Shown here piece after piece: positions 1 to 55,973 of a stretch of DNA of 55,973 bases. The DNA lies in the NCBI GenBank assembly GCA_025057645.1, contig JANXBJ010000017.1:1-55973 (forward strand). The letters are read 5' to 3'. Positions within the stretch are counted from its first letter, which is position 1. Every line of letters begins with the position of its first letter. The DNA comes from Anaerolineales bacterium (GTDB lineage: Bacteria > Chloroflexota > Anaerolineae > Anaerolineales > UBA4823). The notes beneath the pieces are model-generated. The model searched no databases. It was not told the DNA's origin and saw only the letters and a list, made by a program, of their open reading frames with translations. The translations under genes were made by a program, and so were the position numbers.

Positions 1-27
1 TCCAGAATGCCCTGATTCTACAAAATG

Positions 28-66
28 TGTTACCTATCTCTCCGAACATCTGTTACCTATGTGTCC
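28..66. repeat. Two direct 16-bp repeats, insertion-sequence-end-like
   Basis: Two 16-bp direct repeats lie at 28-43 and 51-66, both beginning TGTTACCTAT and ending TCC, with 14 of 16 bases identical and a 7-bp gap. Multiple short direct repeats of this kind serve as transposase-binding sites at the ends of some DDE insertion sequences, for example the IS21 family. No transposase is visible, so if this is an IS end, the element lies off the left edge. The family assignment is recall, not a match. Confidence 0.4.
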
Positions 67-107
67 AGTCTATACACAGAGGGCGAGGGGGGTAGAAAGG
101 AGATGTT

Positions 108-488
108 ATGGACGTGATTCAAATTACCACCGAGCCTGCCAGCGGCAGCGCCGGGAGCGCCACCGCTACCGCCTTCTCGCCGATGCTCAGCGGTTTGGTC
201 TATAAGGTGGTCTTGCGCTACGGAGGCTCGCCGCCGGCGACCACCAACGTCAAATTGAGCGATAGCAACGACCCGGCGAACGAGTCGATCGTCAACGTCA
301 CCGGCAACGCCGAGATCGTCCTTTACCCGCGGCGGGCGATGACCAACAGCGCCGGCACCAACCTCACCTTCAACGGCACGCAGATCGTCCCCACGCCCTA
401 TCCTCTGCACGGCAGCCTGAGGCTCAGCCTGAGCGCGAGCAATCCGGGCGTGACGGTCAGCGCCACGGTGTATCTCTTACGGGGATGA
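108..488 (+). CDS. Small phage-like protein, paralogue A
   Basis: This 126-residue protein has no recognised family. The start at 108 is fixed by a strong ribosome-binding site (GAAAGGAG at 95-102). It is predicted to be beta-rich, with no signal peptide or membrane segment. It shares a clear pattern with the next gene: an MDVI start, LSGL(V/I)(Y/H)KV near residue 30, a LYPRR motif in the middle, and HG-LRLSL-NPG near the end, so the two are tandem duplicates. The setting, upstream of a holin-like protein and an endolysin-like peptidase, suggests a minor virion or tail-associated protein, but this rests on context alone. Confidence 0.7.
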   Translation: MDVIQITTEPASGSAGSATATAFSPMLSGLVYKVVLRYGGSPPATTNVKLSDSNDPANESIVNVTGNAEIVLYPRRAMTNSAGTNLTFNGTQIVPTPYPLHGSLRLSLSASNPGVTVSATVYLLRG

Positions 489-862
489 AGGCCATGGACG
501 TGATCACCTTGACCGCAATCGCTGTTGGCACGCAGGGCGATGACCTCTCCCCGCCGCTGAGCGGTTTGATCCATAAGGTGCGCTTGGTCTATGCCAATAA
601 CCCCGGCGCGCAGTCTGATGTCACGCTGCGTGCGGTGGATGACCCCGCTGGCGAGTGGATTGTCAGCCGCCAGAACATCGCCAGCAATGTGACCCTTTAC
701 CCGCGTCGTGTCGTGCACGATGCGCTGGGCAACCCCTTGACGTTAGATGGGGTGCGGCCGCTGTGCGAGCCGTATGCTGTGCATGGACAATTGCGCCTCT
801 CGCTGCAGGATGCCAACCCGGGTGGCCAATGCACGGCCTGGGTCTGGCTGGTGCGCGTGTGA
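485..862 (+). CDS. Small phage-like protein, paralogue B
   Basis: This 125-residue protein is a diverged tandem duplicate of the preceding gene, sharing MDVI, LSGLIHKV, LYPRR and HGQLRLSL. Its first ATG at 485 overlaps the upstream stop (ATGA), which suggests translational coupling. A second ATG at 494 would give an N-terminus that lines up exactly with paralogue A and is a reasonable alternative. Neither start has a good ribosome-binding site. No function can be assigned beyond a probable phage structural or accessory role from its position. Confidence 0.65.
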   Translation: MKAMDVITLTAIAVGTQGDDLSPPLSGLIHKVRLVYANNPGAQSDVTLRAVDDPAGEWIVSRQNIASNVTLYPRRVVHDALGNPLTLDGVRPLCEPYAVHGQLRLSLQDANPGGQCTAWVWLVRV

Positions 863-1017
863 GATGCAAGGCTTTGGAATTAGGACACAGAGGGACGCGA
901 GCGACAAGGATGAATGCAGAAAGGCACGGGATTCCACGAGGGAATCCATCCGAGATGCTCTGCGCTGCGGATTCGGCGCTGGTCTGTGACCGTTGTTCAA
1001 CCGAGAAAGGAGAAACG

Positions 1018-1377
1018 ATGAACGCTGAAACCCTAACCGCTGTTGCCGGCGTTATCCTCTCGCTGGCGTTCTCTTACCTGCCCGGCCTGAAGCGCCGCTA
1101 CGGCGCCTTGGACGGCACGGCGAAACGTCTGGTGATGCTCACCGTCCTCACTCTCACCGCCCTCGGCATGTACGCCCTTGCCTGCACGCCGTATGCCGAT
1201 CTGTTGGAGATTCGCCTGAGTTGCGATGCCGGCGGCGCGGCGATGCTGTTGCGCCTGCTCCTGAGCGCGGCCATCGCCAACCAAGCTGCCTACAGCCTGA
1301 CGCCGCGCCTCGGGGGGCAGGCGGCTTCGGGCGGCGATCGAACCCAAGCCCTCAAACTGAGCGGCGAAGCGCCATGA
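1018..1377 (+). CDS. Holin-like small membrane protein
   Basis: This 119-residue protein has a good ribosome-binding site (AAAGGAG at 1007-1013) ahead of the ATG at 1018. About three hydrophobic segments are visible (roughly residues 5-22, 38-58 and 72-92), with a basic patch between the first two and a polar tail. Size, topology and position shortly before a peptidoglycan peptidase fit a phage holin or holin-like protein, which would let the lysin reach the wall. No family motif was recognised, so this is an inference from topology and neighbourhood. Its stop overlaps the next start by four bases. Confidence 0.55.
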   Translation: MNAETLTAVAGVILSLAFSYLPGLKRRYGALDGTAKRLVMLTVLTLTALGMYALACTPYADLLEIRLSCDAGGAAMLLRLLLSAAIANQAAYSLTPRLGGQAASGGDRTQALKLSGEAP

Positions 1378-2189
1378 ACCGCGTTATCGCTTCCAACAAC
1401 GCCAGCCCAGAGCGGGTGATCGTAGTGGATGGCGGCGGCAACGGGGATTTCACCTCGATCCAGATGGCGATCAACGCTGCGGCGGCGCGTTCCCCCAGCG
1501 CCGCTTCCCCATGGTTGGTGCTGATCGCCCCGGGCAGCTACGCCGAAAGCCTGACCCTGGTCAACCATGTCCATCTTGCCGGCTTGGGCGGCGGCGCAAC
1601 GGTTGCCCTGCAGGGCAGCACTTCTCCGCTGATCGAAGCGGCGGCGTGCACGGTGCGCGGCTTGCGCCTGGAGGCGACGGTCAGCCCGCTGATCCGCGCC
1701 GCCTCGAACTTCAGCGGCAAGCTCACCCTGCAAGAGGTCGGGATCGAATCTACGCTGGCGGAACAGGATGCGCTGCGGGTGGACGCCGGGCAGGTGGAGC
1801 TGACAGATTGTCGCTGGACAGTCGGCGGGCGGGTGGTGGTGAACGGCGGCACGCTCATCGTGCGCCGTTCCCACCTAATCCATCAACACAGTTCGGCGCT
1901 GGCGCCCACGCAGGCGGTGATCGAAGTGAGCGGTGGAGCGTTGTTCCTCGAGTTCAGCCTTGTCGAGAACAAAGCCCATCCGGCCAGCGGGGGCAGCGCA
2001 GTGAAGTTCAGTGTGCAGGCGCCCACGGCGGTCAAGGTCTTCTACTGTGTGCTGCGCGCCGCCAGCGGTTATAGCGTGGATGCCACAGTCAATCTCACTG
2101 CAGTTATCGCCGCCTGCCGCATGAACGCCGAGATCAACACGAGCAAGATCGGCGGAGTGCTGGACTATGCCTATTATGCGGCACTGTGA
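1374..2189 (+). CDS. Right-handed beta-helix protein, phage-like
   Basis: This 271-residue protein starts at 1374 with an ATGA overlap to the upstream stop. The N-terminus carries VVDGGGNGDFTSIQMAIN (about residues 17-34) followed by a P-W-LVLIAPGSYAESL stretch. This is the usual opening of pectinesterase/pectate-lyase-type parallel beta-helices (D-G-G-D-F-T-S-I-Q-A-I ... I-PG-Y-E). Repeated short strand-turn units follow to the C-terminus. No pectinesterase catalytic residues are evident and there is no signal peptide, so a phage tail-spike or fibre-type beta-helix is more likely than a secreted pectinase. The fold assignment is fairly secure; the role is inferred from neighbours. Confidence 0.65.
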   Translation: MNRVIASNNASPERVIVVDGGGNGDFTSIQMAINAAAARSPSAASPWLVLIAPGSYAESLTLVNHVHLAGLGGGATVALQGSTSPLIEAAACTVRGLRLEATVSPLIRAASNFSGKLTLQEVGIESTLAEQDALRVDAGQVELTDCRWTVGGRVVVNGGTLIVRRSHLIHQHSSALAPTQAVIEVSGGALFLEFSLVENKAHPASGGSAVKFSVQAPTAVKVFYCVLRAASGYSVDATVNLTAVIAACRMNAEINTSKIGGVLDYAYYAAL

Positions 2190-2246
2190 CTCCCCCCCCT
2201 TTGGGCTGGGGGGCGGGGGGGGGGGCCCTCAACACAGGAGGAACGA

Positions 2247-2876
2247 ATGAAACTGAGCTATCCCTTTGAACAAGTTTATCCCCTGGCACAGGGTTTCAGC
2301 GAGCTACACCGCGGCTTGGACTGGGGCGCGCCTCTCAACACGCCCGTTTTAGCGGCAGCCGATGGGCGCGTGCGCTGGATCGCTATCCAACCGCAGGGGT
2401 ATGGCTTATATCTCACCCTGGAACACCGCGGCGGGGCGGTGACGCTCTATGCCCATCTGGAGCGCGTCTTGGTCGAGCTGGCACAAGCCGTCTCGGCGGG
2501 GCAGCCGATCGCCCTCAGCGGGAACAGCGGCAACTCCAGCGGTCCGCATTTGCACTTCGAGTACCGCCCGGATGGCAAGCGGAGCGTGGATCCGTCGCCC
2601 TTCTTCCAAGCCCTGACCATTCCGCTCCCCCTAGACCCGCCGTCGTTTTCTCATCCTGCGCCGATCCGGGTGCGGGCGGGGGAGAAGGTGACTCTGCGCC
2701 GCGGCTACACCTATGTCAACCTACGCCCCGAGCCGGCCTACGCAGCGGGAGTGCCCGACATCGGCGATTTCTGCGGCGGGGCAGCGGTCGAGGTGCTGGA
2801 ACAGCAGGGCGAGATGGTGGCGATCAAGGTCTGGGTGCACGGCGGCTATCTTGAACGCTGGGATGGAAGACCCTAA
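2247..2876 (+). CDS. M23 metallopeptidase with SH3-like domain (endolysin-like)
   Basis: This 209-residue protein opens directly with a LytM/M23 zinc endopeptidase domain (residues 1-125). The zinc and catalytic residues are visible: H21 and D25 in HRGLDWG, H70 in YAHL, and H101/H103 in GPHLHFEY. Residues 145-205 form a bacterial SH3-like region. M23 enzymes cut peptide cross-links in peptidoglycan. There is no signal peptide, unlike most cellular M23 proteins. That, and a holin-like gene upstream, suggests a phage endolysin. The ATG at 2247 follows AGGAGG at 2238-2243. Confidence 0.8.
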   Translation: MKLSYPFEQVYPLAQGFSELHRGLDWGAPLNTPVLAAADGRVRWIAIQPQGYGLYLTLEHRGGAVTLYAHLERVLVELAQAVSAGQPIALSGNSGNSSGPHLHFEYRPDGKRSVDPSPFFQALTIPLPLDPPSFSHPAPIRVRAGEKVTLRRGYTYVNLRPEPAYAAGVPDIGDFCGGAAVEVLEQQGEMVAIKVWVHGGYLERWDGRP

Positions 2877-2879
2877 CCC

Positions 2880-3250
2880 AAAAACACAAAAGACACACGG
2901 AGCCTGAACTTCGTGCCTTGGTTTGAGAAAAAAGCTCACATAAAGACACAAAGGGCACAAAGTGAGGAAGAGAGGAAAGACCTTAGTGCTCTTTGTGTCT
3001 TGGTGAGAGAAAAAGGCTCACACAAAGACACAAAGGACACAAAGAGAGGAAAAGACCTTAGTGTTCTTTGTGTCTTGGTGAGAGAAAAAAGCTCATACGA
3101 AGGCACGGAGGACACAAAGAAGGAAAAGAGAGAAGAAACTTGGTGCTCTTTGTGTCTTGGTGTGAGGAAAAAGGCTCACACAAAGACACGGAGGACACAA
3201 AGAAGGAAAAGAGAAAAAAACTTGGTGCTCTTTGTGTCTTGGTGTGAGAA
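2880..3250. repeat. Tandem hairpin repeat, about four 75-83 bp units
   Basis: Four anchor copies of GCTCAYAYRAAGRCAC begin at about 2934, 3016, 3091 and 3174, giving periods of 82, 75 and 83 bp. Each unit holds an ACACAAAG-type arm, a purine-rich middle, and a CTTTGTGTCTTGGTG arm, so each can fold into a hairpin. The array can be read through in one frame (residue pattern around LCVLVREK), but this is a by-product of the repeat and not a domain. A decayed relative lies at 11743-11953. The function is unknown; mobile or REP-like repeat is the best description. Confidence 0.8.
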
Positions 3251-3260
3251 AAGGAGAGAA

Positions 3261-3572
3261 ATGGACGAGAAGTTGTTGGAGGAGATCAACGCCCTGCTGA
3301 GCGAAAACGGGCGCATTCGCCAAACCGTGCGGGACCGCCTGATTTTGGCTTGCATCGCCGAGATTTACCGTGCCACGCAGGTCCTGCCCGACATCCAGCG
3401 GCGCATCGAGCAGTTGGAGCGGCGTTCGATCCTGCTCTGGGCGGAGCGCCACCCCAAGGCGGCGCTGACCTTGCTGGCAATTTTGCTCTTCCTGCTCAAC
3501 CTGGGCACGTTCACCGACCTGCGCCGATTGCTCTTTGGGCTGGTGGGCTTGCCCCCCGACCTGACACCCTAG
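3261..3572 (+). CDS. Small coiled-coil protein with one membrane segment
   Basis: This 103-residue protein has an ATG at 3261 that follows AAGGAG at 3251-3256, immediately after the hairpin repeat array. This start is preferred over upstream in-frame starts because those would translate the repeats. Residues 1-55 are charged and helical. A hydrophobic segment spans about residues 68-86, followed by a short polar tail. It resembles small membrane-anchored proteins of phage lysis or tail regions (spanin-like or haemolysin XhlA-like topology), but no motif supports a specific call. Confidence 0.6.
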   Translation: MDEKLLEEINALLSENGRIRQTVRDRLILACIAEIYRATQVLPDIQRRIEQLERRSILLWAERHPKAALTLLAILLFLLNLGTFTDLRRLLFGLVGLPPDLTP

Positions 3573-3590
3573 ATAAGGAGACCCCCCGCA

Positions 3591-4241
3591 ATGACCACCC
3601 GTCAGGAAGTCAACCAACTCTGTCGGCGGCGCTTGGCAGACCAGCGCGCCCCGTTCACCTTCAGCGATTTGCAGATCAACCAGTGGATTCACGATGCCAT
3701 CGCCGAGTATTCGCAGCTCTTCCCGCGCACGCTGTATGCCGAGTTCACCCTGCAGGCGGGGCAGACGGTGGTGGACCTGAGCGGTTTGAGCGGCTTTCAG
3801 ACCGTCTTGCGGGTCGAATACCCGCTGGGGATGCAGCCGCCGCGCTTCTTGCAGCGCATTGCGCGCGCTCGGACGGCGGTTTTTAACGGCCGCCCGACTT
3901 ACGACTTGGATTGGGGCGCGCCGGGCGGCTGGCGATTGTATCTCGGCCTCACCCCAAAAGCGGGGGAAAAGTTAGGCCTGACCTACCAAGCCGACCATCT
4001 TTACCCCGCCGAGGATGCCACCCCACTGACCGTCCCCGACCGCCATCTGGAGCTGATCGTGCTCTTTGTGCGCATGGCTGCCCTGCAGGAGCAGCTTGCC
4101 GAGCTGGGCGCGCAGAGTCTGCCGGCGCCCCCGCTCTTAGGCATCCGGGCGCTGAACGCAGCGCGGGCGCGTCAGGAATACCTGGAAGCGCTGGACAAAG
4201 CCCGCAAGCGGGAGGGCGAAAGCGCCATTGTGGGGTGGTAG
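3591..4241 (+). CDS. Phage connector/adaptor-like structural protein
   Basis: This 216-residue soluble protein has an N-terminal helical start (MTTRQEVNQLCRRRL), a motif like ‘INQWIHDAIAEYS’ and a ‘G-V-DLSGL-GF-VLRVEYP’ beta region. A long helical C-terminus rich in Leu, Ala and Glu follows. This layout resembles head-tail adaptor or tail-accessory proteins of tailed phages (gp4/gp6-type connectors), in which an N-terminal helical bundle is followed by a small beta element. The assignment is by pattern only. It is the last gene of the phage-like block, and no terminase, portal or capsid gene is in the window. Confidence 0.45.
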   Translation: MTTRQEVNQLCRRRLADQRAPFTFSDLQINQWIHDAIAEYSQLFPRTLYAEFTLQAGQTVVDLSGLSGFQTVLRVEYPLGMQPPRFLQRIARARTAVFNGRPTYDLDWGAPGGWRLYLGLTPKAGEKLGLTYQADHLYPAEDATPLTVPDRHLELIVLFVRMAALQEQLAELGAQSLPAPPLLGIRALNAARARQEYLEALDKARKREGESAIVGW

Positions 4242-4257
4242 CCCTCACCCCCAGCCC

Positions 4258-4359
4258 TCCTCCCAGAGGGCGGGAGGATGACCCTCACCTTTCAAGGAGC
4301 GTTCGGCAGGCCCAATCTGCCGGCTCGGGGCAGCACTTCCAAACCCTCTCTGGGAGGGT
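4258..4359. repeat. Dispersed-repeat-like CCCTCACCC element with two perfect hairpins
   Basis: The element opens with CCCTCACCCCC just after the phage-like block. A 7-bp perfect stem TCCTCCC/GGGAGGA joins 4258-4264 to 4272-4278. A second 6-bp stem ACCCTC/GAGGGT joins 4343-4348 to 4354-4359. Neither has a T-run. Such CCCTCACCCCC...GGGAGAGGG elements are common dispersed repeats in many GC-rich genomes. Confidence 0.45.
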
Positions 4360-4405
4360 AAAGGGAGAACGTAGGCTGCCGATCCCTGCCCTGCGAAAGA
4401 GCGAG

Positions 4406-4435
4406 GTCGCCTGTTTCCGGTAGGGCGACTTTTTT
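4406..4435 (+). terminator. Rho-independent terminator
   Basis: A stem GTCGCC (4406-4411) pairs with GGCGAC (4424-4429) around a 12-nt loop and is followed at once by six T residues (4430-4435). It lies about 165 bp after the last phage-like gene and just before the candidate structured RNA, so it separates the two transcription units. Confidence 0.75.
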
Positions 4436-4477
4436 GTGCTAGAGCTGTGATCCCCGAGATTTGTGGTAGAATTAGAT

Positions 4478-4644
4478 GCGTGGCGAGGGCGCAAAAGGGT
4501 TGGAATCCTAGCGCTTCGCGTCTGGGGTGTAGCCGCCAGACCGCGCCACGAGAAGGGGGAGAGCTTTACAGCCACTACCCGAGGAACGAGGAGAGAGGCA
4601 AGCTAAACCGCCCAAGTGTCAACCCGTTTGTCTAGGACGGTTTA
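4478..4644 (+). ncRNA. Candidate structured RNA upstream of the signalling genes
   Basis: Three consecutive helical domains can be drawn. Domain 1 is a 7-bp closing stem CGTGGCG/CGCCACG (4479-4485 with 4544-4550). It encloses a GCGC/GCGC stem (4489-4492, 4511-4514) and a 6-bp hairpin GTCTGG/CCAGAC (4520-4525, 4536-4541). Domain 2 is AGCTT/AAGCT (4562-4566, 4600-4604) with an inner GCC/GGC. Domain 3 is a 7-bp TAAACCG/CGGTTTA (4604-4610, 4638-4644). An extended -10 (TGG-TAGAAT, 4464-4472) ends six bases before the first stem, so the RNA could begin near 4479. It matches no riboswitch consensus I recognise. It could be a leader of the histidine kinase gene or a free small RNA. Confidence 0.45.
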
Positions 4645-4741
4645 TCGTGAGGGTTGTTAGCGAAGAGAAGAGAGAGCGCAGAGAGCTTCTTGAGAGAAGT
4701 GTTTTGAGGCAACGTAGATTCTAACCGTGAGGCAAAAGGCG

Positions 4742-6652
4742 ATGGCAGAATGGGAGTGTAGCTCCGCTGAACTTGAGCGAATGTGCACTTTGTTCTCGGC
4801 TCTGTTCAACCGTTTCCCGGCCGGTGGGGTTTTGGTGGACAAAGAAGGGCTGATCCGCGAAGCCAACCTGGCCTTTTGCAGCCTAATCGGGTGCGAGCCG
4901 AGCCAAGTGGTGGGGAAATCCATCCAAGATTTTCTCCACGAAGAGGATCGCTCTGATTTCCTCGCTCGTTGTCCTGCCCTGTTCCGTCAAGCTCAGGAGG
5001 AGATTCTCGAACTGCGCCTGAGGGGGACGCGTCAGCCGCCGCCTCGGGTGCGGTTGCAAGCCGGACGACTGAGCCTGTCCGGAGAGCCAAAGGGGACAGA
5101 AGAGGCGGACTACCTTCTGCTGACGTTTAGCGAGATCGACGAGCGCGGAGCGAGTGAGTTCGCTCTTCGGAACTTGCTTGGGGAATACGAAACGCTGTTC
5201 AACGGTCTTCAAGATGCGGTATTCCTCATCGAAGTGGGGGAGGAGGGCGAGTTCCGTTACCTGAGGACGAACGCGGCTTATCAGCAGAAGATAGGGGTTA
5301 CCTCGGAGCGGATTCGGGAGAGGACGCCTGCAGAAGTGCTAGGCCCCGAGTGGAGTGCAGAGATCCGGGATCACTGTCAGCGCTGCGTGGAGAGCGGTCG
5401 TCCGGTCGCCTATGAGCAAACCCTCGACTCGCCCGCCGGGCGGCGCACCTGGTTAACCACTCTCACCCCGGTCTGGAGCGCCGGGCGCATCAAATACCTC
5501 ATTGGGACGAGCATCGAGACCACCGAACAAAGAGCGACTCAGGAGGCTATCCGCCAAAACGGACAGCGCTACCGCATCCTGTTCGAAAACCTGATGGAAG
5601 GCTTTGCTCTTCATGAGATGATTTGGGATGAAAACGGCAAACCGCTTGATTACCGTTTCCTAGAAGTCAACCCTGCTTTTGAACGTCTGACCGGCCTAAA
5701 AGCGGAAGAAATTGTCGGCAAGACCGTCCTTCAGGTTTTGCCCGGCTTGGAACGAGTCTGGATCGAACGCTATGGCGAGGTGGCAGCGAGCGGGAAAGCG
5801 ATGATTTTCGAAGAGTACAGTGCCCCTCTGCAGAAGTGGTATGAAGTGCGCGCTTTTTCGCCCGAGCCGGGCTATTTCGCCACGGTTTTCATCGACATCA
5901 CCCAACGCAAACGCTGGCAAGAAGAGCGTGAGCAACTCATCCAGGACCTGCAGCGGAAAAACAGTGAACTGAGTCAGTTTACTTACACTGTCTCACACGA
6001 CCTCAGAGGTCCGCTGATCACCATCTTGGGATTTCTCACTTTTGTCGAGCAGAGCCTCGAGCAGGGGGATGTGGAACAGGCTAAAGCCGACCTGCAGCGC
6101 ATTCGTTTCGCTGCGGAAAAGATGCAAGCTCTGCTGGAGGGTCTACTGGAACTCTCGCGGGTTGGGCGGGTGCTCAACTCACTGGACGAATTTCCCTTTG
6201 GCGAGGTCGTCACGGAAGCGGCGCAATTGCTGTTGGGCAACATTCGTCATCAGGGACGCCCGATCGAATTTGAGATTGCCCCGGATTTGCCCGTTGTCCA
6301 AGGCGACCGTGCTCGTTTGTCTCAAGTGGTGCAAAACCTGCTCGATAACGCCCTCAAGTATATGGGAGAACAGCCCAATCCGCGCATCGAGATCGGGTGG
6401 CGCGATGCGCCCGGGGAATTTCTGTTCTATGTGCGGGATAACGGCATGGGGATTGATCCCAGCTATCAGGACAAGGTCTTTGGCTTGTTTGAGAAGCTCG
6501 ATCCGCGCACTGAAGGATATGGCATAGGCCTGGCATTGGTGAAGCGTATCGTCGAAGTGCACGGTGGGCGGGTGTGGGCCGAGTCCGAGGGGCGAGGCAA
6601 AGGGTGCACCTTTTGGTTCACTCTGCCTAAAGTTCATCGAAACTTGAGCTGA
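4742..6652 (+). CDS. Multi-PAS sensor histidine kinase
   Basis: This is a soluble kinase of about 636 residues. Three PAS-like sensor domains (about 15-135, 145-265 and 275-395) precede a HisKA dimerisation domain with the phospho-accepting histidine in SHDLRGPL (about residue 419). The HATPase domain has an N-box (QNLLDNALKY), G1 (DNGMGI) and G2 (GYGIGLALVK). No membrane segment is seen, so the signal is cytoplasmic. The start is uncertain: a GTG at 4727 would add five residues, while the ATG at 4742 has only AAGG close by. The receiver gene follows after 12 bp, so this kinase probably phosphorylates it. The arrangement resembles phytochrome-type kinase/Rcp1 pairs, but no chromophore-binding domain is present. 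Confidence 0.9.
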   Translation: MAEWECSSAELERMCTLFSALFNRFPAGGVLVDKEGLIREANLAFCSLIGCEPSQVVGKSIQDFLHEEDRSDFLARCPALFRQAQEEILELRLRGTRQPPPRVRLQAGRLSLSGEPKGTEEADYLLLTFSEIDERGASEFALRNLLGEYETLFNGLQDAVFLIEVGEEGEFRYLRTNAAYQQKIGVTSERIRERTPAEVLGPEWSAEIRDHCQRCVESGRPVAYEQTLDSPAGRRTWLTTLTPVWSAGRIKYLIGTSIETTEQRATQEAIRQNGQRYRILFENLMEGFALHEMIWDENGKPLDYRFLEVNPAFERLTGLKAEEIVGKTVLQVLPGLERVWIERYGEVAASGKAMIFEEYSAPLQKWYEVRAFSPEPGYFATVFIDITQRKRWQEEREQLIQDLQRKNSELSQFTYTVSHDLRGPLITILGFLTFVEQSLEQGDVEQAKADLQRIRFAAEKMQALLEGLLELSRVGRVLNSLDEFPFGEVVTEAAQLLLGNIRHQGRPIEFEIAPDLPVVQGDRARLSQVVQNLLDNALKYMGEQPNPRIEIGWRDAPGEFLFYVRDNGMGIDPSYQDKVFGLFEKLDPRTEGYGIGLALVKRIVEVHGGRVWAESEGRGKGCTFWFTLPKVHRNLS

Positions 6653-6664
6653 GTGTGAGGAGAC

Positions 6665-7123
6665 ATGGAGTTGAAGCAACAGCAACCCATTCGTATCTTG
6701 CTAGTAGAGGACAACCCCGACCACGCCGAGTTAATCCACCGTGTTTTCCGGTCGTGCTTAGTGGGCAACACCTTCTCTCATGTGGAAGATGGGGAGCAGG
6801 CCTTAGCCTACTTAGACCGGGAAGGAAAGTTTGCCGATGACCAACGCTACCCTTATCCCGATCTAATTTTGCTCGACCTGCGTTTGCCCAAGATGGATGG
6901 CTTTCAGTTGCTAGAACGGATCAAATCTTCTCCCTGCCATCGCCATATTGTTGTCATTGTTCTGAGCTCGAGTCGAGAGGAGGTAGACGTCCAGCGTGCC
7001 TACCAAGCGCACGCTAACAGCTACTTGGTCAAGCCTTTCTCTGTGGATGAAATGACGGAAGTTTTGCGCTATCTGGGTTTATACTGGTTGAAATGGAATG
7101 TGTATGCTAAAAGGAGGCCCTGA
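6665..7123 (+). CDS. Single-domain response regulator, Rcp1-like
   Basis: This 152-residue receiver domain has no output domain. The acidic pair ED (15-16), phospho-acceptor D71 in LILLDLRLPKMDG and conserved lysine in YLVKPFS are all present. The insertion after the DGEQALAYL helix (residues 52-64) is typical of Rcp1-type regulators that pair with PAS/GAF histidine kinases. GAGGAG lies just upstream of the ATG, and the gene is 12 bp after the kinase, so they form an operon. The output is likely protein-protein signalling, perhaps to the diguanylate cyclase downstream. Confidence 0.9.
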   Translation: MELKQQQPIRILLVEDNPDHAELIHRVFRSCLVGNTFSHVEDGEQALAYLDREGKFADDQRYPYPDLILLDLRLPKMDGFQLLERIKSSPCHRHIVVIVLSSSREEVDVQRAYQAHANSYLVKPFSVDEMTEVLRYLGLYWLKWNVYAKRRP

Positions 7124-7381
7124 TGCTCTAAGCGAGGAGGCGTTCAGCCATTGGTTTTCTCTCGCCCTAAAAGCCAGGGCTCAATGTCCTTATCCACCTT
7201 AGGGTTTAGAGAAGGCAGAGTATCAAATAGCTAAACTCAGCCTCATTGCCTCAATCGATAGTCACCGCTTTGCACTTGTCCACCGAGGAGGGTGTAAAAC
7301 TTGCATCGCATAGCACGTATCGACAGTTTTGAGTCTCGGTTTTAGGGTTCTTTGGGTTGATCGGATTTCAGGAGAGGTCTC

Positions 7382-9640
7382 ATGGCAAAACCCATCGTTC
7401 TCTTACTGGTAGAAGATGACCCCAATCATGCCGAACTCCTGCGTCGCAGCTTGGCCGGCCATTCCCGTCCCTTTGAATTGATTTGGGTGGATACAATTGC
7501 GGCGGCGCAGCGATGGCTGGGGCAGAACACCCCGGACTTGCTGCTCACCGACTTATACCTCCCCGATGGCAGCGGCAGGGCTTTTCTGCAGAATCATTCC
7601 AAGCCTTTGCCCTACCCGGTGATTGTGCAAACTGCGTTCGGTGATGAGCAGAAAGCGGTGGAAGTGATCAAAGCAGGCGCTTTCGATTATTTGCCCAAGC
7701 GCTTTGACCTCTTCCGTGAATTGCCTTACCTTCTTGAACGCGCCTTAGAGGAATGGCGTCACCAGCGCGAACGCCAAGAGATGGAAGCGCGCTTGCAGAC
7801 CGGCGAGTCGGTTTTCCGCGCCATATTTGAAAACGCTCCGGTGGGAGTGCTCTATTTTGACGAGAAAGGGGTGGTGCAGGCAGCCAATTCCTCTCTCGCC
7901 CGGATGTTAAGTCTCCCTAGGGAATCCCTGGTGGGGTTGGAATTGCTCCACGTGCCCTACGAACCTATTGTCGTATCGATCCAGAGAGTGCTCGCAGGAG
8001 AGAAAGTCTCTTGGGAGGTGGATTTCCGCTCTCGGCCTTATCAGCCTGGGCTGGCCGTCCGTGCTCAACTCTCCCCGGTGCAACTGCCCGATGGAAAGGT
8101 GATCGGCGGGGTAGCGATTTTAGAGGAGATTACAGCCGAGAGAGACGATCGGGATTTACACCAAGCCCTATATGAGATTGCCGACTTGGCCAACCGAGCA
8201 GAGGACGCTGCCACGCTCTACGCCGGCATTCATCAGATCGTACGCCGCATTTTGCCCGCCGAAAACTTCTATATTGCCCTGTGGGACAAGAGGACAAAGC
8301 GTCTTTGTTTTCCCTATTGGGTCGATCAGCATGAGCCTAATCCCGGCACGGTGCCGCTCGCCAAGGGCCTGACAGAGTATGTGCTCCAATCCGGACGGAC
8401 GCTGCTTGCTGAGAACGAGCTGTGCGAACAAATGGAGAAACGAGGGGAGATCGAACGCATTGCTGCCCCGAGCGCAGGCTGGTTGGGCGTCCCGCTCAAG
8501 GATCGTTCGGGTGCGGTGTTCGGGGCTGTGGTTGTCCAGTCCTATGATCCGCGGGTGCGCTACAACTTGCATCAGGCCGGGATCATGGAATACATTGCAG
8601 CTCAAATCGCTCAGGTGTTGCAACGCTTTCAAGCCGAGGAAGAGGAGCGTCGCCAACGCCAGATTGCCGAGGCGCTCCTAGAGGCCACGGCAGCCTTCTC
8701 GCAAAGCCTCGATCTGGAACGGGTCTTTGAGCGCATTCTCGCTCAACTTGATCACCTGAGCCCCTACACCCATTGCAGCCTCTGGCTGATTGAGGGAAAG
8801 TGGGCGCAGGTGGTGGCCGAGGCCGGCCGGCCGCTGCCTAAAACCGAAGAAGCGCACAAGCTGAGCTGGCAGGAATTGGACACCCTTTGGCAAATTTACT
8901 CGACTAAACTGCCCCTGTTCATCATAGATACGCAGGCTTACCCTCATTGGCATCTAATTCCCGGTTTGGAATGGGTGCGCACGTACCTAGGCTTGCCCCT
9001 CTCGGTAAAGGGGAGCGTGATCGGCTTTCTCAACCTCGGGTTTGAGACGGTGGTTGAGATCGACCCTGCCGATATCGGGCCCTTAGAGGCCTTTGCCAAC
9101 TTAGCCGCCCAAGCCATCGAAAACGCTCGCCTGTATCGACAAGCGCAAGAGCTGGCTATCCACGACGAGTTGACCTGCATCTACAACCGCCGCGGCTTGA
9201 AAATCCTTGCTTGGCGGGAGTTTGAGCGCGCTGTGCGCTATCAACGCCCGCTGAGCGTGCTCTTCGCCGATGTGGACGATTTCAAGGCGTTCAACGATCG
9301 ATACTCTTACACCCTTGGCGATCGAGTGCTAAAGGAGATCGCCCAGTGCCTGGTAAGCCATTTGCGCGAGATCGATCTTCCCGCCCGCTTTGGCGGAGAT
9401 GAATTCGTGGTCGTCCTACCCGAGACCAGCCGGGAGGAGGCTATAAGGGTCGTGCGGCGTTTGAACTCGCTTATCCGCCAAATCGCCCTTGACCACGAGG
9501 GGAAGCCACTCTCGATCTCGGTCACCTTTGGGTTGGCCGAACGTTTGGAGAGCGACTCCTCTTGGGAGGAGTTGCTCGAGCGGGCTGCGAATTCCTTGCG
9601 CCGCGCTAAGCGGGAAGGAGTGCCGCTGTTCGTTGTCTGA
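7382..9640 (+). CDS. Response-regulator diguanylate cyclase (REC-PAS-GAF-GAF-GGDEF)
   Basis: This 752-residue protein has a receiver (1-125, phospho-acceptor D57 in LLTDLYLPDGSG), a PAS domain (about 140-255), two GAF-type domains (about 265-425 and 430-590) and a C-terminal GGDEF domain (about 595-750). The catalytic signature GGDEF is intact at 671-675. An RxxD inhibitory site (REID, 662-665) lies the standard five residues before it, so the enzyme should make cyclic di-GMP and be product-inhibited. AGGAG precedes the ATG. The 258-bp gap after the receiver gene holds no gene and suggests a separate or relay-coupled transcript. No EAL or HD-GYP partner is in the window. Confidence 0.92.
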   Translation: MAKPIVLLLVEDDPNHAELLRRSLAGHSRPFELIWVDTIAAAQRWLGQNTPDLLLTDLYLPDGSGRAFLQNHSKPLPYPVIVQTAFGDEQKAVEVIKAGAFDYLPKRFDLFRELPYLLERALEEWRHQRERQEMEARLQTGESVFRAIFENAPVGVLYFDEKGVVQAANSSLARMLSLPRESLVGLELLHVPYEPIVVSIQRVLAGEKVSWEVDFRSRPYQPGLAVRAQLSPVQLPDGKVIGGVAILEEITAERDDRDLHQALYEIADLANRAEDAATLYAGIHQIVRRILPAENFYIALWDKRTKRLCFPYWVDQHEPNPGTVPLAKGLTEYVLQSGRTLLAENELCEQMEKRGEIERIAAPSAGWLGVPLKDRSGAVFGAVVVQSYDPRVRYNLHQAGIMEYIAAQIAQVLQRFQAEEEERRQRQIAEALLEATAAFSQSLDLERVFERILAQLDHLSPYTHCSLWLIEGKWAQVVAEAGRPLPKTEEAHKLSWQELDTLWQIYSTKLPLFIIDTQAYPHWHLIPGLEWVRTYLGLPLSVKGSVIGFLNLGFETVVEIDPADIGPLEAFANLAAQAIENARLYRQAQELAIHDELTCIYNRRGLKILAWREFERAVRYQRPLSVLFADVDDFKAFNDRYSYTLGDRVLKEIAQCLVSHLREIDLPARFGGDEFVVVLPETSREEAIRVVRRLNSLIRQIALDHEGKPLSISVTFGLAERLESDSSWEELLERAANSLRRAKREGVPLFVV

Positions 9641-9660
9641 AAGGAGAGCTGGAGAGAGGC

Positions 9661-9694
9661 AAAAATTCCTGTGGGCCGGCACGGAGGCCCACAG
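9661..9694 (-). terminator. Rho-independent terminator (minus strand)
   Basis: A perfect 9-bp stem, CTGTGGGCC at 9669-9677 and GGCCCACAG at 9686-9694, has an 8-nt loop. Read on the minus strand it is followed by GAATTTTT (9668-9661). It sits about 90 bp past the stop of the minus-strand peroxiredoxin-glutaredoxin gene and would end that transcript. Confidence 0.75.
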
Positions 9695-9780
9695 CTCACC
9701 GGCCCGTGGGGCAACGAGAGGAGAGCGCATCCGGGAATCGCTCCGATTTAGATGCCTGCGGAAGACACTAAGGCGAGGTC

Positions 9781-10566
9781 TCAAGGGGCGGGTATTCCCC
9801 GCAATGCCTCCTCTAATTCCTCGACATGAAAGTTGACAATCACCTTGCCGTTGATCAGAAACGTAGGGGTGGTCTCGTTGCCGTTGGCCCACTGGCGCAC
9901 CTGCGCCGCCGCTGCACGGTCGCGCGAAATATCGACCTCCACGAAAGGAATTTTCTTCTCATTGAGATAGGCCCGGGCGCGCCGACAAGCTGGGCACCAG
10001 GGCGTGCAATACATCACCACTTGCGCAGCCGGAGAGGGGGGCTCGGCTGCCGCTGCGGTTTGTTGCTGGCGCTGCAAGAACTGGCGGTCCTTTTCGGCCA
10101 GCTCCGGTTCGAGCTTATATAACTCGGCAAACAACACTTCATTATCCGGCTGGTCGTCAATCGGATGCACGTCCACATAGCGGATCACTCCCCGTTTGTC
10201 AATGACGAAGATCGCCCGCTCGCTGTAGCCCTCGGGGCGTAGCACACCGTAGAGCTGGGCAACCCGACCATGGGGGAAGAAATCGCTCAGGAGCGGGAAG
10301 GTGATGCCGCCGAGACTTTCCGCCCATGCATAGAGGCAATCGCTGCTGTCCACGCTAATACCCAGAACCTGGGTATCCATCCGCTCAAAGCGGTCGAGCG
10401 CCGCCTGATAGGATGGGATTTGGCTGCTTCATATTGGCGTCCAGGCCAGGGGGAAGAAGGCCAAGACCACGTTCTTCTTTCCCCGGAATTCGCTCAATCG
10501 GACGGGGCGCTTGCGGTGGTCGAGAAGCGTGAAATCGGGCGCCAATTGTCCAACAGATAAGGCCAT
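9781..10566 (-). CDS. Selenocysteine-containing peroxiredoxin-glutaredoxin fusion (UGA at codon 46)
   Basis: Read from the ATG at 10566, the frame stays open for 261 residues apart from one TGA at 10431-10429 (codon 46). Residues 1-165 are a peroxiredoxin: APDFTLLD at 9-16, FFPLAWTPI before the UGA, SSQIPSYQAALDRF after it, then ISVDSSDC and FPLLSDF. Family members have the peroxidatic cysteine exactly at the UGA position (P-T-x-C type active site). Residues 180-261 are a glutaredoxin with CPAC at 191-194 and TTPTFLING. The enzyme should reduce peroxides using Sec46, recycled by the fused glutaredoxin; C77 could resolve. A stem GCAGCC/GGCGGC (five of six pairs, 10427-10422 with 10405-10400) begins one base past the UGA plus A, where bacterial SECIS hairpins lie. 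A recent nonsense mutation is the main alternative. Confidence 0.85.
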
Positions 10567-10613
10567 ACCCCTTTCCTTTCTAGCGATCCAACTTCGCTCG
10601 GTGATGCCCGTAT

Positions 10614-10642
10614 AGTATAAATCGGCTCGAATTTTCTGACAA
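10614..10642 (-). promoter_or_regulatory. Sigma-70-type promoter of the selenoperoxiredoxin gene
   Basis: On the minus strand, TTGTCA (10642-10637) and TATACT (10619-10614) are separated by exactly 17 bp. The predicted start near 10607 leaves a leader of about 40 nt with AAGGAAAGGGG before the ATG at 10566. This supports translation from 10566, upstream of the UGA, and not from the internal ATG at 10380. Confidence 0.7.
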
Positions 10643-10866
10643 CTCCCTCGGATTGAAAATGAGAGCTTTTGAGAGCTGTTCTAATCAGCTTGTGCAACTC
10701 CAACGTGATTACGGGTATAGAAGGCCATACCTTGGATTTAGGGTCGCCATCGCCAGAAGAGCGTTCGGAGCTGGAAAATTGCGCCATTATGCGGGGCGAA
10801 AAGGGGATAAAATACAAGTGACTGAGGCTAGCAATCGTTGCGCTCAGCTCGGAAAAGGGAGCAAAA

Positions 10867-11742
10867 ATGACACCCGACTTGACCCCTCACTTTCTCGAAT
10901 TGATTCGTTTGGCGGCCACGGATTTACCCCCGGACGTAGAGGCAGCTTTGCAGCGAGCATTGGACCAGGAGGAGCCCGGATCGGCTGCGTATGGGGCTTT
11001 GGCGACTATCCTGAAGAACGTGGAACTTTCGCGCGCCAACCAAACCCCAATCTGTCAGGACACCGGCACGCCCATCTTTTACGTCTCTCATCCCGAAGGC
11101 TGGTCGACGCGCAAGCTGCGCCAACAGATCGAGACGGCTGTCGTCCAGGCCACCCAAAAGTCTTACTTGCGCCCGAACTCGGTCGACGCGCTGAGCGGCA
11201 AAAATAGCGGCAACAACTTAGGGGGTCATTACTTTCCCACCATCCATTTTGAAGAAGTGGAGGGAGAGGTCCTGACCGTAGAACTCATGCTAAAGGGGGG
11301 TGGCTGTGAAAACGTCGGCGCTCAGTATTCCTTGCCCTACGAGGCGCTGAAAGCCGGGCGCGATTTGGAAGGCGTGCGCCGAGTGGTCTTGGATGCTGTC
11401 TATCGGGCGCAAGGACAAGGCTGTGCGCCGGGCATTCTAGGGGTTGCCATTGGCGGCGACCGCGGCTCAGGCTACTATGCTTCCAAAGAGGTGCTCTTCC
11501 GCCGTCTGGACGAGGAGAACGACAACCCCGAACTGGCGCAGTTAGAAAAACGCCTGACCGAAGAAGCCAACCGATTGGGCATCGGCCCGATGGGCTTCGG
11601 CGGCAGGACCACCGTGCTGGGGACAAAGATCACCGCTCTACACCGTTTGCCGGCAAGCTACTTCGTCACCGTCTCGTATATGTGTTGGGCATACCGCCGC
11701 CGCCGCATGATCTGGCAGAACGGCAGGGTGAGCTTTGAGTGA
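10867..11742 (+). CDS. Class I fumarate hydratase, alpha (N-terminal) subunit
   Basis: This 291-residue protein is the iron-sulphur half of a two-subunit class I fumarase or L-tartrate dehydratase-type enzyme. Three cysteines for the [4Fe-4S] cluster are visible: C63 in CQDTG, C147 in GGGCEN and C186 in GQGCAPG. The GKNSGNN motif (111-117) and GGDR also fit. With the beta subunit downstream it should interconvert fumarate and malate in the TCA cycle. The ATG at 10867 follows GGGAG. The gap of about 210 bp to the beta subunit is unusually long for this pair and is filled with decayed repeats. Fumarase is more likely than tartrate dehydratase because no tartrate gene is nearby. Confidence 0.88.
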   Translation: MTPDLTPHFLELIRLAATDLPPDVEAALQRALDQEEPGSAAYGALATILKNVELSRANQTPICQDTGTPIFYVSHPEGWSTRKLRQQIETAVVQATQKSYLRPNSVDALSGKNSGNNLGGHYFPTIHFEEVEGEVLTVELMLKGGGCENVGAQYSLPYEALKAGRDLEGVRRVVLDAVYRAQGQGCAPGILGVAIGGDRGSGYYASKEVLFRRLDEENDNPELAQLEKRLTEEANRLGIGPMGFGGRTTVLGTKITALHRLPASYFVTVSYMCWAYRRRRMIWQNGRVSFE

Positions 11743-11953
11743 AAAACCGAGACACGCAGAGACTGAAGAACAGGAAGCCAGGCAGAGGGATGCAGAACAC
11801 GCAAAGAAATAACCGAGGCTCGTCCCGTAGATTTCTCAGCGGTGAAAATGAAACCGGACGGAGAGTTCACACGCAGGTCGTAAGAACACAAAGGAGAAAA
11901 AGGACCTCGGTGTCCTTGGACTCTTTACGGCGACAATCCAGAAGGAGAAAGCC
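11743..11953. repeat. Decayed copy of the ACACAAAG hairpin repeat between fumarase subunits
   Basis: This spacer contains GAGACACGCAGAGACTGAAG near 11750 and AACACGCAAAGAAA near 11790. Near 11884 it has AACACAAAGGAGAAAAAGGA followed by GGTGTCCTTGGACTC. These resemble degraded units of the array at 2880-3250. It probably inserted between the two subunit genes. The ribosome-binding site AGAAGGAGAAAG for the beta subunit lies at the right edge. Confidence 0.5.
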
Positions 11954-12580
11954 ATGCGCCCAATTACCATCCCGATTTCGGATGAGGTGATCCGCAGCCT
12001 CAAGGTTGGTGACCCGGTCTCGCTCAACGGGGTGATGGTCACCGGGCGAGATGCTGTGCACAAGTGGTTGTTCGAAACCTTCATTGCTAAGACTCGCTTG
12101 CCCCAAGGCGATGATCTCGAGGTTTATGAGGCGATCAAGCCGTTGCTCAACGGCGGGGTGATTTACCACTGTGGGCCGGTGGTGGCAGGCTTGGACACCA
12201 AAGAGTACCGCTTTGTGGCTGCCGGGCCGACGACCAGCTCGCGCGAGGAACCCTATCAAGGGGAGGTCATGCGCCATTTCAACCTCAAAGGGGTGGTCGG
12301 AAAGGGAGGCATGGGGGCAAAGACGCTGCAGGCCTGTCAGGAGGTGCCGGGCGTCTACTTCCACACTATCGGCGGCGCTGCCTCCTGGCTTGCTCAGTCG
12401 GTGCAGCGGGTGTTCGGTGTATATAAGCTGGAATTTGGTGTCCCCGAGGCGATGTGGGTGATTGAAGTCAGAGATTTCCCCGCCGTGGTGACCATGGATG
12501 CGCACGGTCAAAGCCAACATGCCGAGATCGAGCAACGGTCGAGACGGGTGTTAGAGCAATTAATTGGATTGGAGACCTAG
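11954..12580 (+). CDS. Class I fumarate hydratase, beta (C-terminal) subunit
   Basis: This 208-residue protein supplies the second half of the class I fumarase. Family features include the N-terminal LKVGDPVSLNGVMVTGRDAVH, GPVVAGLDTKEYRFVAAGPTTSSRE, and VVGKGGMG near residue 117. It has no cluster cysteines, as expected for this subunit. The ATG at 11954 has a good AAGGAG. It is co-oriented with the alpha subunit, and the two are probably co-transcribed despite the repeat-filled spacer. No terminator is seen in that spacer. A hairpin GGGG/CCCC at 12585-12597 follows the stop but lacks a T-run. Confidence 0.88.
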   Translation: MRPITIPISDEVIRSLKVGDPVSLNGVMVTGRDAVHKWLFETFIAKTRLPQGDDLEVYEAIKPLLNGGVIYHCGPVVAGLDTKEYRFVAAGPTTSSREEPYQGEVMRHFNLKGVVGKGGMGAKTLQACQEVPGVYFHTIGGAASWLAQSVQRVFGVYKLEFGVPEAMWVIEVRDFPAVVTMDAHGQSQHAEIEQRSRRVLEQLIGLET

Positions 12581-12848
12581 TCATGGGGCGAAACCCCTCT
12601 CCCACGCTATCTCTCAGGAGGATGTCTTCCAATGGGGGCCTCCCTTTTCTCGTGGCGCGCTCGTTTTGGGGACGAAAGGGTAGCTGCTCAAGGCTCACAG
12701 CTAGACCCGACACGCTGAAGTCAGGCGCTCTCTCCCGCCGGCTTCAATGGCGCTCGGGCTGCATGCTGAGTTCAAGCCGTGACGGTCGAAGAGACGGCGG
12801 AACGGCTAAACGCCCGGGGAGAACGGGACTTCCCATGGTAGGCTTAGT

Positions 12849-14399
12849 ATGCTAGCGCGGGTCTACTCGTGTGCCATGATCGGCCTGGACGGGGTGATCG
12901 TCGAGGTCGAAGTGGATACGGCGCAAGGGCTGCCAGCGATGGTGATCGTCGGTCTGCCCGATGCAGCCGTGCAAGAGAGCCGTGAGCGGGTTCAGGCGGC
13001 GATTAAGAACGCTGGCTTGCGCTATCCGCGTGGGCGGTTGGTGGTCAACCTGGCGCCGGCTACGGTGCGCAAAGAAGGTCCGGCGTACGACCTGCCGATC
13101 GCTCTGGGGGTGCTGGCCTGCAGCGGGCAAATTCCCCAAGAGAGCGTCGAAGGTGCGCTTGTGGTCGGGGAGTTGTCCTTGGACGGCAAGGTGCGCCATA
13201 CGCGCGGCGTGCTGCCTATGGCGGCCATTGCCCGCCAACAGGGCTTTCGGCGCATTTATGTCCCTGCCGCCGATGCCGCCGAGGCTGCTTTAGTGCCGGA
13301 TTTGGAAGTGCTGGCCGTAGAGAGCCTGGCCGAGTTGGTCGCCCACCTCTGCGGGCAAAAGGCGCTAAAACCCTACCCTCACGTAGACCTACAGGCTCTC
13401 CCTGCGGTGGGACAGGTTGACTTCCGCGAGATCAAAGGACAGGAGCACGTCAAGCGCGCCCTCGAGGTGGCTGCAGCCGGCGGACACAACGTGCTGATGA
13501 TCGGACCGCCCGGCGCCGGCAAGACCTTGTTGGCGCGTGCCCTGCCCGGCATCCTGCCCCGGATGACGCTCGAGGAGGCCCTAGACGTAACGCGCATCTA
13601 CTCGGTGGCCGATCAGCTCCCTGCCGATGCTCCTTTGGTGCGCATGCGCCCCTTTCGCGCCCCTCATCACACCATCAGTCATGCCGGTTTGGTCGGTGGG
13701 GGCAATTGGCCTCATCCGGGCGAGATTTCGCTGGCCCACCGCGGTGTGCTCTTCTTGGACGAGTTGCCCGAATTTAGCCCGCGCACCCTAGAAGTGTTAC
13801 GTCAACCCCTAGAGGATAAAGTAGTAACTATCAGCCGTGCCCAAGGCTCATTGACCTTCCCGGCTAACTTTCAACTGGTGGCCGCAATGAACCCTTGCCC
13901 CTGTGGTTACTACGGCGATCCCCAAAAACCCTGCACGTGCTCTTCCCAAATGGTCACCCGCTATCAGAAGCGCATCTCCGGGCCGCTGCTCGATCGTATT
14001 GACATCCATGTCGAAGTACCTCGGGTGGAAGTCGAGAAATTAAGCGACGACCGCCTCGGCGAGCCCTCGGCGGTCATCCAACAGCGGGTAGAAATGGCCC
14101 GTCAACGCCAGCGTCGGCGATTCGAGAGCCTCAGGACGGCTGAAGAGGAGCACGAGTTAACTTCGGTGATCACTTGTAACGCCGACATGAGTGCCGCCCA
14201 AGTGCGCCAGGCCTGTGCTTTGGATGAAAATGGCAAAACGCTAATGCGCATGGCTATCACCCGTCTGCAGCTTTCGGCGCGGGCTTACCACCGTGTGTTG
14301 AAGGTCGCCCGTACTATTGCAGACTTGGAAGGGAGTGAGACAATTCAGGTGCCTCATCTCGCCGAGGCTTTGCAATATCGTCCGAAGATGGAGCTCTAG
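12849..14399 (+). CDS. YifB/ComM family Mg-chelatase-like AAA+ ATPase
   Basis: This 516-residue protein is of normal length for the family. It has an N-terminal Lon-type S5-like domain (1-165), then an AAA+ module with Walker A GPPGAGKT (219-226), Walker B GVLFLDELPEF, and a CPCGYYGD...CTCS cysteine cluster typical of YifB/ComM. The C-terminal lid domain carries the LSARAYHRVLKVARTIADLEG signature. ComM is a branch-migration helicase that aids integration of DNA in natural transformation, which fits a ComEC gene further along the window. The start at 12849 has GGTAGG upstream. The 268 bp before it hold no gene. Confidence 0.92.
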   Translation: MLARVYSCAMIGLDGVIVEVEVDTAQGLPAMVIVGLPDAAVQESRERVQAAIKNAGLRYPRGRLVVNLAPATVRKEGPAYDLPIALGVLACSGQIPQESVEGALVVGELSLDGKVRHTRGVLPMAAIARQQGFRRIYVPAADAAEAALVPDLEVLAVESLAELVAHLCGQKALKPYPHVDLQALPAVGQVDFREIKGQEHVKRALEVAAAGGHNVLMIGPPGAGKTLLARALPGILPRMTLEEALDVTRIYSVADQLPADAPLVRMRPFRAPHHTISHAGLVGGGNWPHPGEISLAHRGVLFLDELPEFSPRTLEVLRQPLEDKVVTISRAQGSLTFPANFQLVAAMNPCPCGYYGDPQKPCTCSSQMVTRYQKRISGPLLDRIDIHVEVPRVEVEKLSDDRLGEPSAVIQQRVEMARQRQRRRFESLRTAEEEHELTSVITCNADMSAAQVRQACALDENGKTLMRMAITRLQLSARAYHRVLKVARTIADLEGSETIQVPHLAEALQYRPKMEL

Positions 14400-14512
14400 G
14401 CGCTTTTTCTGCTGTCGGGATTGAGGCAATAGCGACCTCGGGGATGCACGCCTCGGGCGTCAACGACCTTGAGAGTGACTCACCTTGTCCTAAGAGAGGT
14501 CGGGCGATTTTC

Positions 14513-14740
14513 TCAGCTTTCCAGTTCTAAGCTCAGGCATTGTTCGCAAAGGGGGATCTCGACTGCGTATTCCCTGTGGAGTCCGATGCGGTCCAGCAGT
14601 ACGGTCACGGCAAACTTCCCGCAAGCACAGCGCAAGCCCACCGGATGGCTGCGACGCCGGCAGGCCGGACAAATGCCATCTTTGCCGTTCAGGTAGGGCA
14701 GGCGACAAACCTTGCAAGGGGGCTTTAGAGAAATGGGCAT
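14513..14740 (-). CDS. Small zinc-ribbon protein
   Basis: This 75-residue protein has four cysteine pairs: CKVC at 9-12, CPAC at 24-27, CACG near 38-41 and CEQC near 65-68. The pattern predicts one or two zinc-binding knuckles. The start is convincing: AAAGGAGGGG sits seven bases before the ATG at 14740. It is convergent to yifB and upstream of the flavoprotein gene on the same strand (the flavoprotein lies further right and reads towards it, about 110 bp away). No named family was recognised; nucleic-acid binding or a regulatory role would be typical of such proteins. Confidence 0.7.
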   Translation of the reverse strand: MPISLKPPCKVCRLPYLNGKDGICPACRRRSHPVGLRCACGKFAVTVLLDRIGLHREYAVEIPLCEQCLSLELES

Positions 14741-14849
14741 TTTCTCCCCTCCTTTCGTTTATTTCCTAGTTCATCCTCCCTTATCATATCAGAACAAATG
14801 TTCTTTTATAAAGAGGAGACTCGGGGAATTTGGGGACGAAATTTCGGTC

Positions 14850-15992
14850 TTAGCGGGAGAAGAGCGGCTTTGGCTGCGGGAAAAGGCGCGCCAGCCAATT
14901 GCCCAGTTGCCAGACCAGCGGCGGAAACCAGCTCCGGCCCGCCATGCGGTAACACACCTCGGCGGTGAACCAACGCACCATCAGATAACGTCCTAGGTAA
15001 GATCGCTTGAGCAACGAACGATAGGTGACAAAGGAAAAATCTCGGCGCTCAAAGGCTCGGTGGATAGCCCGGGCAGCCAGCTGACCGTAGGCTAGGGCTG
15101 GGCCAATGCCCTCTCCGAAAAGCGGGTCGACCCCCGCTGTGTCCCCCACCAGCACTAGATGGGGAAAGGCAAAGCGATTGCGCGGGCTGAAGCGATGGAT
15201 CGGGTGTCCCTGCCATGCTTCTGAAGGTGCCTTGAAGAGAGGAAAGGCGGCGTGAAACAGGCGCGGCAAGGAGGACAACGGTAGATGAGTCGCCAGACGC
15301 GCATCGTACAGCCCACAGCTCAACGCCGTCTCTCCTCCCCCGGGAAAGGGAAACTTCCACCCATACCCTTGAAGCCCGTTGCGCATCCAGGTGAAATCGA
15401 ACAGGGCGACTCCCTCGGCAAGGCCCTCGGGGTCGAGCGAAGCGGAGCAAATCCCCTCTAAGGTACGGGCAATGCGAGCTTTGGCCCGTTTTCGGCGCGC
15501 CCAGCGGTGGATTAAGCCGTTGCTGCCGTCGGCGCCCACTACAACGGTTGCAGAGTAGCTGGCTCGCTCGGTCTGCAGCGCTACTCCGTCAGGGGTAAAC
15601 TCAATCTCCCGTAGCGGCTCGCCTTGGCAGAGCTTAGCTCCGCGGGCTTGGGCTTCGCGGGCGAGGTACTCGTCTAGGACTGCGCGCTCAAAAACGAGCA
15701 GTTGAGGTTTCCCGTGCAGAACCACTACCCGATGCTCGTACTTCAGATGGACTTCCCTCACGTAGGCATAGGGGATCGGCAAAGGCAAAGGGAGGCCAAG
15801 GCCTTGGAGAATTTTCAACCCCAAGCGGGTCACGGCACCGCCGCAGAGCTTGAAGCGCGGATGAACGGCTTTCTCTAAAACCAGCATGCGCTCGCTCCAA
15901 CGTGGATCGAGCTGAAGCAAGTGGAGCGCCGTGGAAAGCCCTGCCGGCCCTGCCCCGACGATGATCACATCGTAGTGCGCAGACGCAGCCAT
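14850..15992 (-). CDS. Geranylgeranyl-reductase-family FAD-dependent oxidoreductase
   Basis: This 380-residue protein starts at the ATG at 15992 (MAASAHYD). The frame is open further upstream, but a longer start would run through the tRNA gene. The dinucleotide-binding motif VIIVGAGPAGLSTALHL is at residues 7-23. The FAD-family motifs VVGADGSNGLIHRW and LVGDTAGVDPLFGEGIGPAL are present, as is CGG near residue 50. The family reduces isoprenoid double bonds (archaeal lipids, menaquinone side chains, chlorophyll phytyl tails). A menaquinone or lipid-modifying role is the likeliest here. No pigment genes accompany it. No clear ribosome-binding site is visible. Confidence 0.75.
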   Translation of the reverse strand: MAASAHYDVIIVGAGPAGLSTALHLLQLDPRWSERMLVLEKAVHPRFKLCGGAVTRLGLKILQGLGLPLPLPIPYAYVREVHLKYEHRVVVLHGKPQLLVFERAVLDEYLAREAQARGAKLCQGEPLREIEFTPDGVALQTERASYSATVVVGADGSNGLIHRWARRKRAKARIARTLEGICSASLDPEGLAEGVALFDFTWMRNGLQGYGWKFPFPGGGETALSCGLYDARLATHLPLSSLPRLFHAAFPLFKAPSEAWQGHPIHRFSPRNRFAFPHLVLVGDTAGVDPLFGEGIGPALAYGQLAARAIHRAFERRDFSFVTYRSLLKRSYLGRYLMVRWFTAEVCYRMAGRSWFPPLVWQLGNWLARLFPQPKPLFSR

Positions 15993-16064
15993 AGCCAATT
16001 GCGGTGAGTACAGGCTTTGAAGAAGAAAAGGGAGCGGGTAAAGGTCGACCGCTCCCCACCCGTG

Positions 16065-16138
16065 CGCCCCCGGCGCGATTCGAACACGCGACCCCTTGCT
16101 CCGCAAGCAAGTGCTCTAATCCACTGAGCTACGAGGGC
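16065..16138 (-). tRNA. tRNA-Arg, anticodon GCG
   Basis: A 74-nt cloverleaf is complete: acceptor stem GCCCTCG/CGGGGGC with one G-T pair, D arm GCTC/GAGC, anticodon stem CTTGC/GCAAG, T arm GCGTG/CGCGC with loop TTCGAAT, and discriminator G. The seven-base anticodon loop TTGCGGA gives anticodon GCG, which reads the arginine codons CGC and CGU. The 3' CCA is not encoded. Most bacteria use an ACG (inosine-edited) tRNA for this box, so a GCG anticodon is uncommon. Confidence 0.92.
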
Positions 16139-16254
16139 AACCCATGATCCTGAGCACCTCGTATTTTATCGCATTTCGGAGCGCAGGTCAAGAAGAAAAG
16201 CAGACCGCCAGAGCTTTTCAAAGGAAAGTTTTTAGGGTGAGAATGGGCTATCCT

Positions 16255-17140
16255 CCTCGTTTGAGGGGGTTGGCGATGGCACACGGAGCGCCTTTTCCGA
16301 GCTCCGCAAACCCTAGCGAGTGCACCTCGCCGCAAGGGCGACAATCGCCATCATGTGGGCGGTTGGCGGTCTTGCCTTTGGCTGCCCGGCGCATCCCCGG
16401 GCAAGCAACCTTTTGAGGTGGCCTCACAACGGTCCGAGTTGGAACGGCTGTGCAAGAAGTCTTCGGGGAAGGAGGAGGCGACGAGAGACAGCAAAAGGCG
16501 GCGGGGGGACAAACGGCTAGGGGAAAGCGCCACCCTGTGTTACTCCGTCCGGCCGGGGACATCTCGCTGGCAAGTCCGGGAACAGAAACCTGCCCAAGCA
16601 GGAGGGCCATCGGAGCAGCGAGGGCGCTTCTCGAAGCGCTTTCCCCCGGAGAATAGGGGGAGGAGTGCCAGATGGCAGGAGGCCGGAAGCCGTTTGTGCC
16701 GAAAGGGCTATCGGCTGGTCAGAGCCGCTCAGCCCGGGCTATCTCGGGCAGTGGTGGGCCGGAGCGGTGCGACAGAGGGGGGTCCTGCAAAGGGGAATGG
16801 CGACGAACCCAGGGCAGCGGCGTTCGGTTTGACTGCGGGTGTGCGCAGCCTCGAGCCGGTATGGGTGGGCATGGTCTGGCCGGTCGGGCGGCCGAGGGCA
16901 GAGGAAGGCGCAAGCCCGCAGGTGTGGATCGTGGAGGGGCGGCTTTCGAGCGGCCGCCGAGCGCCGAAGCGGCGGCTGTGCAGCCGTCTCGTCCTGCGGG
17001 CATGGAGAAGGGTGCAGTGGGTGGAGGAGGAAGGCTGTGGGAGATTGCTTATTCCGCTCGCAAGGCCGGCTTGGGGTTGAGCGGCATCCCCAATGGAGCG
17101 CGTGCGCCATGGCGCAGCCCTTCCATCCCGGCCTCCCGAT
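16255..17140 (+). other. GC-rich, hairpin-dense block without a credible gene (candidate large RNA)
   Basis: About 0.9 kb between the tRNA and murJ contains overlapping open frames in several phases with no recognisable protein features. The plus strand is rich in G and purines. Perfect hairpins are frequent: CGGAGC/GCTCCG (16284-16306), TCGCC/GGCGA (16327-16341), GCCCGG/CCGGGC (16384-16402), GCGCTT/AAGCGC (16624-16639), CCCCC/GGGGG (16643-16660), TGCC/GGCA (16666-16677), CGGCTG/CAGCCG (16973-16986) and GCGCCATGGCGC (17104-17115). This suits a large structured RNA, but high GC alone raises hairpin counts. RNase P RNA, tmRNA and rRNA signatures were looked for and not found. Confidence 0.35.
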
Positions 17141-17242
17141 GTCCAGTGTGCAATCCCCAGCCCGTCCTTCCTTTGCTTTGGCCCTCTTGGGGGTGAAAGT
17201 CTCCAAGAAAAAACTGGGTGTGCCCTCAGACGAGGGCGTGAT

Positions 17243-17251
17243 TGGTATAAT
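17243..17251 (+). promoter_or_regulatory. Extended -10 element upstream of murJ
   Basis: TGG-TATAAT at 17243-17251 is a consensus extended -10. No good -35 box is present at the expected distance. A perfect hairpin GCCCTC/GAGGGC (17222-17237) lies just upstream. The transcript would have a leader of about 210 nt before the murJ start; no gene is evident in that leader. Confidence 0.45.
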
Positions 17252-17466
17252 AGCCCTCAACTCAGTTCTCCTGGTCTCTTCTGTGGATTCCAGAGCGATC
17301 CTTCGTGATGCCCTTTTTCCTTCTCCGGCGGGAGGAATTGGATCTTGGCATTAAACACAGATTGGCTTTTAGCCCGGAAATTGCTGCAGCACTCATCCGA
17401 TGGAGGGCAATTATGGCGCTGGTGCGCAACGCAAGGGCCGGTCGATTGGGATAAGGCATTGTAGCA

Positions 17467-18987
17467 GTGAGGCACATTGCCCGTTCCACGCTGATTGTCG
17501 CCGTTTTCTTCGGGCTGGAGAAGGTCTTAGGGTTCGCCCGTCATTTTTTAGTGGCGCGCCAATTCGGGCTTTCCCCTGAACTGGATGCCTATAACGCCGC
17601 CAATAACTTACCCGACCTGCTGTTTATGCTTATTTCCGGTGGCGCATTAGCGATGGCGTTTATCCCCGTTCTGACCGAGACGCGCCAAAAGCAGGGCTTG
17701 CAAGCTTCTTGGCGGGTGTTCTCTTCGGTGCTGAACCTGCTCTTTTTGGTCACCGCCTCGCTCTCCTTGCTGATCGCCTTGTTTGCCGAACAACTGGTGC
17801 GCTCACAAATAGGGATCGTGCCCGGCTTTTCAGCAGATCAGCAAAGGGTCGTCGTGGACTTGATGCGCCTAAACCTCATCGGCACGCTGTTGCTCTCGTT
17901 GGGCGGGTTAGCGGTTGCTGGCTTGCAATCCAATCAGCACTTTTGGCTGCCTGCTATTGCCCTCAGTTTATACGATCTGGGAGGCCTCATTGGGGTGGTC
18001 TTTCTGGCGCCGCAGGAGGGTTATCGCATTTTGGGGAGCTCTTTGCCGGCCATGGGCTGGGGGGTGTATGGCTTGGTTTCGGGCACGATTTTGGGGGCCT
18101 TGCTTTATCTATGCGTTCAGATTCCCGGCTTGCTCCGCTATCGCTTCCGTTGGAACTGGGGCCTGGGGTTGCAGAACCCTATGGTGCTGAAGAGCCTTAA
18201 CCTCATGGCGCCGCGCGTGCTGACGGTGCTGTTTATCCAACTCACCTTCGTCGCCCAGGATAATCTTGCCTCGCGCCTTGCAGCCGGATCGATCACCGCC
18301 CTGGCCTATGGATGGCTCTTCTTCCAGGTACCGGAAACTTTGATCGGCACGGCGCTGGGAACGGTTCTGCTGCCTACCTTGGCCGAACAAGCTGTTGCTC
18401 AGGACCGCCGCGCTTTTTCCCGAACCCTCGCAACAACCCTAAGGGTGGTTTTGGCGATCGCAGTTCCTCTGACTGCGCTGCTGATTGTGGTCGTGCGTCC
18501 GGCTGTGGCGTTGTTCAACTTTGGTGAAGAAGGAGAAAACCTTGTCGTCTGGACGGCTCGTGCATATTTTCTGGGCTTGCTAGGGCATTCGTTACAAGAA
18601 GTAGCCGTGCGGGCGTTTTATGCTCGCCAGGATGCTCGCACGCCCTTGGTTTCTGCTGCCTTGACCAGCTTAGCCTTTGTCTTGTTGGGCGTGCTCCTAT
18701 ACCGTCCTCTAGGCGCAGGAGGGATTGCGCTGGCGAACGCACTGGCGTTCAGTGCTCAAGCTCTCGTATTATGGGAGTTGTTGCGTCGCACAGAGCGAGC
18801 CGAGTGGTTGATAGGCGATACCCTAAAGCGTGCCGGCATCGCCGCCCTGCTTTGTGCTGCTATTCCATGGGCAATTTTCTCCTCTGGACAAGCTACCTTC
18901 CCTGTGGCCATTCTGGCCGGTTCAGCGGGGTTGTCTTTTTTAGCTGCTCTTGCTTTGCCAGAAATCCGAATCTTATTGCGATTATAG
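17467..18987 (+). CDS. murJ: Lipid II flippase MurJ (MviN family)
   Basis: This 506-residue protein is predicted to have about 14 membrane helices. The N-terminus (RSTLIVAVFFGLEKVLGFAR, then FGLSPELDAYNAANNLPDLLF) is diagnostic of the MurJ branch of the MOP exporters, including the conserved A-NLP and the GGAL-AFIPVL stretch. MurJ moves lipid-linked peptidoglycan precursors across the cytoplasmic membrane. The start is GTG at 17467, with AAGG about ten bases upstream; an in-frame TAA at 17452 rules out a longer form. The stand-alone position, away from mur genes, is common. Confidence 0.9.
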   Translation: MRHIARSTLIVAVFFGLEKVLGFARHFLVARQFGLSPELDAYNAANNLPDLLFMLISGGALAMAFIPVLTETRQKQGLQASWRVFSSVLNLLFLVTASLSLLIALFAEQLVRSQIGIVPGFSADQQRVVVDLMRLNLIGTLLLSLGGLAVAGLQSNQHFWLPAIALSLYDLGGLIGVVFLAPQEGYRILGSSLPAMGWGVYGLVSGTILGALLYLCVQIPGLLRYRFRWNWGLGLQNPMVLKSLNLMAPRVLTVLFIQLTFVAQDNLASRLAAGSITALAYGWLFFQVPETLIGTALGTVLLPTLAEQAVAQDRRAFSRTLATTLRVVLAIAVPLTALLIVVVRPAVALFNFGEEGENLVVWTARAYFLGLLGHSLQEVAVRAFYARQDARTPLVSAALTSLAFVLLGVLLYRPLGAGGIALANALAFSAQALVLWELLRRTERAEWLIGDTLKRAGIAALLCAAIPWAIFSSGQATFPVAILAGSAGLSFLAALALPEIRILLRL

Positions 18988-19018
18988 GTGCGCAGCAAGA
19001 TTTCAGGGGTGTGTTGTT

Positions 19019-20617
19019 ATGAAAAAACCGGCGATGACCCTCTCCAGCTTTTGCGGCCTCCTTCCTCTGGGATTAGCTTTTTTCCTCTGGGCTTTGTTCC
19101 GGTTTGGCTTAAGTGATCAAAGCGCAAGTGCCCACTTTGAACTGGGGAATTGGCGCAACAAAGCCGACGCTTGGGTTTGGCAAAAGGCACAGGAAGGACG
19201 GGTCGAGTTCTTGCTCTTTTTGAGAGAGCAGGCGGACCTGAGCGGGGCAAAAACGCTCTCGAGCAAGACTGAGAAGGGTTGGTACGTTTATCGCCGCTTG
19301 ACCGAGGTGGCGGAGCGCACGCAAGCTCCCTTGCTAGAGCAGCTACGACAGCGAGGAGTTCGCTATCGCTCCTTCTGGGTGGCAAACATGGTGTGGGTGC
19401 GGGGTGGTTTGGACGACGTCATCGCTCTGGCGCAGCGTAAGGAAGTGGCGCGTATCGTGGCTAACCCGGTTGTGCAGTTGGAAATTCCTCGGGCGGCCGA
19501 GGATTTGTCCCTCCAGAGCGCCGACGGGGTTGAGTGGAATCTGCGCCAAGTTAACGCTGACGCAGTTTGGCAGCTAGCCTACTTTGGCCAAGGGGTGGTG
19601 ATCGGCGGACAGGATACAGGCTACGATTGGCAGCACCCGGCACTGAAAAACGCCTACCGTGGCTGGGACGGCAGCCAAGCCAAGCATGACTACCACTGGC
19701 ATGATGCCATTCATGAACCGATTGCTCCTTACATGGCGGGAGAAGGGCTAGGAGCAGGGGCAGACTCCTGCCCCTACAACTCCCCCTATCCTTGTGATGA
19801 TAACGGCCACGGCACCCATACGATGGGAACAATGGTTGGCCTGGAGGGAAGCAACCAGATCGGCATGGCGCCACAGGCCAAGTGGATCGGCTGCCGCAAT
19901 ATGGACCGGGGCAGAGGCACACCAGCGACCTATGCCGAGTGCTTTCAGTGGTTTATTGCTCCCACCAAGATTGACGGCAGTGACCCCGATCCCTCGATGG
20001 CGCCGGATGTGATCAATAACTCTTGGTCGTGCCCGGAGTACGAAGGTTGTAGCGACCCGAATGTGCTGAAGAGCGTGGTTGAGGCGGTGCGCGCCGCCGG
20101 CATCTTGACCGTGCAGTCGGCGGGCAACGAAGGCCCAAACTGTGCCACAATTCGCAACCCGGGTGGAATTTATGCGGCTTCATTCACCGTGGGCGCCACA
20201 AACAGCGCAGATATAATTGCCGATTTCAGCAGTCGCGGTCCGGTCACCGTGGACGGGAGCAACCGGCAGAAGCCCGATGTAGTTGCCCCCGGCGTTGGTA
20301 TTCGTTCCAGCTATCCCGGTTCGAGGTATGTGTCCTTGAGTGGCACCAGTATGGCTGCGCCGCACGTTGTCGGTTTGGCTGCCCTAGTTCTCTCGGTGCG
20401 CCCCTATCTGAAGGGGCAGGTGGACTTCTTGGAGGAAATTCTCCGCTCCAGCGCTATGCCTCTAACAAGCTCTGAAACGTGCGGCGAGGTGTTAGGTTCC
20501 CAAATTCCCAACAACACTTACGGTTGGGGTCGGATTGATGCTTGGCGTGCCGTTCAAATAGCCCTCACGTACCCTCTCTATGTCAACTATTTTCCGCTGG
20601 TGAGTTCTGGCCGATGA
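19019..20617 (+). CDS. Secreted subtilisin-like serine protease (S8)
   Basis: This 532-residue protein has an N-terminal hydrophobic signal or anchor (residues 7-31), a propeptide region (about 40-160) and an S8 catalytic domain. The triad is intact: D199 in GGQDTGYDW, H264 in NGHGTHTMG, and S444 in LSGTSMAAPH. The oxyanion asparagine is N370 in QSAGNEGPN. Insertions with paired cysteines (C251, C259, C292, C308, C338, C344) recall bacillopeptidase F-type enzymes. It is likely exported and active in nutrient scavenging. The ATG at 19019 is chosen because it begins a signal sequence. The stop overlaps the next start (ATGA). Confidence 0.9.
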   Translation: MKKPAMTLSSFCGLLPLGLAFFLWALFRFGLSDQSASAHFELGNWRNKADAWVWQKAQEGRVEFLLFLREQADLSGAKTLSSKTEKGWYVYRRLTEVAERTQAPLLEQLRQRGVRYRSFWVANMVWVRGGLDDVIALAQRKEVARIVANPVVQLEIPRAAEDLSLQSADGVEWNLRQVNADAVWQLAYFGQGVVIGGQDTGYDWQHPALKNAYRGWDGSQAKHDYHWHDAIHEPIAPYMAGEGLGAGADSCPYNSPYPCDDNGHGTHTMGTMVGLEGSNQIGMAPQAKWIGCRNMDRGRGTPATYAECFQWFIAPTKIDGSDPDPSMAPDVINNSWSCPEYEGCSDPNVLKSVVEAVRAAGILTVQSAGNEGPNCATIRNPGGIYAASFTVGATNSADIIADFSSRGPVTVDGSNRQKPDVVAPGVGIRSSYPGSRYVSLSGTSMAAPHVVGLAALVLSVRPYLKGQVDFLEEILRSSAMPLTSSETCGEVLGSQIPNNTYGWGRIDAWRAVQIALTYPLYVNYFPLVSSGR

Positions 20618-21480
20618 GAAGGTGGGGTGTCCTGAGTGGCATCGGGGCCTCTGCGATTTGGGGTGGGATGTATGTGGTCAGCAAAGTGGTTTTGGATGTG
20701 ATCCCCCCTTTTACGCTGCTCACTTTGCGCTTGTTTCTGGGGAGTTTGGTCTTGGGCTTGATTATCTGCCTGCGCGGCGGCTTAGGTTTTGATCGTCAGC
20801 AGTGGCGAGAAGTATTGGGCGTGGGCATCGTTGGATACGGGATCTCTATCGGCTTGCAGTTCGTTGGCACAAAGCTTTCCAGCGCCTCGAACGGAGCGCT
20901 GATCACCTCGTCAACGCCGGCTTTTGTTTTGTTGTTTGCGGCGCTTTTGCTGAAGGAGAAGATGAGCATACGTCGGGCGCTGGCTTTGGCGCTTTCCACA
21001 CTCGGCGCATTAATCGTTGTCGATCCGCGCAACGCCCGCCTTGCCCCTGACTTCTTTTGGGGAAACCTCAGCTTGATCGGAGCAGCGCTCACCTGGGCGC
21101 TCTATTCGGTGCTGATCCGCTTGGTTACACGCCGCCTGGACGCATTGCGCGTGAGCTTTGTAGCCTTTATGGGTGGGCTATTGCTCACCGTGCCGGTTTC
21201 CTTCTGGGAGTGGAAAACGATTGGGTTTGGTGAGATCGATTGGGGAGTAGTCGGAGGGGTTCTCTACTTAGGGGTTGTTTCTACAGCCTTAGCCATGTTC
21301 TTGTGGAACACCGCTTTCGCAGTGCTGCCGGCGGGGGTGGCTTCCCTCACCCTGTTCGTCCAGCCGCTGGTCGGAGCCTTGCTTGGCTCACTAGGGTTAG
21401 GAGAAAGACTGAGCGCTTTGTTCTACTTTGGAGGAGCGCTGATCGGCGCGGGTCTAATTTTGGCAGTTCGTGAGGGGTGA
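20614..21480 (+). CDS. EamA-family (DMT superfamily) transporter
   Basis: This 288-residue protein has ten predicted membrane helices arranged as two five-helix EamA repeats. Typical features include ASAIWGGMYVVSKVVLDVIPPFTL at the N-terminus and a matching second repeat starting near LSLIGAALTWALYSVLIRLV. EamA carriers usually export amino acids or other small metabolites; the substrate cannot be read from sequence. The ATG at 20614 overlaps the protease stop by four bases, so the two are translationally coupled. An exporter coupled to a secreted protease is a loose but plausible pair for peptide or amino-acid balance. Confidence 0.85.
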   Translation: MRRWGVLSGIGASAIWGGMYVVSKVVLDVIPPFTLLTLRLFLGSLVLGLIICLRGGLGFDRQQWREVLGVGIVGYGISIGLQFVGTKLSSASNGALITSSTPAFVLLFAALLLKEKMSIRRALALALSTLGALIVVDPRNARLAPDFFWGNLSLIGAALTWALYSVLIRLVTRRLDALRVSFVAFMGGLLLTVPVSFWEWKTIGFGEIDWGVVGGVLYLGVVSTALAMFLWNTAFAVLPAGVASLTLFVQPLVGALLGSLGLGERLSALFYFGGALIGAGLILAVREG

Positions 21481-21593
21481 GCAGAGGAGCGGAACGGTAA
21501 AGCAGGCTTATGCCCACGAAGCCCAAGTCGAAGTTCGAGGCATTGATTTCTGAGGTGGTTGACAGCCCTTCAGGCACAAAGTGGCTGGCCGAT

Positions 21594-21884
21594 CTAAACG
21601 GGCGGAAATCTGGGCTGTTGACAAAGGCAGAAACGCTTGGTAAAACTCGAGTTCCCTCCGCCTGCCGGCCGGAAGACCTGGATTTCATCGCCATCTTGAA
21701 GTATCCGTTCACGGTCGGGTTCAAGCTGACCGTTCACTGCGCAAGCGGCGTTCGGGGGCAGATCGAAGTGCTCTAGAACCGCCCGCAGTGGGCTCCCTTC
21801 GGGAAGTTCGAGGGTGGTCCTGCCGCGCAATTCGCGCGGCAGTCTTTCGCGAAAGGTACCGAACAGCACCACCTTTACGATCAT
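21594..21884 (-). CDS. MoaD/ThiS-like ubiquitin-fold protein with C-terminal tail
   Basis: This 96-residue protein has residues 1-77 fitting a beta-grasp sulphur-carrier fold: an opening strand MIVKVVLFGTFRERLP, a central ‘LPEGSPLRAVLEHF’, then AVNGQ and the LQDGDEIQVFRPAGGG end. Sulphur carriers normally stop at the final Gly-Gly. Here about 19 further residues, including two cysteines, follow before the stop. The start at 21884 overlaps the dehydrogenase stop (ATGA). Possible roles are a sulphur carrier for molybdopterin, thiamine or tungsten cofactor, or a conjugating ubiquitin-like protein that needs trimming. No MoaE, ThiG or E1-like partner is in the window. Confidence 0.7.
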   Translation of the reverse strand: MIVKVVLFGTFRERLPRELRGRTTLELPEGSPLRAVLEHFDLPPNAACAVNGQLEPDRERILQDGDEIQVFRPAGGGNSSFTKRFCLCQQPRFPPV

Positions 21885-22873
21885 GCCTCTGCATACACCT
21901 CGGGGTTGACGCAGTTGGGGAGGTGCCGTCCTTCCAATCCGGCCAGCAGGTTTTCGCAGGCCAGCTCCGCCATGCGGCGGCGGGTGTTGCGCGTTGCAGA
22001 GCCAATATGAGGCACGATCAGGCAGTTGGGCTGGGCGTATAGGGGATGATCGGGCGGCAGGGGCTCGGGGTCGGTGACGTCCAGAGCTGCTCCACCGATC
22101 CAATTCTGTTGCAGGGCTTTAAGCAGAGCGGCGGTCTGAACGACCGGGCCGCGGGCGGTGTTGACCAGAATCGCATGGGGTTTCATCATCCGCAGCTGTT
22201 CTTCGCCGATCATTCCGCGGGTTTCGGGGGTCAGCGGAACATGGAGGGTGACGAAGTCGCTTTCGCGCAGCAGTTCGGGGAGTTCCACCCGCTTTGCGCC
22301 CAGCTCGCTCTCAATTTCCGGTGGCAGGGGGATGTCGGTGTAAAGCAATTTCATGCCAAACCCCTTGGCGCGTTGGGCGACAGCACGTCCGATTTTGCCC
22401 ATGCCTACGATGCCGAGAGTTGTCCCTTCTAAGTCTGCTCCCAACCAACCCGCCGGCGACCAAGTGATCCAGCGCCCTTCGCGCGCATCCTTGCTGGCCT
22501 GCGGAATTTGGCGCGCTGCCGCTAACAGCAAAGCCATGGTCAAGTCGGCGGTTGCCGCGGTTAGGACGCCGGGGGTATTGCCAACCGGGATCCGCCGCGC
22601 CGTGCATGCTGCCACGTCAATGTTGTCGTAGCCGACAGCCATGTTGCTGACCACCCGTAGTTTGGGGGCGCGCTTTAGCAATTCTTCGTCCACCTTGATC
22701 GTCAAAAGACAAAATAATCCTTCGGCTTCTGCGAGATAGGGCTCGAGGGAAGCATCAAAATGAGTGGCATCCCAAGGGCCGACCACAGTTCGGCATTTCC
22801 CTTCGAGCTTGGTCAGCCATTCGGCGGGAAGAGAGTGGGTGAGAATAACGAGCGGAAGATTTTCAGCAGCCAT
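21881..22873 (-). CDS. D-2-hydroxyacid dehydrogenase (glyoxylate/hydroxypyruvate reductase-like)
   Basis: This 330-residue protein has a NAD(P)-binding Rossmann motif GIVGMGKIGRAVA in the middle and the substrate-side motifs ‘SNMAVGYDNID’ and GNTPGVLT. ‘VNTARGPVV’ carries the catalytic arginine region, and the general-acid histidine lies in PHIGSATRNTR. The sequence is closest in style to glyoxylate reductase/glycerate dehydrogenase, which interconverts hydroxypyruvate or glyoxylate with glycerate or glycolate. It is fourth in a tight minus-strand run, 24 bp after the lipoprotein gene, and overlaps the MoaD-like gene. Its exact substrate is uncertain. Confidence 0.85.
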   Translation of the reverse strand: MAAENLPLVILTHSLPAEWLTKLEGKCRTVVGPWDATHFDASLEPYLAEAEGLFCLLTIKVDEELLKRAPKLRVVSNMAVGYDNIDVAACTARRIPVGNTPGVLTAATADLTMALLLAAARQIPQASKDAREGRWITWSPAGWLGADLEGTTLGIVGMGKIGRAVAQRAKGFGMKLLYTDIPLPPEIESELGAKRVELPELLRESDFVTLHVPLTPETRGMIGEEQLRMMKPHAILVNTARGPVVQTAALLKALQQNWIGGAALDVTDPEPLPPDHPLYAQPNCLIVPHIGSATRNTRRRMAELACENLLAGLEGRHLPNCVNPEVYAEA

Positions 22874-22897
22874 GGTGTCCTCTTCAAAGCGAGAAGT

Positions 22898-24088
22898 TTA
22901 AGGTTCAATGCGGGGATTCACCCAAACCGCCCAGTCCTGGGCGGAAGGTCCGTTGGCCAAGACAACCAGTGCAAATTGCACCGTTTTCCCGGCCAGGGGG
23001 GTCAAATCGAGATCGATGTTGATCAGATTGCCATCGCAGGAGTCCGTCCACGAGCCGAGGGGATGTAGGGTGCCAGCCTCTTTATAGTTGATCTGAAATT
23101 GCACGTTCCCAACCCCGCAAGTCCCGTCCGGCTTGGCGAGAAAACCTAGCCTCGCGCGCAAACGGTCTCCGGCGACCACTGTGTAGGGTGGGTAAAGGCC
23201 TGAGATCATGCCGTTATCGACCCACATCGGGTGGGTTTCGAGAACTTTGGCCGGCGAAGAACCGTCTTCCAGTCTATAGCCTCCGCGGTAAACGACAAAA
23301 CCGTTGGGGTCGGCATCTGATCCCCCGAAAGAAAGCACTGTGCCGCCCGCACAGGGCGAACCGCAGCTAACCCATTGCGCTTCTGGAGCGCGGGAGTAGA
23401 GGTCAAAGCCGCTCGAGACCACGGCCGTGGGGGTGGGAAGCACGACGCGAATTTCGACGTAGAATGATTTTCCCTGATAGCCACCCACCACCGGCAACAG
23501 GACGCCGCTGGCATTCCGGATGCGCCAATAGCCGCGATACTTTCCCTCACTGCCGGGAGCAGTCAGGTTGACTGAGAGATCGACCTCTTGACCGGGATTG
23601 ACCGTCCCGATCGGAACTGAAGCACTTCCGCCCATTGCGTCTCCGCTGTCAAAGACTAAGCTGTAGCCAGACCAGGTGCACGTGCCGATGTTCTGAAGGC
23701 GCCACGTTTTAGTAAAGGTTTGATTCGGGAGGAATCGGGTGCCATCTGGCACGGTGACGTCTCGGATAAACCGCGCCAAATCACAGACCCGGGTATTTGT
23801 GGGGGTTGGCGGCACAAGGGTGGGAGATGGAACAGCCGTTGGCGGGGCTTCGGTTAGTGTAGGTGAGACTTCGGCCGGGGGAAGTGTCGCAGCAGGGGGT
23901 GTCAGGCTGCCGACCAAATTGGCGAAGGCGGTTTGGGTGAGCTGGGCTTCAAGCGTTTGAGCTACCGAGGTGTAAATAGCTTCGGGCTGGGGGGTGACGG
24001 GAGGGGCAAAGAGATTACAGGCCAAAGAGGTCAGCAAGATCGCTACCAGCATTCCTATCCATCGTTGCCTTTCCTTTTGAGTTTTCAT
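22898..24088 (-). CDS. Lipoprotein with TP-rich linker and NBR1-type Ig domain
   Basis: This 396-residue lipoprotein has a basic start (MKTQKERQRW), a hydrophobic segment and lipobox LTSLAC with the lipid-bearing cysteine near residue 24. Residues 55-97 are a Pro/Thr/Val-rich linker. Residues 98-215 match the NBR1-like (N_BRCA1) Ig domain: F-DVTVPDGT-F-P-Q-FTKTWRLQNIGTCTW, then a DAMGG stretch and a ‘PGQEVDLSVNLTAP...GKYRGYWRIRN’ end. This domain is common in Anaerolineae surface proteins. A C-terminal beta-rich domain (about 225-396) is not identified. The role is probably binding at the cell surface. Confidence 0.82.
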   Translation of the reverse strand: MKTQKERQRWIGMLVAILLTSLACNLFAPPVTPQPEAIYTSVAQTLEAQLTQTAFANLVGSLTPPAATLPPAEVSPTLTEAPPTAVPSPTLVPPTPTNTRVCDLARFIRDVTVPDGTRFLPNQTFTKTWRLQNIGTCTWSGYSLVFDSGDAMGGSASVPIGTVNPGQEVDLSVNLTAPGSEGKYRGYWRIRNASGVLLPVVGGYQGKSFYVEIRVVLPTPTAVVSSGFDLYSRAPEAQWVSCGSPCAGGTVLSFGGSDADPNGFVVYRGGYRLEDGSSPAKVLETHPMWVDNGMISGLYPPYTVVAGDRLRARLGFLAKPDGTCGVGNVQFQINYKEAGTLHPLGSWTDSCDGNLINIDLDLTPLAGKTVQFALVVLANGPSAQDWAVWVNPRIEP

Positions 24089-24118
24089 CTCCTTCCTTTC
24101 ACCTTTCTGACTTCTAAA

Positions 24119-24775
24119 CTAAAGTGGCGAGTGACAATCCAAGGTCGCCTCTGCCTCCTTTTTTAGGGCTTCAAAGAAAGCGTTCATTATAGTCTCTCGT
24201 TCAGCCGCAAGCCGGCGCGCAGTAGGGGTAAACAGCCGCTCCTTCAGACGGCGCAACTTATACCAGTACTCATGGTAAGCACTGTGGAGTTCCTGGGACT
24301 CTAGAACACCGCTCTCGAGGAAACGAGGTGAAGGGGGAAAATAAAACGGCAAGCCTTTTTGAACTGCCCGGGCAATAGCTCGCGCCGCGCCAATGGCTCC
24401 GAGGGCATCTAGCTTGTCGGCGTCAAAGACGACTTTTGCCTCGAGGGTCTGCGGGGTTTCCTCGCCCTGACGGAAGCGATGGGCTCGAATACAATGCTGC
24501 ACGGCTGCAATGCGGGCTTCATCCCAGCCCGCTTGACGAAGGAAGTGAGCGGCGATCTGGGCGGCAGCTAGGTGGTGAGTCTGTCGTCCATTTGGCAGTG
24601 CCTGTCCCTTATCGACGGCGTCGTGCAGATATGCAGCGACACGGACGATTTCTGTGTCGGCTCCCTCGGCTGCTGCGATCTTTTCTGCCAAAGCAACTAC
24701 GCGCCGAACGTGCTCGATGCCGTGCACCGGGTCGGCTGGATCATACCACTGTTGTAGGGCCTCCAAGCTCAACAC
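24119..24775 (-). CDS. HD-domain phosphohydrolase
   Basis: This 218-residue protein has the HD metal ligands clear in order: H in HGIEH (about 18), HD in AAYLHDAVDKG (about 50-51), H in HCIRAHRF and D in FDADKLDALGA. This pattern matches the small predicted HD hydrolases (YedJ/YpgQ-type) that act on nucleotides or other phosphoesters. The start is GTG at 24775, 26 bp after hutI, without a strong ribosome-binding site. It is the second gene of the five-gene minus-strand run; nothing links it to histidine breakdown. Confidence 0.85.
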   Translation of the reverse strand: MLSLEALQQWYDPADPVHGIEHVRRVVALAEKIAAAEGADTEIVRVAAYLHDAVDKGQALPNGRQTHHLAAAQIAAHFLRQAGWDEARIAAVQHCIRAHRFRQGEETPQTLEAKVVFDADKLDALGAIGAARAIARAVQKGLPFYFPPSPRFLESGVLESQELHSAYHEYWYKLRRLKERLFTPTARRLAAERETIMNAFFEALKKEAEATLDCHSPL

Positions 24776-24801
24776 CGTTGGTCTAAGCCTAAGAATAAGC
24801 G

Positions 24802-26052
24802 TTATACGGGGTAGAGGCGTCCTTTTTTGACCACTGCCTTGACCAAGTTGACCCCGAAGCGGTATCCCAAATGGCGATAATCCTCCACATCGAGGATAAT
24901 CAGATCACCTTGCTTTCCAACCTCAATTGACCCAATGCGGTCGGCGCGCTGAATGGCGGCAGCAGCGTTAATCGTAGCCGCGGCAATGGCTTGAGCAGGA
25001 GTCAAGCCCATGTAGCGGCATGCTAGAGCGATGGCAAACTGCATATTGCCGCACCACGCTGTGCCGGGGTTCAGGTCAGTGGCAATGGCAAGGATACCAC
25101 CGGCTTTGAGGATTTTCTTAGCCGGAGTGTAGTCCCTTTCGCCCAAACCAAAGGGGGTGCAGGGCAGAGCTACCGCAACCGTATCGCTTTGACCTAGGAG
25201 CTGGATCTCTTCGTCGGATGTCAGAACTAAATGATCGGCAGAGACCGCCCCTAACTCGACAGCCAAAGCCACGCCGCCCAGGTTGCCGAATTCGTCGGCG
25301 TGGATTTTCAGCGGAAAGCCGAGTTGCTTTGCTGTGGTGAGGATGCGCCGGGATTGCTCGAGGTTAAATGCACCGTTCTCGCAGAAGACATCGACGAACG
25401 GCAGAGGGTGTTGAGGAGCGTGGTTCGGCCACCACTCCTTCAGCATGGGCAGCATGGTTTCGCAAATAAGGTCGGTGTATTCATCGGGGCGATCCTTGTA
25501 CTCCGGTGCTACAGCATGAGCCCCCAGGAAGGTAAACGCCAGTTCGATCGGCCCCTCACGGTCTAGGGCCAAAAGACCTTGTAGCAAGCGAAGTTCCACT
25601 GCTGTCTTTAGCCCATAGCCGGTCTTGGCTTCGGCGGTTGTCGTGCCGTGCTCGAACATCGTCCACAGACGTAGGCGGGTTTGATCGAGCAGAGAGTTGA
25701 GCGAGGCGCTGCGGGTGGCGCGCACGGTGGAGAGAATCCCACCGCCGGCGGCGAGAATCTCCAGGTAAGTTTTCCCTTCGAGTTTCATCTCGAACTCGGC
25801 GGCCCGGTCTCCTGCCCAGATTACATGTGTGTGGGGGTCAACGAAACCAGGCATCACGACACGATCGAGGGCGTCAAAATCGGGTTCATCGGGGTAAGCA
25901 GCGCGCAGTTCGTCGCTCTTCCCCACTGCTTCGATGATCCCGTTGCGAATCAACACGGCTCCGTTAGGGATGATGCCCAGTCGTCCCAGTTCGTCCCCAC
26001 GTTGGGGACCGCCTGCGAGGGTCAACAACTGTGAAGCTGAATGAATGAGCAT
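24802..26052 (-). CDS. hutI: Imidazolonepropionase
   Basis: This 416-residue protein is the usual length for HutI. It is an amidohydrolase with the metal motif HTHVIWAGDRAAEF near residue 75, KTGYGL, FLGAHAVAPEY, the HADEF motif, and ATDLNPGTAW near the C-terminal part. It hydrolyses 4-imidazolone-5-propanoate to N-formimino-glutamate in histidine degradation. No hutH, hutU or hutG is nearby, so the pathway must be completed elsewhere. The ATG at 26052 is chosen because a GGAG precedes it and the promoter lies immediately upstream, leaving a very short leader. The longer open frame would start upstream of the promoter. Confidence 0.93.
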   Translation of the reverse strand: MLIHSASQLLTLAGGPQRGDELGRLGIIPNGAVLIRNGIIEAVGKSDELRAAYPDEPDFDALDRVVMPGFVDPHTHVIWAGDRAAEFEMKLEGKTYLEILAAGGGILSTVRATRSASLNSLLDQTRLRLWTMFEHGTTTAEAKTGYGLKTAVELRLLQGLLALDREGPIELAFTFLGAHAVAPEYKDRPDEYTDLICETMLPMLKEWWPNHAPQHPLPFVDVFCENGAFNLEQSRRILTTAKQLGFPLKIHADEFGNLGGVALAVELGAVSADHLVLTSDEEIQLLGQSDTVAVALPCTPFGLGERDYTPAKKILKAGGILAIATDLNPGTAWCGNMQFAIALACRYMGLTPAQAIAAATINAAAAIQRADRIGSIEVGKQGDLIILDVEDYRHLGYRFGVNLVKAVVKKGRLYPV

Positions 26053-26070
26053 TGGGGGCTCCGTGCTCAA

Positions 26071-26098
26071 ATTATATCGTAATCGTCCATTTACGCAA
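26071..26098 (-). promoter_or_regulatory. Promoter of the hutI operon
   Basis: On the minus strand, TTGCGT (26098-26093) and a consensus TATAAT (26076-26071) are 16 bp apart. Transcription would start near 26064, about 12 bases before the hutI ATG. All five minus-strand genes down to 21594 have gaps of 30 bp or less, so this promoter probably drives them all. Confidence 0.65.
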
Positions 26099-26298
26099 CG
26101 GAGATCCTCCCGAGGCAGCAACCTCGAAACGAATCGCGTTCGACAAACAAGAGATCGGTTATCTCCTTTCTTCTCCACCGCAAGTCTCGAACGATAAAAT
26201 CGAGTTTTTGTTCAAACTCGGAGAGCGTAAGTTACGAAAACCGGTTTTCGCCTAGGGGGAAGTTTAGAGGTGTAACTGCAAGAGTCTCAGTTTTTCTC

Positions 26299-26307
26299 TG
26301 CTATAAT
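26299..26307 (+). promoter_or_regulatory. Extended -10 for the coiled-coil gene
   Basis: TGC-TATAAT at 26299-26307 is a consensus extended -10. The start site would fall near 26314, right at the ribosome-binding site AGGAG (26314-26318) of the ATG at 26325, giving an almost leaderless transcript. The 190 bp between this and the hutI promoter show nothing else recognisable. Confidence 0.55.
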
Positions 26308-26324
26308 AAGGCCAGGAGCGTACG

Positions 26325-27395
26325 ATGAGTTTTTCACTGAACGACTTTCGCGACCTGTTAGCCCTGCTTGATGCACACCCTGAGTGGCGCGAAGAGCTGC
26401 GTCGGGTGTTGCTCAGCGAGGACTTTTTAGCGTTGCCTCGGAGCGTCCGCGAGATTGCCGAGTTGCAAAAGCGTACAGAACGGACGGTAGCCGAGCTGGC
26501 CGAGGCGCAGAAGCGCGCCGAGGAACGCCTAAGCCGGTTGGAGCAGGCGGTGGCGGAGCTGGCCGAGGCGCAGAAGCGTGCCGAGGAACGGCTGAGCCGC
26601 TTGGAGCAGAGAGTGGCAAGGCTGGAGCAAACCGTTGCAGAGCTAATCGAGGCGCAGAAACGTGCTGAGGAACGCCTAAGCCGGTTGGAGCAGACTGTCG
26701 CAGAGCTGATTGAAGCACAAAAACGCACGGAACAGCGAATAGAGGAGCTAGCCGAGGCGCAAAGACGAAACGAGCAGCAGATTCTTGAGCTGATCGAAAT
26801 CGTAAAGCGCCATGAAGAGCGGCTAGCGAGTTTAGAAGAGCGGATGAGCGTGGTTGAAGGCCGTCTGACCAATGTAGAAGAGCGGCTAACCGTTGTTGAG
26901 GTGCGCCTGGATAGGCTTAACGAACGCGTTGATGGCATGGATAGCCGACTAGCAAAAGTGGACGGGCGCACTCTGGAAATCGAATATGAGCGGAAGGCCG
27001 GAGGGTATTTCGGTCGCATCATTAGTAACCCCCAGGTAGTTAGCTTAGGAGAGTGGGAAAAAAAGCTTTCGCCTCCGCTCACCGGGGAGGAGTTTGGCGA
27101 TATCTGGCTGGCCGACTTAATCTTACGTGGGCGGTTGCGCACGGTACCCAAAGGGCAGCCTGAGAGAGATGCATGGCTGGTGATCGAGATTTCAGTTTTA
27201 GTAGACGTCGAGGATGTAGAGCGAGCCGTACGACGCGCAGAATTGCTGCGTAAAGCGAACTTACTTGTTCTGCCGGTTGTCGCTGGTGAGAACGTCACCG
27301 AACGCGCGCTGCAAATGGCCGAAGAATGGGGGGTAGTTTTGGTCAAGGACGGCGGTATGCGCTTTCTCGAACAAGCTTTGCAGCGCTACGGGTAA
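26325..27395 (+). CDS. Coiled-coil repeat protein with PD-(D/E)XK-like C-terminus (DUF3782-like)
   Basis: This 356-residue protein has no signal peptide. Residues 45-220 are a long coiled coil built from near-perfect repeats of the form [21 protein letters not shown], later drifting to [17 protein letters not shown]. Residues 225-356 form a globular alpha/beta domain: [10 protein letters not shown], an acidic ‘GDIWLADLI’, then [28 protein letters not shown] and VLPVVAG. This resembles the restriction-nuclease-like fold of DUF3782 proteins, though the lysine of a catalytic D-ExK is not obvious (E-I-S here). These families vary in repeat number between relatives. The function is unknown. Confidence 0.8.
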
Positions 27396-27461
27396 GTGAT
27401 TCCTAGGGCATTTCACAAAGCGGAACCTTAAACAACTTCTTTGCCTCAGCAGGAGTTCATC

Positions 27462-28292
27462 ATGGACTTTGTATTTCTACGCACCTATCGTGGGCCGCTC
27501 AAAGCCGTTATCCTCGACTGGGCGGGGACTACCATTGATTTTGGATCGCTGGCTCCGGTGGCGGTTTTCCTCCAATTATTTGAGCGTCACGGTGTTCCCG
27601 TCTCCAAGGAAGACGTGCGCAGCGGCATGGGTTTGATGAAGAAGGAGCATCTGTGGACGATCTTGAATCGCCCGCAGGTCGCTCAAGCGTGGCAAGAGGT
27701 GAAAGGCAGCCCTCCGAGTGAAGCCGATGTAGAGTCTTTATTTGCGGAATTCACCACGATGCAAATCGGGGTTTTACGCCAATATACTATCCCCATTCGG
27801 GGTTTGTCAGAGACTGTTAGTGACCTGCGCCGGCGAAAGCTCAAGATCGGCTCCACCACCGGTTACTTGCGGGAGATGATGGAGGTGGTCTTACCGGAGG
27901 CGAAGAAACACGGTTACGCACCGGACGCTCTGGTTTGCCCGGACGAGGTTCCGGCCGGGCGACCCTATCCATGGATGATCTATCAGAACCTAATCCAGCT
28001 CCAAGTTTATCCCGCAGAGGCGGTGGTCAAAGTCGGGGATACTTTACCCGACATTGAGGAGGGATTGAACGCAGGTTTGTGGACGGTTGGGCTGGCTCTG
28101 AGCGGCAATTTGCTCGGCCTCAGTGAAACGGAAATGGCGGCTTTATCGGCGGAGGAGCTTGCCGCCAAGCGGGAAACCATTGCGAAACAGCTCTATCAGA
28201 GCGGCGCCCATTACGTCATCGATGGGATCTGGGATTTGCCCCCCGTTCTAGATGAGATTCAACAGCGCTTGGCTCGCGGGGAACGGCCCTAG
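27462..28292 (+). CDS. phnX: Phosphonoacetaldehyde hydrolase (phosphonatase)
   Basis: This 276-residue HAD-superfamily enzyme has nucleophile D19 in ILDWAGTTIDFG and the Schiff-base lysine K60 in GMGLMKKEHL. Other PhnX signatures are IGSTTGY near residue 133, ‘PDEVPAGRPYPWM’ and VKVGDTLPDIEEG. It cleaves phosphonoacetaldehyde to acetaldehyde and phosphate, the second step of 2-aminoethylphosphonate use. The ATG at 27462 is preferred over an upstream TTG because AGGAG (27451-27455) is correctly spaced for it. No phnW transaminase or phosphonate transporter is in the window. Confidence 0.92.
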   Translation: MDFVFLRTYRGPLKAVILDWAGTTIDFGSLAPVAVFLQLFERHGVPVSKEDVRSGMGLMKKEHLWTILNRPQVAQAWQEVKGSPPSEADVESLFAEFTTMQIGVLRQYTIPIRGLSETVSDLRRRKLKIGSTTGYLREMMEVVLPEAKKHGYAPDALVCPDEVPAGRPYPWMIYQNLIQLQVYPAEAVVKVGDTLPDIEEGLNAGLWTVGLALSGNLLGLSETEMAALSAEELAAKRETIAKQLYQSGAHYVIDGIWDLPPVLDEIQQRLARGERP

Positions 28293-28315
28293 TTGCTCTC
28301 CTGAGTTTTGCCCCA

Positions 28316-30748
28316 ATGCCCCTCCTTTGGCTCTCCCTAGCTTTCTTATGCGGCATCGCCCTGGCCGCAATTCTCTCTTTCAAAGCACTGCACTGGTTGG
28401 GGATCGGCGTGGGTGCTCTTCTGCTCCTTTTCCTATGGCCGATGCTGAAGAGAAGGCTTCGGTCCTCATTACCTCTACCTCCTGCTCTCGAAGTGCTGGC
28501 TCAACACCTTCGCTATCCGATCGGGATGCCGCTGACGGCCTGCCTCCTCGCTTTGTCTTTAGGCGGTTGGCGTTACCAATGGGAACGCGCCAGAGTGCAG
28601 CAATTCTCAACCCTCATTTACCGCTCTCTCGGGCAAGAGGTGCTCCTCCGGGGAGTGGTGAGTGCTTTCCCGGACGAGCGCGACACCTACACTGCGCTGA
28701 CGATAAGGGTCGAGCGCCTGTCCATAAGGGGCACAGAGCTGGCCATCAATCCTAGCCTAGACAGGAAGCCCTCTCTCGGGCAAGTGTTGGTCCGGGCTTC
28801 TCCGTTTGAGCGATGGCGCTACGGCGACCGTGTGTCGGTTTCCGGAGTGTTGGAGTTACCCCCTGAGAGCGAGGAGTTTTCCTATCGCGCCTATCTTGCG
28901 CGCAAAGAAATCCTCGCCTATCTCCCGCGTGCCGAAGTCACTTTGCTTGAGCGTCGGCAGGGTAGTTGGGTTGCTGATGCAACCTATCAGTTTCGTCACC
29001 GTTGCCATGCCGCCCTAACCGCGATTTTCCCTGAGCCTCAGGCTTCCTTGCTGGGCGGGATTTTGCTGGGGATCGAGAGCGGTATCCCTGCCGAAGTGCG
29101 CCAAGCCTTCGTCAACAGCGGCGCAATGCACATCGTGGCCATTTCAGGGTTTAATGTCACTCTGCTCACAGGGCTTTTTATGGCGGTTTTGGGGCGAGCG
29201 TTTGGACGCTGGCGCGGCGCACTGCTTGCGGTGCTCCTGATCGGGCTGTATGCCATCTTAGTGGGCGCCGCCGCCAGTGTCGTGCGCGCTGCGATAATGG
29301 GTGTGCTCAGCCTCTTTGCGGCTCAGATCGGCCGCCGTCAGTCCGGGGTGAACAGCCTGGCTTCTGTAGCTGCCCTCATGGCGGCTTTTGAGCCGGATCT
29401 GCTGTGGGATGTCTCTTTCCAGCTTTCCTTTGCCGCAACATTGGGGCTGATCCTCTACGCTTCTCCGTTGAATGCATGGGCAGTCTCTCAAATAGTGCGA
29501 TTCACCCAACCTGAACTCGCTCGACGCCTTGGCAATTTGGTCGGGGAATGGGCACTTTTCACCCTAGCGGCTCAGGTGACCACTCTGCCTATCCTTTTGT
29601 ATCATTTTCGTCAGATTTCTTTGGTGGCTTTTTTGGTTAATCCCTTGATCCTCCCGGTCCAACCAATGCTGATGGTGGGGAGTGGGATTGCCATGTTTCT
29701 GGCTCTTGTCCACACTTTAGCAGGGCAACTTGTGGCCTACTTGGTTTTTCCGCTCGCCGCCTACACGATTCGCTTGGTGGAATGGAGTGCTGCCCTACCC
29801 TATAGCTCTGTGCGTTTGTCTGCTTTTCCTCTTTACGGGGTGTTTGGCTTTTACTTGGCACTGTTTTTCCTGACCAAATATTGGCAAAAGGTGCAAGCCG
29901 TGCGGGGCATGTTGCGGCCCTCTCTGGCCGCAGGGATGATCGCGTTGGCGACCGTTGGGGTTTGGCATACAGCTCTCTCCGCTCCGGATGGCCGTCTCCA
30001 CCTCATCTTGTTGGATGTGAGCCGCCCAGCGCAATCAAGCGAGGCAATATTGATCCAAACGCCGCAGGGTCGTTACGTGTTGCTCAACGGTGGCGATAGC
30101 CCTAGCCGTCTGTTGGATGGGCTCGATCGTTGGCTGCCGCTCACCCATCGCCGCCTGGATTGGATTGTGCTCGGCGGCTCCCGTTCAGCTCAAATCGGCG
30201 CTGTGGTCGAGTTGATCGAGCGCAAGCGAGTCACAAACCTTTGGTGGGCAATCCCTCAGGAAGGGAGCCGTGTCGTTACAGCGATCCAGCGCGCTGCCAA
30301 GGAGCAAGGCGTTGAGATGCATCTTGCTCGAGAAGGGCAATATCTCGACCTCGGTGAAGGGGCTCGGTTATCCCTTTTGGCAAAGGGTGAGCGAGGGGCA
30401 GCGTTGCTCTTGGAATGGAAACGCTTTCGGGCCTTTTTTCCTCTTGGATTGGATACGGAGTTGCGCAAGCGCTTGGCGGAGAGCGGGCAGCTCAATCCGG
30501 TTATCTTATGGCTCTTGGCAAATAATGGCTCGGGTTGGTACAACCCCAAAGAATTCCTCTATCGGTTGCAGCCGCAACTGATCTGGCTGAGTGTTGCGCC
30601 GGGCGATTGGTATGGTTTACCCCATCGAGAAACCCTCGAGCGTTTAGAGGGCTATTCGCTATTGCGGACGGACAGAAATGGTTGGATTCATCTCGAAACC
30701 GACGGAGAGCGAATGTGGGTGGAGGTTGAAAGGGAGAGCTACCCTTGA
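28316..30748 (+). CDS. comEC: ComEC/Rec2 family DNA-uptake channel with degenerate C-terminal domain
   Basis: This 810-residue protein has N-terminal helices plus a DUF4131 soluble segment (about 1-190). The Competence channel domain (about 230-520) includes LLGGILLGIESGIP, ‘HIVAISGFNVTLLTG’ and GAAASVVRAAIMG. Residues 560-805 form a domain aligned with the metallo-beta-lactamase part of ComEC (opening LHLILLDV and VLLNGGDSP). The zinc-binding HxHxDH motif is absent: the region after the LDWIVL strand reads GGSRSAQIGA. The channel carries single-stranded DNA across the membrane in transformation; the nuclease-like part is probably inactive. No ribosome-binding site is clear at 28316. Confidence 0.88.
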   Translation: MPLLWLSLAFLCGIALAAILSFKALHWLGIGVGALLLLFLWPMLKRRLRSSLPLPPALEVLAQHLRYPIGMPLTACLLALSLGGWRYQWERARVQQFSTLIYRSLGQEVLLRGVVSAFPDERDTYTALTIRVERLSIRGTELAINPSLDRKPSLGQVLVRASPFERWRYGDRVSVSGVLELPPESEEFSYRAYLARKEILAYLPRAEVTLLERRQGSWVADATYQFRHRCHAALTAIFPEPQASLLGGILLGIESGIPAEVRQAFVNSGAMHIVAISGFNVTLLTGLFMAVLGRAFGRWRGALLAVLLIGLYAILVGAAASVVRAAIMGVLSLFAAQIGRRQSGVNSLASVAALMAAFEPDLLWDVSFQLSFAATLGLILYASPLNAWAVSQIVRFTQPELARRLGNLVGEWALFTLAAQVTTLPILLYHFRQISLVAFLVNPLILPVQPMLMVGSGIAMFLALVHTLAGQLVAYLVFPLAAYTIRLVEWSAALPYSSVRLSAFPLYGVFGFYLALFFLTKYWQKVQAVRGMLRPSLAAGMIALATVGVWHTALSAPDGRLHLILLDVSRPAQSSEAILIQTPQGRYVLLNGGDSPSRLLDGLDRWLPLTHRRLDWIVLGGSRSAQIGAVVELIERKRVTNLWWAIPQEGSRVVTAIQRAAKEQGVEMHLAREGQYLDLGEGARLSLLAKGERGAALLLEWKRFRAFFPLGLDTELRKRLAESGQLNPVILWLLANNGSGWYNPKEFLYRLQPQLIWLSVAPGDWYGLPHRETLERLEGYSLLRTDRNGWIHLETDGERMWVEVERESYP

Positions 30749-30754
30749 AGGTAG

Positions 30755-31390
30755 TCATGGGATGCCGTTCGTGTGGTTCGTATAAGTCTCCAGCAAAGCA
30801 GTCATAATCTGGTCGGTGTACGCATTGAGGCGGCGGAACATCTGGCTCCAAGCATGGGGGGAACGCACGGCAGCGTCTTCATAAACTCTGAGCATCGAGT
30901 CAATCAGATTGTTGCGAAAAAAGAGAAAGGCTTGAGCTGCTTCGACAACACTTAGCCCGTATCGCCTGGCCCGCAAGGCGTATTCACTGCCGATCCGTTG
31001 GGCTTGCTGCTTGCCTTCTTCTTCCAAGGTGCTGAGAAAGCGAGAGAGGCCTTGCAGCAATAGCCGCCCACTCAGACGATATTGTTCCCGCGCTTCCTCA
31101 TCGAGTTTATTGTACCAAGTTTGATTTTGTAAGACGCCTTCACTGATCTGCAAGCGGGTATTGCGCAGGGCAGACTGCATCAGCACATCTACCTCCGAAG
31201 CAGTCAACGCAGACTGGGATTGCTTCCAAAGCTCAAGCTCAGTGCGTTTGTAGCGGCGGTGTCCGCCCTGCGTGCGATGGAAAGGGATCACCCCCTGGTT
31301 TGACCAGTGACGCACTGTGCCCGGATGCACCCCCAATACTTGGGCGGCCTCGCTTAGGCTAAGCCACTCGTTTTCGACAGAACTTGTCAT
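30755..31390 (-). CDS. MerR-type transcriptional regulator with RsbRD-like helical domain
   Basis: This 211-residue protein has an N-terminal MerR winged helix: WLSLSEAAQVLGVHPGTVRHW, then ‘GVIPFHRTQGGHRRYKRTEL’. The remainder (about 75-211) is helical, with LLLQGLSRFLSTLEEEGKQQAQRIG and RRYGLSVVEAAQAFLFFRNNL. This resembles the RsbRD N-terminal four-helix sensor domain more than a cobalamin-binding domain. The ATG at 31390 lies one base past the stop of the carrier gene, so the two are translationally linked. It probably regulates the carrier through the promoter at 32725-32780. Confidence 0.82.
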   Translation of the reverse strand: MTSSVENEWLSLSEAAQVLGVHPGTVRHWSNQGVIPFHRTQGGHRRYKRTELELWKQSQSALTASEVDVLMQSALRNTRLQISEGVLQNQTWYNKLDEEAREQYRLSGRLLLQGLSRFLSTLEEEGKQQAQRIGSEYALRARRYGLSVVEAAQAFLFFRNNLIDSMLRVYEDAAVRSPHAWSQMFRRLNAYTDQIMTALLETYTNHTNGIP

Positions 31391-31391
31391 T

Positions 31392-32693
31392 CTATACGTC
31401 GCTTGCCAGCGCTGCCCGTTCGACAACCGAAACGGCACTTGCTTTGCGGAACTGTTCCACACTGATTTTACCCAACATCACTAGGGATACGCCAATGAAA
31501 AATGCCTCAATTGCGAATACTGTTAAGTAACCACTCAAGGGGGACTGACTGAGCTCGGTGATCACGTCCCGCACCACCCCACTGAGCAGGGTGCCGATCA
31601 GGCGCGAGAGGGCATTCGCCATTCCCCACGCTCCAACATAGAGACCGACGTTATTGGGGGTTGTCATGTCCAACATCAAGGAAAGGTTCGACACTGTTGC
31701 CAGCCCCGTGCCACTGCCCAAAAAAATCACCCCGCTGTAGAAAACGCCTGTGTTGCGCAGCAGTCCGCTGCTGATGATCAGCAAAAACCCCAGCAAGGTC
31801 AGCCACCCGCCCCAGCGGGCGACAGTCTTTTTGTGGATACGCCCTTCTAGAATGCCGGCTAGCACCAAGGTAAGTAAATTGCATGCACCCCAAATTGAGG
31901 TGATGCGCGTGGTGGTCTTGACAGACATATCGAAAGCTTCGGCGCCAAACGGCTCTAACAAGATATCCTGTGCTAGGATGGCGGCTAGTAGGATGACTAG
32001 ATACCAGAAGAAGAAAGTTGCCTGACGGTTTTGCAAAATGGCGCCGAACATTTGCCCCCAAGAATAGTGTTCTGCGCCGGGCAAGGCGCGCACGGAGACT
32101 TTCTCCTCCAGCTTTAGGACACCGATCACTCCCATTACTAAGGCTGCAATAGCCACCACAAGGAAGGCGTTCTGCAATGCGGCGGGGGTATAGGGATCGA
32201 CCAGGTTGCTGACGGTCAGGGCGGTGAGGATGATCCCGATGATCATCATCACGAACATCACGGCAATGGTGCGCCCGCGGCCCTTTTCGCCGGAGATTTC
32301 GGAGGCGAGAGAGAGATAGGAAACTGCTGAAAAGTTATACCCCATCCCCCATGCCCCGAAGACTAAAATCCCTACCAGAGTTCCTAAGAAGCGATTTTGG
32401 TCCAGCAGAAAAGCTACCTGAGGGCTAATTGCCACGCCTAGGACGCAGAGCAGGAGACCCAAAAGGATGTATGGGGTGCGACGATAGCCTGCGATGGGAT
32501 GGCGGTCGGAGAACGAACCGATCCAAACTTGGATAGGAGAAAACAGGTAAGGTAAGATCGCCAAAATTGCCACCAGTGTGGCGGATACAGCCATTTCTTT
32601 GATCAGGACACGGTTTAGGGTGCTGTTGATCGGTACGAGGGTAATAGCTACCGCAACGTGTATTAACCCTAATTGCAAGCGTTTACGTAACAT
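31392..32693 (-). CDS. PucC-family (BCD) MFS transporter
   Basis: This 433-residue protein has about 12 membrane helices. The opening LGLIHVAVAITLVPINSTLNRV, then LPYLFSPIQVWIGSFSDRHP, YRRTPYI and GMGYNFSAVSYLSLASEI, marks the BCD/PucC branch. Its named members (PucC, LhaA, Bch2) act in light-harvesting complex assembly. Relatives also occur in non-phototrophs, where the substrate is unknown. AAAGGAGG stands just before the ATG. It forms a two-gene operon with the MerR-type regulator. No other photosynthesis gene is present, so a role in pigment handling should not be assumed. Confidence 0.82.
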   Translation of the reverse strand: MLRKRLQLGLIHVAVAITLVPINSTLNRVLIKEMAVSATLVAILAILPYLFSPIQVWIGSFSDRHPIAGYRRTPYILLGLLLCVLGVAISPQVAFLLDQNRFLGTLVGILVFGAWGMGYNFSAVSYLSLASEISGEKGRGRTIAVMFVMMIIGIILTALTVSNLVDPYTPAALQNAFLVVAIAALVMGVIGVLKLEEKVSVRALPGAEHYSWGQMFGAILQNRQATFFFWYLVILLAAILAQDILLEPFGAEAFDMSVKTTTRITSIWGACNLLTLVLAGILEGRIHKKTVARWGGWLTLLGFLLIISSGLLRNTGVFYSGVIFLGSGTGLATVSNLSLMLDMTTPNNVGLYVGAWGMANALSRLIGTLLSGVVRDVITELSQSPLSGYLTVFAIEAFFIGVSLVMLGKISVEQFRKASAVSVVERAALASDV

Positions 32694-32724
32694 TTCGCCT
32701 CCTTTAGCGAATCAGGTGAAATTC

Positions 32725-32780
32725 CGCCCTAATCTATCAGATTATAAGGGCGGTTGTCAATGTAGATTTATGTAGATTTT
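32725..32780 (-). promoter_or_regulatory. Promoter with palindromic operator and tandem 10-bp repeats
   Basis: On the minus strand, a consensus -35 TTGACA (32761-32756) lies just left of a perfect tandem repeat of ATGTAGATTT (plus-strand 32761-32770 and 32771-32780). It lies just right of an inverted repeat CCGCCCT-AATCT / AGATT-ATA-AGGGCGG (32725-32754). A TAGATT -10 falls inside the palindrome with 18-bp spacing; a TATAAT also lies there but too near the -35. MerR regulators bind palindromes between the -35 and -10, so the palindrome is the likely operator. The tandem repeats are one helical turn apart and could be a second site. Confidence 0.6.
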
Positions 32781-32943
32781 TGTTAGAGCTATGTTGGAAA
32801 GCCGGTTGCAAGGAGCTCAGAGAAGAGGGAGGTGCCTAGCCGACGTTCAGCACCCCTCCCCTTTTCTTTCCAAATCAAGCCCTGAGGAGGTCTCTCTGGG
32901 AGAGCAATTACGGCCAACCAAAGGTGTAGAGAGCGTCCCCTCA

Positions 32944-34140
32944 CTATAGCTTTGACTCTTCTCGATCCAGGCGGCGGATGAAAGTCAAAACCATTTCCCA
33001 AGTCTTCTCCATCACAAGGGGATTCATTTTGTCGAAGGTGTCTTCAGGCTGATGCCAGAAGGGAGCTTCACCGTCTGGGGTCAGGCCGAAAAAGGTGATG
33101 CCGGGCACACCAAAGCGCACTGCGTCGGAAAGCTCCGAGTTGCCGCCGCTAATCTTGACCGGATAGGCGCCCCACTGCGGGTTTTCAGCGCTCAGGCGTT
33201 CCGCAAGAGCAACCATCCGGGGGTTGCTGCGAAACGGGACCACAATTCCTTCGCGGATCACCCAGGCTGGGCCGGCACAACCCAGCATCTCGAAGACTAC
33301 CGCTCGAGGGGATTTCAATTCGTGGAGGTGCCGCCGGTAAAAGTCGATCATGCCGTAGTGTTGCACCTCTTCACAGCCGGTGATCACGGCCCAAACGCGA
33401 GTGTAATACAAAGGCTGGCGAAGGAATTCCTCAACCAAAGTCAACACCATTCCTACTGCGGTGGCGTTGTCATTGGCTCCGGGAGTGAAGGGGGTTAGCT
33501 CGGCTTGAACGCACATGAGCGCCAGGAGGATGGCGCAAATGGCGGTAAAGATTGTCGGATACCAGACCCAGGTCCAGCCAAAGAGTGCGGCTAGGGAGTA
33601 AAGAACGGCCTGGAGAATAAAGGCAGCAAAGGCGACGAACGTGAAGCGGTCGTAGAGCTTGACCCAGGTCTTGTTTTTGAAGATCAGAGGCGTGCGCTGA
33701 GTATCGATATGCCCGACCAAAATTAAGTCTGCATGGTGTTCCCCTTGGGGCGGTAGAACGGCATAAACATTTTGACTATCTCCTTTCGGCACAATCCAAC
33801 GGAAGAGATTGTTACGGAAGCTCAGTTCCAGGACCTCATTGACCAACACCAAGATGGAAATCCCAGCCGCAAGTGCTGCAGTGAGCCGGCCGCCGAGGGG
33901 AAAAAGGAGGAAGGCAACCAGCATTAGGATTGCTCCGATCAGGTGTGGATGAAAGATCGAACGCGCACTGCGGAAAGTTTCCCATTTGGGCTGCAAGCCG
34001 AGCTTCTCGAACTGCTCTTTGACGTATAGCGAGCCTCGCCGCTCACCCTGGCGTGTAGACCCGCGTGGCCCAATTTCTACGGCAAGAACTCGCACATGTT
34101 CTAACCAGCGTTTTACGGGTGTAGAGAGCGAGGCTTCCAT
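32944..34140 (-). CDS. Membrane-associated M28-family metallopeptidase
   Basis: This 398-residue protein has an M28 (aminopeptidase Y-like) fold interrupted by two hydrophobic hairpins (about 62-105 and 168-207). Metal-site residues are visible: H in GHIDTQ, D in GANDNATA, EE in GCEEVQH, and H in FWHQPEDT, with an acidic residue expected in VVFEMLG. The enzyme probably removes N-terminal residues from peptides at the membrane. AAGGAG stands before the ATG. A candidate TATAAT (34249-34244, minus strand) lies about 105 bp upstream, with a weak -35. Confidence 0.82.
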   Translation of the reverse strand: MEASLSTPVKRWLEHVRVLAVEIGPRGSTRQGERRGSLYVKEQFEKLGLQPKWETFRSARSIFHPHLIGAILMLVAFLLFPLGGRLTAALAAGISILVLVNEVLELSFRNNLFRWIVPKGDSQNVYAVLPPQGEHHADLILVGHIDTQRTPLIFKNKTWVKLYDRFTFVAFAAFILQAVLYSLAALFGWTWVWYPTIFTAICAILLALMCVQAELTPFTPGANDNATAVGMVLTLVEEFLRQPLYYTRVWAVITGCEEVQHYGMIDFYRRHLHELKSPRAVVFEMLGCAGPAWVIREGIVVPFRSNPRMVALAERLSAENPQWGAYPVKISGGNSELSDAVRFGVPGITFFGLTPDGEAPFWHQPEDTFDKMNPLVMEKTWEMVLTFIRRLDREESKL

Positions 34141-34460
34141 AGGACACTCCTTCCTAGAATAAGATTGAGCAATTCGGAGGACAAGATTGCTTCTTCAGCC
34201 TCTTGCAATAGCAGCCAAGAGGGGGGTTGAAAGAACAGGGGATATTATAGCCCTCACTCGGCAGAATCAATTCATGGCTCGGCTGCAAAGGAAGTCCGCC
34301 TGCACCACTCCAACTCTCCCCTATCTTGCTCTCGGTCGCTACCGATGCGCTCGGCTTGACAGGGCGCACCGTCTGTAATGAGGATGGGAGCTTTGTTGCA
34401 TCCGCGGGTGCTGTGACTCTCGTGATTTGAGCGCAGACTTGAGCCGCCGGTTCTCCTCGG
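34141..34460. other. Intergenic stretch, 320 bp
   Basis: No gene is supported here. The only feature is the minus-strand TATAAT at 34249-34244, which may serve the M28 peptidase gene; a TTGATT lies 15 bp upstream, which is short. An open frame covering much of this stretch on the minus strand (34154-34576) looks like a shadow, rich in Ser, Thr, Pro and Arg, and overlaps the end of the polymerase gene. Confidence 0.5.
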
Positions 34461-35930
34461 CTAGGAAGTGGATGACGAGTCCTGCGAGCGGAAGTTGAAG
34501 TTGCCCGCCGCAATTTTACATGCGCTGGCAATCCACCCCAACAACACCCATAGGTTGGGCAGGGCGAATGAGTCAAAAGAAAAGGCAGCTACGACCAAGC
34601 CGAGCAATCCCAAGAGTGCCGCCGTGCCCCAGAACCGTTCTTCGCTGTACGGGGAGAGCCACAGGTACGCAGCACTGCCGAGATGGGCGATCAGGAAAAC
34701 CAAGAAGGTGCCTAAGCCGAACAGACCGTTCTCAGCTAAGATACGCAAAAAAAGATTCTTGGGAGTGATCAAACGGTTTTGCCCCTCCTCCGGCGAAAGG
34801 ATGCGCAGCAGTTCCGGGGTCGGCGCTAGGGGCTGGTCGGGAAGCATCTTATCGAAGAAGAAGGCATAGTTGCCGGGTCCTACCCCCAAAACGGGGTAGG
34901 CTTGGAAGGTGTTCAGGGCCGTGGCATTGTAGGTGAGGCGGGCGTTGAAGCCTATGTAATACAGAAAGCGCTCGAAGCTGGTGTCCTTCACTTCGGTCCA
35001 ATATGTCCAGATGCGGGCAAAGAACTCGTTCTTTTGTCCTACGGCGAGGGTCATCCCCACAAAGAGGAGCAGTACTATTGTCGACTCGAGCAGTAGACGT
35101 CCTGTAGTTTTCAGCAAGGAAAGCCTGTGTTGATTGAATTGGCGCAGACGGAACAAGACCAGAGCACCTAGACCCAGGACGGCGAGGTTGACATAGCCGG
35201 CCCGCGAGAAGGTGAAGGCGATCAGCAAACCGGCCCAGCCCAGCAGCAGCCATTCAAGGGTAATCCGCCGCCAGCGCCAGGGGAAAAGCGACTGTCCGGT
35301 GACGACAGAAGCCAAGAGCCAGGGGATGACCAACAGATTAATCTGTTCGGCAAACCAGTTAGGCTCATAGGTCGGACCGGAGATGCGGGTGGGAAACAGT
35401 TTGCGCAAGGAGAAGGCTTTCTGAATCTGGTTCAATAGGGCGAAATAGCTGCCGTTAAAGTGAAGGATATAGACAGCTTGCAAAGAGCCCCAAACAAACG
35501 CTAGAACGAAGCCAATCATCATCCAGCGCAGGGCGGAGCGCAGTTCGGCGGAGGATTCGGGGAGGGCCACGACCGTGAGGTAGAAAGATACGCCGATCGC
35601 CAGTGTGATTAGAGCGCGCAACACCCGCTCGCCCACCGAGACTCCCAGCACAGGTTCAATCCCGAGCAGGGAGGAATTCACTGCGCTGATCAGAACCGCA
35701 ATGACGAAGGGCAGCAAGGTCGCTGAGGTTTTGGGCAGCGGGTGACGCCATAGGCGCGGCAAGGTGACCAGCGGCAGCAAGAGGAGCAAGGGATAAAGGG
35801 AAAGTGGGCGGACCAGCGTGCCACCCCCCAATCCGGAGGGAAAGTAGCGGAAGCTGGTGACGGGCAGACAGAGCCAAAAGAGCGCCCAGACTACCCTGCG
35901 CAAGAGGTTCAGTCCTCTCTGGAAGCTCAT
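34461..35930 (-). CDS. O-antigen ligase/polymerase family membrane protein (Wzy-like)
   Basis: This 489-residue protein is predicted to have about 12 membrane helices. A large extracytoplasmic loop lies between about residues 285 and 385 and contains the family pattern PVLGVGPGNY near LNTFQAYP, then ‘PKNLFLRILAENGLFGLG’. This is the O-antigen ligase (Wzy_C) domain, which joins or ligates polysaccharide units on lipid carriers. The ATG at 35930 overlaps the Wzz-like gene stop (ATGA), so polymerase and chain-length protein are co-translated. An upstream in-frame start (35957) is less likely. Confidence 0.85.
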   Translation of the reverse strand: MSFQRGLNLLRRVVWALFWLCLPVTSFRYFPSGLGGGTLVRPLSLYPLLLLLPLVTLPRLWRHPLPKTSATLLPFVIAVLISAVNSSLLGIEPVLGVSVGERVLRALITLAIGVSFYLTVVALPESSAELRSALRWMMIGFVLAFVWGSLQAVYILHFNGSYFALLNQIQKAFSLRKLFPTRISGPTYEPNWFAEQINLLVIPWLLASVVTGQSLFPWRWRRITLEWLLLGWAGLLIAFTFSRAGYVNLAVLGLGALVLFRLRQFNQHRLSLLKTTGRLLLESTIVLLLFVGMTLAVGQKNEFFARIWTYWTEVKDTSFERFLYYIGFNARLTYNATALNTFQAYPVLGVGPGNYAFFFDKMLPDQPLAPTPELLRILSPEEGQNRLITPKNLFLRILAENGLFGLGTFLVFLIAHLGSAAYLWLSPYSEERFWGTAALLGLLGLVVAAFSFDSFALPNLWVLLGWIASACKIAAGNFNFRSQDSSSTS

Positions 35931-36970
35931 TGTGTGCCCAATTTCTCCCTGCGCCACTGGAGCGCAGCAAGGCTGATCGCCAATCCGAAGAGCAGGGCTA
36001 AGAGGCCGCCGACGAGAGCCGCAAGGGCCTGTGTTCGCACCGGCCGCGGTGCTCTGATTTCGGCGCTCAGCTCATCTACGCCAAGATACACCGAAAGGTA
36101 CCAGGAAGCCGCAGCCACTTCGTTGTACTTTGTGGTCGTCTCGCTCAGGCGTTGTTCCAAAAACGGCTGTTGTTCCCGTAGAAGCTGGGATTGCATCTCA
36201 ATGGCAGCGAGGGCCCGTTCCGCCCAGGGTTGATACTGTGTAGCGGCTGCTGCCGGCGGGGGCATGGATGCTGCCAGCGAGGTTTCGCTCTGGGGGTGTT
36301 CATCCAAACGCAGAGCCAGTTCCAACAAGCGCCACCGCTGCAAGGGCGGGATAGGCTCCTGGGCGAGATTGGCGTCTTTCCACGGTTGCCAGTTTTGGAG
36401 AAGGGTGGCCATGGCTTGCAGTTCCACCAAGCGTTGTTCGGTGGCCACCTTGGCCTGCCCGAGGGCTTGCAATTCGGCGTGAATTTGCTTCAGTTGGTGG
36501 GTGAGCTGGGCGATGCGCGCCATCTCCTCGAGAATCACGGCTTTCCAAGCCCGCACCAATTGCTCTGCCCGCTGCGGCTGGCGGTCTTCGGCGACTAAGT
36601 GCCAAACACCGGCGTTGCGCCAATAGACGTGCAGGCGTTGGCGCAGGTCGGCGGGGGTCTGCGTTTGCCAAAAGGGGTCTTGTTCGCTGAGCCGTTGCCG
36701 GACGAGGGTGAGCAGTTGGTCAGACAGGATCAAAGCTTGAAGCTGCCCCATCTCCCAATTTTTGTAGTCGTCTACGTTGCGGAAGATGGCATCAGATTGA
36801 TAGAACACCCCCAAGTCGGCTTCAGCCCGATAGGGTGTGGGAAGCAACCCGGCCATCAGCCAACCGACCCCGCAGCCGAGCAAAAAGAGAGCAAGCCAGA
36901 GGTACCAACGATGGGCAAGGAGGAAAACCTCCTTACGCCAATCCCATTCAAAAGCTGTGATCGAGTTCAT
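35927..36970 (-). CDS. Wzz-like polysaccharide chain-length/co-polymerase protein
   Basis: This 347-residue protein has membrane segments near the N-terminus (about 22-44) and near the C-terminus (about 312-335). The large intervening part is helical and coiled-coil, the standard topology of polysaccharide co-polymerases. The N-terminal ‘PTPYRAEADLGVFYQSD’ fits the Wzz beta-domain (P-x-Y-x-A). There is no C-terminal tyrosine-kinase domain. It probably sets chain length for the Wzy-like polymerase whose start it overlaps. It follows the PfkB gene by two bases. Confidence 0.75.
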   Translation of the reverse strand: MNSITAFEWDWRKEVFLLAHRWYLWLALFLLGCGVGWLMAGLLPTPYRAEADLGVFYQSDAIFRNVDDYKNWEMGQLQALILSDQLLTLVRQRLSEQDPFWQTQTPADLRQRLHVYWRNAGVWHLVAEDRQPQRAEQLVRAWKAVILEEMARIAQLTHQLKQIHAELQALGQAKVATEQRLVELQAMATLLQNWQPWKDANLAQEPIPPLQRWRLLELALRLDEHPQSETSLAASMPPPAAAATQYQPWAERALAAIEMQSQLLREQQPFLEQRLSETTTKYNEVAAASWYLSVYLGVDELSAEIRAPRPVRTQALAALVGGLLALLFGLAISLAALQWRREKLGTQ

Positions 36971-36972
36971 CG

Positions 36973-37980
36973 CTAAGATTCTACCTTAGGGGTCGTGGGT
37001 TCGACAACGGGTTCGGGGCCATCTTTCGCCGCTTGGCTATTAGAGCGGCGCAGATAGCGCTGCACTTCGGCGAGCGTGACTTTTCGTCCGGTGGCGCCAT
37101 ACCCCAACGTAGATAGCCCGCCGACAATGTTCCCCCAGCGCAAACATTCTTCGAGAGGACGGCCATCCAACCAGGCGCGCACGAAGCCGGCGTTGAAGCA
37201 ATCCCCGGCTCCGGTAGTGTCTAAGGGTTTGATCTTCAGAGCGGGGACGTGAATGAGCTGCTGTCGGTGGTAGGCGAAAGCGCCCTCTGCGCCGGCTTTG
37301 ACCACCACTAAGGGGCAGAGTTCGCCCAGGCGGCGGATGGCCCGGGGTAGGTCGCTTTCGCCGGTCAAGTGCAACGCCTCGGCGGCATTGGGGAGAAAGA
37401 GGTCTAGGCTGCGGATCGCTCTGCGCACGGCAGCTCGCTTCAGGTGCATGTCAGGATGCGAGTTGCCGTCCATCGCCACCTTCATCCCCTTGGCTCGCAC
37501 CCAAAACAGTCCGAGATGGAACAGCGGGCCGGCGTAAAACCCGGGGACGAAGAGCAAGCGAGCGCAGACCTTGCGTAACGCGCGCAAGCCGGCGGGGATC
37601 AGCGGATCGGGATCGTAATAGGTAATGAAAGCGCGATCTTCGGGGAAGGAGACAGCAACCGTTAGGCGACGCAGCGGGCGCGCATGATGGACGAAGAAGG
37701 TCTCATCTAACCCCTCTTCTCGGGCGGCTCTCAAGGCGAACTGACTGAACTCATCGTTCCCGAAGTCCCCCGCCCAGGCGACGCGCAGCCCTAAACGATG
37801 CATAGCCACTGCGCTGTTATAAGCTTCACCGGGGATCATGGCAAACCCCCTGCCCACCACTTCGCGCCCCAATTCTGGCAATTGCGGCAAACCGCTGAAG
37901 ATGAGGTCAACCGAACAGCTCCCGACCACCAGAACATCGTAAACCGGCATACTGGGAGAAGCAGATAGGCACAGAGTCAT
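36973..37980 (-). CDS. PfkB-family carbohydrate kinase
   Basis: This 335-residue protein has an N-terminal ‘DVLVVGSCSVDLIF’ and the GEAYNSAVAMHRLG region. The C-terminal PfkB signature DTTGAGDCFNAGF contains the catalytic aspartate of GAGD. It phosphorylates a sugar or nucleoside; the substrate is not clear. The first start is at 37980, but an ATG at 37950 (MPVYDVLVVG) gives the more usual N-terminus; neither has a strong ribosome-binding site. Only two bases separate it from the Wzz-like gene, so the kinase may feed sugar precursors to the polysaccharide system. Confidence 0.85.
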   Translation of the reverse strand: MTLCLSASPSMPVYDVLVVGSCSVDLIFSGLPQLPELGREVVGRGFAMIPGEAYNSAVAMHRLGLRVAWAGDFGNDEFSQFALRAAREEGLDETFFVHHARPLRRLTVAVSFPEDRAFITYYDPDPLIPAGLRALRKVCARLLFVPGFYAGPLFHLGLFWVRAKGMKVAMDGNSHPDMHLKRAAVRRAIRSLDLFLPNAAEALHLTGESDLPRAIRRLGELCPLVVVKAGAEGAFAYHRQQLIHVPALKIKPLDTTGAGDCFNAGFVRAWLDGRPLEECLRWGNIVGGLSTLGYGATGRKVTLAEVQRYLRRSNSQAAKDGPEPVVEPTTPKVES

Positions 37981-38352
37981 AGTTAAAACCTGAAGAAGAA
38001 GCCTTACGGGACGAGGTTAATTTCGGGTGAGGATTTTTGCAGGGAGAGAACGTGCAAGGAAGGCAAGTCGGCAAAACCGCCTTCTTTTACCTGGGCATTG
38101 TAAAACTTCCCCTTTGCTTCGCCCCACGGGCGGTGGAGGGGCATCGCAATTGTTGGACGGCGGCTCAATCGAGCGGTTTGTCGTTGCGGCTCTTCCATTC
38201 CCGGCGTGCTCCGAAAACCCACACTTTCAGATAGACTTGCCCGCAAGAGATCGACCACAGGCTCTTTGCCACCGAGAACCCAAGACCAAGTGTTGCCTTG
38301 CTGCGGATGCCGGTCAAGGTCACCGGTGCTTCGGCGCAAAGGCTGGGATAAT

Positions 38353-38374
38353 CCCGGTGCTTTGCAGCACCGGG
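38353..38374. repeat. Perfect 9-bp hairpin
   Basis: CCCGGTGCT at 38353-38361 pairs perfectly with AGCACCGGG at 38366-38374 around a TTGC loop. Neither strand has a T-run after it, so it is not a standard terminator. It lies in a 634-bp gene-free stretch (37981-38614) where the overlapping open frames in both directions show no protein features. The only other feature seen there is the promoter at 38540-38568. Confidence 0.5.
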
Positions 38375-38539
38375 CCTCTCTGTGGACCGCGGCTATTGGA
38401 GGGGGATTTTCTTGCCCTTGAGGGTTAGCAGAGAGCATGCTTGCCTTTCCAACACCCTTCCCGAGAGATCAACTTCCTCGAAGGGGATTGCTCGTTCAGG
38501 TTGGCTAAAAACGATTATACCCTATTGGTCAAATTGCCC

Positions 38540-38568
38540 TTGACGAGGGGTTAGGTTTGGTTTATTAT
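38540..38568 (+). promoter_or_regulatory. Promoter of the rhodanese-SufE pair
   Basis: TTGACG (38540-38545) and TATTAT (38563-38568) are separated by exactly 17 bp. Transcription would start near 38575, about 40 bases before the sulphurtransferase ATG at 38615, which has GGGAGG (38605-38610) as its ribosome-binding site. The surrounding sequence is AT-rich compared with its neighbours. Confidence 0.75.
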
Positions 38569-38614
38569 TATGACAATATTTATAAAAATTATCATCTTTA
38601 TACGGGAGGTTGCG

Positions 38615-39460
38615 ATGAGCGGTGAATACGCCCATCCCGAAGCGTTAGTCGAGACCGAGTGGGTCGCAGAACATCTAAATGACCCGAAGGTGCGCCTAGT
38701 GGAATCTAACGAAGACCCATTGCTCTACGAAACAGGTCATATCCCAGGCGCCGTGAAAGTGGACTGGTTCACTACCCTGCAGCACCCTCTGCGGCGGGAT
38801 TTTATTGAGAAACCGCAGTTTGAAGAGCTGTGTCGCCGGTTAGGCATCGCTAATGACACCACCGTGGTCTTCTATGGGGATAAGAACAACTGGTTTGCCT
38901 GCTACGCTTTCTGGCTATTTGCCTATTACGGCCACGAACATCTCAAGATTATGAACGGCGGGCGGACAAAATGGGTCGCCGAGGGGCGTCCCCTGACCAC
39001 CGAAGTGCCTACCTATCCGCCCACGGACTATAAGGCCAAAGACCCCGATCCCTCCATTCGCGCCTTCCGCGAGGATGTTTTCCGCCAGATGGAAAGGGGA
39101 CTACCTCTGGTGGACGTGCGCTCGCCGCAGGAATATTCAGGCGAACTCATCCATATGCCCAACTACCCCCAGGAAGGTGCCCAGCGCGGCGGTCATATCC
39201 CCGGCGCAGTGAACATTCCGTGGGCGCAGGCGGTCAACCCCGAGACCAGCACTTTCAAGCCGGCAGCAGAATTGCGCCAGCTCTACGAGCAGTACGGCAT
39301 CACCCCGGATAAGGAGATCATTGCCTACTGCCGTATCGGAGAGCGCAGTTCACTGACCTGGTTTGTGTTGCGCTATTTGCTGGGGTATCCTCACGTCAAG
39401 AACTACGACGGCTCTTGGACCGAGTGGGGCAACCTGGTGAACGCCCCGATTGAAAAGTAA
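38615..39460 (+). CDS. Thiosulfate/3-mercaptopyruvate sulfurtransferase (tandem rhodanese)
   Basis: This 281-residue protein has two rhodanese domains. The first (about 8-130) is structural and lacks an active cysteine, having Y87-G-D-K there. The second (about 155-280) carries catalytic C239 in the loop CRIGERSS. The CxIG-RS loop is of the thiosulfate sulphurtransferase type. The inter-domain region contains [12 protein letters not shown] near 166. It moves sulphane sulphur from thiosulfate to thiophilic acceptors, perhaps the neighbouring SufE-like protein (8 bp downstream). Its own promoter is well formed. Confidence 0.9.
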
Positions 39461-39468
39461 AGGTGCGG

Positions 39469-39921
39469 ATGAGCCACACCTTGCCACCTGCCTTGGCAGA
39501 GATCGTGAACGACTTCGGCCTGTGTGAGCGGCAGGAGAAGATCGCCCTACTGGTTGATTACGCTAATCAACTCCTGCCGCCTCCGCCGGAGGCCTTTGCC
39601 GATGGCGATGCGCCGGAGAGTGTTCCGGAGTGTATGACCCCGGTTTCGCTGCGGGTGCTTCAAACGGATGGACGTTTGCGATTTTATTTTGACGTTCCGC
39701 CGGATGCGCCGCTGATCCGTGGTTATGCAGCGATCATGCAACAAGGGTTATGGGATGCCACTCCGGAAGAGATTTTGCGCATCCCCGCTGACTTCTATCA
39801 CGTGATGGGCTTAGAGGAGTTGCTCACTCCGCAGCGGCTCAATGGCCTGACGGCCATTTTAGCCCATGTCAAGCGGATTGCTCTGCGCTTGATGCAAAAA
39901 CCGAGTTCTGCGGAGGCCTAG
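39469..39921 (+). CDS. SufE-family sulphur acceptor protein
   Basis: This 150-residue protein is the right length for SufE. The N-terminal pattern (LPPALAEIVNDFGLCERQEKIALLVDYANQLLPPPP) is typical. The sulphur-accepting cysteine is C55 in VPECMTPVSL, matching the V-x-x-C-x-S/T-x-V of SufE. SufE receives persulphide from SufS and passes it to the SufB scaffold. No suf operon is nearby, and the immediate partner is a rhodanese, so sulphane transfer between the two is a reasonable inference. The ATG at 39469 is preferred to a GTG at 39463 because of AAGG spacing. Its stop overlaps the rsmA stop by three bases (CTAG). Confidence 0.85.
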   Translation: MSHTLPPALAEIVNDFGLCERQEKIALLVDYANQLLPPPPEAFADGDAPESVPECMTPVSLRVLQTDGRLRFYFDVPPDAPLIRGYAAIMQQGLWDATPEEILRIPADFYHVMGLEELLTPQRLNGLTAILAHVKRIALRLMQKPSSAEA

Positions 39922-40850
39922 CCCCCAAAGGGTTTTCTCAAGTCGCCTCGATCAGCAGGAGCGGACGGAGGTGTCCGCTCCTGCTCTTCCGGCGCCGAGG
40001 CCACTCCCAAGCAGGTCTTGAAGCTTTCCACCAACCGCCCCCATTCTTCCAGATCCAATGTCTCGGCGCGCCGCCGAGGGTCAATGTGTGCCGCATCCAA
40101 CAATTGTGCGACCTGCACGGCGGGCAAGCCCAAGCCGGCGGCTAAGGCGTTGCGCAAAGTCTTTCGCTTCTGGCTGAAACCCGCCTTGGCAAGACGGAAA
40201 AACAAATCCGTGTCGGCCAGGCGCGGTTGCTCCGCAATCTCAAGACGCACAACGGCCGAATCTACTTTCGGCGCAGGATAAAATGCCCCGGCCGGAATGC
40301 GGGCGACAAGGGTAGGAGTGCCGTAAAGATGAACGCTGAGGGCGAGCAAGCTCATCTCGCCCGAGGCAGCGCAGATGCGTTGAGCGACTTCCAGTTGGAG
40401 GGTTAGGACCATCCGTTGCGGCTGTCGTTTGCTCTCCAGCAGATGACGCAAGATCGCTGAGGTGATGTAATAAGGGATATTCGCCACCACGCTGTAGGGT
40501 CGGCTCTCCACCGGGAAAAGTTCGGCCGGGTCGAGTTGAAGAATGTCTCCTTTGACCAGACGCACATTGGGATAGGGCGATAAAACTCCTTGTAAAAGGG
40601 GGATCAGGTCTGGGTCCAGTTCCACGGCAACCACCCGTGGAGCAGTCTGAGCCAAAAGCACGGTCAGACTGCCCAGACCGGCTCCGATCTCCAAGACTTC
40701 TTGCTCCCCGTCGAGCTTAGCCGCTTGGACTACCTTGAGCAAGCTGCTTCGATCAATTAGGAAGTGCTGCCCAAGGCGTTTCTTGGGGCGTAGTCCGTAG
40801 TGACGCAACAATTCGGGAACAGAAGAGGGGAAAGGCGTAGGGTCAGACAT
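39918..40850 (-). CDS. rsmA: 16S rRNA dimethyladenosine transferase RsmA/KsgA
   Basis: This 310-residue protein has the signature KKRLGQHFLID near residue 25 and SAM-binding VLEIGAGLGSLT. The catalytic motif is VVANIPYYIT (NxPY; here NIPY), followed by LQLEVAQRI and FYPAPKVDSAVV. It dimethylates two adjacent adenines in helix 45 of 16S rRNA. The start at 40850 overlaps the stop of the upstream LCP gene by one base (TAATG), so the two are translationally coupled. The 25-residue acidic/proline tail after the usual end is a small extension. Confidence 0.93.
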   Translation of the reverse strand: MSDPTPFPSSVPELLRHYGLRPKKRLGQHFLIDRSSLLKVVQAAKLDGEQEVLEIGAGLGSLTVLLAQTAPRVVAVELDPDLIPLLQGVLSPYPNVRLVKGDILQLDPAELFPVESRPYSVVANIPYYITSAILRHLLESKRQPQRMVLTLQLEVAQRICAASGEMSLLALSVHLYGTPTLVARIPAGAFYPAPKVDSAVVRLEIAEQPRLADTDLFFRLAKAGFSQKRKTLRNALAAGLGLPAVQVAQLLDAAHIDPRRRAETLDLEEWGRLVESFKTCLGVASAPEEQERTPPSAPADRGDLRKPFGG

Positions 40851-41971
40851 TACGGGCAAGCCGGCTCTTCGGGTTGATCTGGCCAAGTGCCGGCCATAAA
40901 CTTCTCAACGTATTCTCGCAAGGCTTGGGGATCGGCTCGGATGGCGAAGGTGGTTTTCTTATAGAAGGGATTGTAAACCCAGCTCGGTGGCAACAGCTCG
41001 GGGGGAAAGCTGGCGAACAAGATGTTTTCTCGCTTTAGGTGGGGCAGCAAACATGCCAACTGCATCAGTTGCTCGGGGCTGAGATCGGTTTGCACCGAAC
41101 CTTGGAAGGCAGTGATGATCTGGGGCAGGCGCGCGAGCACGGCGGGTTCTTTGAGTTTTGCTCGCAGTGCGCACAGGACCATCGTCTGGTGATCCTGGCG
41201 CACAAAATCGTTGTATTTTTTGCGGATGCGGGCGAACCGCAAGGCTTCTTCGCCAGTGAAATGGTGCTGCCCGGCGGGGAAATAGCCTAAATCAACAGTG
41301 CTGGGGTCCTCAGACGTGCCGTCTACATCCTCGGGCAAGTAGATGTCAATCCCCCCCACTGCATCCACTAGCTTGACAAAGGTGTTCATGTTGATTGCCC
41401 CGTAGTGGTCGACCCGCAGGCCGAAATTATGCTGGAGGGTGCGTGCGAGTAAACCCGGACCTTCCCCTTCTCCCTGATAATATCCCATGCCCTTGTTTCC
41501 ATAGAAGTAAGCCTGATTGAGCTTTCCGTGGGTGATATTGTACTTGGTGTTGATCTCTGGGATCTCCACCCACAGGTCTCGTGGGAAGGTGAGGGCGGTC
41601 ACCTTAGGGGTAACGAAGTCGACCCGCACCACTCGAATCGCATCTGCCAAACCGTAGGTGTAGGACTCACCGCTATCGGCGCCGATGGCTAGAATGTAGA
41701 GCAAGGGGGGAGCACCGCACAGCGGAGCAGGCGTTGGCGTAGCGATCGGAGTCGGTGCCGCTGTGGTTTGGGTTTGGTCGGGCAAAGTGGGGTGCACTGT
41801 CGCAACCTGAACCGCAAGCGTGACCCTCGGAGTGGCGGTAGAGGTCGGCAGCGCCAAGCGCGCCCCTAGCGGCGTCCGCCACTTGCGTAGGAAGAAAGGG
41901 TATCCCCAACCGAAGCCCAAGCCGAGCAGCAAGAGCATACCGAGGAGTATAAGCGCAATTGGTCGTTTCAA
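40850..41971 (-). CDS. LytR-CpsA-Psr (LCP) family phosphotransferase
   Basis: This 373-residue protein has an N-terminal membrane helix (about 4-26), then a Thr/Pro-rich linker to residue 85 and the LCP domain. Visible LCP motifs are LYILAIGADS, RVVRVDFVTPKVTALTFPRD with its conserved arginines and aspartate, and DAVGGIDIYLP. A ‘FARIRKKYNDFVRQDHQ’ near residue 245 is the typical R-x-x-x-D-x-x-R-x-x-R region. The family attaches lipid-linked glycopolymers to the cell wall, which fits the polysaccharide genes on both sides. The start is TTG at 41971 with GGAGG seven bases upstream. Confidence 0.88.
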   Translation of the reverse strand: MKRPIALILLGMLLLLGLGFGWGYPFFLRKWRTPLGARLALPTSTATPRVTLAVQVATVHPTLPDQTQTTAAPTPIATPTPAPLCGAPPLLYILAIGADSGESYTYGLADAIRVVRVDFVTPKVTALTFPRDLWVEIPEINTKYNITHGKLNQAYFYGNKGMGYYQGEGEGPGLLARTLQHNFGLRVDHYGAINMNTFVKLVDAVGGIDIYLPEDVDGTSEDPSTVDLGYFPAGQHHFTGEEALRFARIRKKYNDFVRQDHQTMVLCALRAKLKEPAVLARLPQIITAFQGSVQTDLSPEQLMQLACLLPHLKRENILFASFPPELLPPSWVYNPFYKKTTFAIRADPQALREYVEKFMAGTWPDQPEEPACP

Positions 41972-42006
41972 GTGTTAGCCTCCGTTAATAAAAATGGAGT
42001 GCTGCG

Positions 42007-42023
42007 GGTATAATATTTATACC
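42007..42023. promoter_or_regulatory. Palindromic divergent -10 region
   Basis: The perfect palindrome GGTATAA-TAT-TTATACC lies midway between the divergent LCP and sugar transferase genes. On the plus strand it supplies TATAAT (42009-42014), 38 bp before the ATG. On the minus strand it supplies TATAAA (42021-42016), about 45 bp before the TTG start of the LCP gene. Two overlapping, mutually exclusive promoters are the simplest reading; a repressor-binding palindrome is also possible. Confidence 0.55.
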
Positions 42024-42052
42024 TCATTAACAGTCGCCTAAGCGGATCTCCC

Positions 42053-43228
42053 ATGTCCCAGAGTAAGTCCTATTCTCCTTTCTCCTCTTCTAGCCGCCTC
42101 GGCCGGCTGAGCTTTGCCTCGCCCTATTTTCTTGCGAGCCTTGGGTGTCTCTTTTTACTGGAAAAGGTGGTTCTCTGGCAAATCTCGTCCTATTCTGCTG
42201 CGGTCGAGCCTTTGGCAGCATGGTTCAGTTACGGCCTCCAATGGGGGTGTGAATTCCTGCTTGTCGCTTCGCTGGCATTTACCCTCGATCAAAACCTGCG
42301 GGCCTTACACGTTTCGACTAGAAACAGCTTGCGGGGTGGCTTTCTCGGCGCATGGCTCATCTCTTGGATCGTTACCTTCCCCCTGTGGAGAGTTTCGCCA
42401 CCCTTGGCCTTCTTGGGGGCTTCGGGCAGTCTTTTGGCCGCTTTTTGTGGAGCGTTGCTCGCCACCGCTCGAGTTGTGCCCCTTTGGGAAGAGAACTCGC
42501 CTCCAAAAGAAGAGGTCCAGAGGCGTGTGCGCGCGCAGCACCTTCTTTCCTTAGGTGCCGAGGTTGCTGTGCCGCGCTGGAAACGTGCCTTGGATATTGG
42601 ACTGTGCTTGGTGAGCTTGCCATTTGCCATCCCCCTAAGCCTCCTAATCGCTTTGGGGATTTGGCTGGAAGATCCCGGCGCGATTTTCTTTGTGAAGAAT
42701 TCGGTTGGAAGATGGGGCAGGAACTTTCGGCAGATAAAATTCCGCACCATGATCCTCGGTGCCGAACTGGGCAGCGGGCCGACCCTGGCGCTTGAAAACG
42801 ATCCCCGCGCCTTGCGCTTTGGGCGCTTCTTGCGCAAAAGCGCTTTGGACGAATTGCCACAACTTTGGAACATCCTGCGCGGCGAGATGAGCTTTGTCGG
42901 TCCGCGCCCACAGCGCACCCTTCTGGTGGATACATATCTCCAAGCCTTGCCGCAATATGCCGAACGCCACCGCTTGCCCCCGGGCCTTTCGGGTCTGGCG
43001 CAGGTGGCGGGCAGCTATTATCTTACACCACTCCAAAAACTGCGCTTCGACCGCCTTTATATTCGCCATGCCAGTTTGGGCTACGATCTCCGTCTTTTGG
43101 CGGCTGCTTTTGCGCTTACGTTTTACTATCGCTGGAAGCCGGGTTGGAACGGTCGCCTGCCACGCCACTGGCTGCATTCTGCCAAGCACGCCGGAGGGTT
43201 CGCCAGGCCGTCCACAGGACAGCGTTAA
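42053..43228 (+). CDS. Undecaprenyl-phosphate sugar phosphotransferase (initiating glycosyltransferase)
   Basis: This 391-residue protein has N-terminal membrane helices (four to five in about 20-155) followed by a PHPT catalytic domain. Domain motifs are ‘RALDIGLCLVSLPFAIPL’ with its membrane-inserted hairpin, KFRTM, LRKSALDELPQLWNILRGEMSFVGPRP split by a short linker, and PGLSGLAQVAG. It transfers the first sugar-1-phosphate to undecaprenyl phosphate, starting repeat-unit assembly. The last 113 bp overlap the end of the convergent flippase gene, an unusually long tail-to-tail overlap. Residues 355-391 are therefore likely a low-constraint tail. Confidence 0.9.
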   Translation: MSQSKSYSPFSSSSRLGRLSFASPYFLASLGCLFLLEKVVLWQISSYSAAVEPLAAWFSYGLQWGCEFLLVASLAFTLDQNLRALHVSTRNSLRGGFLGAWLISWIVTFPLWRVSPPLAFLGASGSLLAAFCGALLATARVVPLWEENSPPKEEVQRRVRAQHLLSLGAEVAVPRWKRALDIGLCLVSLPFAIPLSLLIALGIWLEDPGAIFFVKNSVGRWGRNFRQIKFRTMILGAELGSGPTLALENDPRALRFGRFLRKSALDELPQLWNILRGEMSFVGPRPQRTLLVDTYLQALPQYAERHRLPPGLSGLAQVAGSYYLTPLQKLRFDRLYIRHASLGYDLRLLAAAFALTFYYRWKPGWNGRLPRHWLHSAKHAGGFARPSTGQR

Positions 43229-44468
43229 CCGCTAAAGCGTTCAGGATTTGCCCGCCGATCGTCCCATAAACTCCCCAAAGTGAGATGCAAAGCAAACCTA
43301 AAGTGAACATCAAGGTAATGGCCGTCAGATTGGCAAGAAAAATGGGTTTGGAGTGGCGGCTGGCCTTGAGAGCCGTTTGCAGCGGCCAGTAGCCAAACCA
43401 TAAGGCGTAGAAGGTTGCCATGAGGAGCACCCCGCGTCCGTAGGGAGTGTAGGTTTCGCCGTAAAGCCGGCGCAGTATCTCCACCGGGAACAGGGAAGCA
43501 AAACCGAGCCAAGCTGCAACCGGTAAGCCGTTGAAGAGGTAAACCCGGCGCAGAAGGCGCTGCAGAGCAGCCGGCCCTTCCCGTTGAAAGCCTTCGGCAG
43601 CGCGGGGGGTCAAGAAAGTGTCTGTAGCGCGCAAAAGGGTGTGAACTGGGGCGACCAAATTCTGAATCGCACGATAAGCTCCTGCGGCAGCCAAACTGAC
43701 CATGCCAGCGGTTAGCACAGGGTAAAACTCGACCGAAATCCAATTGGCCAAAGTGCCGCCCATCATCCATTTTCCGAAGTCCCAATTGCGCTGCCAGGTC
43801 TGCCGGAGAGCGAGGCCCTGCCAACGCCAAATGCGCCGATTCGTCCATAAGCCAGCCGCCAGAGCGACAACCGCTCCCCAACCAATGGCTTCTAGACCCC
43901 GAGCCCCGCTTAGAGCTCCCTTGTTGCCCCACCACAGGAGCAATCCCAAGCGCGTCAGTCCGGCCAAGAGAGTGTTGACCAGGGCAGTGAGCACCCTCCC
44001 TCGTGTATACGAGAGGCGGCGGATAAATTCCTGCATCTGCCATAGGGAAAGCCCGAATCCTAAACTGAAAAGCGCCGAGCCGAGAATCCCGTTGCCCGCC
44101 TGAGTCAAGAACCAACCGCTCAAGAGACCGGTCCCGGCAATCACCACAGCCGAGGCTAATTGAAAAAGCGCTGTGCCAGAGGCATAGCCGGCAAACTCCT
44201 CCTCGCTCATCCCGGCCCCATAGACATTGAGAGGTTGGATCACCAAGCCTTCCATCGTATTACGCACGAACGTCAGCGCCGAAAAGCCGACCGCATAAAC
44301 CCCCAAGTCGGTAGGCGAAGTATAACGTGCAACGAGAATGGTGGCGAGGAAGTTACTCAGGCTGATCAGAGCCTGGTCTGCGGCCGCAACATACCCCTGA
44401 CGGGCAGTCCCGCTAAAGAGAGGTGCGAACCATCTCGGATTCCAACGCAAAGGGCGAGAGGGGGTCAT
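43116..44468 (-). CDS. Wzx-like oligosaccharide flippase
   Basis: This 450-residue protein is predicted to have 12-14 membrane helices of the polysaccharide transporter/MOP type. The opening QGYVAAADQALISLSNFLATILVARYTSPTDLGVYAVG is characteristic. It would flip lipid-linked oligosaccharide repeats to the outer face for the Wzy-like polymerase. It is convergent with the initiating transferase, and their coding ends overlap by 113 bp. No strong ribosome-binding site is seen at 44468. A minus-strand TATACT (44529-44524) about 55 bp upstream may be the -10 (preceded by TGA). Confidence 0.85.
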   Translation of the reverse strand: MTPSRPLRWNPRWFAPLFSGTARQGYVAAADQALISLSNFLATILVARYTSPTDLGVYAVGFSALTFVRNTMEGLVIQPLNVYGAGMSEEEFAGYASGTALFQLASAVVIAGTGLLSGWFLTQAGNGILGSALFSLGFGLSLWQMQEFIRRLSYTRGRVLTALVNTLLAGLTRLGLLLWWGNKGALSGARGLEAIGWGAVVALAAGLWTNRRIWRWQGLALRQTWQRNWDFGKWMMGGTLANWISVEFYPVLTAGMVSLAAAGAYRAIQNLVAPVHTLLRATDTFLTPRAAEGFQREGPAALQRLLRRVYLFNGLPVAAWLGFASLFPVEILRRLYGETYTPYGRGVLLMATFYALWFGYWPLQTALKASRHSKPIFLANLTAITLMFTLGLLCISLWGVYGTIGGQILNALAVNAVLWTAWRTLRRAWQNAASGVAGDRSNPASSDSKT

Positions 44469-44770
44469 GCGTGAGTATTGCTCTCGAGGGATGGCTCAAT
44501 CTTGTCGGGGAGCACCGTTTCGGAGTATATCACGATGTAAAATGTAAATTCGGAGCGAGGGTTGCCGATCTTTCTCTGCCCGAAGGGTGATCAAAAACCG
44601 CCTCGCCGCTCTTCTCGACAAGTTGATCCCCAGGGCCGGCATAGGGAAAAGCAGATAGGGGAATCAGGCCCTCCAGAAAGAGTTTATTCTGAAGTGCAGC
44701 GAAGCAGGCTGAGGGGGGCAAGCCCGGCCCGATTTTCTCTAGAAAGAGAGGCTTGAGTCTCTCAAAAACT
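44469..44770. other. Intergenic stretch, 302 bp
   Basis: No gene is supported. Near 44524-44529 is the candidate -10 for the flippase gene. Near the right end, on the minus strand, GAGAG and CTCTC flank an eight-base loop (about 44756-44739) followed by TTTCT, a weak terminator-like structure for the DUF917 gene. Confidence 0.4.
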
Positions 44771-45916
44771 CTACTTAGCTCTCATTCTCTCTTCGATGGG
44801 GACGTAGTCAAAATCGAAGCCCCAGTAGCGCGGAGCAAAATATTGCAAAGCCCGTTCGGTGCGGAAAATCGGATGAGCCTTCGCACCCAGCACGACAACG
44901 GGATCGTCCTTCTTGATTTCGGTATTGGTGTAACCTTCTCCGGTGTTCGGGTTGGCTAGGATGATCAGATCGGGGCTGAAGACATAGGGCTGCTCGTCTA
45001 GCCAACAAACGTGGTTTTCATTCAAAAACCAGACTTTCATGCTCTTTCCGCTAAACGCGCCGGTCCCTTGGATAAAGGTCGTGCCGACCATTACCCCCTC
45101 TTTATCCTGCCACTCTTTGCCTACAACCACTCCCTGAAAGAGCAGCCATCCCTCTAACTTACGAACGATTTCCGCGATCGGATCTCTACCTGTCTCTACA
45201 GCTCGATGGACGGCTTGTCCTAATTCTAGGCTGAGGGTCAGCGTTCCGGGGATGATCGTGTCGCGGGTTTGCTCAGCGGAGAGCAGAGTATTGGCAAAAT
45301 ACACCACCCCAAAGGCGGCCACGCCTAACATCTTGCCAATGCGCTCCCCCATCTCGGCTGTGACGACTTCTTTGAGGATGATCACATTTCCCCACCAGTC
45401 CACAATTGCAGCCGGGTAGGCAGGGACGCCTTTGAGAAAATAGGTGCTCTGCATATCCTGCGGCACGGCGCGGCCGCTGTAGTCGCCGTCCACCAGGGGA
45501 AGTCCTAGGCGGGCAGCGGTAACCAGCGGAGCGATTGTGTTGGAGGCTCCTAACTCTACAGGCACAATAGCTCCAATCCTAACCCCTGCGTAGGCTTCCA
45601 GCTCTCGTATCGCGATCTCGGGTGCACGGTAAGCGTAACGTACGGGGATATTCCGCTTTCTGCCCAGCTCGTGAATTTCCTCCAAACTGCCTGGGGTGTC
45701 CTCTGAAATCGAACCGGAGCCATATGTAGTACAACTAAACGCCTCATCGGGCAATTCTGCCGCATCGATCCACCCGAGGGAGAGGCCCTCGCTATGGGCT
45801 TGGGTCAGCATTTCCATGCCAGCGGTCGGCGAGCCACCACCCCCCGTGCCAAGCAGTTTCAGGCCGGTGATGAAGTCTTGAAAATCTTGAAAGTTCGCTA
45901 AAGTTCTGGTGGGCAT
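44771..45916 (-). CDS. DUF917 family protein
   Basis: This 381-residue protein fits the DUF917 family: LLGTGGGGSP near residue 22, ‘YGSGSISEDTPGS’, PVELGASNTIAPLVTAARLGLPLVDGD and GRAVPQ. The C-terminal part has LDEQPYVFSPDLI and VVVLGAKAHPIF. DUF917 proteins are related to hydantoinase/oxoprolinase-type ATP-dependent enzymes and often sit with purine, nucleobase or peptide transport genes; the reaction is not established. The ATG at 45916 has GAGGA seven bases upstream, better than that at 45922. A minus-strand TATAAT (45968-45963) lies about 50 bp upstream. It is divergent from the ABC operon. Confidence 0.85.
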   Translation of the reverse strand: MPTRTLANFQDFQDFITGLKLLGTGGGGSPTAGMEMLTQAHSEGLSLGWIDAAELPDEAFSCTTYGSGSISEDTPGSLEEIHELGRKRNIPVRYAYRAPEIAIRELEAYAGVRIGAIVPVELGASNTIAPLVTAARLGLPLVDGDYSGRAVPQDMQSTYFLKGVPAYPAAIVDWWGNVIILKEVVTAEMGERIGKMLGVAAFGVVYFANTLLSAEQTRDTIIPGTLTLSLELGQAVHRAVETGRDPIAEIVRKLEGWLLFQGVVVGKEWQDKEGVMVGTTFIQGTGAFSGKSMKVWFLNENHVCWLDEQPYVFSPDLIILANPNTGEGYTNTEIKKDDPVVVLGAKAHPIFRTERALQYFAPRYWGFDFDYVPIEERMRAK

Positions 45917-46440
45917 GATCATTCCTCGGCTAAGAAAAAGGCTAAGGCTCAACTTTGTGCCTATTATATCCCTAGTTTTGCCTAGATGAGCAAAGTTTGT
46001 AACCCGCCGGGTTTTCGAGGAGACTGTGCAGCCTGCTTCGGGCGCCCAAACGGGTTTGGCCGTGACCGGCCGACTTGCCCGCTCCTCAGCGTGTCAGGAT
46101 GTTGTCTACCCTTGGAGCAGGTAGCCTAAATTTTGAGCATCCGCCAAATATTTTCGGTGAGCGCTTTGACAGCCGATCGGGGTCTAGCTCTCTTGGGTCT
46201 CTTTGGCCCCTATGCCGGGGAGGCTCTCTGAATACCTCCTTGGCTTCTGAATGGGATGCTGGTCCGGACTCGCTGCTATCAGGAGATTGACTTTTTGGAG
46301 TCTATTTGTTTTAATTGGCTCTATCTGGGCAGATGGAGCAGGCGTTTTTCCCATCCATTGCCCCAAGACTTTTAGGGCTTAATCCTAGATTTTCTTTCTT
46401 AGGCTGGCTATCTAGCGAAGTCTGCAAGGAGGAATAGGCA
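45917..46440. other. Divergent intergenic region, about 520 bp
   Basis: Between the DUF917 gene and the ABC operon no gene is supported. The region holds the minus-strand TATAAT at 45968-45963 (no clear -35), an AACCC-GCC-GGGTT hairpin near 46001, and AAGGAGG at 46426-46432 as the ribosome-binding site for the binding protein. No confident plus-strand promoter was identified. The size leaves room for a regulator-binding region shared by both directions. Confidence 0.4.
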
Positions 46441-48006
46441 ATGAAGAAGCTTTTTGTTCTTATTGCGATTCTCGTTATGGCAGGGATTTTGCTTGTCGGC
46501 TGTGGCGGGACTGCCGCCACCCCAACTCAGGCAGCGTTGAAGTTTGCCGTGTATGCCATAAACAGCGAACCCCTCACCAGTTGGGATCCCGCAATTGAGT
46601 ACTCAAACGGCATTCACGTACACAACAATATGTATGAGCAACTGTTGCGTTACGATGCGATTGAGAAGAAGATTGTGCCGCTCTTGGCCGAGTCCTATGA
46701 GGTCTCGGCTGACGGTCAAACGTGGACTTTCAAGCTGCGCCAGGGAGTCAAGTTCCAGAACGGCGACCCGTTCACTGCAGAGGATGTCAAATTCTCGATA
46801 GAGCGGACTAAGCAGCTCGGTGCTGGTGCTTCCTACATTTGGTCAGCGGTCGAAGCCATTAACGTGCTCGACCCCCAGACTGTGGAATTCAAGCTGTCCT
46901 ATAAGGCCCCACTCGACCTCATCGCTTCGACCGGCTATGCCGCTTTCATTTACTCGAGAAAATGCGTCAAAGAGGACAACACCTGGATCGAAGAAGCCAA
47001 GGGTTGTGGTACCGGTCCGTATATGCTCAAGAGTGCGAAATGGGGCGAGGAGGTAATTCTGGAGAAGTTTGCCGAGTACTGGGGAGGTTGGCAAGAGAAC
47101 AGCTTCGATACTGTAGTTTTTAGAAAGGTAGCCGAGCCTGCTACCAGACGCCAAGTGATTGAAACTGGAGAGGCGACCATTACTGTTGAGTTGACCTACA
47201 CCGACATCGAAGCCCTGAAGAACAATCCCAAAGTCAAAGTGTACGTTGAACCCTCGTTCCAGAACTTGATCGCTATGTTCAACACTCAAAAGCCACCTTT
47301 GGACAACGTGGACCTACGCCGCGCGCTCTCCTATGCCTTCCCCTACGAACAAGTGATCAAGACGGCTATAGGGGGATACGGTCGTCAGTCTTATGGCATG
47401 GTTCCCTATGGGATGTGGGGATGGAGTGATCAACTACCTCGATACACCTATGACCTCGATAGGGCCCGCGAGCACTTGCAGAAGGCAGGCTACGGTGAAG
47501 GAGGTCTTAAGCTTCTGCTGGTCTACACTGCAGGGAATGAGGCCGAGAAGAGCGCTGCCGAACTGTACAAATCGGAGCTTGCAAAGCTCAATATTGATCT
47601 TGAAATTCGCGGCATGCCTTGGGACAGCCAGTGGGAACTGGCCAAAGGGCCTGCGGAGAACCGCCAAGATATCTTTATGATGTATTGGTGGCCAGATATG
47701 CCCAGCCCGTATTCCATGCTTTACAGCACGTTCCATTCCGAGGAAGAACCCCTCTTTAACCTCTCCTACTACAAAAATCCGCGGTTCGACCAACTGATTG
47801 ACGAGGCGAATGAGCTGACCTCAACAGACCGGGCCAAGGCCGAGCAAATGTTTATCGAGGCTCAACGGATCTTGCTCGAAGATGCAGTTGCGCTCTTTAT
47901 CTACGATCGTCAAGACGTTTGGGTTACCGTGGCGAATTTGCAAGGATTCCGCTTCAATCCGGCCTACCCAACGGTCGTTTTCTTCCATCAGCTTACGATG
48001 GAATAA
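46441..48006 (+). CDS. Dipeptide/oligopeptide ABC transporter substrate-binding lipoprotein
   Basis: This 521-residue family 5 solute-binding protein has a signal peptide with lipobox LLVGC, with the lipidated cysteine near residue 21, and GGTAATPTQ following. Family features include ‘SWDPAIEYSNGIHVHNNMYEQLL’, ‘LAESYEVSADGQTWTFKLRQGVKFQNGDPFTAEDVKFS’ split over residues 80-115, and GTGPYML near 195. Relatives bind peptides, nickel, or opine- and glutathione-like compounds, so the substrate is open. It is the first gene of a complete five-gene operon. AAGGAGG precedes the ATG. Confidence 0.92.
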   Translation: MKKLFVLIAILVMAGILLVGCGGTAATPTQAALKFAVYAINSEPLTSWDPAIEYSNGIHVHNNMYEQLLRYDAIEKKIVPLLAESYEVSADGQTWTFKLRQGVKFQNGDPFTAEDVKFSIERTKQLGAGASYIWSAVEAINVLDPQTVEFKLSYKAPLDLIASTGYAAFIYSRKCVKEDNTWIEEAKGCGTGPYMLKSAKWGEEVILEKFAEYWGGWQENSFDTVVFRKVAEPATRRQVIETGEATITVELTYTDIEALKNNPKVKVYVEPSFQNLIAMFNTQKPPLDNVDLRRALSYAFPYEQVIKTAIGGYGRQSYGMVPYGMWGWSDQLPRYTYDLDRAREHLQKAGYGEGGLKLLLVYTAGNEAEKSAAELYKSELAKLNIDLEIRGMPWDSQWELAKGPAENRQDIFMMYWWPDMPSPYSMLYSTFHSEEEPLFNLSYYKNPRFDQLIDEANELTSTDRAKAEQMFIEAQRILLEDAVALFIYDRQDVWVTVANLQGFRFNPAYPTVVFFHQLTME

Positions 48007-48036
48007 AAATCATTGCATGAAGCACTAAGAGTGTTA

Positions 48037-48075
48037 GGGCACAGAACGGGTCTGGGCGCTTCTGTGCCCACTTTT
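48037..48075 (+). terminator. Intra-operon terminator/attenuator hairpin
   Basis: GGGCACAGAA (48037-48046) pairs perfectly over 10 bp with TTCTGTGCCC (48060-48069) around a 13-nt loop and is followed by ACTTTTAT. It lies between the binding-protein gene and the first permease gene. Partial termination here would give more binding protein than membrane components, a common arrangement in ABC operons. Confidence 0.65.
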
Positions 48076-48142
48076 ATAGCTCCGGGTAGGCCTTTTGGGT
48101 GTCTAAGTTTTCGGCCGGGTTTCATTTGGGTGGTTCGGGACG

Positions 48143-49156
48143 ATGCTCAGGTTTATCTTGCGCCGTCTGATCTTAGGGGGGGTGGTGATGTTCGGGGTAG
48201 CCTTGGTGACTTTCTTTATCGCAAGGGTTATCCCTTCGGATCCGGCAGCAAAGTGGGCCGGTCCGCGCGCAACACCCGAGCAGATCGCCAAGGCTCGTGC
48301 GGAACTCGGCTTGGATCAGCCGTTAATAATTCAATTCGGGACATACTTGCTGGATTTGGCTCAGGGGAATCTGGGATATTCTCTGCGCACACGCCGTCCG
48401 GTTGCCTTAGAGCTGGCGGAGAGTTTACCGGCGACGATCGAGCTGGTGCTGATTTCGACTTTTGCCGCCGTCTTTATCGGCCTCCCCCTTGGGGTTCTCT
48501 CCGCGAAATACAAGGACCGCCTAGTGGATCACCTAAGCCGTTTGTTTTCGATCGGGGCGGTCTCCCTCCCCACGTTTTGGATCGGCTTAATCTTACAATT
48601 GTTGTTTGCTAGAACGCTGCAGTGGTTCCCGATGGGTGGGCAGCTAAGCACAGAGATCAAATTGACCATGGAGATTCCGCGGATCACGGGCTTTCTGACG
48701 TTGGACTCGCTGATCAGCGGCAACTTTGTGATTTTGCTCGACGCCCTGTGGCATCTAGTCCTTCCAGGAATCACCATTGGCGTGTACCCGGTGGGTTTGG
48801 TGGCGCGCATGACCCGCTCGGCTCTGTTGGAAATCTTAAGTGAGGACTACATTACCGCCGCCCGCTCCTACGGACTCCAAGAGCGGGTGATCCTTTGGTC
48901 TTATGCGCTCAAGAACTCACTCGGGCCGACTTCTACGGTGGTTGCGCTCTCTATTGGATACACCTTGGTGAACACTTTTCTGACCGAGACGATCTTTACT
49001 TGGCCGGGGATCGGAAGCTATGTAGCCACGGCGGTGATCGGGTTGGACTACCCTGCCATCATGGGGGTGACAATTTTCTCGGCTTTTTCTTACGTAGTCC
49101 TGAATCTCATCAGCGATCTGATTGTCGCCCTTGACCCGCGCGTCAGGATGTCCTAG
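48143..49156 (+). CDS. Peptide ABC transporter permease, DppB-like
   Basis: This 337-residue membrane protein has six or so helices. The N-terminal ‘MLRFILRRLILGGVVMFGVALVTFF’ is the usual signal-anchor start of DppB/OppB/GsiC permeases, with ‘ARAELGLDQPLIIQFGTYL’ after it. The EAA-loop region appears as ‘YITAARSYGLQERVILWSYALKNS’, which contacts an ATPase. It forms the channel with the next gene product. The ATG at 48143 has only a weak ribosome-binding site. It ends two bases before the next start. Confidence 0.9.
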   Translation: MLRFILRRLILGGVVMFGVALVTFFIARVIPSDPAAKWAGPRATPEQIAKARAELGLDQPLIIQFGTYLLDLAQGNLGYSLRTRRPVALELAESLPATIELVLISTFAAVFIGLPLGVLSAKYKDRLVDHLSRLFSIGAVSLPTFWIGLILQLLFARTLQWFPMGGQLSTEIKLTMEIPRITGFLTLDSLISGNFVILLDALWHLVLPGITIGVYPVGLVARMTRSALLEILSEDYITAARSYGLQERVILWSYALKNSLGPTSTVVALSIGYTLVNTFLTETIFTWPGIGSYVATAVIGLDYPAIMGVTIFSAFSYVVLNLISDLIVALDPRVRMS

Positions 49157-49158
49157 GG

Positions 49159-50055
49159 ATGTTGGCGAGGTTCAGCGAAGTCTATCAATCCCTTTCCCCC
49201 GGTTTGCGGGAGCTGAGACTGACGCTTTACCTGCTGAATCGGAATGCCCTGCAACGGGCTTCGCTGATCGTGATTGCTTTCTTGGTAGTGGTGGCGATTC
49301 TCGCCCCGTGGATTGCTCCTTACCCGTCTCACGCCTTTAGTGCCACCAACCCCCAGGATAAGCTATTGCCTCCTTCCAGTCGTTACCTCATGGGCACCGA
49401 TGAGCTGGGCCGAGACTTGTTTTCGCGCATCATTTTTGGCACCCGTATCTCCCTCCAGACCGCTCTTGTCGCAGTGGGTTTGGCGCTGCTGATCGGCGTC
49501 CCGCTGGGGGCAGTTGCCGGTGGCTTGGGGGGGTGGGTGGATGAACTGATCATGCGCATCACGGATGTGTTTCTCTCCTTTCCACCCCTTCTGCTCGCCA
49601 TCGCCATCGCTGCGTTCTTGGGGCCGAGCTTAGGCAATGCGATGCTGGCGATTGCCATTTCGTGGTGGCCATGGTACACGCGCATTATCCGCGGGCAAGC
49701 TGTTTCCGTTCGGGAACGTCAGTTTGTGCGCGCCGCCCTAGCGATCGGGGCGCCGATGTCGCGCATTATTTTCCGGCATATTCTTCCCAACACAATGGCC
49801 CCGGTCATCGTGCAAGCCTCGATGGATCTCGGTGGGGTGATCCTGACCATCGCTGCCCTGAGCTTTCTGGGGTTGGGCGCACAACCTCCGACTCCTGAAT
49901 GGGGATTGCTGATTTCGACCAGCCGCACCTATTTTCTTAACGCTTGGTGGTACAGCACGTTTCCCGGAATAGCCATCTTTGTGACGGTCTTAGCGTTCAA
50001 CTTAATCGGAGACGGCATTCGCGAGGTGCTCGATCCGAGAACGCGCAAATTCTGA
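49159..50055 (+). CDS. Peptide ABC transporter permease, DppC-like
   Basis: This 298-residue membrane protein has the OppC N-terminal segment (about 20-75), then ‘YLMGTDELGRDLFSRIIFGTRISLQTAL’, a signature of DppC/OppC. The EAA loop is ‘FVRAALAIGAPMSRIIFRHILPN’, and SFLGLGAQPPTPEWG follows, both typical. It pairs with the DppB-like permease. It starts two bases after the previous stop and ends ten bases before the first ATPase gene, so it is clearly in the same operon. Confidence 0.92.
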   Translation: MLARFSEVYQSLSPGLRELRLTLYLLNRNALQRASLIVIAFLVVVAILAPWIAPYPSHAFSATNPQDKLLPPSSRYLMGTDELGRDLFSRIIFGTRISLQTALVAVGLALLIGVPLGAVAGGLGGWVDELIMRITDVFLSFPPLLLAIAIAAFLGPSLGNAMLAIAISWWPWYTRIIRGQAVSVRERQFVRAALAIGAPMSRIIFRHILPNTMAPVIVQASMDLGGVILTIAALSFLGLGAQPPTPEWGLLISTSRTYFLNAWWYSTFPGIAIFVTVLAFNLIGDGIREVLDPRTRKF

Positions 50056-50065
50056 GTCGAGCGTT

Positions 50066-51031
50066 ATGAGTGCTTATTTTGAGATCAAGGATTTGTTGGT
50101 CGGCTTTAGAACCTTTGAGGAGACTCGGCCGGTTCTCAATATCGAACGTCTAGCGATCGAACGCGGCGAAACCTACGGCTTGGTAGGAGAGAGTGGTGCC
50201 GGTAAAACCGTTCTGGCGTTGACCATACTGGGTCTGTTGCCGAAGCCGGCTGGGGTGATCCAGCGCGGTGAAATCTGGTTCGATGGTGAGGATTTGCTCA
50301 AGAAGTCCGAATCGGAGTTGGCTTCTCTCTATCGCGGCAAGCGTCTGGCGATGATTTTTCAGGACCCGATGTCCACTCTGAACCCCGTCTTTACCGTCGG
50401 TCAACAAATTGAGCGCGTGATCGAATATCATCAAGGGCTGAGAGGGCATTCTCGAACCCAAAAGGCAGTGGAACTCCTAGAGATGGTGAAATTGGCCGAC
50501 GCTAAGAATATTCTTAAAAAATACCCCCATGAGCTGAGCGGCGGGCAACGACAGCGAGTTGTGATCGCCATTGCTCTATCCTGTGGAGCAGAGTTCCTGA
50601 TCGCCGATGAGCCGACCCGCAATTTAGATGTGACGATCCAAGCTGGAATCCTGCAACTGATCGATGAGCTGCGCAAGAACTTACGCATTACCGTCCTCTT
50701 TATTGCTAACAACGTGAGCTTGGTCAATGTTTTCTGTAAAAGGGTGGGGATTTTATATCGCGGCAAGCTGGTCGAAGAAGGGCCCAGCCCTCTGGTGATC
50801 CGTGAACCTCTGCACCCTTATACCCAAACGCTCATTTCGGCCCTCCCGCGAGACCGATCGGAGAGACCGAGATTTTCGGGCTTCGAACTCAAGCCCGAAG
50901 CGCCACAAGGCTGCCCTTTTTACTCGCGCTGTCCGATTGGCGTGGAATTCTGCGTTCAGCAGCAGCCCAGACTTGAAGCCGTCATCCGCCCGGAGCACAA
51001 AGCAGCTTGTTTTTTGGCGCGGAGCCGTTGA
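50066..51031 (+). CDS. Peptide ABC transporter ATPase, DppD-like, with altered switch region
   Basis: This 321-residue ATPase has Walker A GESGAGKT (about 38-45), signature ELSGGQRQR (about 155-163) and Walker B with catalytic glutamate in FLIADEPT (about 175-182). The D-loop reads RNLDVT where relatives have TALDVT. The switch (H-loop) region reads LFIANNVSLV where relatives have a histidine in ITHDLGVV. The C-terminal oligo_HPY region has the usual cysteines (GCPFYSRCP...FCV...AACF). It should pair with the intact DppF-like ATPase, so one of the two nucleotide sites may be slow or inactive. Confidence 0.9.
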   Translation: MSAYFEIKDLLVGFRTFEETRPVLNIERLAIERGETYGLVGESGAGKTVLALTILGLLPKPAGVIQRGEIWFDGEDLLKKSESELASLYRGKRLAMIFQDPMSTLNPVFTVGQQIERVIEYHQGLRGHSRTQKAVELLEMVKLADAKNILKKYPHELSGGQRQRVVIAIALSCGAEFLIADEPTRNLDVTIQAGILQLIDELRKNLRITVLFIANNVSLVNVFCKRVGILYRGKLVEEGPSPLVIREPLHPYTQTLISALPRDRSERPRFSGFELKPEAPQGCPFYSRCPIGVEFCVQQQPRLEAVIRPEHKAACFLARSR

Positions 51032-51034
51032 GCC

Positions 51035-52030
51035 ATGAGCGATCCCCTGGTCAGAATTGAAGGCCTGAAGAAATACTTTCCCGTGCGTTCAGAGGCTCTT
51101 TGGGGTGCCAAGCAGTGGGTGCGAGCCGTAGATGGGGTGGATTTGGAAATCTATAGAGGCGAGGTGGTCGGCTTGGTTGGAGAGTCCGGGTGTGGTAAGA
51201 CCACTTTGGTCAACCTGCTCCTGCGACTTGAAGAACCGACTGAGGGACGCATTCTTTTTGACGGCGTGGATATTACTCATCTCTCTCAAGCAGAACTGCG
51301 CAAAAAAGTCCGTAAGGACATCCAGATTGTCTTTCAGGATCCGTTCTGGTCACTCAACCCCCGCATGCTGGTACGGGATGTGGTGGGCGAGCCTCTGAGA
51401 GTGCATCGCCGCTTATCGAATGCCGAACTCTCGGAGCGGGTCAGAGATTTGCTTGCCATGGTTGGGTTGCCGCGCGATTCGCTGTTCAAGTACCCTCATG
51501 AGTTTTCCGGAGGAGAGCGGCAGCGGATCGCCATCGCCCGGGCGCTGGCCCTACAACCGAAGTTGATCGTGCTTGACGAACCCACCTCCTCAATCGACGT
51601 GCTTTCCCAGGCCCAAATCTTAGAGTTACTCGTTCAACTGAAGCAACGCTTGGGGTTGACATATGTGCTGGTCTCCCACGACTTGAGTGTGGTGCGCTAT
51701 TTGTCGGATCGCATCGTGGTCATGTATCTTGGAAAGGTGGTCGAGCAAGGTCCGGCTAGCGAAGTGTTCGATCGTCCACGTCACCCCTATACTCAAGCTT
51801 TACTCAATGCCATTCCGACTCTCGAGATGCAGGATGTCAGCGAGCTCCAAATTTTAGAAGGGAATGTGCCAAGCGCAATTCATCCCCCTTCTGGGTGTCG
51901 CTTTCATACCCGCTGTCCGTATCGGATGCCAATCTGCAGCCTGTCCGAGCCTGTTGCCGTGCAAGTCGGCGAACGGCATTTTGCCGCTTGCTATCTTCTA
52001 GAGGGGTATCCCCACGGCCTCGAGCCTTGA
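51035..52030 (+). CDS. Peptide ABC transporter ATPase, DppF-like
   Basis: This 331-residue ATPase has all motifs intact: Walker A GESGCGKTT (about 49-57), signature EFSGGERQR (about 153-161), Walker B VLDEPTSSID and switch histidine in LVSHDLSVV. The C-terminal oligo_HPY cysteines (GCRFHTRCP...IC...AACY) are present. It is three bases after the DppD-like gene and closes the operon. The contrast with its partner's missing switch histidine suggests an asymmetric ATPase pair. Confidence 0.93.
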   Translation: MSDPLVRIEGLKKYFPVRSEALWGAKQWVRAVDGVDLEIYRGEVVGLVGESGCGKTTLVNLLLRLEEPTEGRILFDGVDITHLSQAELRKKVRKDIQIVFQDPFWSLNPRMLVRDVVGEPLRVHRRLSNAELSERVRDLLAMVGLPRDSLFKYPHEFSGGERQRIAIARALALQPKLIVLDEPTSSIDVLSQAQILELLVQLKQRLGLTYVLVSHDLSVVRYLSDRIVVMYLGKVVEQGPASEVFDRPRHPYTQALLNAIPTLEMQDVSELQILEGNVPSAIHPPSGCRFHTRCPYRMPICSLSEPVAVQVGERHFAACYLLEGYPHGLEP

Positions 52031-52208
52031 GTCTCTTGGTGAAGCTATCGGATGCAGCAAAGGTCTCCGTCCGTCTCTCCCCCTGCTCCGAGCCGGGAAC
52101 AGTCAATGCTGAACCCTTATAGCCGTGCTAAGGCAACCCCTGAGGGATGAAGACATTTGAGAGAGAGCCAAGGATGCAGTCACCGTATAAGAGTTAGCGA
52201 GGATATCC

Positions 52209-53270
52209 ATGTACGAAGCGGTCATCAATTTGCATATGCACACCCCTTACTCGGATGGATTCTACACCCATGAGCAAATCGCTCGAGCAGCCCTGAAAAC
52301 CCAGTTGGACGGAGTGATCGTCACCGATCATAACGTCTTGGTCAAAGGCGCAGAGCGCATCTTCCGCGAAGGAGATGGGCGCACGCTCCTGTTGGTCGGA
52401 GAGGAAATCCACGATCGGACACGGCAGCCGCAGAAAAACCACTTGTTGGTCCTAGGAGCGGATCGGGAATTGGCCCAATACGCTACTGACCCGCAATACC
52501 TGATCGACACCGCCCGCCGCGCCGGAGGCCTAACCTTTATTGCCCATCCGGTCGACCCTGCTGCCCCAGCGGTAGGTCAGGAGGATCTCTCCTGGGTGGA
52601 CTGGGAAGTGCACGATTTTACGGGCATCGAGCTTTGGAATGGTTTTTCGGAGTTCAAAGGACGTCTCAAGAGCATACCCCATGCGCTTTTCTACGTTTTC
52701 TTCCCTTCCATGATTGCCGAAGGACCTTTCACCGAGGCACTCAAGCTTTGGGATCGGTTGCTGGCCCGAGGTCAACCTGTGGTGGCCATCGGAGGCTCAG
52801 ACGCCCATGCCCTGCCGATCCGGATTGGACCGCTGCGCAAAACGGTCTTCCCCTTCGAATTTCACTTTCGTTGTATTAACACCCATCTTCTCTTGCCCCA
52901 ACCCCTTAGCGGCGAATTCAGCTCCGACCGGCAGGCGATCTACGCTGCGTTGGCCGCAGGGCGGGCCTTCATCGGTTACGATCTTCCCGCCTCAACGCAT
53001 GGTTTTCGTTTTAGCGCTTTGGGCAAAGAGGGGGAAGCAGTGATGGGGGAGCGCATTTCGGTCGAGGGCGGGGTGACGTTCAAGATTCGCCTCCCCTTTG
53101 CCACCGAGTGTATTCTGCTCAAGGACGGTGTTCCGATCAAAAAATGGCATAAACGCGACCTCTGCACCTTTCTTGCCAGCGAAAAGGGCGTTTATCGCGT
53201 GGAGGTGTATCTGCGTTTTCTAGGCAAGCGGCGGGGGTGGATCTTCTCGAATCCGATCTATGTAGTGTAG
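52209..53270 (+). CDS. PHP-domain metal-dependent hydrolase
   Basis: This 353-residue protein has N-terminal PHP metal motifs: NLHMHTPYSDG (8-18, HxH), a VTDHN segment near 37-41, an E in VGEEIHD, FIAHPVD near 117, and GGSDAHAL near 196. The last 100 residues are beta-rich. PHP enzymes hydrolyse phosphoesters or related bonds; the substrate is unknown. GAGGA precedes the ATG. It lies 178 bp after the ABC operon on the same strand and could be co-transcribed; no terminator is seen between them. Confidence 0.85.
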   Translation: MYEAVINLHMHTPYSDGFYTHEQIARAALKTQLDGVIVTDHNVLVKGAERIFREGDGRTLLLVGEEIHDRTRQPQKNHLLVLGADRELAQYATDPQYLIDTARRAGGLTFIAHPVDPAAPAVGQEDLSWVDWEVHDFTGIELWNGFSEFKGRLKSIPHALFYVFFPSMIAEGPFTEALKLWDRLLARGQPVVAIGGSDAHALPIRIGPLRKTVFPFEFHFRCINTHLLLPQPLSGEFSSDRQAIYAALAAGRAFIGYDLPASTHGFRFSALGKEGEAVMGERISVEGGVTFKIRLPFATECILLKDGVPIKKWHKRDLCTFLASEKGVYRVEVYLRFLGKRRGWIFSNPIYVV

Positions 53271-53524
53271 CGGGCTTTTGGAGAAGGCTGTGCGTGGTTC
53301 AAGACTGATCACCGACAAGAAAGTGCTGCGCCTTGTAGAGGCAGGTCTATCCCAAGACTTGGTGGAGTAGGAAGCATGGTAGGGTTGAGCGGTTCATCGG
53401 GTAGAGCCGACAAAGGCGCATAGGGGTGGTTTTGCATGGTTGATCACCTTGGCAAGAAGGGAAAGGCGGGCCTTTCGATGGATCTCGGCTGAGACCTGCC
53501 AATCCAAAGAGGGACAGTAAAGGC
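53271..53524. other. Intergenic stretch, 254 bp
   Basis: Nothing was recognised here beyond a weak ribosome-binding site (AAAGG) before the ATG at 53525. Confidence 0.3.
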
Positions 53525-54517
53525 ATGACGCTGATAGAAAAGGCCCAACCTTTTTTGATCCTCGCTGCGGTATGGGTCGGAATTGCCTTGGGGTATGTTC
53601 CTGAGGTTGCCCAAAGCGCAGGCAGCCTTATCCTGCCGCTGCTGATGCTAATGCTCACCGGCGCCTTTCTCCATGTGCCATTGCGCGGTTTCGTGAATGC
53701 TTTTCGGTTTCGGCGGGTGGCAGTGGCTAGTTTGGTGATCAATTTTGTCTGGACACCTCTTTTTGCCTATCTCTTGGGCTGGCTATTTCTCCGTGACCAG
53801 CCGGCAGTGTGGGTGGGTTTCTTGATGTTGATGGTGACACCTTGCACGGATTGGTATCTGGTGTTCACTGGGCTTTCCAAAGGCAATTTGCCGCTCAGCA
53901 CCGCATTGCTACCGCTTAATTTGGTTTTGCAGCTCCTACTGCTACCGGTCTATCTCTTCGTACTAGCCGGCGCGGTGTTCCCCTTGGACTTAGGAGTTGT
54001 TCTTGAAAGTGTTGTGCTGGCGTTGCTGCTGCCCTTTTTTGCAGCGAATGTTCTCCGCTATTTTCTCGTTCGCTATCGGTCAGAGCTTTGGTTTGAGCAA
54101 AGACTCTTGCCATCGGTTCAGCCAGCCCAGATTATCCTACTTGTCCTGGCGATTGCGGCAGTCTTTGCCTCAGAAGGGCAGGCAATCGTCCAGAGACCGC
54201 AGATCTTGCTTCAACTTCTGTTGCCTGTTTCGCTTTTCTTCAGCAGCAATTTAGCCCTTGCGTTTGTGGTCAGCAAATGGCTTAGTAGCAACTACGCGGA
54301 CTATGCATCCCTGAGTTTCACGACCCTGGCTAGGAATTCGCCCATTGCCCTGTCCATTGCGGTTGTTGCTTTCCCGAATGAACCGCTTGTGACACTTGCC
54401 CTGGTGATCGGACCGCTGATTGAACTTCCGGTGCTCGCCCTCATCTCTCAAGTTTTGTTGTGGGTAAGGCGCAGCGGGCTATTCCCTGAAGGCACCGGCA
54501 GTATCTCAGATGGGTAG
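53525..54517 (+). CDS. BASS/ACR3-type membrane transporter
   Basis: This 330-residue protein has nine to ten hydrophobic helices. It has the family pattern of the bile acid:sodium symporter/arsenical resistance-3 superfamily: [19 protein letters not shown] near residue 38, and ‘[22 protein letters not shown]’ near 100, where ACR3 proteins have a functional cysteine in the same place (here TPCTDW). Arsenite export or organic anion uptake are both possible. No arsenate reductase or ArsR is adjacent, so the substrate is not assigned. Confidence 0.82.
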
Positions 54518-54628
54518 TAAATAATGCGGGTTCCGCTGTAATTTCACAGGCCCTTTTTCTCCCGAATCATACCCTGCACCTGCCCGTGGGTTACACTGAA
54601 AATAGCCTTCGAGGTTCGTACAGGCTAA

Positions 54629-55012
54629 ATACAAAAAGAGGGTTGTTTTCTGCCGTTAGGGCTGCTGCTAACTTGCCCGATCGCAGAGAATAACCTGCGA
54701 TGCGATTGGATCGCCGCTACTTTCCAAAGTCTGCGCCCTGCGACAAGCCAAGCGCAGCAAGGCGATGTCTGGTCCAAGGTCAATACCGCCTTAATTTGGA
54801 TGATCGCACTGCCAGACAAGGCCTCATCGTGCCCCACGCCGTTGCCTACCTTCACGCCCGAACCCTGGCTGACGCCCACCCCGGAAGCTTATCCTGCACC
54901 GCCGCAAGTTCAACCGCTCTCCCTGCCCACCCTCACGCCAGAAGCCTATCCTCCGCCACCAGAGGCTTCACCCCCATTCCTGCCAGCCCCAACCTTGTCC
55001 CTTACTCCTTGA
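54629..55012 (+). pseudogene. Remnant of a proline-rich, probably exported protein
   Basis: A single frame is open from 54629 (after a TAA at 54626) to a stop at 55010-55012, about 127 residues. It reads as real protein: CPIAENNLRCDWIAATF, ‘GDVWSKVNTALIWMIALPDKASSCPTP’, then a TP/AYPPPP-rich tail typical of Anaerolineae surface proteins. No ATG, GTG or TTG start lies at its front; the first ATG (54800) would delete half of it. A gene truncated at its 5' end is the best reading. A non-standard start (CTG or ATA near 54629-54652) is a less likely alternative. Confidence 0.5.
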
Positions 55013-55282
55013 AGCGCCCCGCACCCACCCGAAGGAAAACTCCCCGCACAGGAAGGTTTCGAGCCATCATAAAGGATAGTTCACAGATAAACAACCCATA
55101 GGATACAGCGAACAATTGGTCGATCTCTTTGGTAAAGCGCCAACCAATCGAAAGCGCTCAAGTCGCAGCGGTCAACATGGTCTACTCAATTTGCGCCGCG
55201 CCTCTTGAATGGAGCAGCCACCAACCGCAACGAACCGAGCATCGGCTCGAACCGCTCTTGACCCAAATTTGTTCTGCCCAAC

Positions 55283-55561
55283 TCAAGGGACTGTGCGCTT
55301 TGTAGGCAGCCGCTTGCGTATTGGCTGAGGCGAGCCATTGGTGTTATAGCTGAACCACCTCCCCGAACACGTCTGGCCCATGTCCGTGCAATCGGAAAGG
55401 CTTGCTTGCGGCGAGCCGAGCAGACGATCGCCAATTGATGTCCAAGTCCGACTCTCGTCAGCGTTCACGATCAGGCGAACCTGGTCTAGATGCTGCGGTT
55501 GTGCTTCCGACCCCCTTGCCGAGCCATTGACTGATAACGCATTTGTATTCGAGCGAGTGGA
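55283..55561 (-). pseudogene. Fragment of an unidentified coding sequence
   Basis: On the minus strand one frame is open from 55561 to the stop at 55285-55283, about 92 residues. It has protein-like runs: NTNALSVNGSARGSEAQPQ, LDQVRLIVNADESRTWTS, GDRLLGSPQASLSDCTDMGQ and WFSYNTNGSPQPI. The composition (N, S, T, G, two C) suggests a secreted beta-rich protein. The only start candidate is GTG at 55468, mid-way, and the sequence stops abruptly. It resembles no family I can name. Both flanks look non-coding, so a decayed gene is likely. Confidence 0.35.
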
Positions 55562-55564
55562 TTA

Positions 55565-55777
55565 CCTAGCAAGCAATTCAGGCATTATGTGATCCTAATC
55601 AACTTTGCTCGGCCGGAAATCCGGCACACAATTTTGCTTGTATACACCCAACGGCTCAAATAAGTGCCAACGATTAGCCAGACGAGAGCTCATGGAAGTT
55701 TAACGTTTATTTTCCTTTGGGCGGGTAAGCGGTTGCTGAAATTAATATATCTTAGCAGAACTTTTTTGAAAAAACTA
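55565..55777. other. AT-rich stretch without a gene
   Basis: No gene is supported. Base composition shifts towards A and T from about 55570 to 55800, in contrast to the rest of the window, leading into the promoter at 55778-55805. Confidence 0.4.
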
Positions 55778-55805
55778 TTGATTTTTGGGGAGGATGGAAT
55801 ATGAT
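55778..55805 (+). promoter_or_regulatory. Promoter at the right edge
   Basis: TTGATT (55778-55783) and TATGAT (55800-55805) are separated by 16 bp, in an AT-rich context. Transcription would begin a few bases to the right, at the start of the candidate structured leader at 55808. Confidence 0.5.
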
Positions 55806-55807
55806 AA

Positions 55808-55869
55808 GGGTGCCGGAAGCCCTGATGGGCGGAGGTGATTGCCCGAGCGGCAATTCGACTGAGAAACCC
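55808..55869 (+). ncRNA. Candidate structured leader RNA (three-way junction)
   Basis: A closing stem GGGT/ACCC (55808-55811 with 55866-55869) surrounds two perfect hairpins: GCCC-TGAT-GGGC (55819-55830) and ATTGCC-CGAGC-GGCAAT (55838-55854). The single strand CTGAGA (about 55859-55864) sits before the final ACCC. GGGTGC...CTGAGA...ACCC recalls the 5' half of a TPP riboswitch, but the conserved 3' half (AACCTGATC and following) is not present, so this is not called as TPP. It lies directly after a promoter and could regulate a gene just beyond the right edge. Confidence 0.35.
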
Positions 55870-55973
55870 ACTCATCGTTAGACCTTGGGCATGACGTCAC
55901 TGCGGACTCATCGAGTTGCCAAACAAGGTTGCAATTCCGGGGGATTGGTTTTCGATCGCCCTCAGGTTAGCTT

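Follow-up and report, generated by a model that had tools for sequence, protein, structure and literature searches.

Selenocysteine (Sec) peroxiredoxins and Cys-type hybrids of a peroxiredoxin (Prx) with a glutaredoxin (Grx) are already known. The PGdx protein of Haemophilus influenzae uses Cys, and PrxU of Eubacterium acidaminophilum is an enzyme with Sec as its peroxidatic residue. According to the available text of PMC1361801, H. influenzae PGdx is a peroxidase in which Prx and Grx form one chain and whose activity is glutathione-dependent. PMC13188914, an inventory of prokaryotic selenoproteins, has an entry ‘Peroxiredoxin, TxxU’ and refers to the enzyme of E. acidaminophilum. In Mycobacterium tuberculosis, the oxidised form of AhpE (AhpE-SOH) is reduced by mycoredoxin-1, either directly or via mycothiol, as described in the accessible text of PMC4360819.

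The gene considered here lies in a window of 55,973 nucleotides, which is an entire contig of an Anaerolineales bacterium genome (3.1 Mb, 63 contigs, completeness 95.75%). It encodes a Prx–Grx fusion, and its features are collected in Table 1. The original prediction described a frame of 262 codons with a single internal TGA at codon 46, followed by 215 residues up to a normal stop. This description is accurate; the count includes the stop, which is also a TGA, and the protein has 261 residues. The frame is far beyond chance, because TGA-bearing homologues keep it. The internal TGA had been placed at the peroxidatic Cys site directly after the residues TP; the site was identified correctly, but the codon stands one residue later, in the sequence TP-I-U. 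Codon 46 occupies the peroxidatic place of the PxxxTxxC motif, with ‘plawtpic’ aligned over ‘plaftgic’ of AhpE. As had been anticipated for an automated caller, an ordinary list of open reading frames (ORFs) gives a frame of 199 aa starting at ATG 10380, in which the active site is lost. Pfam recognises AhpC-TSA at residues 5–131 (4.7e-39) and Glutaredoxin at residues 183–243 (5.7e-16); the second domain does possess the expected CPAC site, within a WCPAC motif. A promoter with 17-bp spacing and a terminator had been taken as signs of expression. Both sites exist, but their counts are no higher than chance gives (one promoter match found versus 0.7 expected, two terminator-like sites versus 1.3), so they add little. 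Among the neighbours (window positions 4727–14399), the divergent side contains genes for parts of fumarate hydratase, for a small protein that matches nothing in Pfam and for a Mg-chelatase (ChlI) protein. A histidine kinase, a response regulator and a protein of the GGDEF/PAS/GAF kind are encoded on the opposite side. The eight neighbouring proteins scanned do not make up an antioxidant operon.

Table 1. Positions of the Prx–Grx fusion gene, its functional sites and the flanking signals in the window.
Feature	Position	Strand	Details and basis
Prx–Grx fusion CDS	9781..10566	(-)	261 residues, Sec at 46; TGA stop 9783-9781
In-frame UGA, Sec46, peroxidatic residue of PLAWTPIU (predicted)	10429..10431	(-)	TGA in 69/73, Cys in 4/73 fusion rows
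Prx domain (AhpC-TSA, AhpE-like)	10174..10554	(-)	Pfam, sequence and fold matches
SECIS-type hairpin (lower stem, upper stem with bulges, small loop at the apex)	10377..10419	(-)	Folding analyses
Cys77 codon, candidate second redox Cys of Prx domain	10336..10338	(-)	Cys in 67/73 fusions
Grx domain	9838..10020	(-)	Pfam and predicted fold
CPAC active site of Grx domain (Cys191, Cys194)	9985..9996	(-)	Both Cys in 73/73 fusions
Cys187 codon, third invariant Cys of Grx domain	10006..10008	(-)	73/73 fusions
Purine-rich ribosome-binding-like stretch before ATG 10566	10568..10579	(-)	Sequence, by eye
Sigma-70-like promoter match TTGTCA-17-TATACT	10614..10642	(-)	Count not above chance
Terminator-like hairpin followed by T-run	9669..9694	(-)	Count not above chance

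The fusion has many relatives. In a sample of 396 genomes of the class, 71 genomes contain a match at E ≤ 1e-30; in 33 of the 396 the match extends to residue 201 or beyond and contains a single TGA as its only stop, the remaining matches being mostly Prx-only or interrupted by further stops. Thirty of these 33 fusions were fetched; codon 46 is TGA in every one. A scan of named genomes, limited to the best 80 of at least 584 relatives, yielded 43 fusions, 39 with TGA and four with Cys (L070, L077, L080 and L081); one fusion row (L094) ends at a contig edge. Of the other 37 named rows, 35 were used as solo rows without Grx (23 with TGA and 12 with Cys), while L120 and L122 were excluded. Pooling the 30 class-sample and 43 named fusions gives 73 rows, 69 of them different. 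It had been proposed that homologues be compared at codon 46; among the matches listed, this codon is TGA in 69 of the 73 fusion rows and Cys in the other four. Bacterial selenoproteins carry a UGA in frame at a redox position where certain orthologues have Cys, and the fusions show this pattern. On a maximum-likelihood tree, the Cys fusions require two changes, each among Sec neighbours. Among the best 80 of at least 584 relatives, 41 of the 43 named fusions bear Chloroflexota names; the remaining two come from bins that carry the labels Actinobacteria (L095) and Acidobacteria (L096) and could be binning errors. Two named fusions carry no metagenome-bin label: those of Ornatilinea apprima P3M-1 (L071) and of Leptolinea sp. 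HRD-7 (L082), the latter a complete genome.

The nearest relative among the matches listed, from Anaerolineales bacterium SKW59 (L056), is 91% identical. The two genes differ by 20 synonymous and four nonsynonymous changes in codons 1–45 and by 98 and 20, respectively, from codon 47 to the end; within the 19 codons of the hairpin there are four synonymous changes and no nonsynonymous ones, and the TGA is kept. Purifying selection in both halves agrees with the original view of a gene under selection and argues against both a dead gene and an internal start.

The Prx domain had been described as AhpE-like, and comparisons of both sequence and fold lead to the same family. The seven best sequence matches among solved structures are M. 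tuberculosis AhpE, as named by the entries, and so are the 12 best PDB fold matches. The predicted fold is of high quality (mean pLDDT 92.5, pTM 0.81), and its best match reaches a TM of 0.95 by the length of the target, AhpE; in the AhpE fold matches the Prx domain is 41–42% identical to AhpE (Rv2238c). Of the 73 fusion rows, 68 were aligned (all but four repeats and the row ending at a contig edge), and residues P39, T43, 46 and R117 do not vary among them; we take these residues to be the catalytic Pro, Thr, Cys/Sec and Arg of an AhpE-type peroxiredoxin. Cys187, Cys191 and Cys194 occur in all 73 fusions. Cys77 is found in 67 of the 73 fusions, being absent from six, and in three of the 23 solo Sec Prx and three of the 12 solo Cys Prx; with this residue in most fusions, the domain is AhpE-like rather than a 1-Cys AhpE. 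AhpE uses Cys and, according to the available text of PMC8945050, has a single one, whereas the window protein has Sec and the additional Cys77. The reductants of AhpE are also separate and tied to mycothiol, while the window protein carries Grx on the same chain.

The hybrid Prx5 (PDB 1nm3), which represents PGdx, shares the order of Prx then Grx in one chain and is among the 50 fold matches listed; by its PDB title it is of the Prx5 type, in contrast to the AhpE-like domain of the window protein. With PrxU (NF040737) the window protein shares Sec as the peroxidatic residue, but it adds a Grx domain and scores below the curated cut-off (62.8 versus 270 bits). HUGP/GUXX-star (NF045501), which its name describes as a selenoprotein fusion including a Grx-like part, matched only residues 175–246, at 37.1 bits against a cut-off of 325. 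None of the best 25 of 31 matching NCBIfam models reached its curated cut-off. Related putative Sec proteins are solo AhpE-like peroxiredoxins that share the TGA codon but lack a Grx domain (23 rows, L098-L106, L108-L119, L126 and L127), labelled Acidobacteria, Bacillota, Eremiobacterota, Deltaproteobacteria, Sulfobacillus and others; 20 of the 23 have a TPxU site. In a plasmid search, the match covered 80% or more of the query in seven of 411 records. The two alphaproteobacterial plasmids opened (L136, L137) were rejected as fusions; in both, a Cys-type Prx gene adjoins a separate gene for a WCGxT glutaredoxin, the two corresponding to the halves of the fusion.

The genome that bears the window encodes the machinery for Sec incorporation. 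The presence of selA, selB, tRNA-Sec and selD had been named as a check on the prediction, and all four are there: selA (551.7 bits), selB (374.9 bits), selD (369.4 bits) and a tRNA-Sec with anticodon TCA (75.5 bits), each over its cut-off. The selD gene (G000:C33:128059-128991 (+), L024) carries an in-frame TGA near its own start, as is usual in Sec-type selD genes. In the class sample, selB was detected in 30 of the 33 genomes with the TGA fusion, with no match in G049, G251 and G292. A check of named relatives and doubtful cases covered 12 genomes. On a looser look, G049 contains a selB fragment at a contig edge, and G251 and G292 (completeness 85% and 70%) gave no convincing selB. Among five named genomes with a Sec fusion, three (L071, L082 and L096) have selB over the cut-off, and L056 and L095 have partial matches only (158.8 and 143.6 bits). 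No selB match in the genomes of the Cys fusions L077, L080 and L081 exceeds the cut-off (best 99.0 bits, 103.7 bits and none); L070 has a Cys fusion despite selB over the cut-off in its genome, and a Sec form adjoins it on the tree. Since selB is present in 313 of the 396 class genomes, this agreement is weak evidence, and co-occurrence with selB was dropped as a strong argument.

A hairpin-forming sequence had been reported to start just after the UGA. Such a hairpin exists, but it begins about 12 nt downstream. In the window gene its energy is −20.3 kcal/mol (z −2.12; three of 200 dinucleotide shuffles were as good), and in the minimum free energy (MFE) fold the apical loop is GCUC, about 29 nt after the UGA. 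The available text of PMC13188914 gives, as limits for a bacterial SECIS, a loop of 3–9 nt with G in its first two bases, a distance of 16–37 nt from the UGA, an upper stem of 4–16 bp and an MFE of at most −7.5; the window hairpin lies inside these published limits of loop, spacing and energy, and its upper stem is bulged. When loops of 3–14 nt are allowed, all 69 Sec fusions fall in the distance range and 56 have the G. Since a loop at a suitable distance is likewise found in 14 of the 16 Cys rows, and the G in ten of the 16, hairpin geometry was dropped as a test for Sec.

The strength of folding proved more discriminating. For each gene, the fold of the 57 nt that follow codon 46 was compared with versions in which the synonymous codons of the gene had been shuffled. 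The mean z was −2.72 for the 69 Sec fusions (69/69 below zero, 67/69 below −1) and +0.16 for the four Cys fusions (two below zero, none below −1); for solo Prx it was −2.43 with Sec (23/23 below zero) and +0.31 with Cys (4/12 below zero). For the downstream signal on which the original prediction had advised a SECIS check, these comparisons show extra folding after the codon in the Sec forms, absent from the four Cys fusions. The Mann–Whitney p value for Sec versus Cys (8e-10) is too small, because the rows are related and four proteins are present twice. In the first 29 fusions (mean z −2.75, 29/29 below zero), a profile along the genes had its deepest trough by far right after the UGA, where the mean z lies between −2.6 and −2.8 as long as the folded segment is shifted by no more than two codons in either direction. 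The signal fades over the next codons on either side. At eight or more codons upstream the mean stays between −0.51 and −0.03, and at 20 or more downstream between −1.05 and +0.51.

RNAalifold placed a hairpin at columns 56–74 of a 75-nt alignment. It was set aside, since the profile of the 29 genes puts the folding right after the UGA, and a consensus hairpin was drawn instead from mean pair probabilities. In this structure 75.4% of cells are paired versus 70.0% in shuffled sequences (0/500), and the covariation score is 0.195 versus 0.137 (0/500); being drawn from the same sequences that were later scored, the hairpin makes these counts lean towards it. Slid versions were lower (27.2–50.2% paired). 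Pairs changed on both sides were not above the shuffles (7 versus 6.1, 181/500), and further pair types in the hairpin were only mildly so (21 versus 18.0, 32/500).

Judged by these comparisons, the UGA at codon 46 almost certainly inserts Sec at the active site. The claim of a probable selenoprotein with UGA in place of the peroxidatic Cys is supported by the machinery, the conservation of TGA and the Sec-specific folding. Two explanations would dispense with Sec. One is a nonsense mutation or a sequencing error in a Cys-type Prx–Grx gene, with the 199-aa ORF as the remnant, and the plain ORF list does show only this shorter frame. However, TGA recurs in 69 of the 73 fusion rows, in many assemblies and down to about 50% identity, and selection against nonsynonymous change is visible on both sides of the codon relative to L056; conservation, folding and selection together indicate a translated selenoprotein gene, and a nonsense mutation or error has next to no probability. 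The other is decoding of UGA as a different amino acid, by a reassigned code or near-cognate readthrough. A frame that is open under a changed code does not prove Sec, but the same gene ends in TGA, the alternative residue at codon 46 is Cys, tRNA-Sec and the selA, selB and selD genes are present, and the extra folding tracks TGA and not Cys. Such decoding is very improbable. The best explanation is very probably a selenoprotein peroxidase in which codon 46 is decoded as Sec and Sec46 would be resolved by a thiol of the same chain.

In a working scheme of this selenoperoxidase, SelB and tRNA-Sec, together with the hairpin after the UGA, would decode codon 46 as Sec, which the comparative evidence strongly favours. 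By analogy with the family, the selenolate in the AhpE-like domain, surrounded by Pro39, Thr43 and Arg117, would reduce peroxide and become a selenenic acid. This would most likely be resolved by Cys77 with formation of a Se–S bond or, alternatively, directly by Cys191 of the Grx domain. The Cys191/Cys194 pair would end as a disulfide, to be re-reduced by a thioredoxin-type or flavoprotein reductase. The relay from Sec46 to Cys77 (or Cys191) and on to Cys191/Cys194 is proposed because the cysteines are conserved and markers of thiol synthesis were not found. In the 95.75% complete genome there is no match to the glutathione markers GCS2 and Glu_cys_ligase or to the bacillithiol marker BshC, and none over the cut-off to the mycothiol marker MshC; a match of 225.1 bits to MshC (cut-off 485.1) was set aside as a probable relative of cysteinyl-tRNA synthetase. 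A route without a low-molecular-weight thiol is therefore favoured, though the cell may also import glutathione. In effect the AhpE and mycoredoxin pair would be combined in one chain and S exchanged for Se, and the enzyme would probably protect the cell from H2O2 or lipid peroxides. Recycling of Sec46 within one chain is plausible.

The selenoprotein might instead have its Sec46 recycled by another thiol, with Grx serving clients of its own or a low-molecular-weight thiol. The 23 solo Sec Prx from several phyla suggest that such a Prx can work without Grx. In a quick Prx-domain tree, which has long branches and weak support, the fusions nevertheless fall on one side of a branch (SH-aLRT 80). 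The invariance of the three Grx cysteines, the neighbouring Prx and Grx genes on the two plasmids opened and the lack of thiol markers speak in the same direction, as do, in the available texts, the reduction of AhpE by mycoredoxin-1 (PMC4360819) and the peroxidase activity of PGdx with its identical domain order (PMC1361801); recycling by another thiol is accordingly rather unlikely. It is more doubtful still that the protein acts mainly as a peroxide sensor rather than a scavenger, with the oxidation of Sec46 relayed by the Grx domain to clients. Grx domains can hand disulfides on, and no antioxidant operon surrounds the gene among the eight proteins scanned, both of which would suit a sensor; yet no client is known, and the Prx–Grx hybrid that has been studied scavenges peroxide, as the available text of PMC1361801 reports. 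Returning to same-chain resolution of Sec46, it may be proposed tentatively, at somewhat less than even probability, that the fusions form a distinct family of self-contained selenoperoxidases, in which electrons pass from Cys191/Cys194 of Grx via Cys77 to Sec46 and peroxide with no low-molecular-weight thiol, and which is typical of Anaerolineae and rare elsewhere. In this reading Cys77, which goes with the fusion and is rare in the solo Sec kin, looks as if it had coevolved with the attached reductase.

The genome contains two more peroxiredoxin genes with an in-frame TGA. L003 (G000:C55:60756-61238 (-)) is of the UxxC type, with the sequence RGFVUPFC and z −1.18 for folding after the TGA (39 of 300 shuffles as low). 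L005 (G000:C16:2608-3021 (+)) has the TGA at the peroxidatic site, FYPGDFTFVU; the 57 nt that follow show no additional folding (z 0.06), so its signal is elsewhere or the case for Sec is weaker.

A Sec-containing Prx–Grx fusion is absent from Table 1 of the 2026 inventory of 119 prokaryotic selenoprotein families (PMC13188914), where it would fall under ‘Peroxiredoxin, TxxU’, and no description of one was found among the open-licence titles and abstract openings listed. The available part of PMC2398784 reports fusions of Prx to a PP2C-type domain and of Prx-like 3 to a CxxC-bearing ‘Unknown_3’; judged from that part, the latter may be a forerunner of the fusion described here. The gene adds a Prx–Grx architecture with Sec to the selenoproteins, and the design shared by its relatives suggests a family of selenium enzymes that has been overlooked. 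One and the same fusion occurs as matched Sec and Cys orthologues, with one Cys clade in genomes that have no selB over the cut-off, and these offer a probe of the benefit of selenium and of the effect of a built-in reductase on a peroxidase. Since the ordinary ORF call loses the active site, an antioxidant enzyme may be missing from the gene catalogues of a large group of mostly anaerobic bacteria.
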